A DNA stretch of 64,000 bases from assembly GCA_036245805.1 (NCBI GenBank), contig BTRK01000002.1, positions 8,552,689 to 8,616,688 of the forward strand, read 5' to 3'. A program made the translations under genes and the position numbers. This document shows, piece after piece, positions 1 through 64,000 of the stretch; within the stretch, counting starts at the first letter, position 1; every line of letters begins with the position of its first letter. Below the pieces are notes generated by a model that worked only from the letters and a program-made list of their open reading frames with translations, was not told the DNA's origin and did no database searches. The stretch comes from Pristionchus mayeri. Lineage: Eukaryota > Nematoda > Chromadorea > Rhabditida > Neodiplogasteridae.

Positions 1-249
1 GGATTCTGCAATGCAAAATTGTAGGTCTGTTTTATGGAAAGATTGCGAGTTTATAATATTAAAGAAATGTATCAATCAATCATGCCTCGCTTACTTCATA
101 TATGTCAAATGGTTGACCCTCGTTTTCTACTAGACTACTGCTACCAAGGCTGTTCGCCGACATGACTGTGACATCTGAAAGCGAGGAATTGTTGATTGTG
201 CCTTTTCAGTGGGATTCGAATATGAAATAATTGTGAAAACAACATAATA

Positions 250-1515
250 TTAGGCTGTCAGGAAAGTAATTGTAGATTTGGACCTTGATGTTTGAACCAT
301 CCTAAAATCATTTTCGTTAACGATCTCAAGCTAGCTCTTTATTGCATATTAGGGGTCGATTTGGCCAATCTATACATGTGTTCAAATCGCTTCATGCTTT
401 TTGGGTTTCCGAAAAAATCAAGTTTTACCATATGTGACATTTCCTCTATTTTCTGAAAATATTTATCGCCACTCGTATTTTGAGGGGAATAACGGCAGTA
501 ACTTTTCATATAGTGTAGTGAGAAGCCCATTCTCAGTTCTTTCGAAAATTAGGTCTAAGGCCGTTCTTGCCTCAACATAGCACGACTTACACACCATTTA
601 ATTCAACTCCTTCCGAGTTAACACTTCTCAAGCGATAACGTTTCGTGCATCCATGCATATTCAGACTGTCTTTTCCATAAGTGCGCATACATGATACACT
701 ATGGAGCTACCTATTACTGAGAAACATTTCAACTCTCGCCATTTCTACATTTAGAATTTATGGATTTTAAGGATTGTTGAATAAAGGTCAACATACCCAA
801 AATGTCGACTGTTGGTGTACGGCGAATGAATGCATTTCCTCAAAAATGAGCTATCCCCTGACTTAGCCCAGGCGAATACTGGTAGATAAAGAGTTGCTCT
901 ACCATGTAACCACAAAAGTTAGGACTTTTCACCAATGCTGAAATCAGGAAGTTGTCATATAGTTGAATTTCGACGTTCAATTTTCAGCTTCAGGGTGGTG
1001 AAAGGTGCACGTTTTGACAGAAGTATTTCAAACATATATAAATAAAATCTTAAGCTGAGCACGAAAGGTGCTTTTAGTTTTACTGCATTTGGTTTCCATA
1101 AGTTTATTGGTACGGGTACAAGCTCAGTTCAAGCATTTATGATGACGTTCGGTAAGGGGCAATGTCACAAATGACAGAATTTTCAGACAGGCCTTTCGTT
1201 ACGGATCAGAGTGACATGTTGTATTGTGATGTGCGTATGTCGTACTTTTCGCACATGACATAAAATTTGCCATATCTTAGTTCTCCATGGATTGCTGGGC
1301 CAAAATGATATCAGTGCAACTCTGTATTGATATATTTTTGACTTCAACATGCATCCTCATTACCAAATGGAAAGGCTTGAATCAATGTGCGATGGAAAGA
1401 GTATCCAAGGACTGAACTAGTATACACATCAATATGATAGTCGGGAGGAAACAAAGGACGGGGTTTCTCAGTATCGAAAATTCGAAAATCTACAATTACT
1501 TTCCTGACAACCTGA
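250..1515. mobile_element. mariner-like element relic, full-length size
   Basis: The termini are near-perfect 30-bp inverted repeats: the left begins TTAGGCTGTCAGGAAAGTAA and the inverted right end begins TCAGGTTGTCAGGAAAGTAA, with two mismatches in 30. Both ends are flanked by TA (248-249 and 1516-1517), the usual Tc1/mariner target duplication. The 1266-bp length matches a complete mariner, but no reading frame shows recognisable transposase. A minus ORF at 1344-1532 resembles one in the 14.9-15.8 kb element around the shared words VLGYSF, so the two may share an ancestor. Family assignment rests on TIR and TSD only. Confidence 0.7.
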
Positions 1516-2292
1516 TATATTGAATTGATCACCGTGAGGTTGCAGCGAAACGCTTACTTTTTTTGAAATATTAATCTCGGATTTGAAAATTTGAACCGAA
1601 CAACCTGATGTGATAATCGCAGTATCCATGAATTGTTTCATAGACTGGGTCTACTGGGTCTAGACTGTGGTCGACCGTTGCCTCTCCATTTGGCCCGTTA
1701 GCATGCTTGATAGCTTCAATATTGCATATAATATTGTGAAATATTTATCATTTGTCCTAATTAATTATTGAAAGGCAAAAGATACATATAATAAATCAGC
1801 CAAATACATATCCGTACGTTTTCTAATCATTCGGTACATTTACATAATGCGCATTTCCAATTATAAACAATCGACGGAGTTACCTAGCGAGATATTCGCA
1901 GGATCCATTGCAATGTGTATCGGTTGCGTCTGATCCTTTATTGCCTGTTTATTCGACCCACGTACATGCGCAGTTACTTTAATATATTAGATATAACATT
2001 TCGTATGGTAAAATCGTCAGAACATTATGCATACACAGGTATCATTGTATGTGGTAAATGAACATCATTAATGAATAGGCAATCATTAGTGCAGGTTTAT
2101 AGGTACCGTTATTGATTCGCATTTTTCCGTACGGTCGATCAACGAATTTCGGATGACGCACTGAGGCTGCGACGTACCACTAAATAATATATTTTAATTT
2201 TAATTTTGCAAAAAAATATCGTAAAATTACCATTCAAAATTTAAAGAAATTGAAGAGTACAACATAAATGAATCAATTATTCACAGACACAC
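1516..2292. other. no gene recognised
   Basis: AT-rich sequence without a convincing ORF, RNA gene or long repeat. Confidence 0.5.
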
Positions 2293-2364
2293 CTTTCCAT
2301 TCTCTAATTCGACGATTCCCTCTATCTCCTTTCCAGAAATGGAGTGTAGCTTCTTTATGCTGAT
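2293..2364 (-). pseudogene. doublecortin-like (DCX) domain exon, unit A
   Basis: This is a 72-nt phase-0 exon between an acceptor (tcag) and a donor (gtgtgt). It encodes IKKLHSISGKEIEGIVEL followed by ENGK. The pattern [hydrophobic]KKLY..DGKE[V/I]..I..LENG matches the middle of doublecortin domains (consensus like VRRLYTLDGKEVTSLDEL). Three more exons of exactly 24 codons occur at 7516, 37899 and 63921. Unit A is the most diverged (H for Y, S for D). I could not trace a complete gene around it, so it may be a relic. A minus ORF at 2877-3146 upstream could belong to the same unit but is unassigned. Confidence 0.5.
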
Positions 2365-4348
2365 CTGATTCGAAAAAGCTAAGATATTTTAGCGTATACT
2401 ATAAGCTCGATTTTTTTTTCTGCATGATTTATTGTTAATCCGGATTGGATCATCATAACCTGCCTAACTCTGGGAGATCGTCTTATCTCCATTTTTTGTC
2501 AATATGCATATAGTTTGTTCAACACACCCGCATTTTGAATTTACGGGTAATCTCTTCCAGGAGTGACTGCATGCTGTACGCAGCGTTTACTTCGAACTGA
2601 AATAACTTCTCAGTCAATTTCCAGACCTCTAGTAAATACATAATTCTCGTGGGAATTATCTTTTTAGAAAGAACAGAACGCGCGAAAATTTGATGTATAT
2701 AGATCGAATATAATTACTATATGTTTATAGAATTCCTTAATTATTCACAGAACATATTGCAAGCTACACCTGTTCTCCCATGTGGCACGCATTACTGTTC
2801 TGAAAGATACGAATTCGCTTCACGCCATCGTCAGCGGCAACTTTCTGAGAGGAATCGGCAACGTTCTGTAATGTAATTATTTCATAATTCGTGCAATAAT
2901 AACAAAGGTAATATATAAAGGTAAATCCCACGTTCTGTCCAATTTAAATAAAGTTATTCGATACCTCTGTATTTTTCGCACTTCCGTTCTCCATCGACTT
3001 CCGCATGATTTATTTTCAGTTCTCAGCGATATCTGAAAAAAAGTTGCCCTAAAAATTGCATCTATCGAATCCTGATGATTGTCAGTATCCACATTTTTCA
3101 CAAATCGCCCATATAGATTATCGATTCTGAAGTGAGCTGTTGCCAAATCTCAGAATATTGAGAGGGATTTTCGCAATGTTGAATAATATTTTGCTCTATA
3201 TTCGGCAATAGTGAAAGGAATTTGAATAATCAGCCCTACAAGCTCTCTCGTTCCAATTGAAACGTAAATTCGTAGTGCGGCTATTCCTAATTATCGAGTC
3301 GTATCACATACACACAATCGTCAGACGAAGTTCAAAGTACGTAGAACGCGGATGCTTGGGAATATGCGTAATATTGTTCCTACTATAGTCTCAAACGAAA
3401 ACTTATTGCCGCGCAAAGTGTAGTATCCGCCATTTATCCCTTCTCGTTTTCTCATTCCCTCACTCCTCTCGCCCTATTTCAGTTCATTTCCCTTCCTTCC
3501 GCACGTATGTACTCTGATAACACTTCCATAGCAACAGAGAGAGAGAGGACGAGAAAGGAAATTGAGGCTCGCGGTGTTTGAACGGCTCTAATATTAGCGA
3601 GACAGCCGAAGAAGCATCGCGCATTTCTCCGCTGTAGAAAGGAAGTTGTACGGAAGTTGGGTATATCTATTCTCCAGCGAGCGAAAGGTGCTCCATTGAC
3701 GTTCCCCCCGGTTAACAATCATGCGAAGCGTTAATGGAGAAACGATATAATCAATTTGAAAAAAACACATTGCTGAGAAAGGCAAAACGTATAACGCAAA
3801 CATTGCCTTGACATGCGGAATAAACGCGTATTGCAGCTCCTTCGATTGCACAATGCCCCATGATGCTGGATGTCTTCCATTCACAGCTCTTAGTCATGCC
3901 AAGCAATACACCCATCGCTATCTTTGTTGGCAAACATGGGAGATTTATTGCCTGCGAAGGAAGATGGAATCGACCGAAACAATAACGTATTTGTACGTAT
4001 TGAATGAATTATTTTTGAGCTAGCAAAAGATTAAGTGAATCCCATTAAAACTTTTTTCCAGCTTGACATTTTTCCAGCTTGCTTCGGAATTCAAGGTTAA
4101 AAAAAATAATTACTTATATTTCTTGGGGAATTCCGAGTGTTAGAAGACGAAAAAAAGGTAGAAACCATTTTCCCATCTAACACGCTGCAACATATATGCC
4201 CCTCGTTTGACAATTAATATGATTTACGGGACATATATGTTTTACATATTTAATATCGAGAATTCGGAAAAATGTCATTTCTGACGAAGTTTGGTTCGGA
4301 AACATCACTGGAATTTCAATACAGGCTTTCATTGAATATTCACTATAT
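2365..4348. other. no complete gene; unit-A 5' region
   Basis: The stretch about 3470-3610 (the ccatagcaac...cgagaaaggaaattgaggctcgcggtgtttg region) recurs in diverged form near 7960-8050, 35930-36000 and 38380-38530. Each copy is on the 5' side of a DCX exon, so it may be an old promoter/5' region. The ORFs here are short and overlapping on both strands; I do not support any of them as genes. Confidence 0.35.
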
Positions 4349-6016
4349 TTATTGAGAGCCAGACGAAATCGAGCAGCGTTCACTGATATTATGCACTGAT
4401 TCCCTCAGTTTACGCATGAAAAACTGTCGAACTGGTCCAGGTAATAGAAGAGTGTATCTAAAATGATTAGAGTATTATATTCACAAGAAATTGAAAGATA
4501 AAAGCATCATGACTTGCATGGATTAGGTCGGATGATCACCGTCGGATGAGAACCAAATAATGATTTCCAAAAAGTGCCCTTCTGTTGGATGTTCACAGTA
4601 TCTTCCTACGCTATCAACAAGTCTACTGCAAAGATATTGCAGAAGAGTACAAACGTTGGTAACATAGGTGTCCACGCCGCCGGCGACAGGGGGTGCTGCG
4701 CACAGACGCACGGTGCGTCTATGCGCAGCACCCCCCCCCCCCCTCGCCGCCATTCGTGGACACCTATGGTTGGTAATTATTCGCGAGGGTATCACACGAC
4801 GGCAATCATCAAGCCTGCCGCCCACTAACATGGCTGGTCCCAACGAGAACAGATCGGAGGTGTAGTACATGATCTCGTAGATTAGGCGGGGATCATTGGT
4901 AATCGATTTGCCGGTTGTATTGTATACTGCGATGAAACACTGAAATTTTCACTTGGACGTGAACTCAATAATGCTGTATTTTTTTCCACAAAAAAATACG
5001 GACCGCAATGATCACATTGAGAACCTGTGTTAGGAAAATGAATAGACTGATGATGAAGAAATGTCTTTCCTGAAAGTCTATATAAGCTTTCAACACGTAT
5101 GAAACATTCGCTAACAATGGACGAAGATCGTGTATGTTGTATGGTTCGCATTACTTTGAGAGACATCCCCTTAAATATGATTTCACACTTTTTTAATTGT
5201 ATTGCTTAATTGCTTTTGTACATTCAGAATCGAACAGACTATGAAGATAAGGAGCCCGAATCCGAATTGGACATTTGACGCCAGATAATTCTTCTGAAAA
5301 CCAATGCTTTTGGAGCATAAGTGTGAAAAATACCTGCTCAAGCACTTCGTATTTTTCGGTCAACATATCGAGACGGAGTTTCAAATTCATCGGTAGCCTT
5401 CAATTTCATTAATTATCGAAATAATAACGCACACCGCAATAACCTCAGTGATAAATGAACGGCAATCGCAAGCAAATGAGTTGTAGCATAAATGTAAATG
5501 TAGGATTTATTCCACCACTGAATTGATTAGTAGCGCAAGAAACGAAAGGAAATGTACCACCGTATTTTTCATCATTGATAATATAACAGCGAATCGGTCG
5601 AAAGTGAGCAGCAGAAGGTCAATGTTTTGAACAAAGTAAAGATGTGAAACGAGAAAACTGTGAGCATTTCTGAAAAGCTATTCGTAAATTCCGAAATATC
5701 ATATGTTTTGCCACCACTTACATCAGCAAAGGTATCTTGGAAAGCCATTCGTAGTAGAACATGAAAAACGATTCATGTCTCAGCTTCAGGAAGAGCCAAG
5801 CGTTAAGCCAAGTTATAATGTTCTGAAGACATTCAACCAATAGACGAGATGCAAAAGTACCGAAATCGACATGATTGAGTAGATCACTACGAAACTCCTG
5901 CTGAGCAATCTGCGTACTCCATACATTGCGTAGAAAACGATGCAATATGACAGAATTCCAGGAATTCCATAGGATGCTTGGACGACGTTTCGGTGCATGT
6001 CGAAGTGAACTAACAT
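4349..6016 (-). CDS. Srg-type serpentine chemoreceptor, 9 exons, intact
   Basis: Nematode seven-transmembrane receptor of the Srg (serpentine receptor class gamma) type, presumably chemosensory and in the plasma membrane. Minus-strand exons: 6016-5861, 5822-5722, 5669-5561, 5517-5444, 5397-5334, 5293-5189, 5069-5004, 4939-4830 and 4457-4349. All phases agree, giving 894 nt and 297 residues with no internal stop, the usual Srg length. Start ATG at 6016 precedes MLVHFDMHRNVVQASYGIPG, the typical short N-terminus and TM1 opening. Further segments: NIITWLNAWLFLKLRHE, LLLLTFDRFAVIL, SNVQFGFGLLIFIVCSILNV, FIISLFIFLTQVLNVIIACF, and a TM7 region EIMYYTSDLFSLGPA then LLLPGPVRQFF, equivalent to the family's SD..T.SPP....R motif. 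Introns are 38-52 bp except the last (4458-4829), which holds a hairpin repeat. Several donors were chosen by phase and by comparison with the paralogue at 50 kb. Class is known-family inference; ligand unknown. Confidence 0.85.
4663..4768. repeat. hairpin repeat inside last srg intron
   Basis: Near-perfect inverted repeat: CATAGGTGTCCACG on the left and its complement on the right. Inside are GGGTGCTGCGCA and its complement, with a run of about 14 C. Opposing ORFs across it are artefacts of the symmetry. Confidence 0.75.
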
Positions 6017-6589
6017 GGATTGATCGAGTTTCAACCTTTTAAGGAAGTGAAATGAATTGCATGCGCTAATTTCACCATTGATAACGAAGTCTAGTCTTCG
6101 CGGACTGTGCTCAAACGCCGCTAATGAGGAATAATTTTTGATTTTGTGGAAATATGAAAACTCAATTCTGTGATCTCAATTTGATTGTTCATTGAACTGC
6201 GAGGAATAAAAATAATATGTAAATAATGTATTTCACGCTTCCCATACCCTCTCTCTCATCCAATTGTCTTCCGAGTGATTTTCGTTTTTTTTTTCAATTC
6301 TAGCCAAGTGAGTGCATTTATACGTTCATGTGAGCCCAATAATAAAATGTTACATCAACGAATTTTATTCATACACGCTCTTTCTCCGATCAACGATAAT
6401 TGTAAAGAAAATGAAAACTAATAAGTTTATGGGAAATCTGTAAATCTTTGATATCTTCGAACCGGTGACTTCCCTGCAAAATGTAATGTTAATAATATCC
6501 CAATAAGTGAATTTGCCATGATTCGGAAGATTATGTGATCGATGAAAATTGTCTAAACGACAATAGTTGAACAAATTACAAATATACCT

Positions 6590-7660
6590 TTACTGAAGGA
6601 ATTTTCGGTATTCGGCGCGAACAGTAGTGTCAGTTGGCGTTAACATGACGGAAGAGTTGGGCCTTTCTGATAGGTTATTATAAAAAATTATTTTATTGCA
6701 ACATATCACGCCTCTCATGACAGAATCGAGCTGAGTCAGGGAATGGAGAGCAACTCGTGAAATGAGTTCTAGCCGGTTTTGGGCATCCTCAGGCATGCCT
6801 GGCCACCTCCCAAACTAAAAACTATTGTGCAGGCTTCATTTTGGAGCTTCGTTCACCGGGTCCCAATTCGGCATCACTCACTTCAAGAGCCGATTTCTCG
6901 AAAACGGTGATAGATTGAGCAAAATTGTCCTCTTAGTGACCCCGACTCATTTTTTAAGCTCTATCGATCTATCAAAACCAATTTCTGGGAATCATTTTTA
7001 ACAGCGCTACATTAGAACTCATTTCACGAGTTTCCTCCATGTCCATTCTAGCTCGGTTCTTTCGTGAGAGGCGTGAAATATACTTGTTAGATATCCAAAA
7101 CGTGTATAGAGGAAAAAAATATCGCATTTCTGTAAACATCGATGACAAATTAAGTTACCCCATCGTTTTACTGTTGGTATATCGGCATATGAAAAAGGAA
7201 TGAAGACTGTAGAGGCTGCAACATAGTCCTGAATGAAGTTTTTGCGTTATGATGAGGCGAAAAAGGCAAGGCAGGTTCGCCAATTCAGTGTTAAGTATCC
7301 TGAGGATGCTAGTGTCCCCAGCGTGAGGCTTTCCGCCCGTGTTTTGAGTAAGTGGTTATGGTGGGAAAGGGTGTGGGTATTTCTGACAGTCTAATGTTTG
7401 ATCCTAATCTGATAATATAAGAAAACTTTTGGGGAGCATAACAAAATGTGAATATTTATTCTACATGATATAATAATAATGATAGAGTTATTTTAATGAG
7501 ATACAATTTGCATACCTTCCCATTCTCCAAGTCATCAATATGCTTGACTTCCTTTCCGTCCGTCGTATACAATTTTTTCGCGCCACACTACAATTGTTTT
7601 GATGATTTGGTTTCGGTACTCTTCACAGCCATTTTTTGATTCAATTTCATTTTTAAAGAT
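6590..7660 (-). pseudogene. DCX-family gene fragment, unit B
   Basis: Exon 7587-7516 (24 codons, CGAKKLYTTDGKEVKHIDDL then ENGK) lies between a gtag acceptor and a gtatgc donor. An upstream coding piece (about 7660-7620, NEIESKNGCE) is joined by a 38-bp intron. Downstream, about 6666-6590 encodes RPNSSVMLTPTDTTVRAEYR, matching PNSSVKLTPIDTTVRTEYR next to the unit-E DCX exon. In unit E the two exons are about 70 bp apart, here about 850 bp. Sequence shows a doublecortin-like half-domain joined to a family-specific exon. DCX domains bind microtubules, but too little is present to claim function. Confidence 0.5.
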
Positions 7661-8683
7661 GAATGGACGTCTTTTTCTCGAAATTCATTTCTAGTTCGTT
7701 CGAAATTCTGGACACCGAAATTCTGGATATTGATTTCCCACACTCTCTCAACCTGTCCTTAAAAGATATTGTGAGAAACGAAGATATGGTGACCCGAATT
7801 ATGAACTCTAATTTATTCTCATAAGCTTCAATGAGAGCCCCCGATTAAGATCCAGTCATTTCTATGGATTCCATGAAGAAACACGCTGAAAATACCTGTA
7901 CATGTAGCTTGAGACAAACTTCATCCAGAAGTACGTTCATGTTGGTGCGAGAGTTTACTATGACCTGCTTACTATGACTATGACGTTCTGCTATAGTAAC
8001 CGAGGAAAAGAGTAGGAAATAGAGAGTCGCGGTGTTTGCGCGGCTCTAAAATTGGAAAATCAGGGTATCAGGAGTAGCCTCACGAACTATTTCTTTGGAA
8101 AAATAGGTACTAAATGCAAGTGAAAAAAGGAAACGCAAGTGTTTGCATTCGTATCGTATATTCCCTACCCAACATCTTGACTATTGTATGGATTCGGATT
8201 TCTCCCAGAATCAACTAACTACTTTATCAACATCACCTTACCTTATCACTTTATCATCAATTTTTATCAACATCAATTTTCTCAGAGAGTTAGTACATAT
8301 TAAACAAAGAACTGATTTTTGCTGCATCTTTTAGAAAAAAATCAGTTTATGATTCGACAATGTGCATGGTTACGGTAGGTTACTGTAGAACATCAATAAT
8401 AGTGATTGCAGATTTTTGTAAAAAGTTTGACACAAGGAACTAAAGTTGCTCCACGGAACCGATGTTACAGTAACCAGGTTACTGTAATTGGGATTACTGT
8501 AGTCCCACCCATAGTACACGACAACAACACTCCTATCACTGACGAGATCGATAAGTACATCTCAAGGAACTGGCTCTGAAGTCACTCCCAATCCCTGCTA
8601 CCTCAGTTTCTGTCGAAAGAGTATTCAGTGTTGCAGTTGATAGATTGATTGATTTTCATAGCATATATTATGTCACTGTAATG
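7661..8683. other. no complete gene; unit-B 5' region
   Basis: Contains the second copy of the conserved DCX-unit upstream stretch (about 7960-8050, ...agagagtcgcggtgtttgcgcggctcta). The ORF at 8143-8334 has no recognisable family. Confidence 0.35.
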
Positions 8684-9903
8684 CCTTAACAGAGGAATTC
8701 TGAGAGAATTGAGATATTCCTTGTAGTGTCCGTACAACGAAAAACTAACCTATACTGAAAATGTGTCCCTAGGGGTACTTTTTCACGTAGATCTCGAAAA
8801 TCGACCTTAGGAAGCGGTATTTCTGACCCCTCATTTCCAGAAGCGCGCCTCAACGGCGATGTCGGTTTTTGTAAATCGTGAACGGCTTATCCAAACCCCG
8901 CACTTATATAGTAATTCTGAAAGACCTCGACGAGATAATCATTTTTCATGTTGAAAGTTATGCCCATTTAAATTTTAAAAGTTCAGATCCTGAGAATATG
9001 GTGCTCGATAACAATCCAATTTTGTTTTCATTAGATTCCTCGTGCAATTTTACCCCTGCGCGCAAATTTATAGGTCTGGTATTCAACGAAATTTTCAAAA
9101 GAATATAGCGAAGTCGAGATTTTTTGGCCAAAAATTACGATATTTTATTCCTACAAATTTTCTTTCACATTTTCGTGAGGAGTTATGTGCATATTCGTTT
9201 TCTACGGGTCGAAATACGCCAGACAAAAATTAACTCGGCATATTCTGAGATTTTCGATTTTTGGCATTTTTTGGCCCCAAAATCATCGAAAAATCCATGT
9301 TTTTGAGGCCAACAATCGAAAATCTCAGAATAAGCCGAGTTAATTTTTTCTGGTGTATTTCGACCCGTAGAAAACGAACTTGCGCATAACTCCTCACGAA
9401 AACGTGAGAGAAAATTTGTAGGAATAAAATATCGTAATTTATAAACTTCGCCTCGACTTCGCTATATTCTTTTGAAAATTTCGTCGAATACCAGACCTTC
9501 GATTTTTCTATAAATTTGCGCGCAGGGGTAAAATTGCACGAGGAATCTAATGAAAGCAAAATTGGATTGTTATCGAGCACCATATTCTCAGGATCTGAAC
9601 TTTGAAAATTTAAATGGGCATAACTTTTTTCACAGATGAGCTAGCCCCTCACTTCCAACATGAAAAATTCTCGTCGAGATCTTTCAGAAGTGAGGGGTTT
9701 GGATAAGCCGTTCACGATTTACAAAAACCGACCTCGCCGTTGAGGCGCGCTTTTGGAAATGAGGGGTCAGAGATACCACTTTCTAAGGTCGATTTTCGTG
9801 ATCTACGTGAAAAAGTACCCTAAGGGACACATTTTCAGCATAGGTTGGTTTTTCGTTGTACGGACGTATCTCGGTTCTCTCAGATTTCTTCTGTTAATAG
9901 ATT
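8684..9903. repeat. foldback element, 1.2 kb
   Basis: Left arm (8684 to about 9110) and right arm (about 9470-9903) are inverted copies, with further pairing towards the centre near 9300. Example: GTACAACGAAAAAC near 8732 and GTTTTTCGTTGTAC-type sequence near 9850. The ORFs on opposite strands (about 8878-9108, 9230-9583) are the same sequence read from each arm and are not genes. Confidence 0.85.
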
Positions 9904-10349
9904 TCGATGTGTGTTCTTCAGGTCTGCTCGACAAGCAGCGTCTCCGGAACAATCTCCCGAGACCAGGGAATCCTGTCAACTGGTTAGATTTAATTGCATC
10001 GGAGAACGAGCACACGAGATTTCCTACGCCCCTCCCCCGATTCTAGTTCCACAGTCAGAAGTAGGCATTAATGTTTACCCCTGTACAACCACACCCCTTG
10101 ATGTTAGCTATCGATATCAATCGGACAAGAGCGAATTTGAGGCTCATACGATGAGGAAAAAGAGATTTAATAATATATTTACTTGAATGATTCATTTGAA
10201 GTTTATTGTCACACTTCTGAATAATGTTTCATCGAAAAATCACCAATAATTCATTAATGCTCATAAAATATGGCCATCTGTTATAATTAAGCGAATAAAA
10301 TCAATCTGTTCTGGATACAGTGTTGGTCATGATTCCAACGCTGTCAAAT

Positions 10350-10620
10350 TTACCTCACTTGGTCCACGGAGAGCTGAGAAAATGCAAGGCTCGATTCAAT
10401 ATTCATGCTCGAAATGTAAATGTAATCGATGGCTCGATCCCTTCCCCCCTCTAAATCGAGCCATCGAGGGGAGAGGGGGTCGTAAAGAAGACTCGTCTCG
10501 ATGGCTCGAAAGAGGTAGTAAACAAGGTCGAGCACTCGAGAGTACTTTTCACGACAATATTGACCAGCAAAAATGTCGATTAAATAAACAAAAAAATCCT
10601 TTAGCTATATAAAAACGAAT
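10350..10620. repeat. palindromic repeat of the gctcgattc family
   Basis: It starts near gtccacggagagctgagaaa and has an inner palindrome (atcgatggctcgat / ...atcgagccatcgag). A second copy lies at about 27620-27830. Confidence 0.6.
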
Positions 10621-10814
10621 AAACCACTATTGTTCAAACTGAACGAGGTTAAACATATATTGGAGGAAGACTTCAAAAAATTCGTTGAAAAAGGATATGA
10701 AGTGCTTGCGTAAGTTTGCTTGCAGTGAAAACTTTAATAGCTAAAGTTTCTTACAGTATCAGCTTCATCCTTTCTAAGGATAAGAAGACTATGGAAAAGG
10801 CTGCAATTATAATT

Positions 10815-10922
10815 GTTCGCAAGGATGCCAATGTTTGCAAGGATGCCAATGTTCGCAAGGATACCAATGTTCGCAAGGATGCCAATGTTCGCAAAGATTC
10901 CAATGATCGCAAGGATGCCAAT
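10815..10922. repeat. minisatellite, six 18-bp units
   Basis: Unit GTTCGCAAGGATGCCAAT, six copies with a few substitutions. The period is divisible by three, which produces spurious repetitive ORFs on both strands. Confidence 0.9.
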
Positions 10923-11207
10923 CACCGCTTCGTGAAAACTATCGACGGAAATGCAGGAGTAGCAAGTTATATTAGCTCAACGATAACGAAACAGTGACAT
11001 TGCTGAGATATATTTGAGAGGAACGGCATCGCTAAATCGCAATTACATCATCCCCCTTCCCTGATATTCGCAACCTTTTAGATAGCGCTGGCTCCGTTCA
11101 CTTGATCTGTCAATCCTTTCCACTTTATAACCTGGCAAAATCATTGTGCGCAACTAGGAATCGCGAGATAATTACCTATTTTCGAGGGTTTGCGGCGGTA
11201 GGAATCA

Positions 11208-11935
11208 AAATCAATGTATCAAGCTAGAATTATGGCACAAAATTTTTCAAATGCTCTTTCAAACTGCGTTGACGGAATTTCGATAACTGATGTCATCTTC
11301 GAGATTCAGAAGGCCAAACTTGGGACACTCACTTTTTGGGAGTCAAATAGGGACCACTTAGGCGAACATATCACAGTTTAAAATTATCAGGTCGTTATTT
11401 TTTCCAAATAAAAACTATGATAATGGGCTACAATTTTCATGATGATGACATCATTCGTGCACGAGCTGGTGCGGGTTGGTCGCCTGTACCAAAAAAGCCC
11501 GGATTCTGCAAATCGGAATTTCTGCACAAAGCCAATACGCACGATCAATAGTACCTATATGTCTCTAACTTCCAAACCTCAACTTGGCTCCAATTAGACT
11601 CAAATACATCCAAAACCATCCAAAACATTTAGAATCGTTTTCCCAATAGTTATGCCTAAAATCCCAAAATCGAATTATGACCCTCTTCAGCTTATGAGAC
11701 TGGTACTTTTGAATAAAATCAGTTTGAAACGGTGTATAAACATTCCTCGAAACATCTCGAAGATATGGCGCATATGTAAGTACGATATTTCATCTAAAGA
11801 TTCCATGGAAAGACGCAAGAGTGTCCCAAGTTTGGCCTTCTGAATCTCGAAGATGACGACAGTTATCGAAATTCTGTCAAAGCAGTTTGAAAGAGCATCA
11901 TTTGATATAATTTGTGCCATGAATGTTGTGATCAT
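11208..11935. repeat. foldback element, 0.73 kb
   Basis: Arm 11208-11330 (attatggcacaaa...ggccaaacttgggacactc) is inverted at 11818-11935. The core 11340-11810 contains no recognisable gene. Confidence 0.75.
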
Positions 11936-12095
11936 GAAAATAACACCGGGTTTGTAGCGAAAGGGCTAGGAACTGATAAAACTCTCTCGAGGGCGCATTG
12001 TACCGAATTAACAAGAGACGAGGAACAGTATTTCAAGTGGCGCAATTAGCTTACAAGGGGAAGCTATGTAATGTATATATATACGTGTAAGCATA

Positions 12096-12360
12096 TATGA
12101 GAGACTTTTTGACTCAGTGAACCTATTTGTGAAGACCCTTGGCATTAGCAAAAACAAAATTCTAGTAAATGTGCGCACATGTAGTACTCAGTGAGTGTAG
12201 CTCAGGCGTGGCTCATTTAGTGTTCCAGCTCAACAGTAGGGAAATGAGAAGTACTTTAGACAACAACATTCAATTTTTGAATTTTATGATTTCGCAACCG
12301 ATCCGAATGAGTGATATGTCAAAAAATGTAGAATATTCGTGTGATTGTGCCTACTAAGAA
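12096..12360 (+). repeat. solo arm of the 48-kb foldback family
   Basis: The stretch tatgagagactttttgactc...gtagtactcagtgagtgta matches the arms at 48181 and 49590. Only one arm is present here. Confidence 0.7.
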
Positions 12361-12419
12361 TTACAATATTTGAGACAAAATTGTTCGTGAAAAAATCTTG
12401 AGAGAGGAAAAAGGAAGCA

Positions 12420-12925
12420 GTGATTGTTTACTTCCTTTTCCCTCTCTCGAAAACGCGTGCTCTCTCTCTTCTTTCTCTAACTTTTCACGCAGCTCCTTGA
12501 AAAGTTCGTTAAAAACCGGCCTAAATTTGTTCGAAATTCGTACTTTTCTTTTTTTTTTCTTATTTTTATCAATTATTTTTGCTTTTAACTTATGACTGAT
12601 TATAAGGACAACCTTCCCTCTGATGGAATAGATTGACATTATAGGGTGGTTAAAGTGATGACCCATAATTGAAAAAAAATTACTCCAACCGTGTTTACTT
12701 TCACTACGCTGTATTCTGAAGCTATTCCAGCTAAGGGAAGGTTGTCCTTCAAAGTATTCATAAACTAAACGCAAGAATAATCCCTAAAAATAAGTAAAGC
12801 AAAAGAAAAGCACGAATTTCGAACATAGTTCGTCGAAAAGTTCGTGAACTTTTCAACGACCTGGTTAGAGAAAAAGAGAGAGCACACGAACAGGAGAGAA
12901 TCAGAAGTTCGCGAACTTTTTACGC
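12420..12925. repeat. foldback element, 0.5 kb
   Basis: The ctctctctcttctttctctaac...gaaaagttcg arm is mirrored at 12835-12900. An inner pair AAGGACAACCTTCCCT / AGGGAAGGTTGTCCTT (about 12605 and 12735) forms a second stem. Confidence 0.65.
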
Positions 12926-12929
12926 AACT

Positions 12930-13600
12930 TTTCTCGCAGATTTCTGACAGATTAAACAGGCCGATTATTTCCAAGCTGATATTATGTTTGATCACATATC
13001 GATATTTTCATGCCAATTGCTCAATCAAAGAAATTCATTAAAAATAAAATGTTAAAAAATGCATGCAATAGGGCATTAGTATCGCATGCAGCAATTTCAA
13101 TAGCCAACAACAGGGCAAGCTCACCAGGAGAATGTTCTCGCGGATGGAAACAATGAAATCGATATTATACTCATCATGGTATGATGATCCTTGAAGGAAC
13201 TTCATGAATGGACGAGGAGAATAAATTTCCTTGGGGCAGTTACTCGTAAAAACACAAGTCTTCAGCCAATCGACCATCAAATACTTCCTCATCATGTGTG
13301 ACTTACTCGCTTTGACCACGAGATTCGTTCAAATGGCTTTTGGTAGGAGTGCGGTTTTTCTCTAGGCAACACATGTCACTCTTGGATTCAGTCTTGGCGA
13401 TAGTGAGTGGTTTGTAGAGATCTTGCATTATGCCACTCTTATCGGCATTCACAACCGAAGAGAGAGGGCTCGATTCCACCAGGCAAAAAAACTGATCAAC
13501 TTTATTATCACATCAAGCAATGTCGAATTGTAACTTTTAGTATCTAATAGTTGACAAACTAATCGTAACTAATAGTTGACAGATTGGAAAGTGCAAAAAT
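12930..13600. other. no gene recognised
   Basis: The minus ORF at 13038-13319 has no family I recognise. No long repeat is evident. Confidence 0.4.
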
Positions 13601-13603
13601 AGT

Positions 13604-13668
13604 TTCCACAGCTGGGCGCCGAACCCATGACCAAGGAATTACTTCACCAGCTCGCTAACACTTAACCA
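13604..13668 (-). other. tRNA-like module
   Basis: On the minus strand there is an A-box-like TTAGCGAGCTGGTGAAG and a B-box-like GGGTTCGGCGCCC that can form a T arm. A complete cloverleaf with acceptor stem is not evident. It may be a tRNA-derived SINE or decayed tRNA rather than a working gene. Confidence 0.35.
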
Positions 13669-14029
13669 CAGACAGTGGATTCCAGGGCTTCCTAGAAGGG
13701 AGTGCATACCCGCGACGTAGACACAAATATCGATTTTTCTCATTCCCTGAGGGCGTTCCGCAAAAATGAACTATGCAGGAGTTTTTAGAATTCGACCATC
13801 TATCGTTCCCACAGGGTGTTGTTCCGAAAGTGAATATACATTGCACGGCTCCCCCTTGTTAGGCAAAACGAGAAAGTGAGCGACTTATACTAGAACTGTA
13901 GCGACATCGATACTCTCCTCCCCTTAGAGAAAGGTAGCGATTTCTTTAGTACCCCGTCCAGGGATAGCGAAGTGTTAACTTTGTTTTGTCAGCTATAATG
14001 ACTATAATGAGCTATAATGATGTTTGCAG

Positions 14030-14760
14030 ATCACAAATATTCAATCGCCGCAATATATGATATTGAGAAACAGATACACCATGTATGTGTTTATATACAT
14101 CATAACAACAATCGGGAGGAATCAGAAAAGGATGCCGAAGCAAACATTAAACTGAGTCTTGCTATCGACTTAATCAAGGACGAACTCTGCAAGTACATGA
14201 AATCCATTGGTGTGAGCGATCGAAGGAATGCGCGGTTAGTTTTGGAGAATATGTATGTATATTTTATATGTATCGAATATGCATGTATATCATATTGACA
14301 TGTTATTATATTTTCAGTGATTGTTTCTGGAGATCTGAACTGCACAATCCCCTATGTTGAGGAAATTTGTCGTAAAAAAGCTAAAAATTTTATTTGACTG
14401 AAAGACAAACTTCATCCTAGTTGGCGCACCTTTGTTAGGCCTTACCACGGAGTTAGTTTATGAAATATTACGTGTATTATTCATGAACACGGTTTTTAGA
14501 TTTCGGGAGCTCAAAACTCAAAAATTGATTACATTCTTGCACATAACGTTTTCACAAGGATCCATCAGCCTATCGAAACCAATTACGACCATTTCATTAT
14601 AGTTGAAGACATACATTATACAGGTGAAATTGTAAGACTACATTTTCAAATAACATATGCAGATACTGGATTCACCACCCCCTATTGCACTGATCTCACT
14701 TGTAAGCAGAAATGTTCAAATCCTACGACTGTTCAATTCCTACGACTTGGTGAGTGTTGA
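14030..14760 (+). pseudogene. EEP (endonuclease/exonuclease/phosphatase) relic
   Basis: Exon 14030 to about 14256 encodes HKYSIAAIYDIEKQIHHV and CVYIHHN. Exon 14318 to about 14455 starts VIVSGDLNCTIPYVEE, the GD[L/F]N motif of EEP enzymes. Exon 14500 on encodes SKIDYILAHN...YDHF, the family's ID[Y/H]I...DH end. The same three blocks occur in the gene at 44078-44998, which supplies the alignment. An in-frame TGA replaces one codon before LKDKLHPSW, and splice phases after the first exon do not fit, so this copy is probably dead. No reverse transcriptase is attached. Confidence 0.6.
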
Positions 14761-14876
14761 AATATATTGATCTCGTTCATAACATGGATGTCTAAGTTGA
14801 CCAATGGCACTACTATTATGCCTATTGGAGGACCTCATTGTAAACTTCAGAGAAAAAGCTGTTAAGGTATATTGTA

Positions 14877-15773
14877 TTAGGTTGGTAAGAAAGTTCTGTC
14901 GCGCACAATTTTTCCATTTTTTCTTGACTGAATAAATTGTCTGGCAATTCAATTTAACATAAGTTGAAGTGATGTAAGTAGTATACATCATCATGTTTAA
15001 GTCGATTCTATTTCGCTTATAAATCGAGTAAATAAATAAAATCTCAAAAATTCTGAAAATGACGATTTCCTGGTGTTGTTTTGAACTCAGCCGTTTGAAT
15101 AAGAGCTACCAATTGATTCTACAGCTTTGAAGGGTGATAACACTAGAGTTATACATCCATATTATCACATAACATCAGGCATTCGATATGTGTGGGAAGC
15201 TGCAGATTGCAAAAAATGGCTGATTTCAAAGAACAATTTTCGGTTTCATCATTTGAAAAACTGTAGCTTACGAACAGTTAGGTGCACCACTGACCAATTT
15301 AAGGTAAACACTAATCATACCGAGTACTTCACTACTCACTACAGTTGAGCTTACTGGATCAATCGCTAAATCTTCAGGGATGAGAATTGCTTATCAACAT
15401 AATTCAATTCAGTGCAATTTTCAGAATTGGCGCTGATCCAAAGTTGACATAATGGGGCATTCTTACTGTTATGTAATAAAAAAACATGCCCACTTGTTGC
15501 ACTCTACAATATCATGTTAGTTATGCCCATATCACATTTGTTCTTTCAACCATGAGCAAATAAAAAAAATGGTTGGTAATCAATTTCGCTGAATTTGGCA
15601 GTCGACTGTTCCCGAATTAGCCATTGGACAGTACTGTGACAAAGTTTTCTCGAAAGAGTAACCAAGCACTATTAGACTACTGAAAATCGTATAAAGATTG
15701 ATCAACTTTGAAGGGCAGGATAAACCAAAATGTAAAATACGAGAAACGCGACAGAACTTTCTTACCAACCTAA
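14877..15773. mobile_element. mariner-type element with perfect 27-bp TIRs, 0.9 kb
   Basis: Inverted termini beginning TTAGGTTGGTAAGAAAGTTC are identical over 27 bp and flanked by TA on both sides. Sequence TTAGGTTGGT...AAGT is typical of mariner TIRs. At 897 bp and without a transposase ORF it is probably non-autonomous. A minus ORF at 15580-15783 shares VLGYSF...TL with the 250-1515 element. Confidence 0.8.
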
Positions 15774-16130
15774 TAATAAACATGTCTCACATGTGAATAC
15801 TTGTTTTAGTATAAATCTGTGAAATCTTCGTTCGAACATTACTCTACGTGGAAAATACCTAGTAAGAACATTTTATAGATTCCCTGAACAACATATTTAC
15901 AGTTCGGAATATGTCGCACGGTTCAAGATTCCCTGAGAAAATTTATGGGATTTCAATTATTTCTTTCCTGGACAAAATGATGAATCCCAATTCGAGACTC
16001 AAACCAGTCAGACAATTTACGACTACTGTTGAGAAAAATATGTTGTCATGGATGTGTGCGGTAAGTATAAAACATTAATGAAGCTTAATGAATCTTATGA
16101 AGCTCTTTAGAGTTATGATATATCAGTATA

Positions 16131-16937
16131 TAAGGTTGATGCAAAAGTCTTGTGGTATTTTGGCATTTCGCCTTCCACCTTCATTTTAGGTTGAGAGATG
16201 AACATCCGGATACTGATTTCTAATGAGCCTTGGATACTCTTTCATTTGCCCACCCTACAAGCATTACCCAATCAGAGAGGCGATAATAGGATAAGGTTAA
16301 ATTTTACGAAATTCATCTGTCGAAAACCACGCATCTCTCAATATTCTGCTTCCTCTGAAGCATGAATGCTCAATCTATGGTGGTTATATGAAGCTCTACC
16401 CTATAAACACTTTTGCTCATGGATGCTGGAAATTACATCCTTTCGAGAAATGTGCTGATCTGTAATTGACTACATGTTGCATTTCTGTTTTGATTTTGCA
16501 TATTTCTGAAAAATAAAAATAAAAAAACAAAATTTTCTGAAAGGGGAAAGAAGCAGGCAAATTTTCTTAATGAGAATATAGCCTATTCGTGGGTCAATGT
16601 GGCGTGCTCGTGGAGAAGTCTGTATCATTGGTTTTTGTAGAAAAAAATCCGGACAAGTTATGCATAGCCAAAGTTCAAGGCTCATTGTCGGTATCATGTA
16701 ATTCGGTTCAAATTTATCTTCAGATCTAGCATATGCGTCAGATCTAGCATTTTTTTCGGAAAAAATTATATTTTCTTGCGTTAATTGCAAGATGTCTGTG
16801 ATTGAAACATATGCAAATAAAGTTCAAGCATACCACTAAATAATGCTACGTTTTTTGTTATTGACATTGTAGACACGCGAATAATGATAGATCAAATTAG
16901 GGCCACAAAAAACCACAAGACATTAGCATCAACCTTA
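16131..16937. mobile_element. mariner-type element, 0.8 kb
   Basis: Inverted ends TAAGGTTGATGCAAAAGTCT (left) and TAAGGTTGATGCTAATGTCT (right, inverted), followed by TGTGG in both; flanking TA dinucleotides. Internal ORFs are short and unrecognised, so this is a deletion derivative. Confidence 0.75.
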
Positions 16938-17417
16938 TATTTTAAATTATGCACATACAGAACCTTTTCTGCGAGTTAGGTAAGTGCTAATTAACAAATT
17001 CACCAAAGCGACATATGACTTTGAGATTACAAGTCTACTGGAACAAGATGATCCACAGAAAGACATGTCCGAGAATATTGTTTCGGCAGCGTGCAAGAAG
17101 ATTAGGAAACAATTCATTGATTCGAGATCTGAAGTGCGTTTATATGCGGGTGTCCGAGTCAGTGGACGGTACCGATAATTATTTGCAAACAAAGATCCTA
17201 TGGCCGGATTCTATGATGGGAAATATCCGAGACTAGTTCATTAGTCCCAGTCTAGGTCACTGGGTGTTTTTATTTTTCTCAGTTTCGTAAACGGGTATGG
17301 TGTAATTCAGCTCCGAAATGCTTCGCTTAGTCAAAAACGGCAATATACTTCAAACGGGAATCATTGCAAACTTCCACTTCTTATGAGGGGAATCAGGAAA
17401 GACTCGGCATCCACCGA

Positions 17418-18967
17418 GACGTAGGAATTCATATTTTTCCTTAATCAGGAAAACATAGTAATTAGTACTTCTAATCAAGTTCTATCGAATAGCGTTGACC
17501 GTTTTTTCGATAAACAAATTTTTTTCAGCCACGGCATGGGCCTAAAGTGGGCGGAGCCTCGCTTTTTTCGAAAAATAACCATATTTGATGGCGGTTTTCG
17601 GCCTTTTCCAGTAAAGATATTAAAAAATGGTCAACAGACAAATGAAAGAGCTTAGTTAGGGGAACATTTTTCTTTCTTTCCTGTGGTCAAAAAGTCGAAA
17701 AATTTCTCAGGAAATCAACTTTTGCGAAAATTTCGACAAATCGCTTAAAACCAAAAACGTAATGGGTGTTCATGCTTAATCAATATGGGTACTCTTTTCT
17801 GCCAAAAATGAAGGTCATAAAGCTCTGCGCTGTAAATACGGTGTCGTTTAAGTAACAACCGTCAATGGGGTCCTGTGTAGACATAATTGTTCCCATATGT
17901 CAATAAGGCTCATTTGCGTCCAAAATGAACAAAAACATTATAAAAACATGTTTCCACATGAGAACTATATAAGTTTCTTGTCCATTCGGTCATAGACTCG
18001 ATTTGAAGAAATTGAGGACTTTTGCCTGGAATTGCACAAGGGAGTCGGAATCAGGCTACCATTCAAGGTCAAACACACGAACTAACATGCAATTGATGCA
18101 ATCCCTACAATGTTTTTTAAAGAATGGGCCTCTTAAAATGCAATTGCGTCGCTCTGAGAGCCGAAAAAAGCTGTAATACGACAATATATGCAGAAATTAT
18201 AAAATCGATACGTGAGTGTGATCATGTTATAGAGAATTATGTGATGAAAATTTTATCTGTTGAAAGTATGGTTCTATCTTTTCATTGAAGCGCTCTACAG
18301 AGCCTGGAACTTGGCCAGAAATATGCTAGAATCCCCCGAGAGCGCGCGCTCTAACCGTCTGCCGCTCTCGCCGCCTGGACTCCCTCTCCCTCCCTACATA
18401 TAGCGCTTCCTCGCGCTCCTCCACCATCGTATTCTCCCATGTTTTTGTTCATTTTGGACGCAAATGAGCCCAATTGACATATGGTAACTTTTATGTCTAC
18501 ACAGGACCCCATTGACGGTTTTTACTTAAACGACACCGTAATTACAGCGCAAAGCTTTATGACCTTCATTTTTTGGCGGAAAAGAGTACCCATATGGAAA
18601 AATTGATTAAGCATGAACACCCATTACGTTTTTGGTTTTAAGCGATTTGTCGAAATTTTCGCATAAGTTGATTTACTGAGAAAGTTTTCGACTTTTTGAC
18701 CACCGGAAAGAAAGAAAAATGTTCCCCGAACTAAGCTCTTTCATTTGTCTGTTGACCATTTTTTAATATCTTTACTGGAAAAGGCCGAAAACCGCTGTCA
18801 AAGATGGGTTTTTTTCGAAAAAAGCGAGGCTCCGCCCACTTTAGACCCATGCCGTGGCTGAAAAAAATTTGTTTATCGAAAAACGGCCAACGCTATTCGA
18901 TAGAGCTTGATAAGAAGTACTAAATACTATGTTTTCGTGAGTAAGGAAAAATATGAATTCCTACGTC
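17418..18967. repeat. foldback element, 1.55 kb
   Basis: Outer ends GACGTAGGAATTC and GAATTCCTACGTC. Arms of about 520 bp run to near 17945 and 18450 (for example gggcctaaagtgggcggagcctcgc / gcgaggctccgcccactttagaccc). The central loop includes GC-rich gagagcgcgcgctc sequence. No coding frame is supported. Confidence 0.9.
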
Positions 18968-19454
18968 CCGGCAAAGTTGTCCATTCTATCGCGAATGCTC
19001 TCTTATGCACCAGAGACAGACATTGACATTAACCTAATTTTCGCTCCCAAAGTCGAAGAAGGGGTATACCCTTTTCCGATTTCTATGTATAATAGAACAT
19101 ATACGCCATACCCAGGTATACACTCTTTAAATTCCTAAAAGCCGGCGAAGGGACCAATTACGCAGCCTTTCGAAACAAATGTTTAGTGCATTATATTCGT
19201 ATATGTACGCACCATAATGCAGTCCGTTTTGCGAATTGTTTCCGAAGGGGATCTTTCCCATCCACTGACTCATGACACATGTGGTATGTTATTTCTTTAT
19301 TTAAACAAAATGTCTTTAGCTAAGAAGACAATCGCCTTCTGTCGACGTTCAGACATCCACATTATTGTTGAAGAGGTCTAAAGTCAGAAATATCGCCTAA
19401 ACCATATATCTTTATATTATATATTTTGTTTGATAAATACAAATTGCAATTCAA

Positions 19455-20540
19455 TAGTTGTATATAACAGACTATCAGAGAAAATCGACATGTTTCTTCA
19501 GCGACTTGGCACTGGCCAAAAATTCGAATTGCTAATGACGTCGCCAATAGGTAGCGCTCGTCGGGGGAAAGCGGCGGCGAACATCGCCAGAATTTCGATC
19601 CGCATCCGCACGGACGCGGGCGCGGATTTAAAAAAAAATACTACAGTAGTCTCGAAATTTTTTAATCGACTCTGACCGCTTTCGCGGTAGGGGCGCTGCA
19701 CTCCTTGACAAATTCTAAGACTTTTTTAGTTCGGTAAATATTTCGATCAGATTCCATCTGACGCCGGAAATCAATAAAATCGTTTTTACTTCGGACATGA
19801 ATACTTTTCCCCAAAAAAATTTCAAGAACTCACATACATATTATTTCCGTTTTAGCTTTGGTTTGAGAAGATAAATCGTTCAGTAGAAAGGCGCGATTTA
19901 AAATTGTCAATAAGTAAGTCAAAATTAATAAAGAATGAATTTGGTGTAATTTTTGGGTTACGGTATGTGCACAGGTTGGACGACTTTTCCAAATCGGTGT
20001 TACATTGGCTAAAAATTGATTTTATAATATTTTACACCAATAGGGAAAAGTCGTCCACCCTGTACACTCATATACCGTAACCCAAAAATTACACCATAAT
20101 TCATAAATTTATTTTGTGTTCCTTTTTGACAATTTTAAATCGCGCCTTTCTACTGAACGATATATCGTCTGAAACCAAAGCTAAGACGGAAATGATATTT
20201 ACGTAAGTTAAAAAAAATTCAGGGAAAAGCATGCATGTTCGAAGCAAAAACGATTTTATCGATTTTCAGCGTCAGATTCTGATCGAAAAATTCACCGAGT
20301 GCAAAAGTTTCAGAATTTGTCAGAGTGCAGCGCCCCTATCAGAGTCGATTTAAAAATTTCGAGGCTACCGTAGTAAATTTTTCAAAATCCGCGCCCGCGC
20401 GGATGCGAATCGAAATTCTGGCGATGCTCGTCGCTTTCCCTCGACGAGCGTTACCCATTGGTGACGTCATTAGTAATTCGAATTTTTGGCCAGTGCCAAG
20501 TTTATTTCGATTCTGTCAGATAGTGTGTTATATGTATTAC
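19455..20540. repeat. foldback element family A, copy 1
   Basis: Ends with TATAACA-type termini followed by CTATC.GAGAAAATC and CTTCAGCGACTTGGCAC. Arms are about 480 bp, separated by a short loop near 20000. Relatives: 56895-57995 (complete) and 38565-38742 (one end only). Confidence 0.85.
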
Positions 20541-20699
20541 GAGAATGCTATCGCTGCGTATGATCAGCCCTCACTTTGTCTTTTCTTTTATACTTTTTTT
20601 TTTCACAAAATGAGTGAACATAAGGTATCAACATCAATTTTCATTTTTTATCTTACCTTTTTTATCTTACAACTTTATTTTTTTTTTATCTTACAACTT

Positions 20700-23600
20700 A
20701 CCGAAAAGTCCAGGTCACAGGTCCCCGACCCGGTTTTTTTAGGAACTTTCCGGTTTCAGATCCGGATCTACCGTTTCTCAGCTCCAAGTTGTGCTCGAGA
20801 GGTGGAACAACTTTTCTGTTAAGTGTGAAGCTGTGGGACTGCAAGATCAAAAAATGTGAACGAAAAACTGAAATGTCCAGTAAAATCTTACCACCTCGGT
20901 GAGTAGCAAACCCAGTGAATTTTATTGCTGATTATGGAAGTTTGACTTCATACGTATAAACGAAAAATAGTAATCAGCAATTTTAGGGGGGGGGGGGACT
21001 TTTTTTCGCAATTTTGCTCCGAAAAAATTATGTCAAATTTTGAAAAATTCTTATTTCGCACATGTATCATTCCAATTGATCAATTCTACCAATTTCTAAC
21101 ATTTCTCGATGAAATTTTAGATGACATTGAAAGAGCATGAAATTTCAGCACTTCAAAAAAATCGATTTTCAACCCTCCTAAAATGCCAAGTTCGTGATCA
21201 TTCAGCTCCGGATTTACACATTGAACTCGAAGTGTAATCAACAGTACTGAGTGACATGAGTACATTTTCTCATTGTGGGCTCTCCACTCTGTTCCATTCC
21301 CTTCATTCTTATAATCGAACTTGCACCATCGCGACGGTCGTAATTAAACAAATTATAGTTTGATTACATTTTAAACGGTCCTCACTATTTTCGATCACGG
21401 GAAATTATCTCTGTAAGACTCGGACGGCCCATTGGCAGGGGGTGGCACAAGGCTTCAAAATTATTGTATCGACCTGAAACTTGCAGGTTATCATACCTGA
21501 TGGTAAGGCATGCTCCCACATGATTTTGGAGTCCCTAGCTCAACATTTTGACCTACCAATTTTGAAAAACGAAACTCAATATCCAAGGGCATGTTATATA
21601 CCATTCGAAAGAGCATAAACAGTTATGTCTAATTCTATGTTTTCGTAAGAATTGGTGCATGTTTTCACGAGATCTCTCGCGAAAAGCGCATTTTCAAGCA
21701 GTTTTCGTGGTGGAAGACAATGATAGGGTATCTTTCACAGCAATTTTTTTGCATAAGAAGATGCAGAATTTAATTATCTGTCGAAGTATTCATTTCATTT
21801 TACGATTTTTTTCCCCTAATTATGCCATACAATGGGCACGCATTCGTATCACGCATTCGTCGACCAGGGTTCAAATCCTGCCCGGTGCATGATGTTTTGC
21901 GATCTTTTATTTCTCGCCAATCAATCATTGTCGAGTCTATTCCCTATTTTAAACTACTTATTTCTCGTTCTTAACCCACTAATGATAAGAAACTCAATCA
22001 CAAGTCTACCATTAACTCCAGTTTGGCACATATCTTTATCATCAGTCGGATTACCACTTTTTTCAAGTGAGGTGTCATGGACAATCACGCGATTAGCAGA
22101 AGGATACCGAGGAGAAAGACTATCCAGAGACGACCTCCTGCGAAAGGAAAAGGCTCAATTCCCCGAGGGAAATCGCACTGCTTCCCCCGTTTAAATTGTC
22201 AATGCCTGATAAATCGCTTCACATGTTCATGGTGAGACTGGAAGGTGTGGCTGCTATCCGTATGCAATTCCGTGAATTCGATGACGTCGTCCACCGAACT
22301 CGAGTATTAGGATGAGGACGGACTACCGAATGTGGAAAAGGGTTTCGCACTCAAGAAGAAGTATTCATTCGTGCCGAGAGTGCGAAAGAATTAATTTACA
22401 AAGTACAGTCATAAGTGATCAGAAGGAAAACTGAGGAGCGTCAACGATTTACGCGAATTCTAATACAGTCGCCGTCATCGAATGGAGGAACAACTAGATG
22501 AAAGAAAGAGTGTAAAAAGGGGAAGGGAAGACAAGCGACAGGCAGATGCAGTAGTGGACAACAACGAGGTAGGAGATGTCGATCAGAACCTCATTTTCTC
22601 GAACTATGGATAGCTTTCAGATGGAGATCTCATCGCCAACACAGAATCTTTGATGTCACAGAATCTTTGATAATCATTAAATGCAATCTATTGGGGAACT
22701 GATAAGATTGATTAGCCCCCGCGCGAGGCGCCGGAGCAATTTTTGCGGGGTATTAGTTGTGTAACCTTTAAAATTACGGGTTAGTACGAAAAACGTGGTA
22801 ATCCGACTGATCGATAAAGATATGTGCCAAACTGGAGTTAATGGTAGACTTGTGATTGAGTTTCTTATCATTAGTGGGTTAAGAACGAGAAATAAGTAGT
22901 TTAAAATAGGGAATAGACTCGACAATGATTGATTGGCGAGAAATAAAAGATCGCAAAACATCATGCACCGGGCAGGATTTGAACCCTGGTCGACGAATGC
23001 GTGATATAAAGCCCACTGTATGGCATAATTAGGGGAAAAAATTCGTAAATTGAATTGAATACTTCGATAGAGAATTAAATTCTGCATCTTCTTATGCAAA
23101 AACATTGCTGTGAAAGCTACCCTATCATTGTTTTCCACGGCGAAAACTGCTTGAAAATGCGCCTTTCATGAGATATCTCGTGAAAACATGCACCAATTCT
23201 TGCGAAAACATAGATTTAGATATAACTTTTTATGCTCTTTCGAATGATATATAACATGCCCTTGGATATTGAGTTTCATTTTTCAAAATTGGTAGGCCAA
23301 AATGTTGAGGTAGGGACTCCAAAATCATGTGGGAGCACACCTTACCATCAGGTATGATAATCTGAACGTTTCAAGTCGATGCGACCATTTTGAAATCCTT
23401 GTGCCACCCCTCTCCGAGTCTTACAGAGAACGCGTTTTAATAGACGGGATCAGTAAGACTCGACCATAATCGCCACCCCCGCGGCCACGACCCATCAGAA
23501 TGAGAACCTCACGCCCCTACTTTGTGCATGGGCACCCTTTGGCCCCATGTTGCACATAGTACCCGTGATTTCTCAATTTCGCTTCTGCGCACGAAAAATA

Positions 23601-24958
23601 TATAATCTCAAACTCGAAAAATCGAAATTTCATATTTTCTAAACGGAAAGAGATACACTCGTAATCTCTTTTTCGCTTATCTAGGTATGTCCAAAAAACA
23701 AAAATGAGCCATTCTGATTGAAGCCATTCTGATCCCAGTCGATCGTAATGATGAGTTTATATACCGAAATTTCACATTTTGACCCTTTTCTTCAGCATAT
23801 GAAAAAACCTCACGGGCTTTACATGATTAAAATGAACCCGGATGAAAACTGAACAAAATGCGCCATTCAAAAATCCGATTCGTTTTCTGCGCTGCCGTTC
23901 CGCAAGCCCGATTCGTTTTCTGGGCTGCCGTTCCTCAGCACCAATTCTTACGAAAACATAGATTTAGACATAACTGTTTATGCTCTTTCGAATGGTATAT
24001 AACATGCCCTTGGATATTGAGTTTCGTTTTTCAAAATTGATAGGTCAAAATGTTGAGGTAGGGACTCCAAAATCATGCCTTACCATCAGGTATGATAACC
24101 TCCATCAGGTATGATAACCTGCAAGTTTCAAGTCGATACGATAATTTTGAAGCCTTGTGCCACCCCCTGCAATGGGCCGTCCGAGTCTTACAGAGATAAT
24201 TTCCCGTGATCGAAAATAGTGAGGATCGTTTAAAATGTAATCAAAATATAATTTGTTTAATTACGACCGTCGCGATGGTGCAAGTTCGATTATAAGAATG
24301 AAGGGAATGGAACCGAGTGGAGAGCCCACAATGAGAAAATGTACTCATGTCACTCAGTACTGTTGATTACACTTCGAGTTCAATGTGTAAATCCGGAGCT
24401 GAATGATCACGAACTTGGCATTTTAGGAGGGTTGAAAATCGATTTTTTTGAAGTGCTGAAATTTCATGCTCTTTCAATGTCATCTAAAATTTCATCGAGA
24501 AATGTTAGAAATTGGAAGAATTGATCAATTGGAATGATACATGTGCGAGATAAGAATTTTTCAAAATTTGACATAATTTTTTCGGAAAATTGCGAAAAAT
24601 TGCCAAAATTGCGAAAAAAAGTCCCCCCCCCCCCTAAAATTGCTGATTACTATTTTTCCTTTATACGTATGAAGTCAAACTTCCATAATCAGCAATAAAA
24701 TTCACTGGGTTTGCTACTCACCGAGGTGGTAAGATTTTACTGGACATTTCAGTTTTTCGTTCACATTTTTTGATCTTGCAGTCCCACAGCTTCACACTTA
24801 ACAGAAAAGTTATTCATCTTATTTTTCTGCGTATTTTGAGCCCAATGCCCTCTCGAGAACAACTTGAGCTGAGAAACGGTAGATCCGGATCTGAAACCGG
24901 AAAATTCCTAAAAGCCGGATCGGGGACCTGTGACCTGGACTTTTCGGTAAGTTGTCTC
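20700..24958. repeat. large foldback element, 4.3 kb
   Basis: Arms of at least 700 bp: ccgaaaagtccaggtcacag at 20700 is mirrored at 24940, a G11 run at 20985 by a C10 run at 24625, and attcagctccggatttacac at 21200 by its complement near 24390. A second inner pair lies at about 21440-22050 and 22800-23410. Each inner arm carries a tRNA-like B box (GGTTCAAATCC at 21875; inverted copy near 22980). The middle (22050-22680) holds no recognised gene. Confidence 0.9.
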
Positions 24959-25030
24959 TAGTGTATGCTAACTCTATAATACGAAGCCAAACAAAAAAGA
25001 AAAGTTGGGAATTGTTCCCGCACACCTTCA

Positions 25031-26170
25031 CTGACTCGTGATACCTGTGGTATATGTAACACTCTTTTCACGAGTCAGTGGATGAAAAACTGACCCTCCG
25101 GGAACATTTTCAAAAAAAGTTGTCTCCGATTTGCCTTATATTATAGTGGTAGAATACCCTAGAGTGAAGATTTCGTAAAATATAAGTCATTGGTGCCAGA
25201 GCCGGCATTTGCACCTGGCTCTGCTGTAAAACAGCTCCCAGATGAGCTAGAAAGGTGGCCCAGGTCTCAAAATGAGTGGAAAAATATGCTGAGAAATTTT
25301 TCTGTTGACACCGAGAGGATCGGCCCAGAACCGAAAATGATAAAAAATAAAAACTATTTTTCGATCAAACATGGCGAACCTCGTGTTTTCAAGCAAAATC
25401 GAAAATTTCATGATGTCATATTTTAGTAATTATCACTCGTGGTTATCTTTTATTTTCGTTTTTTTCAGTGTTTTCTGACCTATTCATTCTGATTTCCCTT
25501 GAAAAAACCGAAGATTTCGATACTTCACAAAATCACATTTTTCACGAAATTTATCAGATTTCATAATTTTATGAAGTACTGAAATCTTCGGTTTTTTCAA
25601 TGAAAATCGGAATGAATAGGTCAGAAATCATTGAAAACGGAAAGAAAAGATATCCACGAGCGATAATTACTCAAATATGACATCATGAAATTTTCGATTT
25701 TGCTTGAAAACACGAGGTTCGCCATGTTTGATCAAAAATTGCAAAAAACAACCATCTTCAAATTCGGTTTTCATATTTTTATATCATACATACGAACTTT
25801 ATCTTTCATATTCCGCGTTGAAAATCTGCTACGCTCTGCAGCATTGTAGGGAAAATAATTTATTTCAGATTCAAAAAGTAGTTTTTATTTTTTATCATTT
25901 TCGGTTCTGTTCTGATCCTCTCGGTGTCAACAGAAAAATTTCTCAGCATATTTTTCCGCTCATTTTGAGACCTGTGCCACCTTTCTAGCTCATCTGGGAG
26001 CTGTTTTACATCAGAGCCAGGTGCAAATCCGGAAAATTCCTAAATGCCGGCTCTGGCACCAATGACTTATATTTTACGAATATTTTACGAAAGCCTACCA
26101 CTATAATATAAGGCAAATCGGAGACAACTTTTTTGAAAATGTTCCCGCATGCCTCCACTGACTCGTGAAA
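25031..26170. repeat. foldback element, 1.1 kb
   Basis: The outer cactgactcgtgatac motif and arms containing tggtgccagagccggcattt / its complement near 26050 pair over about 400 bp on each side. The same CACTGACTC end appears alone near 19262. Confidence 0.85.
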
Positions 26171-26299
26171 CGCGTGGTAAGAATATGTAACCTTGGAATA
26201 AATGACATGAATAAACAATCCTTACATTACGATATGGCAACTACAAGCTACAACGAATGGAATATAATCAGGAAAAAAAACTAGCGAGTACCTATTCGC

Positions 26300-26433
26300 A
26301 TCGAGTACTGCGTCGGGGCCTAAGACATCTGAAGGAAGAGTCTGAGTGCGGGCTGCCACCTAGTCGCCTCGAGTACTGCGACGGGGACTGCGCCCTCTGA
26401 AGGAAGCGGCCTAGTGCAGGCTGAACGGAACGC
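26300..26433. repeat. two tandem units of about 67 bp
   Basis: The tcgagtactgcgtcgggg ... ctgaaggaag segment is repeated once with changes. Confidence 0.6.
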
Positions 26434-26809
26434 CAGAGCACCTGCCAAGGAACGTCTTGAATGTAAATAAGAAGTAAAAAAAACAAGTTCCTAAACCCAC
26501 TTTGCTTTAAAAAGAGACTGGAAATTAAATATATAACTATATTATACATACGACTTGACGAAAAACGGAAATGATGATGATGAAACGTCGAAATTGACGA
26601 TGACGATATGACGAAAAGACGATACCAGCCACATGAAGAGACGAACCATGACGCTGCTGACGACGCCTGAGAACAAAATTACTTAAGAAACCCAAAACAA
26701 GTCCAAAAATATACAAGTGAATAGTTCATCACATGGGAAACACCTCCTGCCGACGCAAAAACTTCCCCAATGCCTCCTCATCATAAATTGTAAACAAGTT
26801 GGAAAGAAA

Positions 26810-27300
26810 GGGAAGGTGCAGTGAAGGTTTTTGCGGTTTACGAAAATGCAAAATGGTGTGTGGTGTGGGTATTCGGTAGGGTGCTGAGACATTTTTTTTG
26901 CGATTTCGTTAAATACACAATGGTGTACTGGTGTGGGAATACGGTAGCGTACATTTAAGCATTCTGATATTTAGTAAATAACACCACGGAATGTGGTGTG
27001 GGTATACGGTAACATGCAGTGATAGATTCTGCGATTTCGGAAAATGCATCATTGTGTGTGGTGTGGTAATACGGTAGAGTTATTTTTCCTGCGGTTTAGA
27101 AATCGCAAAAAAAAATGGTGCAGAGGGTGCAGTGAAGGTTTCTGCGATTTAGTAAATCAAACCATGGTGTATGGTGTGGAGGGTGCAGTGAAGGTTTCGC
27201 ATCCGATATGGGAAAATGCACAATGGTGTGTGGTGTGGTGGGTATACGGTAGCGTGCATTTAAGTATTCGGTGTATTGGGAAAATGTACAATTGTGTAAG
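26810..27300. repeat. degenerate minisatellite, about 65-bp units
   Basis: About seven diverged units of gtgcagtgaaggtttctgcg...aatggtgtgtggtgtgggtatacggtag. The ORF at 27044-27418 reads through the array and is not supported as a gene. Confidence 0.7.
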
Positions 27301-27619
27301 GCACCCTGACCTGATGATTTACGGTAGCGTCACCGACGGACAACCAGATTCACAGGCAGACGATACAATATTTTTGTCCTATAGGGACCCTGTGGGTGAC
27401 AGTTTGACAAGAAGCTGACAATTGAAAACGATTGAAAGATGAAACAATATAAGTTAATAATGAAACAAGATAAAAGAGGATATGATATCACATGATATTT
27501 TGATCTTTGATCTGCTCTCGAATTGAAATGAACTGGAAAAAATCGAAAATAACGTTTTCATTTTTTTTCATGAAGTGTATATTTCTTAGAAAGCACTAAT
27601 TGAACTGATTACAATGGTG

Positions 27620-27830
27620 GCAAATTTAGCTCATTTTGTCCACGGAGATCTGAGAAAATGCCAGGCTCGATTCAGGCTCGAAATAGAATCGATGGCTCGA
27701 TCGTAAAGTGGTCGTAAAAGGGCAGAGAGTCGATGGCTCGAAAGCTCGATCCAGGCCCGATAATAAGTCTCTAAGGGGGCTCGATCATTTGTTTTCACCG
27801 CCCTACTGGTCAATATGACATATTTGTCAT
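27620..27830. repeat. second copy of the gctcgattc palindromic repeat
   Basis: Matches 10350-10620 at its start (gtccacggagatctgagaaa) and in the atcgatggctcgat core. The rest is rearranged. Confidence 0.6.
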
Positions 27831-28132
27831 TTTAGATTCAATACGTAACCGCCTTATTTTTTCAGGGGCATAATTGAAAATTCATAATTGAAAACTTTGA
27901 TAATATACAAATCGTTAAAGCATAAGATAATTAATTTTCGACATTTCGACTTACTGTTCGAAGATTACGGATCGTTTTTCGAACGTAATTCCTGTATCCT
28001 TCCCTCTACCGTTCCAACTGTCCATGTTCCAATAGATACACCTATCGAAATCGGCCAATGTCGATACTGAAATCGTGTTCTCTAATTTTTCCAAACTCTT
28101 AACAGACCGTCCACGAGAAAACGTAACAAATG

Positions 28133-28905
28133 GGAGGGGTCCTCGGGTGGTAAAATATAGAATATTCCGGTATTTTTTATGAAGAAAGGGTCTAAAGTTA
28201 GGAACGCAGGCACCAATAGCTAAGGTTCTAGATCGGTTTTAAAAAAGTTGAAAAATAAAAAGATCCCCCCTCTCTCTCTCGCGCGCGCATCTACCATAGT
28301 TTTTGCTAAATTCCAGGATCTGTAGCTCGCTTCAACGAAAAGATAGAAACTTACTTTCGACAGATAAAATGTTCAGCTCATTTTCCTCTACATTTCTAGC
28401 CGAAAGTCAGTTTGCGATACCTATTATCAGCTGATCTACAGTTTTTGTCAAAATAGCGAGTCCTATCTTTGAAAGCGAATTCTCAAAAATATATTTGTTT
28501 TTAAATCTGCAAAAATCATGCAATATCCATTTCCACCCGTAGATTCCGAAAATGGAATGAAAAAACGCCCCCAGGGGGCATCCAAATTAGTTATGAGCAG
28601 GTTTCTGCTGATTCCGACCTAAAAAACGTTTTTAGGCCTGTCTTTTTTAGATCGAAATCTCGTGAGCTCTAGTGTGGAAATTCGTTTTCTACGAGTGAAA
28701 ACACACCAGAAAATCTATTAATCGCGGAATTTTATGATACTAAAATGTTGACCCCAAAATTGGGGGGGGGGTTACTGTATCTTTTTCAAAACCGGCCTAG
28801 GACCTTAGCTATTGGTGCCTGCGTTCCTAAGTTTGGACCCTCACTTCAGAAAAAAATACCGAAATATTATATTTTTTACCATCCGAGACCACTCTGTTAA
28901 AAATA
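28133..28905. repeat. foldback element, 0.77 kb
   Basis: Arm ggaacgcaggcaccaatagctaaggt (about 28200) is mirrored near 28810. The core contains ctctctctcgcgcgcgc. Confidence 0.8.
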
Positions 28906-29106
28906 ACTACTTACTGACCTTTCATTTTATCAGTGATGCTGACATCCGGATCGTCAGACTTTACTGCTGAGGTAACATATGTCTTGAGATATAGCTTGAC
29001 AGCCTCGATTTGATCGATATTGAGATCTGAATATTAACCCTATAGTAAACTTTCGGAAAATTAGAAATAATCGCTCATTAATCCACTCTCATGAAGAGGT
29101 TGACGT

Positions 29107-32100
29107 TAGAGAAACTTGTATCAACCTGCTATAACTATATCACGGATCTCCTGTAAAAATGTAGGAAAATGATACCCACTTGCGACAGTAAAAAATTTTA
29201 AGCACAGTTTTTGCCTAGTAGGACTGCCAAAGTGAGGGCGGGGAGAACAGTTATCCACTTCGTTTAAAGAAGGAGTAACACGAAAAATGGATTGTACACG
29301 TGGAACAGTGGTTGTCGCAGATGACATAAATCCGATCAGAAATCAGTTTATCCGAAGTGTCACAAATGCCTCTATCACGAGGTATGAGAATGAGAAAATC
29401 GGGCCTAAGAGCAGGCGAAAGCGCGCATTTGAAATGAACGAGAAAAACACAGGAATCGCATCTAGCTGGATTCGAACCCTCGCCCCGTGTGCTTAGGAGT
29501 TACCCACTGCGCTATGATCACGATTAGATCGTTCTGAGGAGAAACATTATATCTACCTAACACGCTCATCAGAATGCATTACTTGCTAATATTTTATTCG
29601 TATTACACCTTCTTTAACGGAATTTGCATGTTTACGGGTAGGAATGACCTACTGCTATCTGAGTCAGTTTTTGACTTACAAAGAGCGGATTTTTTACATA
29701 GACGTGTATTGAACTCGTCTATAAGCAGGTTCGCTTACTGTACGCGAAAAAGTGCCACCTTCCTATTGTTATAACACGGATCTCCTGTAAAAATGCAGGA
29801 AATCGAGACCCTTTTGCGACAGAAAAAAATTTTGGGTCACGGATTTCGATGAAACTAATAGAACTGACCAAAGTGAGGGCGGGGAGAACGTCTATCTACT
29901 TCATTTCTCAAAATTTGCATGTTGAACGAACCGCTTTGGAAGCTCGTATATCGGTCACTTTTTGGCCTACAGCGAGCGAATTTTTTCCATTCGATTCGGA
30001 ATTTTCTAATCTACAAAGTTTCTAGCTAACGGTAAGCGCGAAAATTAAGTCTGCACATAGTTATGCCTAAAAAACTGTTTTTGTCGACTCAATATGCTAA
30101 TGAAGTACCTTTTATGTTGAGAAAGGTACGATTTTTATTCTTGATTCGGATTCCCCGCCCCTAAATTGAGGTATGTGCGTAGTTCCTTGCTCATAACTCG
30201 AGGCGTATCATATCGCCGCTCAGTAGGCATAATCCGAACTTGGTGAAATTTTTGAACGAAAAATGTGTTGGTGCCTATCTCACCTCCAACTTATTCAAAT
30301 CAACGAACTGAGATCACTTTTGGATAGCTCTCGAATAGATCTCCAACAATGACTAAGGGACTCTTATTGCTGAAGTTGCCCGTTTTCGAGTTACATAGTA
30401 AAACCCTATTCAATTGATAATAGTGAGAGGATCTTGTCTCATCCAAAAATTACGACAAGTCCAGATTCTCCCTACTGAGTAGCTATGTCTACATCCCCGT
30501 GTTACAACCAACGAACTATATAAATATGTCAATTCAGGGGTGGGGAATCCGAAATAAACATAAAATCCATACATTCACATGCTTATAGTGGACTTTAGGA
30601 CCATTCCGCGTTAAAAAAATTGAAACAAAGTTGTGATAATTTAGTTTTTACGCAGTAACTCGAAAACGGTCAACTTCAGCAATAAGCATCCCTTAGTCAT
30701 TGTTGGAGATCTATTCGAGAGCTATCCAAAGGTGGTCTCAGTTCGTTCATTTGCATATGTTGGAGGTGAGATAGGCACCAACACATTTTTCGTTCAAAAA
30801 TTTCACCAAGTTCGGATTATGCCTACTGAGCGGCGGTATGATACGCCTCGAGTTATGAGCAAGGAACTACGTACATACCTTAATTTAGGGGTGGGGAATC
30901 CGAATCAAGAATAAAAATCGTACCTTTCTCAACATAAAAGGTACTTCATTAGCATATTGAGTCGACAAAAACAGTTTTTTAGGCATAACTATGTGCAGAC
31001 TTAATTTTCGCGCTTACCGTTAGCCAGAAACTTTGTGGATTAGAAAATTTCGAATCGAATGGAAAAAATCCGCTCGCTGTAGGCCAAAGAGTGACCGATA
31101 TACGAGCTTCCAAAGCGGTAGGTCATAACTTCGTTCAACATGCAAATTTTGAGAAATGAAGTAGATAGACGTTCTCCCCGCCCTCACTTTGGTCAATTTT
31201 ACTAGTTTCATCGAAATCCATGAGCCAAATTTTTTTTCTGTTGCATCTGTTCCTGCATTTTCACAGGAGATCCGTGATAATGAAAAAAACAGTTTCAATT
31301 TTAATTTTCTCAAAATTTGTCTCTTAACTATACAATTTTTTTGCAGATTCAGATTCCCCGTGGTCGATTTGATGTACCCATGTTGTTCGTTTGCCATATC
31401 GCGGGTCTCCATATATCGCTACTCAGTAGGGAGAATCAGAACTTGGTGCGATTTTTGTAGGAAACATTCTTTGGTACGTATCTAAAGTCCAACATATGCA
31501 AATGTGAAAACTGAGACCACTTTTGGAGAGACCACCTCTCGAAAAGGTCTCCAACAGTGATGAACGGGTACAAAACACTGGTTGACCGTTTTCGTGATAC
31601 TGGGTAAAAATCAATATAGCTTTACTTTCGAATAGTGATGTGGAATGGTCGCAAAATGAACTATGCACGTACAATTTTTATGACAGATTAGGATTCTCCA
31701 TCCCTGAATTGACATAGGTATGTAGTTCGTTGGTCTAACATAGTGATGTAGACATCGCTGCTCAGTAGGGAGAAACTGGACTTGTCGTAATTTTTGGATG
31801 AAACTCGATACTCTAGATGCGATACATTGAATATGGTTTTACCTAGTATCTCGAAAGCGGTCAACTTCAGTGTCTTGTACCCGCCATTGATGGAGACTTT
31901 CTCAAGAGCTATCCAAAAGTGGCCTCAGTTTACTGATTTGCATATCTTGGAGTTGAGGTACGTACCAAAGAATGTTTCATTCAAATTTTTTTCTGATTCT
32001 CTCCACTGGCAAGGAATGAGGGTAGGTTGGAGTTTTAGAATGATACCTAGCGGGATCGAAAGAGGATCAATTTCTAAGAACTTCTACATGTTTCATATCT

Positions 32101-32712
32101 GCTCAGGGCATCTGTGGATCTCTGCGCTCATAGGGGGGGGGGAGAGGAGCAAAACCATCGATTTCTCAGGCTATGTTCAGAAATCCCGCTTCAGCACGGC
32201 GGTCCACAGAGGCCCTCAGCAGATATGAAAAACCTAGAAGTTCTTAGAATTTGACCATCTTTCGATTCCGCTAGGTCTCATTCTAAAACTCCAACCTACC
32301 CTCGCGGCCATTCCTAGTGGAGGCCCGCAATATGGCAAACGAACAGCATGGGTGCCTCAAATCGACCATGAGGAAATCCAAATCTGCAAAAAAATCGTAT
32401 AGTTAAGAGAAAAATTTTGAGAAAATTAAAATTTAAACTTTTTTATGATTACTATAGGAGGGTGGCATTTTGTCGCGTATAGTAAGCGAACCTGCATATA
32501 GAGGACTTCAATGCGTGTTTTTAGGATTAAATCCGCTCATCGCGGGTCAAAAACTGACTAAGATACGGCTATTTACAGCAGTGGGTCATTCCTACCCGTA
32601 AACATGCAAATTTCGTTAAACGAAGTGGATAAGTGTTCTCCCCGCCCTCGCGTTTGTCAGTCCTACTAGATTATGCAAAACTGTGCTCAAATTTTTTTGT
32701 CAGATGGGTTCC
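29107..32712. repeat. large foldback element with nested palindromes, 3.6 kb
   Basis: Outer arms pair 29107-29260 with 32580-32712. Inner arms pair 29760-30130 with 30920-31290, and 30170-30420 with 30640-30900. A separate small palindrome (32018-32306) sits in the right half. At 29455-29530 the minus strand has an A-box-like TAGCGCAGTGGGTAA and B-box GGTTCGAATCC; it is tRNA-like, but the stems are poor. Confidence 0.85.
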
Positions 32713-32802
32713 TCCATTCTTTCAAGAGATCTAATATAAAATAGTATATAAAAATAATATAGTATAATATAGTATATAAAAAATAAAACTTGCCGGTTTC
32801 TT

Positions 32803-32858
32803 GCACTCCAGTTTCTGCACAGAAATGATCAAGCGAACCAGGGAGACTCATTACAAGA
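32803..32858 (-). pseudogene. relic related to the small gene at 47.6 kb
   Basis: Encodes SLPGSLDHFCAETGVQETGK, resembling GSYDHFCETTGGHG of the two-exon gene at 47596-47869. No further exons found. Confidence 0.35.
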
Positions 32859-33180
32859 ATGGAACAGTTGTCCTGTCCTAAAACAATTGAAATTTGAAGA
32901 TGCAATTTACGCCAGATTAGGTAGCTGGAAAAACTCAATTCGCGTGATATGGCAAACTTCAAGGACGTACGATTGAAAACGAGAGCAATTGAGTAATGGA
33001 AATCGGGTTCGCGTTACTGTGTTCAACTAGCAGCGTTACCAAAAAAATACTATTTTTCAAATAAAGGATGTAGGATAGAAAGAAAGAAATGCTCACGCAA
33101 GTAATAAATACATAAAAATTCAATTGTTTTATGGAAACACCTGTTCGGTTGCGTCACCACTTAAGCATGCTCATGATGGG

Positions 33181-33527
33181 GTATGTTGGGGGTGGCAATT
33201 GCTCAACGGACAACTGCACAACAAATCGCAGTTCGCTTGCCGTTCGACATACTGATTGGGGAGATACTTCATTATGTGCTACCCTACATTTGCATGTATA
33301 AATCTTGTTGCCAGGCGATCTTGAGTTTCACTCCAAATCAACGACCCGGGGTTCATGGAATGTGCATTTCCATGAACCCGTTGAAACTCATGATCGCCTG
33401 GTAACAGGATTTATATATGCAAATGTAGGGTAACACATACTGGTAACAATGAAGCAAATCCCCAATCACTACGTCGAACCGCAAGGGAACGGCGATTTGT
33501 TGTGCAGTTGTCACCCCCCTGGTATGT
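33181..33527. repeat. foldback element, 0.35 kb
   Basis: Short loop at about 33360; arms of about 165 bp (for example gatttgttgtgcagttgtc / its complement; catgaacccg / cgggttcatg). ORFs across it are mirror artefacts. Confidence 0.85.
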
Positions 33528-35467
33528 TTGTATGTTTCGCAATCGATGACACTATTTTACGCGCTCTCTGTCACACTCTCTTGAACGATTTCGAAATCGA
33601 GCGTGCAAAGAAGATAGGACACGATAGGGCGGTACGTCTTTGCGTTGTAATTGTCATGCAATGATGCTGCAGCAAAAACAGATCCTAGCCGATAAGAAGT
33701 ACAATGATGATTCCACAATGTGCATATTGCTGCCATCTGAACGAAAAAGCGGAATAGGCATAAAAGAAGGGCACTACAATTACTAATAAACTTAGTTTCG
33801 GGATCTGGATCAGAGATTGCCCCAGTGCGTCAAACCTCACTAAGCACATTCGCAGAATGAAGAGTCGCATAGTGTCAAAGTGAGAGGAGCGAGAGCGATT
33901 AGAGCGCCCCTTCTCCTTCCATCACCACTATGAGCTTGATAAGAAGTGATATGGAGTGGGTCATGCGACCACTGATGAGAGTGGAGGGCAGAACTATGTT
34001 ATTTATTATTTGTGATGCAAATATAAATGAATACGTGTTGAGTGTGTCAAGCTTACAATGGCTCATGCGCTATTAACGGAGAAAACTCAATATTTTGCTG
34101 ATTTGATTTTCCACATTTCACATACCCACTATAGTATCACAACGTTCCTTTTTGCGAACAATTTGCGGCAGAATATGATGTAGTAAATAAGCACGATTCA
34201 ATTCACAAACGATACAACTGATTTTTCTCGGCATATTTCATAATTGATTATCCGAATGAGAAACAGAGAATTCGAGAATCAAATATCGCGAACGAGTAGA
34301 ATTTAGACTGAGACTTTGCGCATCTCAATTGGCTCCGTGTAACACAATAATTTCACTCAGGAGAATGCGCCGGAGTTGGAAGCCTCCCCCTACGCTAAAG
34401 TCAACAACAAGCTGGATCCAGCACTGAATCCAATGTGCCCCCTTGGATGTAACATGTACACCAACGTTTAAAATGATGCTGATTCCAACATGGGCGCATC
34501 CTCCTGAACATGCAACTTGGTTATGTTCGATTGAAAGAAAGACGATGCACTTCCATTTACAACCAGCCAGTATCATTTCCTATTTCATCGTGTTCACTTT
34601 CTAAATGTCTTGATGTGCTCGCGCTCAAGTAAAGTGTTACGACCGACCCAAGACTAGTCCTACTAAGTGGAATTATTAATCAATGTCAAATGCAAGGTCA
34701 CAGAGATGTGAACAGTTAGCACGCGCATGATATGTCTTAGGAACACTATGGAATTCGTGTCATAAACATAAATTACAATAAAGTGAGAGGTCAAGAATTA
34801 CACTAGATACATACATGCTTGAATAAATGAAAGGATGGAATAAAATCATAGAAGAAAAGAGAGCGTAATGTATTGTGGAGAGGAATGGTGATGACTGTTG
34901 TTCATCCGATACTAGTTGTCTCTACGTTCGCTTAGCGCCCCATAAAACATCATGGCTCTCCCATTCACCGCTCTGAGTCATGACAAATAATGCATCGCGG
35001 CCTTGTTGGTGAACAGGTTAGGAATGTTGGCTGAATTAAAGGATTGAAAAGGGATGAATCAATATTCAACGTTTAAATGAACATATTTTTCACATTAAGC
35101 TACTTTCACATTGTGCCATCGAACAAATCTACTATCCCCAAGGTCATTGCGTTATAATCTTTCGATTGTCTCATGAGCGCGTGTAGGGCTTGGGGTTCGC
35201 ATGTGACCTACGCATGAATAGCCAATGAGAGCTTGCGTAATACGTTGATGTTTCGTTGTGATCATTCGCCGTTTCGTAAAAATCGATGGGTACAATGCAA
35301 TTGTTGTAGAGGAGTCACTTTGTCTTCATGGGAAAAATCAGGGAGGTGATAAGATGTACTACCTTGCTACACGCAGCGTTCTCGATTTCTACTTTCGTAT
35401 ATTTTTGATGATTTTTTGAGCGTGTATTTTATTGCACAGCGTTCATCATGTTCGTATTTTCCATTTT

Positions 35468-35520
35468 AGTACACAATGCTTCTCAGCGCGTCGCCGAGAA
35501 GCATTGTGTACTAAAATGAT
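35468..35520. repeat. perfect hairpin, 21-bp stem
   Basis: TTTTAGTACACAATGCTTCTC and its exact complement, separated by an 11-base loop. Confidence 0.85.
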
Positions 35521-35616
35521 CGCCGGCTGCTTCCTCTTCGGACATACAGTCATATTTCAACTGGCGATCCACGCTGGTATCTGCACTGATGGTCATGGTA
35601 GGGCTGTTTATTTGGC

Positions 35617-35703
35617 ACTAGGTCGGATGAGAACTATGGCGTCATGCCGCCTTTGATATATCAAATGAGGCACGACGTCATTGTTCTCATCCGACCTAGT
35701 GGC
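35617..35703. repeat. second hairpin, cactaggtcggatgagaac stem
   Basis: CACTAGGTCGGATGAGAAC and its complement flank a second pair (tggcgtcatgcc / gcacgacgtca). Confidence 0.8.
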
Positions 35704-37898
35704 ATTTATTTAAAATCTTCCCTCGTTTTGAGCGGATCTAAATGAAAAGGTGTTTTTGAGGAAAATTAACGCAATACCGATGAGCAGCAACTTGTTAGTT
35801 TGAAATATACAAGATATTTAAAAACTTTGAAAATTTGCATACGATAATGAACGTTCAGCTAGCATTGACCATCTCATTTTTTCATACTTAATATCGGCCT
35901 AATCAAGCGTATCTTTTCGCCCTTTATCTGCCCTTTATCAACTTTGAGGGATGAAGAGAGTAGGAAATCGTGACTAGCTGTGTTTGAAATGTTCTAAATA
36001 AGATCTGCTTATTCGATGAAACTCACCCAGTTCTCCTGTGTTGGACAATGGGCTTTTTCATTTTCTCGAATAGTTCGAGAAATGATGCTATCACGCGTGT
36101 CGCCTAAGAATCGAATAAAATATGGGCCGGGCTGGTACATTTTTTGACCCATACCAGTATAAACGTTTTTCGACAGTCCTGCCGTCACAAGATTGCTTCG
36201 AGCTTTGCTCCATATTATGAATTTTAAGCTTAATGTCGTCAAGTTTTAGAGAGCCGAAAATCTCCAACTTTGGAGCGGTACAGCTCCTTCCAAATGGAAT
36301 TTGATGTCTAACCAAAAACAAGGATCCGTTCCTAATAGCACTAGGAAGATGCCAGAGAAATTGGCCCATCAATATTTTATTTGAATTTATGCAAATCGAT
36401 TAAAATGAATCATTTTCACCACAAATTCGGGCCCATGGATTTTCATCAACCTCTAGAGCTCGGAAAGACGAATCGAATGATATGCTGTTCATATAGGCTC
36501 CAAGGGTGCGTTCATGGTATATCATAAATTTAAGATCTTCTCGACATCACATTTCGAGTGATATTCCATTGTTCTCCCCCTAATTTCCCACTCTCTCCCA
36601 TTCTCGCCCACTCATTTCACACCGCGCGTGCGTTGCGATAGGGCCTAACAAAGGGACTATCGAAAACTGATGCACTCTCATTTTCGACTTTTCTAATGTA
36701 CCTACGTTTATTTTATTCTTCGGCGACACGCGTGCTATGATATCTACATAATATCCCGATCTGGGGAGTGGTGTTAGTGTATAAACGGGGCGTGATATAA
36801 GTTCACGAACTCTAACATGGATTCCATATATAAGGAAATTTAGACCATTCTTAACTGGTGGGATGTAAATACCGAGGAATACCGCCCCCTCCTCATATTG
36901 CGATAACATCAACAAATGATGGACAATGTTCTCGCTCTCTCCATATCACACACACTCTCTCGCTACTGGTCGACGAGAGAGCGTGTGATTTAGAGCGAGT
37001 CAGACGATGCCTCCCAATTAGTGCTCATGTTTTAATCGCTAGAACTTGGTGTTGATTACTCGAAATAGAATAGACACCTTTGTGATGGCTTGGAAGGGAA
37101 TATATACGTCAGTAGTCAAACAATATTATACCTTATTATACTATATTATACTGACGGGTTTTCTGTGCCCAGTGCGCACGTAGTTTCAGCTAGCTTTAGT
37201 CTGATGGAGGAGTTGGGTCTTTCTGAGAAGCGTTTTATTAACATTCAAAGCACATCTTCCTCCACAAACTTTGAATGCTTTGAATGTATTGTCCAAACAA
37301 TTTTCTAAAAATTGCTACTTGAGATATTTCTGCCAATGATGACAAATTCAGTTACCCCATCGTTTCACAGTTTGTATATTGGCGTATTGAAAGCGAATGA
37401 AGACTGTAGAAGCGGCAACGTAGTTCTGAATGACAATAATACGCTGTTGAAAACTATAACACATTATCTGCTTGAAGCACCCTCGCATATCTCTAAAGGA
37501 AATACCGTGTATAATAATACAACTTCAAACATTTTGAGTATGGTGTGAAGCACTTTGGACTACGTAGACCTAGCAGTAGTCGGCCTCACCGCACTACACC
37601 ACCTAGCGTAGTCGTTTACGACTTTAAAATCACTTGAAGTTGCTGCACCTGTACCATTACCTGAAGAACATATCGAAATTCAAAAAGTACATATTATTAG
37701 CCATGAAGCCAATGTAATCAAATATTTTCGATAGAACCTCTTCAAAATGAAGCAATCAATGTCGGGTCATCATTATACCCTTGCAGCAAGCAAACCCGAT
37801 TCGACCATATCGACGGACATCCGTTTTTGACACCATTCCACCATAATATCTTGAATGTTACCCCACGTACGGAAATAATTGAATTGAATTGAATATAC

Positions 37899-38069
37899 CT
37901 GCCCATTTTCCAACTCTTTGATGTTCTGGACTTCCTTGCCGTCCGCCGAATACAATTTCTTTGCGCCGCACTGAAATTTTTTTGTGATATATTGGCTTCT
38001 GATTACATACTTCATTGTCATTTCTGTTGCGCTATTTTTTGATGAGTAAAGCTCATTTAAATCAGCCAC
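37899..38069 (-). pseudogene. DCX-family exons, unit C
   Basis: Exon 37970-37899 (24 codons, CGAKKLYSADGKEVQNIKEL then ENGQ) follows a 44-bp intron and an upstream exon ending ...NELYSSKNSATEMTMK. It has a canonical gtatgt donor and tttcag acceptor. The best-preserved splice signals of the four DCX units are here. The downstream exon is about 700 bp away and degenerate, so the gene may be broken. Role unknown; the domain match is to doublecortin. Confidence 0.5.
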
Positions 38070-38564
38070 GTGCCGTCAATGAAATCGCGATCAAACAAGG
38101 TATAATCATTCGGATGTTTTATTTTTTTTTTTGATTCGAACGTATGCGTACATTGGCCAAGCCATCCCCTAATATATGTCATCGAGCTAGCTTAAGATCT
38201 TTATCGAAAAGGATTTTATGGGAATTCAAAAACCATGATCAAAATCTAACATTACTTTCTCACCAACCTAATACTACCCGTTCAACCTTCTTCTGTGCTT
38301 GGAAAAATTGAAAGTTTAGCATCAACTATACAACATTAGAACATAGGTACGTTGAGCAAATTTGTAATATTAATCTGATCTCGTCCTCTCGGTGTCTCTC
38401 CCTTCTCTCTATTTCAGCGTATTTTACCTTTGTATGTGCGTTCTCCGACGCCCTGTCATGGCAACACGAGGAAAAGAGACGGAAATAGAGACTATGTTCC
38501 AAAACTAGAAATGCTGCGCGTATGCAGAAACCTCACACATTACTAGGCTATTCCATAGAAAGTA

Positions 38565-38742
38565 TATAGCAGAATATCTGAGAAAATCAACATATTTCTT
38601 CAGCGACTTGGCACAGGCCGAATTTTCAAATTCCTACTGACTTCACCAATAGGTCGGCATCGACGAGGGAAACATGCGAGCTTCGCTAGATTTTCGATCC
38701 GCATCCGCGCGGTCGCGGGCGCGGATTCTTAAAAATTGAAAA
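38565..38742. repeat. solo left end of foldback family A
   Basis: Matches the left ends at 19455 and 56895 (ATCTGAGAAAATCAACATAT, CTTCAGCGACTTGGCACAGG) up to the GC-rich gcggattc block. The right arm is absent. Confidence 0.8.
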
Positions 38743-38925
38743 TTCGATTATTTATTTATGGATGTTTGTGAACAATAAACAATAACGGATATATCACTCT
38801 ATATCCATATCTATATATAAAGCGCAGTGCCCGCCTGTCCGTTTGACCGGATTGCGAAATAGGGAGGGGAGGGATGGATGACGTTAGAAAGGCATCGGTC
38901 CACTACCGTATCATTATCATTATCA

Positions 38926-40953
38926 TTATTTATCCATGGTCAAGGTCTGGGCCTGCTGGAAAATGCTCTTCTTCCAAGCAACGGGGTCTCTTCTACACAC
39001 GCTATCCCAGTTCGGTCCTAGTTGTTGCACGATTTCGTCCATCCATCTCGTCCGTGGTCTTCCAATTGGACGGACTCGATCGTATGGAGTCCATTCCATC
39101 ACTCGTTTAGTACATCGGTCGTCATTCAGCAATGCTATTCTTGCTGCCCAGTTCCACTTTCTCTGCATAGCTTGCACTCTAATGTCCGGGATTGGCACTT
39201 TCTGAGACAGCCATACATTGGTTCGACGATCCAACCTTGTAACACCGCACATTTTTATCATCATACTTTGTTGTACTACTATGAGTCGATTGGTAATCTT
39301 TTTGGTCGGGCTCCATAGTTCACTTCCGTATAAAAGTGCTGGTACTACGCACATTCTGTAGACTCTGGCCTTGAGACCCATTTCTATCTTTCTGTTGGTT
39401 AAGAATTCATTAAATCGATTAAATCCTCTCCAAGCACTTCCGATCCGGCGATTTATTTCAAGCATGAGATTTTGATCGAATGAAACCCTTGTTTCAAGAT
39501 ATACAAAGGAATCGACGTAAGTCAAAGGTTGTCGGTCAGCAAATAATTGTGTTTGTTTTCGATTGCACATAACGACAGTCTTCTTTTTGTTTAAAATCAG
39601 GCCCACCTTCTTGATTGCGGAACAAAGATCGTCAATCATCGTTTGTACTTCGTTTGGGGAATGTGAGATTAATACTACATCATCTGCATAGCGAAGGTGA
39701 CTCAGTCTTCTTCCATCGATATTGATTCCATACTCCTCCCAATTCATCGCACTCAGACAATCCTCGATTACCGCGTTAAACAGATGAGGAGAGAGCGGGT
39801 CGCCTTGTCGGACACCTCTGGCTACATTGATAGGGACTTTATCTTGTCCCAAACGTACGAATACTTGGCCTTTATCGTATGCGTTCCTTATAACATTCAC
39901 AATTTCAGAATGCACTTCTTGATTCGTTAACGCTTGCCACACTGCTCCAAATTCTATGCTATCAAAGGCTTTTGCGTAATCTATGAAGACCAGAATGCAT
40001 GGAAAATCATATTCCACTGAGTGGCTTATGAGTTCACTGATTGCAAACGAGTGGTCTAGTGTAGAAAAGTTTCTCCTGAATCCAGCTTGCTCGCTTGGTT
40101 GGTGGGCGTTGAGAGTTCGTTCTATCCTTGTGTCGATCGTGGACGTAAACACTTTGTAGATGAGATTGAGTAAGGCGATTGGCCGGTAGTTTGTTATGTC
40201 CAGCATGTTTCCCTTCTTGAATATGAGTGAAATGAAAGAATTCGAGAGACTGTCCGGAATCTCTCCTTGGGCTATCCACTGGTTGAACAATTCGGCTAAA
40301 GGTTCCAAGAGCACATTTAAGCCACTCTTTAGCATCTCCGCATTAATTCGATCAGGTCCAGGTGATTTTCCGTTTTTCAGTTTCTTCACTGCATTTTTAA
40401 CTTCACTTTTCAATATCGGGAGAAAAGAATCAGTTGAACAAGATTTATCTCTCGGCGGTCTTTGATTGCTCACAAATAATCCATCATAAAAGCCTTTCAC
40501 GACACATTTCATATCATTCTTGGAGTAGGCAATGCTTCCATCGGGCTTTTCCAATTGATTCACTTGAGTGTTTCCTATCTGCGACGATCGTAGAGCTCTT
40601 CGTGTACTATGCCCGTATCGGACTGCTTCGCGCACTACCTCCAAGTGTCGCTTTCGCAGATCTTCTGCTATTGAGAATCGTAAAAATTTACTTGTTTGGC
40701 AATATTGAATTCGATTCAGTACGTTGGCTCCGCTATCTCGCAAACGTTCAAATAATTCCTCAGTGTTCTTAGAGAACCTCGGGTCTCTTTGTCTCGGCAT
40801 CATTGATTCTTTAGCCAATTCCCCCATCGCGATTGATAGTTTCTTATAAGAGGAAAACTCAGCTTTTGATTTCAAATGAATTTTGCTTTGAAACAATAGA
40901 CGGTCAAATTGCATTGGAGGACGAGGCTGTTTGTAATATTTTCTTGACTTCAA
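38926..40953 (-). CDS. reverse transcriptase, RTE-type
   Basis: 675-residue open frame. RT motifs in order: NYRPIALLNLIYKVFTSTI, LVFIDYAKAFDSIEFGAVW (motif A Asp), GVRQGDPLSPHLFNAVIE (motif B), LRYADDVVLISHSPNEVQ (catalytic YADD), then thumb/C-terminal sequence PALLYGSELWSPTKK and WMDEIVQQLGPNW. This makes target-primed cDNA from the element's own RNA. The natural protein would start further upstream with an endonuclease. That part is in a different frame (40904-41238), so a one-base frameshift near 40950 separates them and the M at 40953 is unlikely to be the real start. The element is probably not autonomous. Confidence 0.9.
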   Translation of the reverse strand: MKSRKYYKQPRPPMQFDRLLFQSKIHLKSKAEFSSYKKLSIAMGELAKESMMPRQRDPRFSKNTEELFERLRDSGANVLNRIQYCQTSKFLRFSIAEDLRKRHLEVVREAVRYGHSTRRALRSSQIGNTQVNQLEKPDGSIAYSKNDMKCVVKGFYDGLFVSNQRPPRDKSCSTDSFLPILKSEVKNAVKKLKNGKSPGPDRINAEMLKSGLNVLLEPLAELFNQWIAQGEIPDSLSNSFISLIFKKGNMLDITNYRPIALLNLIYKVFTSTIDTRIERTLNAHQPSEQAGFRRNFSTLDHSFAISELISHSVEYDFPCILVFIDYAKAFDSIEFGAVWQALTNQEVHSEIVNVIRNAYDKGQVFVRLGQDKVPINVARGVRQGDPLSPHLFNAVIEDCLSAMNWEEYGINIDGRRLSHLRYADDVVLISHSPNEVQTMIDDLCSAIKKVGLILNKKKTVVMCNRKQTQLFADRQPLTYVDSFVYLETRVSFDQNLMLEINRRIGSAWRGFNRFNEFLTNRKIEMGLKARVYRMCVVPALLYGSELWSPTKKITNRLIVVQQSMMIKMCGVTRLDRRTNVWLSQKVPIPDIRVQAMQRKWNWAARIALLNDDRCTKRVMEWTPYDRVRPIGRPRTRWMDEIVQQLGPNWDSVCRRDPVAWKKSIFQQAQTLTMDK

Positions 40954-41238
40954 TTTTCATTCGAGCCATAATTAATCGATGGTCTGTGGCAAAATTGAAT
41001 CGGCCAACAACACTGACGTCTTGAATTATTGACTTATCACGAGATAGAATATAGTCTATTTGGTTTCTTGTTTGCATATTCGGAGACAACCATGTCCATT
41101 TTCTTGATTCTCGCTTGTCGAATTGGGTGTTGTGCACGAATAATTTGGACTCTGTGCAGAAGTCGAATAAGATTTGGCCTCTTTCATTGCGATCTCCTGA
41201 ACCATGTCTTCCTACAAATCTTTCATCGTCTGATAATC
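40904..41238 (-). pseudogene. C-terminal remnant of APE-type endonuclease of the retrotransposon
   Basis: Encodes NERGQILFDFCTESKLFVHN, RKWTWLSPN, NQIDYILSRD and FATDHRLIMARMKIE, matching the end of RTE endonucleases (ID[Y]I and DHRL motifs). It is truncated at the 5' insertion boundary and frameshifted relative to the RT frame. Confidence 0.85.
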
Positions 41239-41245
41239 GTCCACT

Positions 41246-41485
41246 ACCGTATACCAATCAATAATTAGCATTGGGTCAACTACCGTATACCAATCGATAA
41301 TTAGCCATGGGTCACCTATTATTCCGTGGGTCAGATTTATGATTTTGACCTTTGATCTTTTAATTACCGTATACCAATCAATAATTAGCATTGTGACAAC
41401 TACCGTATACCAATCGATAATTAGCCATAGGTCACCAATTATTCCGTGGGTCAGATTTATGATTTTGACCATTGATCTTTGAATT
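41246..41485. repeat. two tandem 120-bp units of the Helitron
   Basis: Each unit begins ACCGTATACCAATCA, has a second internal ACCGTATACCAATCG, and ends ...ttgaattaccgt. Confidence 0.9.
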
Positions 41486-41489
41486 ACCG

Positions 41490-41953
41490 TTCTAGAATGT
41501 TCCAGAAAGTTCGAAAATATTCCAAAGCTTCTAGAATGTTCCAGAAAGTTCGAAAATATTCCAAAGCTTCTAGAATGTTCCAGAAAGTTCGAAAATGTTC
41601 CAAAGCTTCTAGAATGTTCCAGAAAGTTCAAAAATGTTCCAAAGCTTCTAGAATGTCCCAGACAGTTCGAAAATGTTCCAAAGCTTCTAGAATGTTCCAG
41701 AAAGTTCAAAAATGTTCCAAAGCTTCTAGAATGTCCCAGACAGTTCGAAAATTTTCCAAAGCTTCTAGAATGTTCCAGAAAGTTCGAAAATGTTCCAAAG
41801 CTTCTAGATTGTTCCAGAAAGTTCGAAAATGCTCCAATGCTTCTAGAATATTCCAGAGAGTTCGAAAATGTTCCAACGCTTCTAGAATGTTCCAGAAAGT
41901 TCGCAAATGCTCTAATGCTTCTAAAATGTCCAAGAGCATTCGAAAACGAGAGG
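41490..41953. promoter_or_regulatory. array of twelve 39-bp heat-shock-element units
   Basis: Every unit starts TTCTAGAA (at 41490, 41529, 41568 and so on every 39 bp; the 41802 and 41919 copies are altered). It continues TTCTAGAATGTTCCAGAAAG then TTC. That is five alternating nTTCn/nGAAn blocks, an extended heat-shock element to which an HSF-1 trimer would be expected to bind. The ORFs on both strands through the array are period-39 artefacts. The nearest host genes are about 3-5 kb away, so any regulatory effect is inference. Confidence 0.85.
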
Positions 41954-42930
41954 AAGAGAGGGAGAGAGGGAGAGAGGGAGAAAGAGGAAGAGAGGGAGAG
42001 AGGGAGAGAGGAAGAGAGCGGGAGAGGAGATAGAGGGTGGAAGAGAAGGAGAAAGGAGAGAGAAGGAGAGGGGGGAGGGAGAGAGGAAGATAGAGAAGGA
42101 GAGGGGGAGAGGGAGAGAGAGGGAGAGAGAAAGAGAGAAATAGAGAAGGAGAGAGAGGGAGAGAAGGAGAGAGGGAGAGACAGGAAGAGAGGGAGAGAAG
42201 GAGAGATAGGAAGAGAGGGAAATAAGGAGAGAAGCAGAGAAAGAGAGGGGGAGAGAGAGAAGGAGAAAGGGAGAGAGAGAGAAGGAGAAAGGGAGAGAGA
42301 GAAGGAGAAAGGAAGAGAGAGAGGGTGAGACAGAAGGAGAGGGGGAGGGAGAGGGGGTGAGATGGAGAAAGATGAATAGAGGAATAGAGGGAGAGAGGGA
42401 GAGAGGGAGAGAGGAGAGAGAGAGAGGGTGGAAGAGAAGGAGAAAGGAGAGAGAAGGAGAGAGAGAGAGGGAGAGATAGGGAGAGACGGAGAAAGGAGAG
42501 AGAGAAGGAGAAAGGGAGACAGAAGGAGAGGGGGGAGGGAGAGAGGAAGATAGAGAAGGAGGGGGGAGAGGGAGAATGAGGGAGAGAGAAGGAGAGAAAT
42601 AGAGAAGGAGAGAGAGGGAGAGAAGGAGAGAGGGAGAGATAGGAAGAGAGGGAGAGAAGGAGAGATAGGAAGAGAGGGAGAGAAGGAGAGAAGCAGAGTA
42701 AGAGAGAGGGAGAGAGAGAGAGATAGGGAGAGAGAGAGAAGGAGAAAGGGAGAGAGAGAAGGAGAAAGGGAGAGAGAGAAGGAGAAAGGGAGAGAGAGAA
42801 GGAGAAAGGGAGAGAGAGGGGGGGTTAGAGAGGAAGAGTGTTGGAGACATAGGGAGAGGGAGATAATTGGAGAGAGAGGGAGAGAGCGTCAGAGAGAGAG
42901 AAAGGGAGAAATGTTTAGGGAGTTTGAGAG
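41954..42930. repeat. GA-rich polypurine tract, about 1 kb
   Basis: Almost pure purine on the plus strand: (GAGAGG)n/(GAGGGA)n with higher-order duplications (gaaggagaaagggagagaga blocks). The 377-residue minus ORF of Ser/Pro/Leu is a repeat artefact. Confidence 0.95.
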
Positions 42931-42992
42931 AGAGATTTTGCATCCGAAAAAATAAAACGAAGGCTAAGAACACATCCCGGAACACGCCAGTC

Positions 42993-43020
42993 GATTGCGC
43001 GCGCCGAGGCGCGCGCGATC
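42993..43020. terminator. Helitron 3' terminal hairpin
   Basis: GATTGCGCGCGCC, two-base loop, GGCGCGCGCGATC: 13-bp stem with one G-T pair, two bases before CTGG. Confidence 0.75.
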
Positions 43021-43360
43021 GGCTGGTAAAATTATAATACATATTGAGAAACACACGAACTACTTAGTGAACTTACATAGGTACTCGCTATTTTTAATAT
43101 TGAGAGATGATACTACACTGCTAATCATTTCGGTGTCTGAGAAGAAGCTGCTACTGACTTTTGCTAGAAGTTATTTAAAATGCATTCACAATTTAATGAT
43201 CTACGAACCTTTCGTCTTGCATCATATATTTGATATATGATGTTGTATGCATTTTCGTTGAGCTCGTTGTCGCTCAATTCTTCATACTCATCACTCAGAA
43301 GTATGGAAACCTTAAAATATATTGTACCTATATTGTACCTGTTCTCCATTCATGCCACTG

Positions 43361-43615
43361 TTTAAAGGAGGAGTAAATGTAAAAGCGCTCCCTGTTGGAA
43401 TATGTTTCACCTAGGGACGCACTCTCTTCAAGTCGCGTGCTATCTCGCCCCTTTCCCTGAGCTTTCCCTGATCTGGCTCCCAGCCAACTAGCTATAACTC
43501 TGTTCGGAGCGGAGATATCAATTTGGAAATTTCGGAGCATCTTATAGTTGTGGAGCTCTAGGCAGTGCATATGATAGCTTCAAAAATTGAATTTTGAGTT
43601 TACTCCTCCTTTAAA
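43361..43615. mobile_element. TTAAAGGAGGAG MITE, copy 1
   Basis: 255 bp with inverted termini TTTAAAGGAGGAGTAAA / TTTACTCCTCCTTTAAA. The ends read as TTAA (probable target duplication) plus AGGAGGAG. The inner sequence (cgcgtgctatctcg, tagctataactctgttcgg) matches the copy at 55495-55746 in opposite orientation. Confidence 0.9.
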
Positions 43616-44077
43616 TACAACAGTATCTCAACAGCTTACTGCACAAATCCAATCCAAGTTTGATATGTCTGCTTCTATTCCAGTATTTGGCTTCTTATGT
43701 TTAAGTTTAAACGGACTTGAAGTTGGAAACATCTTGCGATCCAAGAATGTCCCCAACGAAACGTTTCTAGATATTCCTTCCCAGTTAACAGTTGGTGGGA
43801 ATTTTGAGCCGGATAAACTGCCTTGGACTGTAATTATTCGGAATTTCGTGAAAAAAATGCATCGTCTCATCTGCATTGTTCCACTCGTCTATATGTTCCC
43901 TAACCGATGATTTTGGAAGAAAATTTTGCGATTCAAACTCTCGAAGCAATTTCATCAAAAAAATTAAAAAAATGACGAAATAATTTTTAAAAAGCTTACC
44001 AAAACAACTTTCCGAATTCTACATTTCAATATGCAATTGAATCCTTCTGAGCAATAAGGAGTTTCAAAGCGCATATC
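43616..44077. other. no gene recognised
   Basis: The ORF at 43587-43910 and its reverse shadow have no family I recognise. No long repeat. Confidence 0.4.
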
Positions 44078-44998
44078 TTAAAGTAAATTATTTTGATTTA
44101 TTTCAGAAATGTAAAAACTACCTTTGCCATATACGTCCGTAAAAATGGAATAGTGGTCGTATTTATTATATATTGGCTGATGAACTTTCGCCGTTATGTT
44201 GGTTGTTGCAAGAATATAGTCAATTTTTGTGTATACAATTTTTGTGTGTAGTAATCTGTTAATACAACAAATTGCGATTTGAGAAAACAATACATACGTT
44301 GGAACAGTGCTCAACACGCGTATGCCAATCCGGATGAAGTTTGTCTTCCAAGGCGACAAAATTACTTTCCGTTTGACTACATACATCCGCAACAACGGGT
44401 ATGTGCAAGTTTAGGTCACCCGACACGATAACTGAAAATAAGTGATAATTTGAATCTCAATATTGATAGCTCACTCTTTAATTGTTTGAGGTCAGTTTCG
44501 AATTTGCTTCTCGTTTGATCATCTAGTCGCTTGAAATAGTCTCCAAGTGTATTCCTTATATCATTGAGGGCGTCTATCAAATTGTTTTTATTTGTGTCTC
44601 CCTTTCCAGCGTGATGAATATAGCAGCAAACGTGATGCACGTCCTCATCCGTATCGTGCACGGCTGCGATGGAATAGTGTCGATCTGAAAATATTGTATT
44701 TGATTTGTATTTCCATCACATCTGTATACTACCTCGATAAGTGTTTGTAATAGTGCACACGAATCGTTCTTGTTTGTGCATATCCATACGAACGAGAATG
44801 GCAGCTGCTCTCACCATTTTATTATTGGAACGAGATGGAATACTTATTCTAGGAAAAAATCGTTGTCATTGTATGTTGTTACATTGTTCACTCACGCCAG
44901 GACTGTATATCCAGGCTCTACTTCTGCGAATGTGACGAATTGACTATCTGTTTTACCCTGTATCTCATTGAGCTCCACAAAAACGGGTTTCCAATTGT
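44078..44998 (-). pseudogene. EEP-domain (endonuclease/exonuclease/phosphatase) gene, partial
   Basis: Minus exons with agreeing phases: 44998-44896 (NWKPVFVELNEIQGKT; ELNE holds the catalytic Glu typical of EEP enzymes), 44848-44733 (MVRAAAILVRMDMHKQERFV), 44684-44475 (HYSIAAVHDTDEDVHHV), 44431-44298 (IIVSGDLNLHIPVV, the GDLN motif). A last block near 44270-44078 gives KIDYILATTN...YDHYSIFTDV. The last acceptor gives a frame mismatch caused by a small duplication (acacaaaaattg) absent from the 14-kb copy, so the C-terminal part may be lost. The N-terminus upstream of 44998 is not found. Related to DNase I-like phosphodiesterases; substrate unknown. No linked reverse transcriptase. Confidence 0.6.
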
Positions 44999-45074
44999 CT
45001 GAAATGGTGCAAATCAATTTAACTGCAAATGTTTCCAATTGTCTGAAATGGTGCAAATCAATTTAACTGCAAAT
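44987..45074. repeat. two tandem 44-bp units
   Basis: gtttccaattgtctgaaatggtgc... is repeated exactly; it duplicates the acceptor region of the EEP exon. Confidence 0.85.
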
Positions 45075-45631
45075 GCAAATATAATGTCATCATGATTATC
45101 TTGTACCAAACACCAATCTCACATTTGAATTAAGCCAATATGTTCTGAGGTATGAGTGCTAATACTCGCATGACCATCAGAAGTATATTTAAGTATGTAT
45201 ATTGAGTGTATCTACCATTTTCAGACGCTTCGACATCCCCAAACCGCATTACGAAATCTATAGCTGTTTATCGATTCTTAGATCAACTTGCGCAAAAAAA
45301 GAAAAAAATCTCACTCTTTTAAGATAGCAGCACGTGTATTCACACTCAGGGTATTCCAGAATAGCTTTCGAATGAAATTCTACAAATTTTTAACCGGATT
45401 TGCGTAATCAAAATCACCGTAATATTGCTTACCTTGGAAATATTGGTATTATGGCCTTCTGAAAGTGCGTCATCGTTCGAGGAATGTTGTTTCGACAGAG
45501 TGATGTCTAAGAAATATTTGTTTACATGCACAATTCTATAGAATACAAAAACGGGTTAAAAATTATGAATGGTGCTAAAACGAAAACCGACTCATCTTTA
45601 TTTAGTTATTCATATAGTCCCAACCCAAACT
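45075..45631. other. no gene recognised
   Basis: AT-rich; only a short unassigned minus ORF (45346-45531). Confidence 0.4.
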
Positions 45632-46891
45632 CAGAATAAAATATACTTTTAAGTAGTCTTATAATTTCCTGAGCGCTTGAATTAAATGGACAATGGTGAT
45701 TGGCTAGAATTCGGAGCTAAATGGTATCTTAATAGCTTATAAGTTTTCGCAAAGAACAACATTTTTTTGGCTCTGTACGGCTATGGGGGAACATTGAGAT
45801 TATAGGAGACTAATGACCTTTTCTGCACGGATATGGGGGACCAGTGAGATTATGGGGGACTAATGACTTTTTCTGTACGGATATGGGGGACCAGTGAGAT
45901 TATGGGGGACTAATGTATTTTTGCAGTACGGATATGGGGGACTAATAAGATTATTGGGGACTAATGTTCCGATACGTTTCTTTGTATTCGACTTGTATTA
46001 CGCCACGTGTGTCTAAGGCTCTCTTCTGACGAATCTTCTATCAGTTGGATGACGTAACGCTCCCCGGCCTCATGTGGCACCGGTTGTCCTTTAGAGCACT
46101 CATCTTCCTCCAATGGATCCATCTGCTCCGGTTGATGATGATCTCGATAATGAGCATTAGAATTGATCAACAGCTGATGTTCTTCATGTCCTCCTCTCCT
46201 TGCGAGTATCTCCGGAAGGGTCCTCATGAGCTACCACTTGCTCAGTGTGTTCATCTTGATTTTGATCCTCGATATGCAGGTCAACATCCTCTTCATGATG
46301 ATGATCATCCTCACCATCGAGATCATCATCAACAAGAGCAGTTGGATCCATTGTGGGAAGATGGGTGCTCTAAAGGACAACCGGTGCCACATGAGGCCGG
46401 GGAGCGTTTCGTCAGCTAACTGATAGAATATTCATCTGAAGAGAGACTTAGACTCACGGTGACGTAATGCAAGTCGAATACAAAGAAACGTATCGGAACA
46501 TGGTATCATTATTCCCCAATAATCGTATTGGTCCCCCATATCCGTACAGCAAAAAGTCATTAGTCCCCCATAATCTCACTGGTCCCCCATATCCGTACAG
46601 AGAAAGTCATTAGTCCCCCATAATCTCATTGGTCCCCATATCCGTATAGAAAAAGTCATTAGTCCCCCATAATCTCACTGGTCCCCCATATCCGTACAGA
46701 AAAAGTCATTAGTCCCCCATAATCTCAATGTTCCCCCATAGCCGTACATAGCCAAAAAAATGTTGTTCTTTGCGAAAACTTATAAGCTATTAAGATACCA
46801 TTTAGCTCCGAATTCTAGCCAATCACCATTGTCCATTTAATTCAAGCGCTCACGAAATTATAAGACTACTTAAAAGTATATTTTATTCTGT
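45632..46891. repeat. 1.26-kb palindrome with gatatgggggac tandem blocks
   Basis: The ends CAGAATAAAATATACTTTTAAG / its complement and the arms pair almost to the centre (ggatcc at about 46115 and 46348). Each arm holds three to five units of about 60 bp containing gtacggatatgggggac and attatgggggactaatgac. The centre has imperfect gatgatgatcat repeats, which produce the ORFs on both strands. A lone remnant of the unit lies at 47338-47372. Confidence 0.9.
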
Positions 46892-46921
46892 ATATTTTAT
46901 TTAATTACCCAAGTTTGAGGC

Positions 46922-47251
46922 ATGGCTGCAACAGCTGAGAGAGGAACAGCGGCGATTAAGGCTTTTCGACGAATTCTTACGGAGCTTAGGAAGTCTGATA
47001 AGACATTCTCTACGAAGAGTCCTCAATACGAATACCTCAAGACGGAGATGCGAAATCACCAAACCACGCAGAGACTGTGGTCAAAGGCTACCAATGAGGT
47101 CGAATCTGTTGCTGACATGTACGCCCAATATTTGTCCAGTACTCGTCGACTACTCGAGCTTCAGAAGGAATTCAATGGAAGTGGCGAACGATCGATTGAA
47201 GACAGTGCTAACCTCGTCGGACTCAAGATCCCCAAGGAGTACCAGCACTAG
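46922..47251 (+). CDS. FMC1: FMC1 homologue (ATP synthase assembly factor)
   Basis: An intronless 109-residue protein, close to the 113 residues of human FMC1. C-terminal motif EFNGSGERSIEDSANLVGLK matches the family signature (E[F]..GERS[I/V]E[E/D]SA.LVGL[K]LP). The N-terminal helix FRRILTELRKSD also fits FRGLLRELR. FMC1 proteins act in mitochondria in assembly of the F1 sector of ATP synthase. Start: first ATG in frame, MAATAERGTA. The ATG is only 31 bp from the end of the upstream palindrome, and a 35-bp fragment of the same repeat follows the stop by about 90 bp, so promoter and 3' region are repeat-derived. Absence of introns could mean a retrocopy or simply a one-exon gene. Confidence 0.88.
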   Translation: MAATAERGTAAIKAFRRILTELRKSDKTFSTKSPQYEYLKTEMRNHQTTQRLWSKATNEVESVADMYAQYLSSTRRLLELQKEFNGSGERSIEDSANLVGLKIPKEYQH

Positions 47252-47337
47252 ATGAACAAATTCATTGAGTTCTCCTTAGATTTCTTCCACAGTTATGCAT
47301 TATTCTACTGTAGCACAGAAGTTCGATAAAAAGTACA

Positions 47338-47372
47338 TATAATCTCAATGTTCCCCCATATCCGTACAGAGC
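47338..47372 (+). repeat. remnant of the gatatgggggac repeat
   Basis: aatctcaatgttccccc... matches the outer unit of the 45632-46891 palindrome right arm. Confidence 0.8.
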
Positions 47373-47595
47373 CTTTTTTTTCTAGATTGAACAGGTGTGC
47401 GACTACCGCACAAATATATTAATTATTAATGCAATCAAAACATTGAATGACTGGGGACACCGAGAGTTATTGGCCTGCGCTGACCTGATTATTATACAAA
47501 AAACATATTTTGAAGGTAATACCAATTCTTTAAAAAATCGAACATCATCGAATTTTATCACCGATTGCTAGTTTTAAATGAGACCGACCAAAAAT

Positions 47596-47869
47596 TTAAG
47601 CCTGTATTTGCTGACCTTTAACCCTGCGCTCCATTTCCTCCATTTCATCCTTCGGAGGATGAAAATATCCTTTCACACAGTCGAACTGCTCACGATTAAG
47701 TCCTGAATAGTAAGCACAACTTGTTTTCAAAAACAATCTCATTCATCAAAACGTGCCTGACAATATTTAATTTGAAAATCACGAATAAACTTAATTTTGA
47801 ATTTCTGCGAACTCACCATGTCCCCCAGTTGTTTCACAGAAATGATCATACGAACCATATTCGTGCATT
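47596..47869 (-). CDS. small two-exon gene of unknown function
   Basis: Exon 47869-47817 (ATG at 47868) joins exon 47702-47596 through a gtgagt...tcag intron with matching phase. The 53-residue product reads MHEYGSYDHFCETTGGHG, LNREQFDCVKGYFHPPKDEM, EEMERRVKGQQIQA. I do not recognise the family. A related piece (SLDHFCAETG) lies at 32803-32858. The 5' flank (about 48020-48060, agtgagcgaagcgagag) resembles 33870-33900 near that relic, so both seem to come from one duplicated unit. More upstream exons may exist. Confidence 0.45.
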
Positions 47870-48180
47870 CTGCAAAACTGAATAATACTTATGCAAAATA
47901 TGCAAACACAATGGTACGCTTACGCAGAGAGATGGTTCCAAATGGGGATTAGTTGCAGTTTTTGGGTCTGAAATTGTAATTAAAAATGAACAAGCGGCAC
48001 AATGGATAATAGCATAGTTCCAAAGTGAGCGAAGCGAGAGGAATTACAGCGTCCGTCCAATTGTATCGCCATTTGAGCTAGGTGTGTCGTGTGATTGCTC
48101 ATAAGCGAAGAAACAGAATAGAACATGACATTGTGTTTTTCCCATTTGTAAAATACGCAGAAAAATCCGAAGAAGCCTTA

Positions 48181-49590
48181 TGAGAGACTTTTTGACTCGG
48201 TGAACATATTTGTAGATACCCTTGGCACTAGGCCAAAAATCGAAATCCTCCTAAATGTGCCTACATGTAGTACTCGGTGAGTGTATCTCAAGCATGTCAT
48301 ATTTAGTGTTCTAGATCCTTCTCTGGGGAATGAAATGTACTTTAGTCCGAAAATTTCAATTTTCGAAATCTACCATTTCGCAACCGATCAGAACGACTGA
48401 TATCTCTAAAAATGCACAATATTCAACTGATCGTAACTATAAAATTTTAGATGAAACTGTTTGAGAAAAACTCAAATTTCGGATAAAATATTTTTTAGTT
48501 CATTCGGCAATGAGGAAAGGAACCTTTTTTTCTTTGCTTGGTTTGTAGCGCTCACCGATTACTATTTACAGAAAAATTATGAGCGAAAAAAATAGGGACA
48601 TGTGTATTGAAATTTTCGAAAAACTGAAATATGTCAGTTCATAATAAAATTTCGGGCTACCTCGCAAATCTGTGAACATTGATGAATTTTTTAATCCTTT
48701 GGGATTCGAATGTTTGAGTGTGGAACCTAACTGGCATATAATAGAGAACAACTGAAATCATTCACTAATGTGCTGAAATCGAGGAGAGGTTCTGAAAATG
48801 GTGAACTGGTGTATTTTCTAAATTGCCTGAAATATTTGCCCACACCTTTTTCAATGAATTTTCACATAAATCACTACAACCTAATCCGAAAATACGATTT
48901 CAATTCATGTGAAGCGACAGTGGTCAATGTTGGCAATTTGAAAAATGCACCATTACTCAAGTTTCAACCTACTTTCGATTTCAACCATTTAGCGAACGAT
49001 TTCAATTGTTATCTATTATGTGCCAGTTAGGTTCCACACTCAAACATTCGAATCCCAAAGAATTAAACAATTCATCAATGTTCACAGATTTGCGAGGTAT
49101 TCTCTTGTCAGGATACGGTAGCCCGAAATTGTATTACGAACTGACTTATTTAAGCTTTTCGAAAATTTCAATACACATGTCCCAATTTTTTTCGCTCATA
49201 ATTTTTCTGTAAATAGTAATCGGTGAGCGCTACAAAACAAGCAAATATAAAAGGTTCCTTTCCACATTGCCGTATGAACTAAAAAATATTTTATCCGAAA
49301 TTTGAATTTTTATCAAACAGTTTCAAGTTAATTCATCTAAAATTTTATAGGTACCATCAGTTGAATATTGCGCATTTTTAGAGATATCAGTCGTTCTGAT
49401 CGGCTGCGAAATGGTAAATTTTGAAAATTGAAATTTTCGGACTAAAGTACATTTCATTCCCCAGAGAAGGATCTAGAACACTAAATATGACAGACCTGAG
49501 ATACACTCACCGAGTACTACATGTAGGCACATTTAGGAGGATTTCGATTTTTGGCCTAGTGCCAAGCATATGTTCACTGACACAAAAAGT
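48181..49590. repeat. foldback element, 1.4 kb
   Basis: Arms 48181 to about 48750 and about 49020-49590 (gagagactttttgactc / its complement; ttggcactaggccaaaaatcg / cgatttttggcctagtgccaa). A solo arm is at 12096-12360. The loop is about 300 bp with no supported gene. Confidence 0.9.
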
Positions 49591-49805
49591 CTCTCTTATA
49601 CATTCTTCCACTGTGTGTCGGGATATGACGTAGGGTTCGAGAGTCAAACAACAACATCTTAATTCTATGAACTCTTTCGATTGGGCGAGAGGCGATAGTG
49701 GGCATAGAGTGACCGTGATTTCTCGAACTCCGATATGGAAACCATACATTAGCACATGAAAACAATTGACAAGTTATTGCAGGAATGCATTGTTTGTGGA
49801 CTACT

Positions 49806-51110
49806 TTATCGAGAGCCAGACGAAATCGAGCAGCGTTCACTGATATTGTACAATGATTCCCTCAGTTTCCGCATGAGAAACTATCGAACTGGTCCGGGCA
49901 GAAGGATCGTGTATCTGGAAGATTGAAATCATTGCACAAACAGAGACCAAAGCACATATTTCGTTCAATGCAAATTGAGAAATGGTAGCGCCATCTTCAT
50001 ATCACCAATTCTGTAGTGTCGTCAAACCAATTGGTAGGGAACGCGCCACCAACCGGCCAGGCAACTGGTTAGCATGTTGCCAGCGTACAGCCCCCCTCCA
50101 ACTGCTCTACAACTGTTCAAAAACAGCTAGCCACTGGATAAGTTGCTTAACCAATAGGTAGTGCCTCGCAAATGGTTAAAACCGTAGCGCGTGCATTGTT
50201 AAAAGAGTGAGAGAGCTCGCAAAACGAGGAGAGCCAGGCAAGTACCCACACAGCTGGCCCAAGCGAGAACAGATCCGATGCGTAGTACATAATCTCGTAG
50301 ATTAGGCGAGGATCATTGGCAATCGATTTACCCGTAGCACGGCGATGAAACACTGAGATTAAATTTTAAAGTATTCTGCATAATAGTTTTTACACAAAAA
50401 ACGAACCGACACGATAACATTGAGAAACTGGGTTAGGAAAATGAATAAACTGATGATGAAGGAACCCCTCTCCTCAAGTACGCATGTATTATGAAGATGT
50501 CTTTTATTTATATATTTATCAAATGTTTGCTTACAATTGACGATAATCGTGTCTGTTGAATATTGCGCATCAATTTGAGAGAAAGTGCCTTCAATTGCAT
50601 ATCTGAATTGATGATTTGGATCCATTAATTACAACAAACATTCATGATTGAACAGGCAATGAATACGAGGAGCCCGAATCCAAATTGGACATTCGATGCC
50701 AGGTAATTCTTCTGAAAGATAATGCTTTATGGGTCGGGTCTTCTGAAAAAAACGATGTAATTACCTGTTCAAGCACTTCATATTTTTCGGTCAACATTTT
50801 GAGACGGAATGTTACATTCATCGGTAGCCTTCAATTCTTTTAATTTCCGAAATAATAATTAATATTGTAAATACCTCAAGGACACATGGATGGCAATCGC
50901 AAGCAAATGAGTTGTAGCATAAATGCAAATGTGCGATTTCTTCCACCACTGCAATTTTTCGTACCGAAAGAAATAAGAATAATATACCTCAGTATTCTTC
51001 ATCATTGATAAAATAACAGCGAATCGGGGGGGGGGGGTTAGCAGAAGAAGATCAATATTTTGCACGAAATACAGATGGGAAACGAGAAAACTGTGGGTGT
51101 TTTTGAAATT
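49806..51110 (-). pseudogene. srg-like receptor copy 2, exons 3-9 only
   Basis: Aligns exon by exon with the intact gene at 4349-6016: FLVSHLYFVQNIDLLLLT (about 51105-50990), ATTHLLAIAIHVSL, MLTEKYEVLEQ, KNYLASNVQFGFGLLVFI, FIISLFIFLTQFLNVIVS, GKSIANDPRLIYEIMYYASD, then the C-terminal exon. Defects: a 12-G run replaces part of the third exon (51027-51038), an early stop follows MNVCCN, a 7-base deletion near 50340 shifts frame, and CAG became TAG at 49881-49883. Exons 1-2 are missing here but are found at 62967-63322 on the same strand, beyond the 11.8-kb insertion. Confidence 0.85.
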
Positions 51111-51435
51111 ATACATTCATTTTAAAGGGATACGGTGGCCTAAAATATTACATTTTTATTTTTCATGGCCTTTGTTTATTGAAATATACAATTAAAACTA
51201 AATTATTACGAAAAAAATAAAAATAAAAATAAAAATATGCCATGGGTGAAATTAGGCTTCGAAAATTGCATTAATTTGAACGGGAGCGTGTTCCATGGTA
51301 TACTGTGGGAGAGGTTTCGACAAGTTGGCACTTTGCCAAGTGAGGCCGATGGCTGTGGCCGCTTTGACGTTTCGCTGTCGTTTTATCCTTTCTTGCTTGT
51401 CAATTTTTATTATGATGAGTTGTGTAACCATCTAG

Positions 51436-51735
51436 ACATCTTTCCCGCAATGAATTGAAGTAGTAGTGGGTCTTTTAAGTTTGCTATGCGATGCCAAACC
51501 TCTAATTGCACTGACGAGAACTTCTCTAGTTGCGGTGACTTCACTTTCGCGTAACTTGCGTATAATCTGCATTTTAAATACTGATAACTCGTCCCGCGAT
51601 TCTGCCACTGCTTATTCAGGGTGAATCAAACGTGCCCTCCGCGTAGAATTGTTCGGTGTTAGCATGTTACACGTTTTGCTGCCTGTTGTTTCGATGTATT
51701 GCACTGAGCTCTTTTCCTCATTGTTGCTTTCCCTA
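51436..51735 (-). other. possible small coding region near the left end of the element
   Basis: Minus-strand frame ESNNEEKSSVQYIETTGSK ... KMQIIRKLRESEVTATREVL ... SKLKRPTTTSIHCGKDV with one internal TAA. The final 46 codons from ATG (about 51576) are open. Its polar composition looks protein-like, but I recognise no family and it may be a relic. Confidence 0.3.
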
Positions 51736-54700
51736 AATATATCGCAGTTTTGTGATGTTTATATTGTCATGATCGTCATTCGATCATTTGTCCCATTTCA
51801 GCGGAATACAATCGGTCGTCTGTGAAGTAATTGAGCCCACTCCTGCACGAGGAATTACAAAGTAAGTGGTTTTACTTGCTTATTTAATCCCAGAGTTGAA
51901 GAAAAAAAAATTTAATTACTTCAGCAATACGTAATCGCTGTCGACAAGGCTCTCAAGTCGTTCGAGAACACCATTGGGCCGACCTCATCTCTGCGCTGGG
52001 CAAGCTCGCCAAGGTTTGATCTAATTTCAGTAATATCGATTTTCTCTACCGATCGATCCTGCTAAACTTTCATTGGTTAGGGTATTGACTATCAGCCTGT
52101 TATGGCGCTGGAACACTCGCGATAATACATGATGTTGTGTTTGTCGATGTTCCGCGTCGGCCTTTGGAGCTAGCGCGATCAATAAACCTTGTTCCAGGTG
52201 TTCTCCCAACACGCCGGTGACATCCCTACGGCGGTGACGGTAGCCAAACGACTCTCGCAGTGCCTCCATCCCGCCCTGCCCATGGGTGAGCGATCGATTG
52301 CTAACGGGAGGCTTTATTCGTAGATATCGATTAGTTGAAATCTGTGGGGGGGGGTGCATTAGTTGTCGAAGAAGTAGTATGATTGAAAATAGTGTTGATC
52401 GGTGAACAATAATTCAAATACCGCTGTCAATATCTCAAGTTATATTCGAATGTATCGATTAATGCAAACAGCGACAAATGTTATCGATTGAATCTAGCGA
52501 ATCCATTACCGTACCCCTTCATCGCAGGAGTCCATCAGAAGGCACTGGCGACCTACAAGCAGATATTCGACATTCTCGGCCAGGAGGCACTCCCGAAGCA
52601 GTTGTATCTCTTCGCCGTCGGCCTCTTCCCCCTCATATACCACTGCACCACCAAGGTGAGATCAATATCTATAACGATACGGTAGTCGCGTTTATCGATT
52701 AGGCAGAGCAAGCGCATGATCAGGGATAAAATTCTTAATGTATAATATTTTTGTTGCACTGCCTGGTTGATTATCTCTAAAAAAATGTTACTGCATTCGT
52801 ATTTCTTGTGAGACACTAAACTCGCAGGCGTGTTCGCGAGCAAATTTTTGCTGAACAATCAACCCCAATCTCACAGGTACTCGGTTCTCCCTCCGCTCGA
52901 CTTCCCGCTCTGATCTACGTGAATACGAAATTCGACAAGTTAAAATCGATCGATGAACAGTTGTGGATTATCGGAGACAACATACATCACATGGTGAGGA
53001 GGGAGTACGGTAGAGGGAGAGTGAGATGGTGTATGAGTGTATTGTATGATTTGCCGGTGACGAATCTAGCTACCAAAACCACGAGTAATTAGTAACAATG
53101 CTAAAGTATTGTAGCTGAAGATTAGTTGAGACATGAATTTAACAAGTTTACAACGCTGCCAATTACCAACTCCTTCCCAGGTATCAGCCCTGTGCACAGC
53201 GGGTGAGGACATGGGCTCGCCGAGTTGCTGCGTCGTACGTTGTTCGTCATCCTGAGAAGGGATATGCCACTCAATCGGCGACTCTACACTTGGCTACTCA
53301 ATCCCTCCGTGGGCTAGCCTAATCGTTAATTAACTTTTGGGAGAAAATTCTGCAAAATGTGCTGTTAATGATATGAGTATCAGTGCTTCACGCACGTTTC
53401 AAATCGGTTGAAGGCGAATATTGATTGACACAGAGAAATTCCCAAAAACAATTCTAAAATGTTTTTTTCAGGAGTGGCGACGATGGTGAATTCTGTGCCC
53501 GTGGGCGACGATCGACTCGATACTTCCTTCTTCACTCATACAGTACTCTCGATGATTGTCGATGCCCTCAGGGGATTCCTCGAGGGAGGCACCGTGGAGG
53601 TACGGTAGCTTATATATATATATATATATATCGATTGATTTTCCATTTCTGCTCTTCATAATAAACAACGATGGATTCTAATCCGCTTTAGCTCGGAACT
53701 TTGTAAGCATATTATTATTCAGATTCCCATCTCTATGCCTTCTACCTTCTACACTCTGACTGCAGCGGCCAAAGACTCGGATGCACAACAGTTCGTGGAA
53801 GTGCGAACGTGCAGACTTTTGGCGTGCATGCAGGACAGACCGGAGGTGAGTGATGGGAGAAGGGTATTGCAGCATACTGTACGATCTGACAGTACTGCTG
53901 TAGCGTGGTCACTGTAGTTACCTGCATTTGCACTAAGCCCTCGGTCAATTATCATTACAGCCATTTTCCAAATGCTATTACCTCTGTTGGTGATAGTCAC
54001 CTTCATCTTTGTGAACCAGCAATCTACAGTATCCTCCCTCTGCTCAGGTCGGTCCTCCCGTTCTGATGCGAGTGATGCTGCTCAAGAAGTGCTCTCGATT
54101 GATGCCCGAGGGAAAGAAGAAAGAGAACGAGGATAGGGAGAGGTAAATTGGTAATATTGGAAGGAAATATGGCTGTTTTCTGGTGCAAGTGTATGACAAG
54201 AGCAATAGGGCGAACGTTTTCTAATCACAAGATCGCTTTGCTTTCAATGGCCCGAAATCGTATCACTCCCAGTGCCCTCCGGGTCGTCTCTCTCTGATGC
54301 TGCAGCTTCCCTCTGCAACTTGCAGCAGCAGCTATCTGCAGGAGAATGAGAACAAGGAGGAAGACGAGGAAAGGAGGGTAAGTCATTTATTGGTATTTGA
54401 GATACAAGTCCACGTCTTCTTGATAACTTCGCACGGCAATTGGTTTAGAAGCACATGAAACCTCAATATCCAGGGAGAGATGTGATAATTCTTTTCAGAT
54501 TCGCCGTCGTGAGGAAGTGGCGAAGATTCTGAATGCACTCATGCAAGCGATGGACGAAGATGGATCAGCTGCCTTCCTCTGGTCATATCTGGCTGACTAC
54601 TATGAATGGTGAGGATACGGTAGAATTGATTCTTTTAGCCAGTCGAGAAAGGAACTATTGTTTTGCATCGTAGATTCTGTGATTTGAATCCTTACTGCAA

Positions 54701-55494
54701 CCCGGATCTCACAGGTTGCTCACCTCTCTCAATGGTTCTTCGTCTGAGAGGAAGAAGAAAAGCTTGCTGTTGGAAGTTCCGTTGATGGGAGTGAACGAAG
54801 CAGAGGAGGAGATGATGGCATATGCAAATGTGAGTTTCCAGTTATCGATAATATCCTAACTCGTTAAATATTCTAAAAATATATTAATTCGAAAAAAAAA
54901 GTTTTTTTAAACACCGGGTTTCGTTGAAATTTTATGATTTGTTGCGCTTGGTTTTGATGTTTCCAAAAAAAATGGATGTTCCTTATCCGATGAAGGTTTC
55001 AGAACTCGCTTATTTTTAGTTCTAGCTCAGGCGTCTAATGAAGTATCCGATCATGAGGAATCAAACATACCCATAGGTGGGCACCATCGAAGCCAGCTGT
55101 GAAACACCCCTTTTCGGATTGGACACCCTGGTTTTTGGAAAATTTTGTCACAAAAACGATCATTTGCGATCACCCTTTTGACCCTAAACACCCCCGGTTT
55201 TCGATTTCCAGCTTCAACCCCGCCTACCTATGAACATACCAAAAAAATCCCTCTCGTTTTCAGGTGGTATCTTACTCACTCTCCCTCTCTCAATCTGGTT
55301 CTACTTCTTCTGGAAGAAGCAAACATCTACCGGAGCTTCAAGCGAATTTTGAGATGCGCCAATGCAATGAACATCATCGAGAAGAGGGACAAGGTAAGCG
55401 GTTATGGATTCTGAACTAGGGGGTTGGAGGTTTCATTAAGATCACACAAGCGCCGGTACTATTTGTCTTCGCTAAAGTCTCAGAAACATTTCCA

Positions 55495-55746
55495 TTAAAG
55501 GAGGAGCAAAGTCAAAATTCAATTTTTGAAGCTTTCATATGCACGGCCTAGATCTCCCCAACGATAAGAAGCTCCGAAATTTTCACATTGATATCTCCAT
55601 TCCGAACAGAGCTATGGGTAGTTGGCTGATAGCCAAATCAGGGAAAGCTCAGGCTACGAGCGAGAGAGCACGCGACTTGAAGAGAGTCCCCCTCTCATTG
55701 AAACATACTTCAACCGGGCGCGCGTTTGACTTTACTCCTCCTTTAA
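55495..55746. mobile_element. TTAAAGGAGGAG MITE, copy 2, in a pad-1 intron
   Basis: TTAAAGGAGGAGCAAA at the left and TTTACTCCTCCTTTAA at the right; about 252 bp, reverse orientation relative to 43361-43615. Its right end lies 7 bp before the acceptor of the exon at 55754 (tttccag), so the CTCCTCCTTTAA end contributes the pyrimidine tract. Confidence 0.9.
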
Positions 55747-56894
55747 TTTCCAGATGGTGTTGTCCACGGTGGAGATGGCCTCGGGTCTGCTGGCGGAGAT
55801 TTCGAGAGCCGGAGGATCACTCGAGGCGCAGCGTTCGTGTTTCATTTTTTCCCCCTGAATCAGGCGTTCTGATCTCTATCCATTCTATTTCATTTTTGTG
55901 TACAAATCAATCTATTACTATGAGCTTCTGCTTAGTTTCTTCGCGTGGTTTATGATTTGATGTTTGGTCTTTCCTATCTCCCTCCCTCTTCTAGAGTCCT
56001 TCGAGGGTTGCGCAGCAGCCACTCCCGAGTCGCCGAACAAGGCATTCCTGGCGAGTCTCGTCGATAAGCAATGTTTGTGCGGAGGGGTTCTTGCTGTTAT
56101 CCCGTCTGATCTGTGTTTCAAAGCCAGAACTGTCATTGTCTTTCTTATTTGCTGTTGGTGGGAGGTTTTGTTGAATACGGTAATGCGTGGAGTACTGTAG
56201 CTCAATTATCGACCGTTGCAGAGCAGGCAATGATGGAGGCTTGTCTGGAGGAGTGCCAGCGACTGATGACAACCATCTGCCGATACTACTGTGACCACAG
56301 GAGTACGGTATTTTTATATTAATTTTTTTAAAGTTTAATATCTTGCTGGTCAATCTGGTGTTGAAGCGTTGCCTTAAAATGAGAAGCTTCATTGTGAGCC
56401 GATGTGTCACACGACTTTCTGTGCTAAAAACCCAATCCCATTTCACATTGATTCAATAGTTGAAATTGTTGCCGGTCAATCTGATGTTGCAACTTTTCTG
56501 CAACGAAACAGTGTACCTTAAACCGATCTTCCTCTCCTTTTTTTTCTCTAAACTACCAATTTGTAGTCGTCTCCCGTTGGCCTCTTCTTCGTGCGATGAA
56601 CGCATTGCTGCTGCAGTTTGCCGACTTTGAAACAAGTAGTTTTTTGAAACAAGATTAGGAAAGTATAATTGCTTGGAGACTTTGCGAAGCGTGCGAAAGG
56701 ATCACAGTGAAGCACGAGTCAACCATGCGCGTGAATACTAACTCTCGTTTTTAAGATCAAAATAAATTAATCTTATTGAGTCTGCGGGTGCTCGTCTGGT
56801 TCTTCTCCTCCACTCGAGAAATGCCGCCGAACCGAGTAGCGTGGTGGAGAATATCATGATGAAGGCACTGACGACGGATGACTCGGTCAGAGAT

Positions 56895-57995
56895 TATAGA
56901 ACACACTATCTGAGAACATCAACATATTTCTTCAGCGGCTTGGCACAGGCCGAAATTTCGAATTCCTTTTGACTTTACCAATAGGTAGTACTCGACGAGA
57001 GAAACCGACGAGCGTCGAAGGAATGTCGGTCCGCGTCCGCGCGCGCGACGGCGCGGATCTTGAAACAAACTACCGTAATCCTCGAAAATTTATATATCGA
57101 CTCAGATCACTGCGGCGGTAGGGGGAATAGGTCGGCGAGCAAATTCTAAGACTTTTTTACTCCGAGGAGTTTTTCGATCAGATTTGATCTACGGCTGGAA
57201 ATCGATATTTTCACTTTCAATATTTTTTCCTGGAAAATTTTCCAAGAATCCGGAAAAATTTTATTAGCTCTATCGCTTCTAAATGTATTAATACATCTTC
57301 TGTAAAAATATGAATTTTTTTTGAACCCACGTATTTGTCGATTTTTTTCAAAATGTGAATTATGGTGTGAGAAATACTGTAACCGATTTTTTCCGAATTT
57401 ACATATTTATGCAAAATATGATAATTTAATCATCCCATTAATGCCGATATAGCCTATATGCATATAAAGTACATGAATTCATGCAATAATATGAGAATAT
57501 ACAAAGTTAGGAAAAAGCGGTTACAGTATTTCTCACACCATAATTCACATTTTGCAAAAAATCGACAAATACGTGGGTTCAAAAAAATTCATATTTTTAC
57601 AGAAGATGTATTAATACATTTAGAAGCGATAGAGCTAATAAAATTTTTCCGGATTCTTGGAAAATTTTCCAGGAAAAAATATTGAAAGTGAAAATATCGA
57701 TTTCCAGCCGTAGATCAAATCTGATCGAAAAACTCCTCGGAGTAAAAAAGTTTTAGAAATTGCTCGCCGACCTATTCCCCCTACCACCGCAGTGATCTGA
57801 GTCGATATATAAATTTTCGAGGATTACGGTAGTTTGTTTCAAGATCCGCGCCGTCGCGCGCGCGGACGCGGATCGACATTCTATCGACGCTCGTCGGTTT
57901 CTCTCGTCGATTACTACCTATTGGTGAAGTCTGAAGGGATTCGAATTTTCGGCCTGTGCCAAAAATATTTTGGTTTACTCAGAAATCGTGTTATA
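56895..57995. repeat. foldback element family A, copy 2, inside the pad-1 fragment
   Basis: TATAgaACAC...TATA ends; arms contain CTTCAGCGGCTTGGCACAGG and its counterpart, and the centre holds a strong pair (57230-57410 / 57520-57700). It directly follows the codons for TTDDSVRDY of the pad-1 exon, so it broke that exon or its donor. Confidence 0.85.
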
Positions 57996-58782
57996 GATCT
58001 ATTGTTATCGTATCGCTCTCTTTTTTATTGATAGTTACCAAAAAAAGATAGTATTGCCATTGATGATGCGAATCTCATTCAATCTTATGAACAACGTGTA
58101 ACCCGAACGCTACCAGTTGTTTCACTAAACATGCTGGAAGCTTTTGTGTTCTAATTGAAAGTCAATTTCCATCAGGTGCTCGCAACGGAGGCAGCGCGTA
58201 CATTCCATCGTATCTGGACGCTCACTCGCAGTGACGAAGAGGGAATGCTCGCGGAGAATGCGCAGCCTAAGCCATTCAATAGGTACGCAATAATTCCATC
58301 GTAGTATCTCCTTTTTTGGCAAGTGAACGACCTGTTTTGTCTTTGTAGTATGTAGCATTGCTTATTTTCCAAATAAAAATCATATTTTTCCAGAGTACTC
58401 ATGTTCCTGTTGGGCGTGCTGGCGGATGACTCGCTGTCGGCTGAGAAGGTGAGAGATTACGGTAATCATTAACTCTCAGGTTGTTCTCAGGTCTTAATAT
58501 TGCCATCTTCTTTTTGCGATATTCTGTAATAGATAATGTGATAATAGTGATAATGTGATAGAGATTCGCAATGTTTTGAATGTTTTTATCCATTAATGTG
58601 TTCCTAAAAAAACGTTCAGTCTAATTAAGGTCAACTACTCTACACCAATTCGGGCGACAATGCAGAGTGAACGAAGTAAGTGATGTAACAAGTGATAGTC
58701 TCCGGGAAAAAAAATTCAATTGAGCTCTTTCTAAAAATATTAACTGGCCTATGCATGATCCTCACCCTACCCTCTGTACCCT

Positions 58783-61700
58783 CTATGCTTCTCTCTTCAC
58801 TCTTCCTCTCTTGGGTGGTTCGTATGTCGTGTCACCATCGGATCCCTCATCTTCTTCATCCCCTCCATCCTCCTGCCCTCTCTTCGCCTTCCTCTTCCTT
58901 TCCTGCTTCTCACGAGGATCCTCTTCATCTTCTTCTTCCGAAGTCTCCAGTCCAACTGCCTCTCGTCCCTTCCCACTGGATGCTCCTCCCACCCTGCCGC
59001 GACCTCGCCCAAGTCCTCGTCCTCTTCCTCTTCCTCGTCCACTCCCCACAACTATCCCCACCTTCTCCTCTCCCTCACTCCAGTCTGATCCAGAGGAAGG
59101 CACCGACTCCTCTTCCACTCCTCCAAGTCCCTCCTCCACCGTTTCTTCTTCTCCTCGGGACTCGCCCATCTCCACTCCGTCCTCATGCTCTGCATCGTCC
59201 TCGGAGAGAGCAGTTGGATTGGCGTCGAAATCGATATCTTCTTCGTATCCCACTCCATACTCAATGGATACTTCGCTCTCCTCGCCCTCGACATCTCCGT
59301 CCGATTCTTCATCCTGCTCGATGATCGCTGCCATGTATCGATTCGAGTCCGGGATTCCGACCCTCTCCATGTATGCCTTCTCTCTCATTTTCCGGATGAC
59401 TCCCTCCACCTCACTCCACACCTGGTAAAATAATAATTTAGTTTTCTGATCATTATTGATTGATTTGATGATGTCCATTCCTACTAACTGTTCAATGCAC
59501 TAACTTCATCCCTCCACTCATGGGGCACTTCGTCCTTCTTCCTCTTCACACACTTTGCCTCTCTGCCCTTCGCATTTGTCTGGTAGGATGACTTCTCTGT
59601 TCGCACACCGACAACCTTCGCCATCGTAAGTGTGTTATGGTGCATCACAGCAAGTTTCACTTTCTCGTCGTATGCCACTTGCGAGCTAAATGGATGAATT
59701 GGTAACGGGAGATTCGAAGTTTCAATGAGGTTCTATATTGGTTGGATGTGTTTATTCACTAACCTTCAGGTCTTTGGTGCGTACAGATTGAGAACGCTGT
59801 TGAAGTTCTCGCAAGGCGAGGTATTCATTTTTGGAGCTGCTCGGAGGAAGCTCTTGGTTAAGGACGGCTTGAGAAGAGCATGCTTGAGAAGTGCGAATTC
59901 ATTTCTCTTCCTGTCAATCTTGTGACTCTTCGACTCTTCGGACAGATCATGATGGAGACATCCAGAGATTCCTTTCAGGAATGGAATCTGAACAGCATCT
60001 TTTTTTTCTACCTTGAATAAACGCATGTACCAATGTGTATACTAACTACCTTCTCGAAATGCGTGTCTGTCGCAGACGTGCGCGAGGGCGCTCTTCATGT
60101 ATTCCAGCCCAGTGTTTCTGTCGGCTGGGAATTTTTCATGCATTGCATAGCAGTGGTCCACGATCTTGCGCCGCCAGTATTCGAGGTTAGGACATTCTTT
60201 CCTCTTCGCTAACTGAATGCATTCAATGCACCGTTCGATATTAATTCTGCTTAGTATTTTGAGATATAATGTAAACCGAATACCTCTCGTAACACCTTGT
60301 TGAGTCCTTTTACCAGGTCCCAAAAGTCACAATGGTGGACAATTTGAGAAAATCGAGGATGATCTTCCATCATCTTCTTTATCTTTCCATCGTTGTCGGA
60401 TACGAGCGAAGTGATCTAAAGAATGAGTAATGGCTCCTCAGTAAATGACTACATTTAGATTGCCATATCATAACTCCGATCCGATCGGCGATAGCCATTT
60501 CTTGCATAGTTATCTCGAGTTCCAATAGAAACTGGTAGGGTAATGCGGTGGATAGTGTGGATATCTAACCGTGAACTGTTTTGCCTGCAGTTCCAGGAGT
60601 CCGATCCGCACTCCTTCCTTCTCCATGCGACCACTAATGCCTTCTGTAATAAATGAGTGTGCACATTACTCACACCAACTGACGCTACCGATCCCCCGCA
60701 TGTCTTTATGCATTTTCTTCACATTGAATATGATGTTGGTGTGGATGTCGATGAATAGTACAGTCCCATTGGGAGCAGTATGACCCATGTGCGAATACCT
60801 TCCATCGACTGCCACTCCGACTCCTGCCTGAAACGTTTACAAGTTGTGATACTGTGGAGAATGCCATACCGTACTAAAATTTAATCTCTCAAATTAGATT
60901 TATTTGCCAATAAGAAGAGAAGGATGTGTTGGCAAAACGATATGTCTAACTGATTTCAGGAGAGTATCTGGGGGATGACGGAAGCAGAGGAAGAAGGACT
61001 CTGCGGGAGTAAAATAGGTCGGTTCAAATTTGCATTGTTAACTGCTGCGAAGTGCCCCACAGAGTAAGCATGAGTCATGGTAAATTCGATAGGTAGGCCA
61101 TGATAGGCCAAGACTAAGTACCGTACCTAATCGATAGTACAGTAACCCCAGATACCATATATCTCTACCGTAACCCCGACTATCACGAACTAACTTTAAT
61201 TTTAAAAAACAGAAACCATACTGTAGAATCATACGTTGAAGGGAGGGACCTCAGATGCCCACCCGGCCACTCCTTTGTAATCTGTTCTTTCTACCTTGTC
61301 TCTCAAATATATTTGAAGTATACATAATGCCTCTATACATTTCAGTGTCGGGCGTCGCGGAATCTCCTTAAAAAATCAAGATCGAAGTTGGAGGAGTTCC
61401 AAAGGTGGGGGGACCAGGGGTTGTTGGGTAGATTTGGTATCCCCTTATTGGGACATTGAGGGTGGGCGGCGCAAGCTGCCTGGATGAGAAGAACAGGATG
61501 CTGGATCAGGTGAGACAAGAGAGATTGTCAACTTAATGTTTCCCTCAAAATAGCCTTCGATCACCGGTTGAGAAGACCACTTGACTATCCGTTCACACAC
61601 GTTGCAATACCATTCCAGGCAGAGAGCTGATCCTACGGTGTGCGACTTGAAGGAGTCGTTCTTTATCTCCTTCATGCCACACTCGTAGCAGCGAGCGAAG

Positions 61701-62507
61701 AGGGATAGGAGGCAGTCCATCTTGACCAGAACGTATTCGGTACGTAGTTGAGTGGTGGGTGGGTCACATAGGACACCAGTCTCTGACGTCACTTCGGAGT
61801 GCGTCGTTTGTTGAGATTGGACGTAGGACTAAATTCATGTGTCAATAGATGAAATATCATTTTATCGTGATTGTCCTAACGATTAGTGGTACTAGTACTT
61901 TTCAATTGTTATTTCGTTTATATATTCAAATTGAATAAAGCTAATATCAATTGGTAATTAGGTTCTGATCGTATCTCTTATTGATCTTTCTTTATTCAAT
62001 CGTTTTAAATTTCGAGATGCGTTGAATAAATATATTGTTGTACGTACTTGTTGAGACCTAGTGTGTTGTGGAGTAGGCATGTGGAATGTAGTGTATATAG
62101 GAAATAAAGAATTGTGCTCTTGATCTTGGTCCGCCCTCTGAAGACGAGGAGGGCCTTCTTTCTGTTCACGACGCTAAACACGCGGAATAAAGCAATCGAA
62201 AATACACTTACTGATAAAATGAAAAGACATTGGTAAGTACAACGCATCATTACAATCACATCAAATCAAGTAGACAATAACTCACATCTATTGGAGGGGG
62301 GTTCTCGCCTTTCTTCGAGCGCGGAAAGTGGTTGTGGCAGAGTCTTGCCCGCTTGCCCTGTGCTTGAACAGACGCGACCTTCTCCTCCAACGCTTGAAAC
62401 TCGCCCTCGATGAGATTGAGGCGGAGCAACCACTCCCTTCTCAGCTCGGGAGTGGAAGGAATCACACGAGTTTCGCTTGAACGGAGTGGGCATGCATACG
62501 TTGCCAT
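58783..62507 (-). CDS. Kolobok-like transposase, THAP-like N-terminus, multi-exon
   Basis: Minus exons: 62507-62286, 62173-62048, 61828 to about 61517, [gap], 60827-60689, 60643-60570, 60415-60284, 60203-60050, 60011-59764, 59685-59505, 59421-58783; about 740 residues. N-terminus YACPLRSSETRVIPSTPELR ... RLCHNHF resembles a THAP C2CH finger. Cys-rich block ARCYECGMKEIKN / WYCNVCERIVKWSSQP. Core: GVAVDGRYSHMGHTAPNGTV, GRMEKEGVRIGLLEL, ITSLVSDNDGKIKKMM, VHHCDFWDLVKGLNKVL, ENFNSVLNLYAPK, LAVMHHN, equivalent to the GDGR...TDRH..I...FD.WH..K...[LE..H]..Y.PK..LA.[L/M].HN series of this transposase family; catalytic residue assignment is inference. C-terminus is highly acidic with GRGRGRG repeats and KRGRVKREA (likely nuclear). 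Odd: about 60-70 residues expected before VDGR are not found (60840-61500), and an in-frame TGA lies at 59766-59768. It converges on the pad-1 fragment. Confidence 0.8.
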
Positions 62508-62966
62508 GAACTGATAGCAACTTGAAGCAATAAACACGGAAAGAGAACGAAAATGAAGACATGCAATGACATAAAGTATCTGGTTTATACGCCGTTAATA
62601 GCCGTAATATGCTTAATCCTGCGATTACCTATACAAATCAGAACACCGAAAAGGGAATACAACGTAAACTACTGAAAAAAAGCAAAACTATCTAGAGAAA
62701 TAGCCCAATTAAATCGAAAGACCTTCGCATGGCCTTACAAAAAATTAATTAGGCAAAAACACCGTATTTTTTTTAAATTCCCGCTCAAATACCGTAATTG
62801 TCCTATGTTTCCTAATTAACGCTCCCCAATAAATACCATTTCCCGGCTTTGTCCATTTTCACGTTTAAACAATTTTTAAAAATTATTTTGAAAATTGCAT
62901 TGATATGACAGGACGAAGCCTCGCAAATTTAGACAGACTTGTTTTTCGATTTCCGGATCCCTTTAA

Positions 62967-63322
62967 TTCATATTTTTGAGCTCACACTAGAAAGGGCATC
63001 TCGGAAAACCATTCTTAGTAGAACAAAAAAAGAAAAAAAAGAAAAAGATTCGTGTCTCAGCTTCAGGGAGATCCCAGCGTTAAGCCAAGTTATAATGTTC
63101 TGAAGACATTTTCAAAATACATGGACGGAATAAAACGTGCCGAAATTGACATAATTGTGTATATAACCATGAAACTTCTGCTGAGCAATCGGCGAACTCC
63201 GAACATCGCATATAACACAAGAAGATGAGATATAATTCCAGGGATTCCATCGGCAGCTCGGACGATGTTTCGGTGAATTTCGAAGTGAACTAGCGCGAAT
63301 TGCTCGAGATCAACCTTTTAAG
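62967..63322 (-). pseudogene. srg-like receptor copy 2, exons 1-2 (other half)
   Basis: VDLEQFALVHFEIHRNIVRA, DGIPGIISHLLVLYAMFGV and RRLLSRSFMVIYTIMSIS match TM1-2 of the intact gene. After an intron with a GC donor (gcacg...tcag) comes NIITWLNAGISLKLRHE. A TTTTTC expansion and TAC-to-TAA change break the end of exon 2. The ATG of the intact gene is not conserved. Homology resumes at the right-hand TTAA of the transposon, so this is the upstream half of the gene whose remainder is at 49806-51110. Confidence 0.85.
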
Positions 63323-63779
63323 GAAGTGAATCGAATTGCAAGCGCTAATTTCACTATTGATAACGAAGTGTAGTCTTCGTGGAATGTGCTAAAACGCCGC
63401 TAACGAGGCATGATTTTTGATTTTGTGGAGACTAAGACTAAATTGTGTGATTGAACTTTGATTGTTCATTGAACTGCGGGGAGGGAAAAGTGATCAGAAA
63501 ACAAAAGTTCAATTATTTCATACCTTCCAATTTTCCTCACTTCCACTTGTCTTACGAACGCTAGTCGTTCTAATCTTTCAATTCTACCAAAGTGATTGCA
63601 TCTTTATACATTCATGTGACTCCAAGAATAAACTGATAACTAACTGTTACACCAACGATACAAATTGTATTCAATAACCCACTAAGTGAATTTGCCAAGA
63701 ACCAGAAGATTATGGGTTCGATACCAATTATCTAAACGACAATGGTTGAACAAATTACTAATGTACCCTTCGTGATGGA
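63323..63779. other. duplicate of the srg upstream region
   Basis: Aligns with 6034-6590 (taacgaagtgtagtcttcg..., caacgatacaaatt...), so the srg-DCX pair was duplicated as one block. No separate gene seen. Confidence 0.6.
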
Positions 63780-63992
63780 ATTGTCGGTATTCGGTGCGTA
63801 CAGTAGTGTCAATTGGCGTTAATTTGACGGAAGAGTTGGGCTACATCCTGTATTCGAGACTGGGCTCGCAGGAGAACACTGCTAGGCCAGTTTTTTTAAT
63901 AATAGCTACGATTAGCATACCTTTCCATTTTCCAAGTAATCAATGTTCTTGACTTTCTTTCCGTCCGCCTTATACAATTTCTTCGCTCCACA
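63780..63992 (-). pseudogene. DCX-family exons, unit E, at window edge
   Basis: Exon 63992-63921 (CGAKKLYKADGKKVKNIDYL then ENGK) and, after a gtatgc...atgtag intron of about 70 bp, PNSSVKLTPIDTTVRTEYR (from about 63846). The acceptor before the DCX exon is no longer AG (acat), so this copy is probably dead. Any 5' exons lie outside the window. Confidence 0.5.
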
Positions 63993-64000
63993 ATGTAATT

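What the first reader, a model, noticed from the sequence alone, without database searches (positions are those of the whole stretch)
51122..62966. 11.84-kb TTAA-bounded transposon that carries a transposase and an intron-containing piece of pad-1/DOP1
Seen: exact TTAA at both ends, inverted AGGGATMCGG termini, and an insertion point inside an intron whose uninterrupted paralogue is present at 5670-5721. Known: Kolobok elements duplicate TTAA, begin AGG, and use THAP/DDE transposases. Inference: the element transduplicated genomic DNA (introns retained, so not via mRNA) of a conserved essential trafficking gene. A very large gene-capturing Kolobok-like element in a nematode would be unusual and possibly undescribed.
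Basis: partly seen in the sequence, partly recalled or inferred. Interest (0 to 1): 0.92.

Follow-up and report, generated by a model that had tools for sequence, protein, structure and literature searches.

The report
Transposon family carrying host trafficking genes
In the nematode Pristionchus mayeri, nearly all of about 65 detected copies of a jumping DNA element carry an intron-containing piece of the gene pad-1, and five carry the start of a second gene (delta-COP); the pieces were likely picked up by DNA-level copying and then multiplied by transposition, on a scale larger than the animal cases in the papers read here.

Summary
Window 51122-62966 is one element with TTAA at both ends and 14-bp inverted ends TTAAAGGGATMCGG; a paralogous stretch in the same window has no insertion. 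The genome is Pristionchus mayeri. About 65 clusters of copies were detected, 23 showing both ends. In 21 compared sequences, 37 of 40 termini lie at TTAA; three right ends do not. The minus strand carries a multi-exon transposase with DDE, DxxH and H-H-C-H motifs and a sub-threshold THAP domain, likely Kolobok-type; the window copy lacks one exon. The plus strand carries pad-1 exons for residues 22-903 (with gaps), in order, 93% identical in protein to host pad-1 on C5; where host DNA was compared, introns align too. One copy reaches residue 1183. Pad-1 exons are in 21 of 21 compared sequences and a pad-1 profile match in 59 of 65 clusters; five clusters carry delta-COP, residues 1-95 with introns in the four fetched. 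Subfamilies are 98-99.6% identical internally: recent bursts. Host-cargo divergence is more synonymous than a neutral cargo at equal rates would give, hinting at a donor pad-1 that stayed functional after the split. Smaller gene captures by nematode DNA transposons are known (Turmoil-1). New variant of a known kind.

The parts
51122..51135 (+). left terminus: target TTAA plus AGGGATACGG
62953..62966 (-). right terminus: inverted AGGGATCCGG plus target TTAA
51122..51357 (+). left end shared with the delta-COP-bearing copies (their junction is at 51357)
51922..58451 (+). captured pad-1/DOP1 genomic segment, sense strand, exons for residues 22-45, 54-124, 196-233, 277-418, 428-681 and 814-903 of P0007, in order, introns between them
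52195..52287 (+). pad-1 exon VFSQHA..PALPMG (2 codons lost relative to host)
52527..52656 (+). pad-1 exon GVHQKALATYKQIFDILGQEALPKQLYLFAVGLFPL, best Dopey_N hit
55495..55746 (.). nested 252-bp TTAA-bounded element beginning AGGAGGAG, absent at this site in L044, L046, L054
56901..57992 (.). nested 1.1-kb inverted-repeat insertion (arms 89% identical), absent at this site in L035, L044, L046, L054
58783..59499 (-). acidic/RGR-rich C-terminal ORF of the transposase; resembles by eye the tails of the relatives P0001-P0006
59502..60215 (-). transposase exons with H-H-C-H motif and presumed catalytic E (SPCENFNSVLNLYAPK)
60281..60415 (-). transposase exon with presumed second catalytic D (SDND) and DxxH (DFWH)
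60567..60827 (-). transposase exons with presumed first catalytic D (VAVDGRYS) and SGRMEKEGV motif
61517..61828 (-). transposase exon with CxxC pairs (CYECG..CNVC)
61524..61525 (.). site where this copy lacks about 327 bp that hold one transposase exon in L044, L046, L052, L054
62283..62507 (-). first transposase exon, THAP-like C2CH (in this copy the first cysteine pair is altered)
4900..6700 (.). uninterrupted paralogue of the insertion site (outside the element)

Best explanation
It is one copy of a multicopy, TTAA-associated, likely Kolobok-type DNA transposon family of Pristionchus mayeri that carries, besides a transposase gene, a large intron-bearing genomic segment of host pad-1, likely acquired by template switching during DNA repair or replication and then likely multiplied by transposition. 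Shown: shared termini, TTAA at 37 of 40 termini, different flanks, an uninterrupted paralogous site, a DDE-type transposase gene in the long copies, deletion derivatives that keep the cargo, in-order pad-1 exons with alignable introns over the part compared, and a second captured gene (delta-COP residues 1-95) in one derivative subfamily. Inferred: that transposase from long copies moves the deletion derivatives in trans; that insertion duplicates TTAA; that capture went by template switching (the delta-COP piece ends at a TA-repeat in a pad-1 intron, where microhomology could act). Predicted, untested: that small RNAs made against the element would also meet pad-1 transcripts, because cargo and host exons are still about 90% identical.
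For: Ends and copies. Uninterrupted paralogue. Copy comparison and deletion junctions (58252|61940; 51357|53621). Transposase. Pad-1 cargo: with exons in 21 of 21 sequences; host pad-1 is P0007 on C5. Cargo of the window copy shares the P. mayeri-derived residue at 24 of 28 informative sites, 2 ancestral-like, 2 other (the site filter uses P0007 and so leans towards it). Delta-COP. Recent bursts: 98-99.6% identity within subfamilies.
Against: Three of 40 termini, the right ends of L034, L037 and L042, are not at TTAA. PF20700, the only transposase profile above cut-off, is named Mutator-like, and no reference Kolobok sequence was available. The THAP match is under Pfam's cut-off (16.8 against 23.9 bits). 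The motifs come from exons joined by eye, and the joined protein itself did not reach PF20700. Structure prediction of a relative failed (pLDDT 36.5). Movement was not observed. The left boundary of the cargo (51358-51900) and host DNA beyond about residue 305 could not be compared.
Confidence: 0.85

Rival explanations
1. The pad-1 cargo is, or until recently was, a working element-borne gene kept by selection, rather than a passive pseudogene.
For: Host-cargo omega is 0.14-0.28, where a simulated neutral cargo at equal rates gives 0.37; 32 nonsynonymous differences observed against 48.5-74.8 expected. 16 of 16 splice dinucleotides kept in L029-L034.
Against: Within the family omega is 0.46-1.15; the 6-kb consensus has stop codons, a TGA at residue 153 in most of its copies, and the window copy has frameshifts and deletions; the delta-COP subfamily is frameshifted in its pad-1 part; splice sites are changed in six of the 16 copies examined.
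Confidence: 0.1
2. The cargo was taken from a diverged pad-1 (another population or Pristionchus species, or a lost paralogue) and came into this genome with the element, for instance by horizontal transfer or hybridisation.
For: The same excess of synonymous divergence: a cargo branch of 0.05 and host branch of 0.14 fits best of four settings tried; comparisons with L040, the most distant type, show the highest third-position divergence.
Against: A milder inequality (0.07 and 0.12) also just covers the data (95% range 31-57 against 32 observed), so a faster host lineage is enough. Cargo shares most P. mayeri-derived residues against P. entomophagus and P. fissidentatus, so a donor must be close. 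No second species was searched at DNA level.
Confidence: 0.25
3. The element is a Mutator-like or separate lineage that happens to use TTAA, not a Kolobok; the capture story is unchanged.
For: PF20700 is named Mutator-like transposase; THAP below cut-off; no Kolobok sequence compared.
Against: TTAA at 37 of 40 termini, AGGG termini and the motif set given for Kolobok.
Confidence: 0.12
4. Segmental duplication or assembly artefact, with the element only adjacent.
For: Some copies lie in mirrored or repeated stretches (L048; C4:1.94 Mb; C2:4.58 Mb; C6:50.70-50.73 Mb, where two right ends share the same non-TTAA neighbour, L014 and L015).
Against: 65 clusters on six chromosomes, 23 with both ends; 15 fetched copies with TTAA at both ends and different flanks; cargo inside the ends.
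Confidence: 0.02

Closest known systems
Kolobok superfamily DNA transposons (PMC9587614, PMC6004289; passages read)
   Same: TTAA target, 5'-RR termini, DDE with C/DxxH between second D and E, H2CH motif, THAP domain (sub-threshold here); full-length Xenopus members of 6.8-13.9 kb
   Different: Carries large pieces of host genes in nearly all detected copies, which the passages read do not mention; its relatives match a profile named Mutator-like
Turmoil-1 of C. elegans (PMC2572040; part 1 of 2 of the text read)
   Same: Nematode DNA transposon that transduplicated pieces of two host genes, one with an intron
   Different: Harbinger superfamily; pieces of 205 and 131 bp inside the inverted repeats; one full copy and eight fragments
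Animal Pack-TIRs and Ssk-FB4 (PMC8277862; abstract, sections 7 and 9, passages read)
   Same: Host DNA between the ends of a TIR transposon; multicopy cases explained by template switching followed by transposition
   Different: 370 Pack-TIRs in 100 genomes, only four called multicopy; the examples described have three or four copies, one with a 291-bp capture; FB4 is non-autonomous
Pack-MULE / Pack-TYPE elements of plants (start of the abstract of PMC8903248 in a search listing; otherwise recalled)
   Same: Multicopy capture of host coding DNA
   Different: Plants; described there as non-autonomous, whereas here long copies hold transposase and cargo together

Membership tests
Kolobok | TTAA target-site duplication | tested here: met
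   searched without requiring TTAA: 20 of 20 left-type and 17 of 20 right termini in 21 sequences are at TTAA; both ends at TTAA in 15 of 18 copies with both end types found, and in the mirrored L048. That one TTAA was duplicated is inferred; no empty allele with a single TTAA was seen
Kolobok | 5'-RR / YY-3' termini | tested here: met
   AGGGAT... / ...ATCCCT; criterion from PMC9587614
Kolobok | DDE transposase with C/DxxH between second D and E | tested here: met
   VDGRYS, SDND, DFWH, SPCENFNS aligned to P0001 and P0002 (P0004 lacks the first); motif only, catalytic role inferred
Kolobok | H2CH zinc finger after DxxH | tested here: inconclusive
   RHTHF...GCLHH, in relatives RHRHF...KCKH, recognised by eye without a reference alignment
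Kolobok | N-terminal THAP domain | tested here: inconclusive
   C-x2-C...C-x2-H pattern in the long copies; Pfam THAP E 0.012, below cut-off
Kolobok | groups with Kolobok transposases in a tree | not testable with these tools
   no reference Kolobok sequence at hand; relatives match PF20700
Mutator (MULE) | Mutator-like transposase profile | tested here: inconclusive
   PF20700 above cut-off in three of six relatives (P0001, P0002, P0004), not in the stitched protein; what else the profile covers was not examined
Mutator (MULE) | long (about 9-bp) target duplication (recalled) | tested here: not met
   flanks share TTAA only in the fetched copies printed
piggyBac | piggyBac-type DDE domain | tested here: not met
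   no piggyBac family among Pfam hits up to E 0.1 of the stitched protein or P0001-P0006
Pack-TIR / transduplication | host-derived sequence between transposon ends, parent locus elsewhere | tested here: met
   parents: pad-1 on C5, delta-COP on C3; neither place is among the 41 left-end places listed (capped)
Pack-TIR / transduplication | cargo spread by transposition | tested here: met
   copies with different TTAA flanks sharing the same internal junctions; the movement itself is inferred

The most novel reading that the evidence does not exclude
An animal DNA transposon has made pieces of membrane-trafficking genes a standing part of its body: it took about half of pad-1 with introns from a pad-1 lineage that was still under selection, later swapped part of it for the start of delta-COP, and multiplied both, so that any silencing RNA aimed at the element would also threaten two needed host genes and the element is shielded by this resemblance.
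Probability: 0.15. Interest if true: 0.92.

Novelty: new variant of a known kind. Interest (0 to 1): 0.72.

Why it matters
Gene capture by DNA transposons is well known in plants; the animal survey read here found few multicopy cases, with few copies. Here an animal family with transposase-bearing members carries kilobases of a conserved gene in nearly all detected copies and captured a second gene of membrane trafficking. It offers a many-copy system for asking how capture happens and whether captured host sequence changes the conflict between transposons and small-RNA silencing.

Tried and rejected
Pfam gave no delta-COP hit on joined short exons or on whole frames; a comparison with solved structures did. 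Solved structures held no relative of the pad-1 piece. AlphaFold2 of the relative P0001 with six sequences gave pLDDT 36.5 and was not searched further. Pfam did not name the flanking gene, apart from a sub-threshold DCX match. A long chimeric delta-COP/pad-1 protein was considered: the splice phases fit by eye, but the pad-1 part of L035 changes frame and L036 shows the same changed frame, so it was dropped. The search for the pad-1 C-terminal family PF24598 did not complete. A first script for protein identities failed half-way and was redone. My earlier count of TTAA at ends used motifs that contained TTAA and was circular; one search repeats it without TTAA and found three ends that are not at TTAA.
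Full report
WHERE IT LIES. The window is G000:C2:8552689-8616688 of a 290.8-Mb assembly.

ENDS AND SITE. The two termini are TTAAAGGGATACGG and its near-perfect inverse, each once in the window; beyond these 14 bp the two ends are no more alike than random pairs of window stretches (local score 32, maximum of 200 random pairs 33). Joining the flanks gives about 1 kb that aligns to 4900-6700 of the window, which has no insertion but no TTAA at that point either. Searches with the left and right ends list 41 and 40 places, the tool scoring only 40 candidates.

THE FAMILY. I fetched 19 further copies in full or nearly so and one mirrored copy, L048; with the window this makes 21 sequences. Searching for the end motifs without TTAA finds a left end in 19 of 21 plus a second left end in L048, all 20 at TTAA, and a right end in 20 of 21, of which 17 are at TTAA. 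The three exceptions are L034 (CAGC), L037 (TTTT, an eroded end) and L042 (AGAA). So 15 of the 18 copies with both end types have TTAA at both, each with different flanks, and L048 has it at its two left ends. Among the 28 end loci L001-L028, which overlap these copies, 24 are at TTAA. Merging the places by distance and strand gives 65 clusters: 23 with both ends, 59 with a Dopey_N match, 5 with delta-COP, and one (L039) with neither that nevertheless holds pad-1 exons by tblastn. For one search I used about one row per place of the 140 rows; host rows were left out. Six of the 59 have a Dopey_N match alone, with no end or transposase listed.

SUBFAMILIES. Long copies (10.7-11.8 kb: L044/45, L046/47, L052/53, L054/55, window) hold transposase and pad-1. 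A roughly 6-kb group (L029-L034, L042, L043) lacks window 58253-61939, most of the transposase, but keeps the THAP-like exon and pad-1. A 4.3-6.7-kb group (L035-L038) has delta-COP in place of window 51358-53620 and keeps later pad-1 exons. L039/L041 and L040 are further types. Identity within groups is about 98-99.6%; the window copy is 92.7-94.2% identical to the six copies listed for it: bursts followed by little divergence, with the window copy on another branch.

TRANSPOSASE. It lies on the minus strand in many exons. Joined by eye from L054 it matches six annotated proteins, five of P. mayeri and one of P. fissidentatus, at 41-51% identity. Five of the six reach E below 1e-4 and three pass the cut-off for PF20700, Mutator-like transposase; the joined protein itself does not match it at E 0.1. 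Aligned motifs: VDGRYS, SGRMEKEGV, SDND, DFWH, RHTHF...CLHH and SPCENFNS. These agree with what two Kolobok papers list (passages read). The name of the profile speaks for Mutator, the target site and motifs for Kolobok; without reference sequences I call it likely Kolobok-type. The window copy lacks one exon (about 327 bp at 61524/61525) and so is unlikely to make the whole protein; L044 lacks the C-terminal part; the exons compared are all found in L046, L052 and L054. Whether any copy is active is unknown.

PAD-1 CARGO. Host pad-1 is on C5 (P0007). Its first nine annotated exons on L068 follow the protein with GT..AG borders; the end of the ninth was not resolved. Over that stretch cargo and host align in order through exons and introns; beyond it only the protein could be used. 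By tblastn the window copy holds residues 22-45, 54-124, 196-233, 277-418, 428-681 and 814-903; L040 holds 22-235 and, with small gaps, 902-1183; pad-1 exons were found in 21 of 21 sequences. The longest Pristionchus pad-1 protein listed has 2519 residues, so up to about half the gene was taken. Protein identity of the cargo to P0007 is 90-93% over the 21 sequences; for the window copy it is 93%, against 84% to P. entomophagus and 81% to P. fissidentatus.

HOW THE CARGO EVOLVES. Host against single copies (poorly aligned stretches filtered out): codon position 1 differs by 2-7%, position 2 by 3-9%, position 3 by 16-21%, introns by 18-22% in 15 of 16 copies; L039 differs by 18, 16, 21 and 22%. 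Between subfamilies the three positions differ about equally, except in comparisons with L040, where the third is highest; omega is 0.46-1.15, against 0.14-0.28 between host and cargo. Simulations of a neutral cargo with a host changing only synonymously (300 each) give, for cargo/host rates 0.10/0.10, 61 nonsynonymous differences (95% 48.5-74.8); 0.08/0.10, 50 (37-64); 0.07/0.12, 43 (31-57); 0.05/0.14, 30 (21-42.5); observed 32 for the 6-kb consensus. Equal rates do not fit; a moderately faster host branch just does. So either the host gene changed faster, or the cargo descends from a pad-1 that stayed constrained for a while after its split from the present host gene: a diverged donor, or an element-borne copy that worked for a time. 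Splice dinucleotides are unchanged wherever aligned in ten of 16 copies (16 of 16 in L029-L034), but 1 or 2 have changed in L046, L052, L054, L040, L041 and L039. Copies are related, so these are not independent tests.

SECOND CAPTURE. The 1.77-kb segment of L035-L038 encodes delta-COP: E 2.1e-20 to chain 5a1u_H for two joined exons, residues 1-95 of P. mayeri delta-COP (P0010) in four exons in all four copies. A 30-residue exon occurs six times in the genome: once at the host locus on C3 and five times in element clusters, identical in protein in all; the fifth cluster (C4:17.44 Mb) was not fetched in full. The segment ends in a TA-repeat within a pad-1 intron, which would suit template switching by microhomology; this step is inferred. 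Host delta-COP DNA could not be fetched, so its introns were not compared.

WHAT IS KNOWN. Turmoil-1 (Harbinger) of C. elegans carries 205- and 131-bp pieces of two genes (PMC2572040, part 1 of 2 read). A survey of 100 animal genomes found 370 Pack-TIRs, four called multicopy, and proposes template switching followed by transposition for these (PMC8277862, abstract, sections 7 and 9, passages). 'Kolobok' does not occur in that paper's main text, nor in the P. pacificus repeat paper PMC9297572 (passages only). Searches for Kolobok with gene capture, Pristionchus with Kolobok, Pack-TIR with nematode, transduplication with nematode, and P. mayeri with transposons listed no paper whose title or abstract start describes this family. 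The library holds open-licence papers only. That pad-1 and delta-COP serve membrane trafficking and are needed by the animal is recalled, not tested here.

VERDICT. A real, multicopy, likely Kolobok-type family with family-wide host-gene cargo: a new variant of transduplication, notable for size, copy number and repeated capture. I lowered the main confidence from 0.88 to 0.85 after and for the Mutator-named profile.

Noticed in passing
window 55495-55746 and 43362-43614: Two copies (84.6% identical) of a 252-bp element, the first TTAA-bounded and starting AGGAGGAG; it is nested in the transposon and absent at that site in L044, L046 and L054: perhaps another Kolobok-type MITE.
   Followed up: partly
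window 56901-57992 (relatives at 19461-19776, 20257-20533, 38557-38734): A 1.1-kb inverted-repeat insertion nested in the window copy, absent at that site in L035, L044, L046 and L054.
   Followed up: partly
L048 (C5:44414700-44423000); likewise C4:1939375/1947632 and C2:4580766/4585324: Mirrored copies: in L048 two left ends face each other, with mirrored flanks too; inverted duplication or assembly effect. The other two pairs are judged from places and scores only.
   Followed up: partly
L034, L037, L042 (and L014, L015): Right ends that are not at TTAA; L014 and L015 on C6:50.71 and 50.73 Mb share the same AGAA neighbour, as after a local duplication.
   Followed up: no
G000:C2:38360058-38378246: The transposase segment occurs three times at a spacing of 4096 bp within one cluster.
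   Followed up: no
L030, L031, L032, L034, L043: Deletion derivatives without catalytic exons keep a 166-aa open frame with the THAP-like exon (one THAP cysteine changed in L030 and L032), which might act as a repressor of transposition.
   Followed up: no
L046/L047: Another element end of the CCGGATCCCTTTAA type abuts the left end directly, sharing one TTAA.
   Followed up: no
window about 61119-61175 and long copies: Tandem 117-bp units in what is probably a transposase intron, varying in number between copies (about ten in L046).
   Followed up: no
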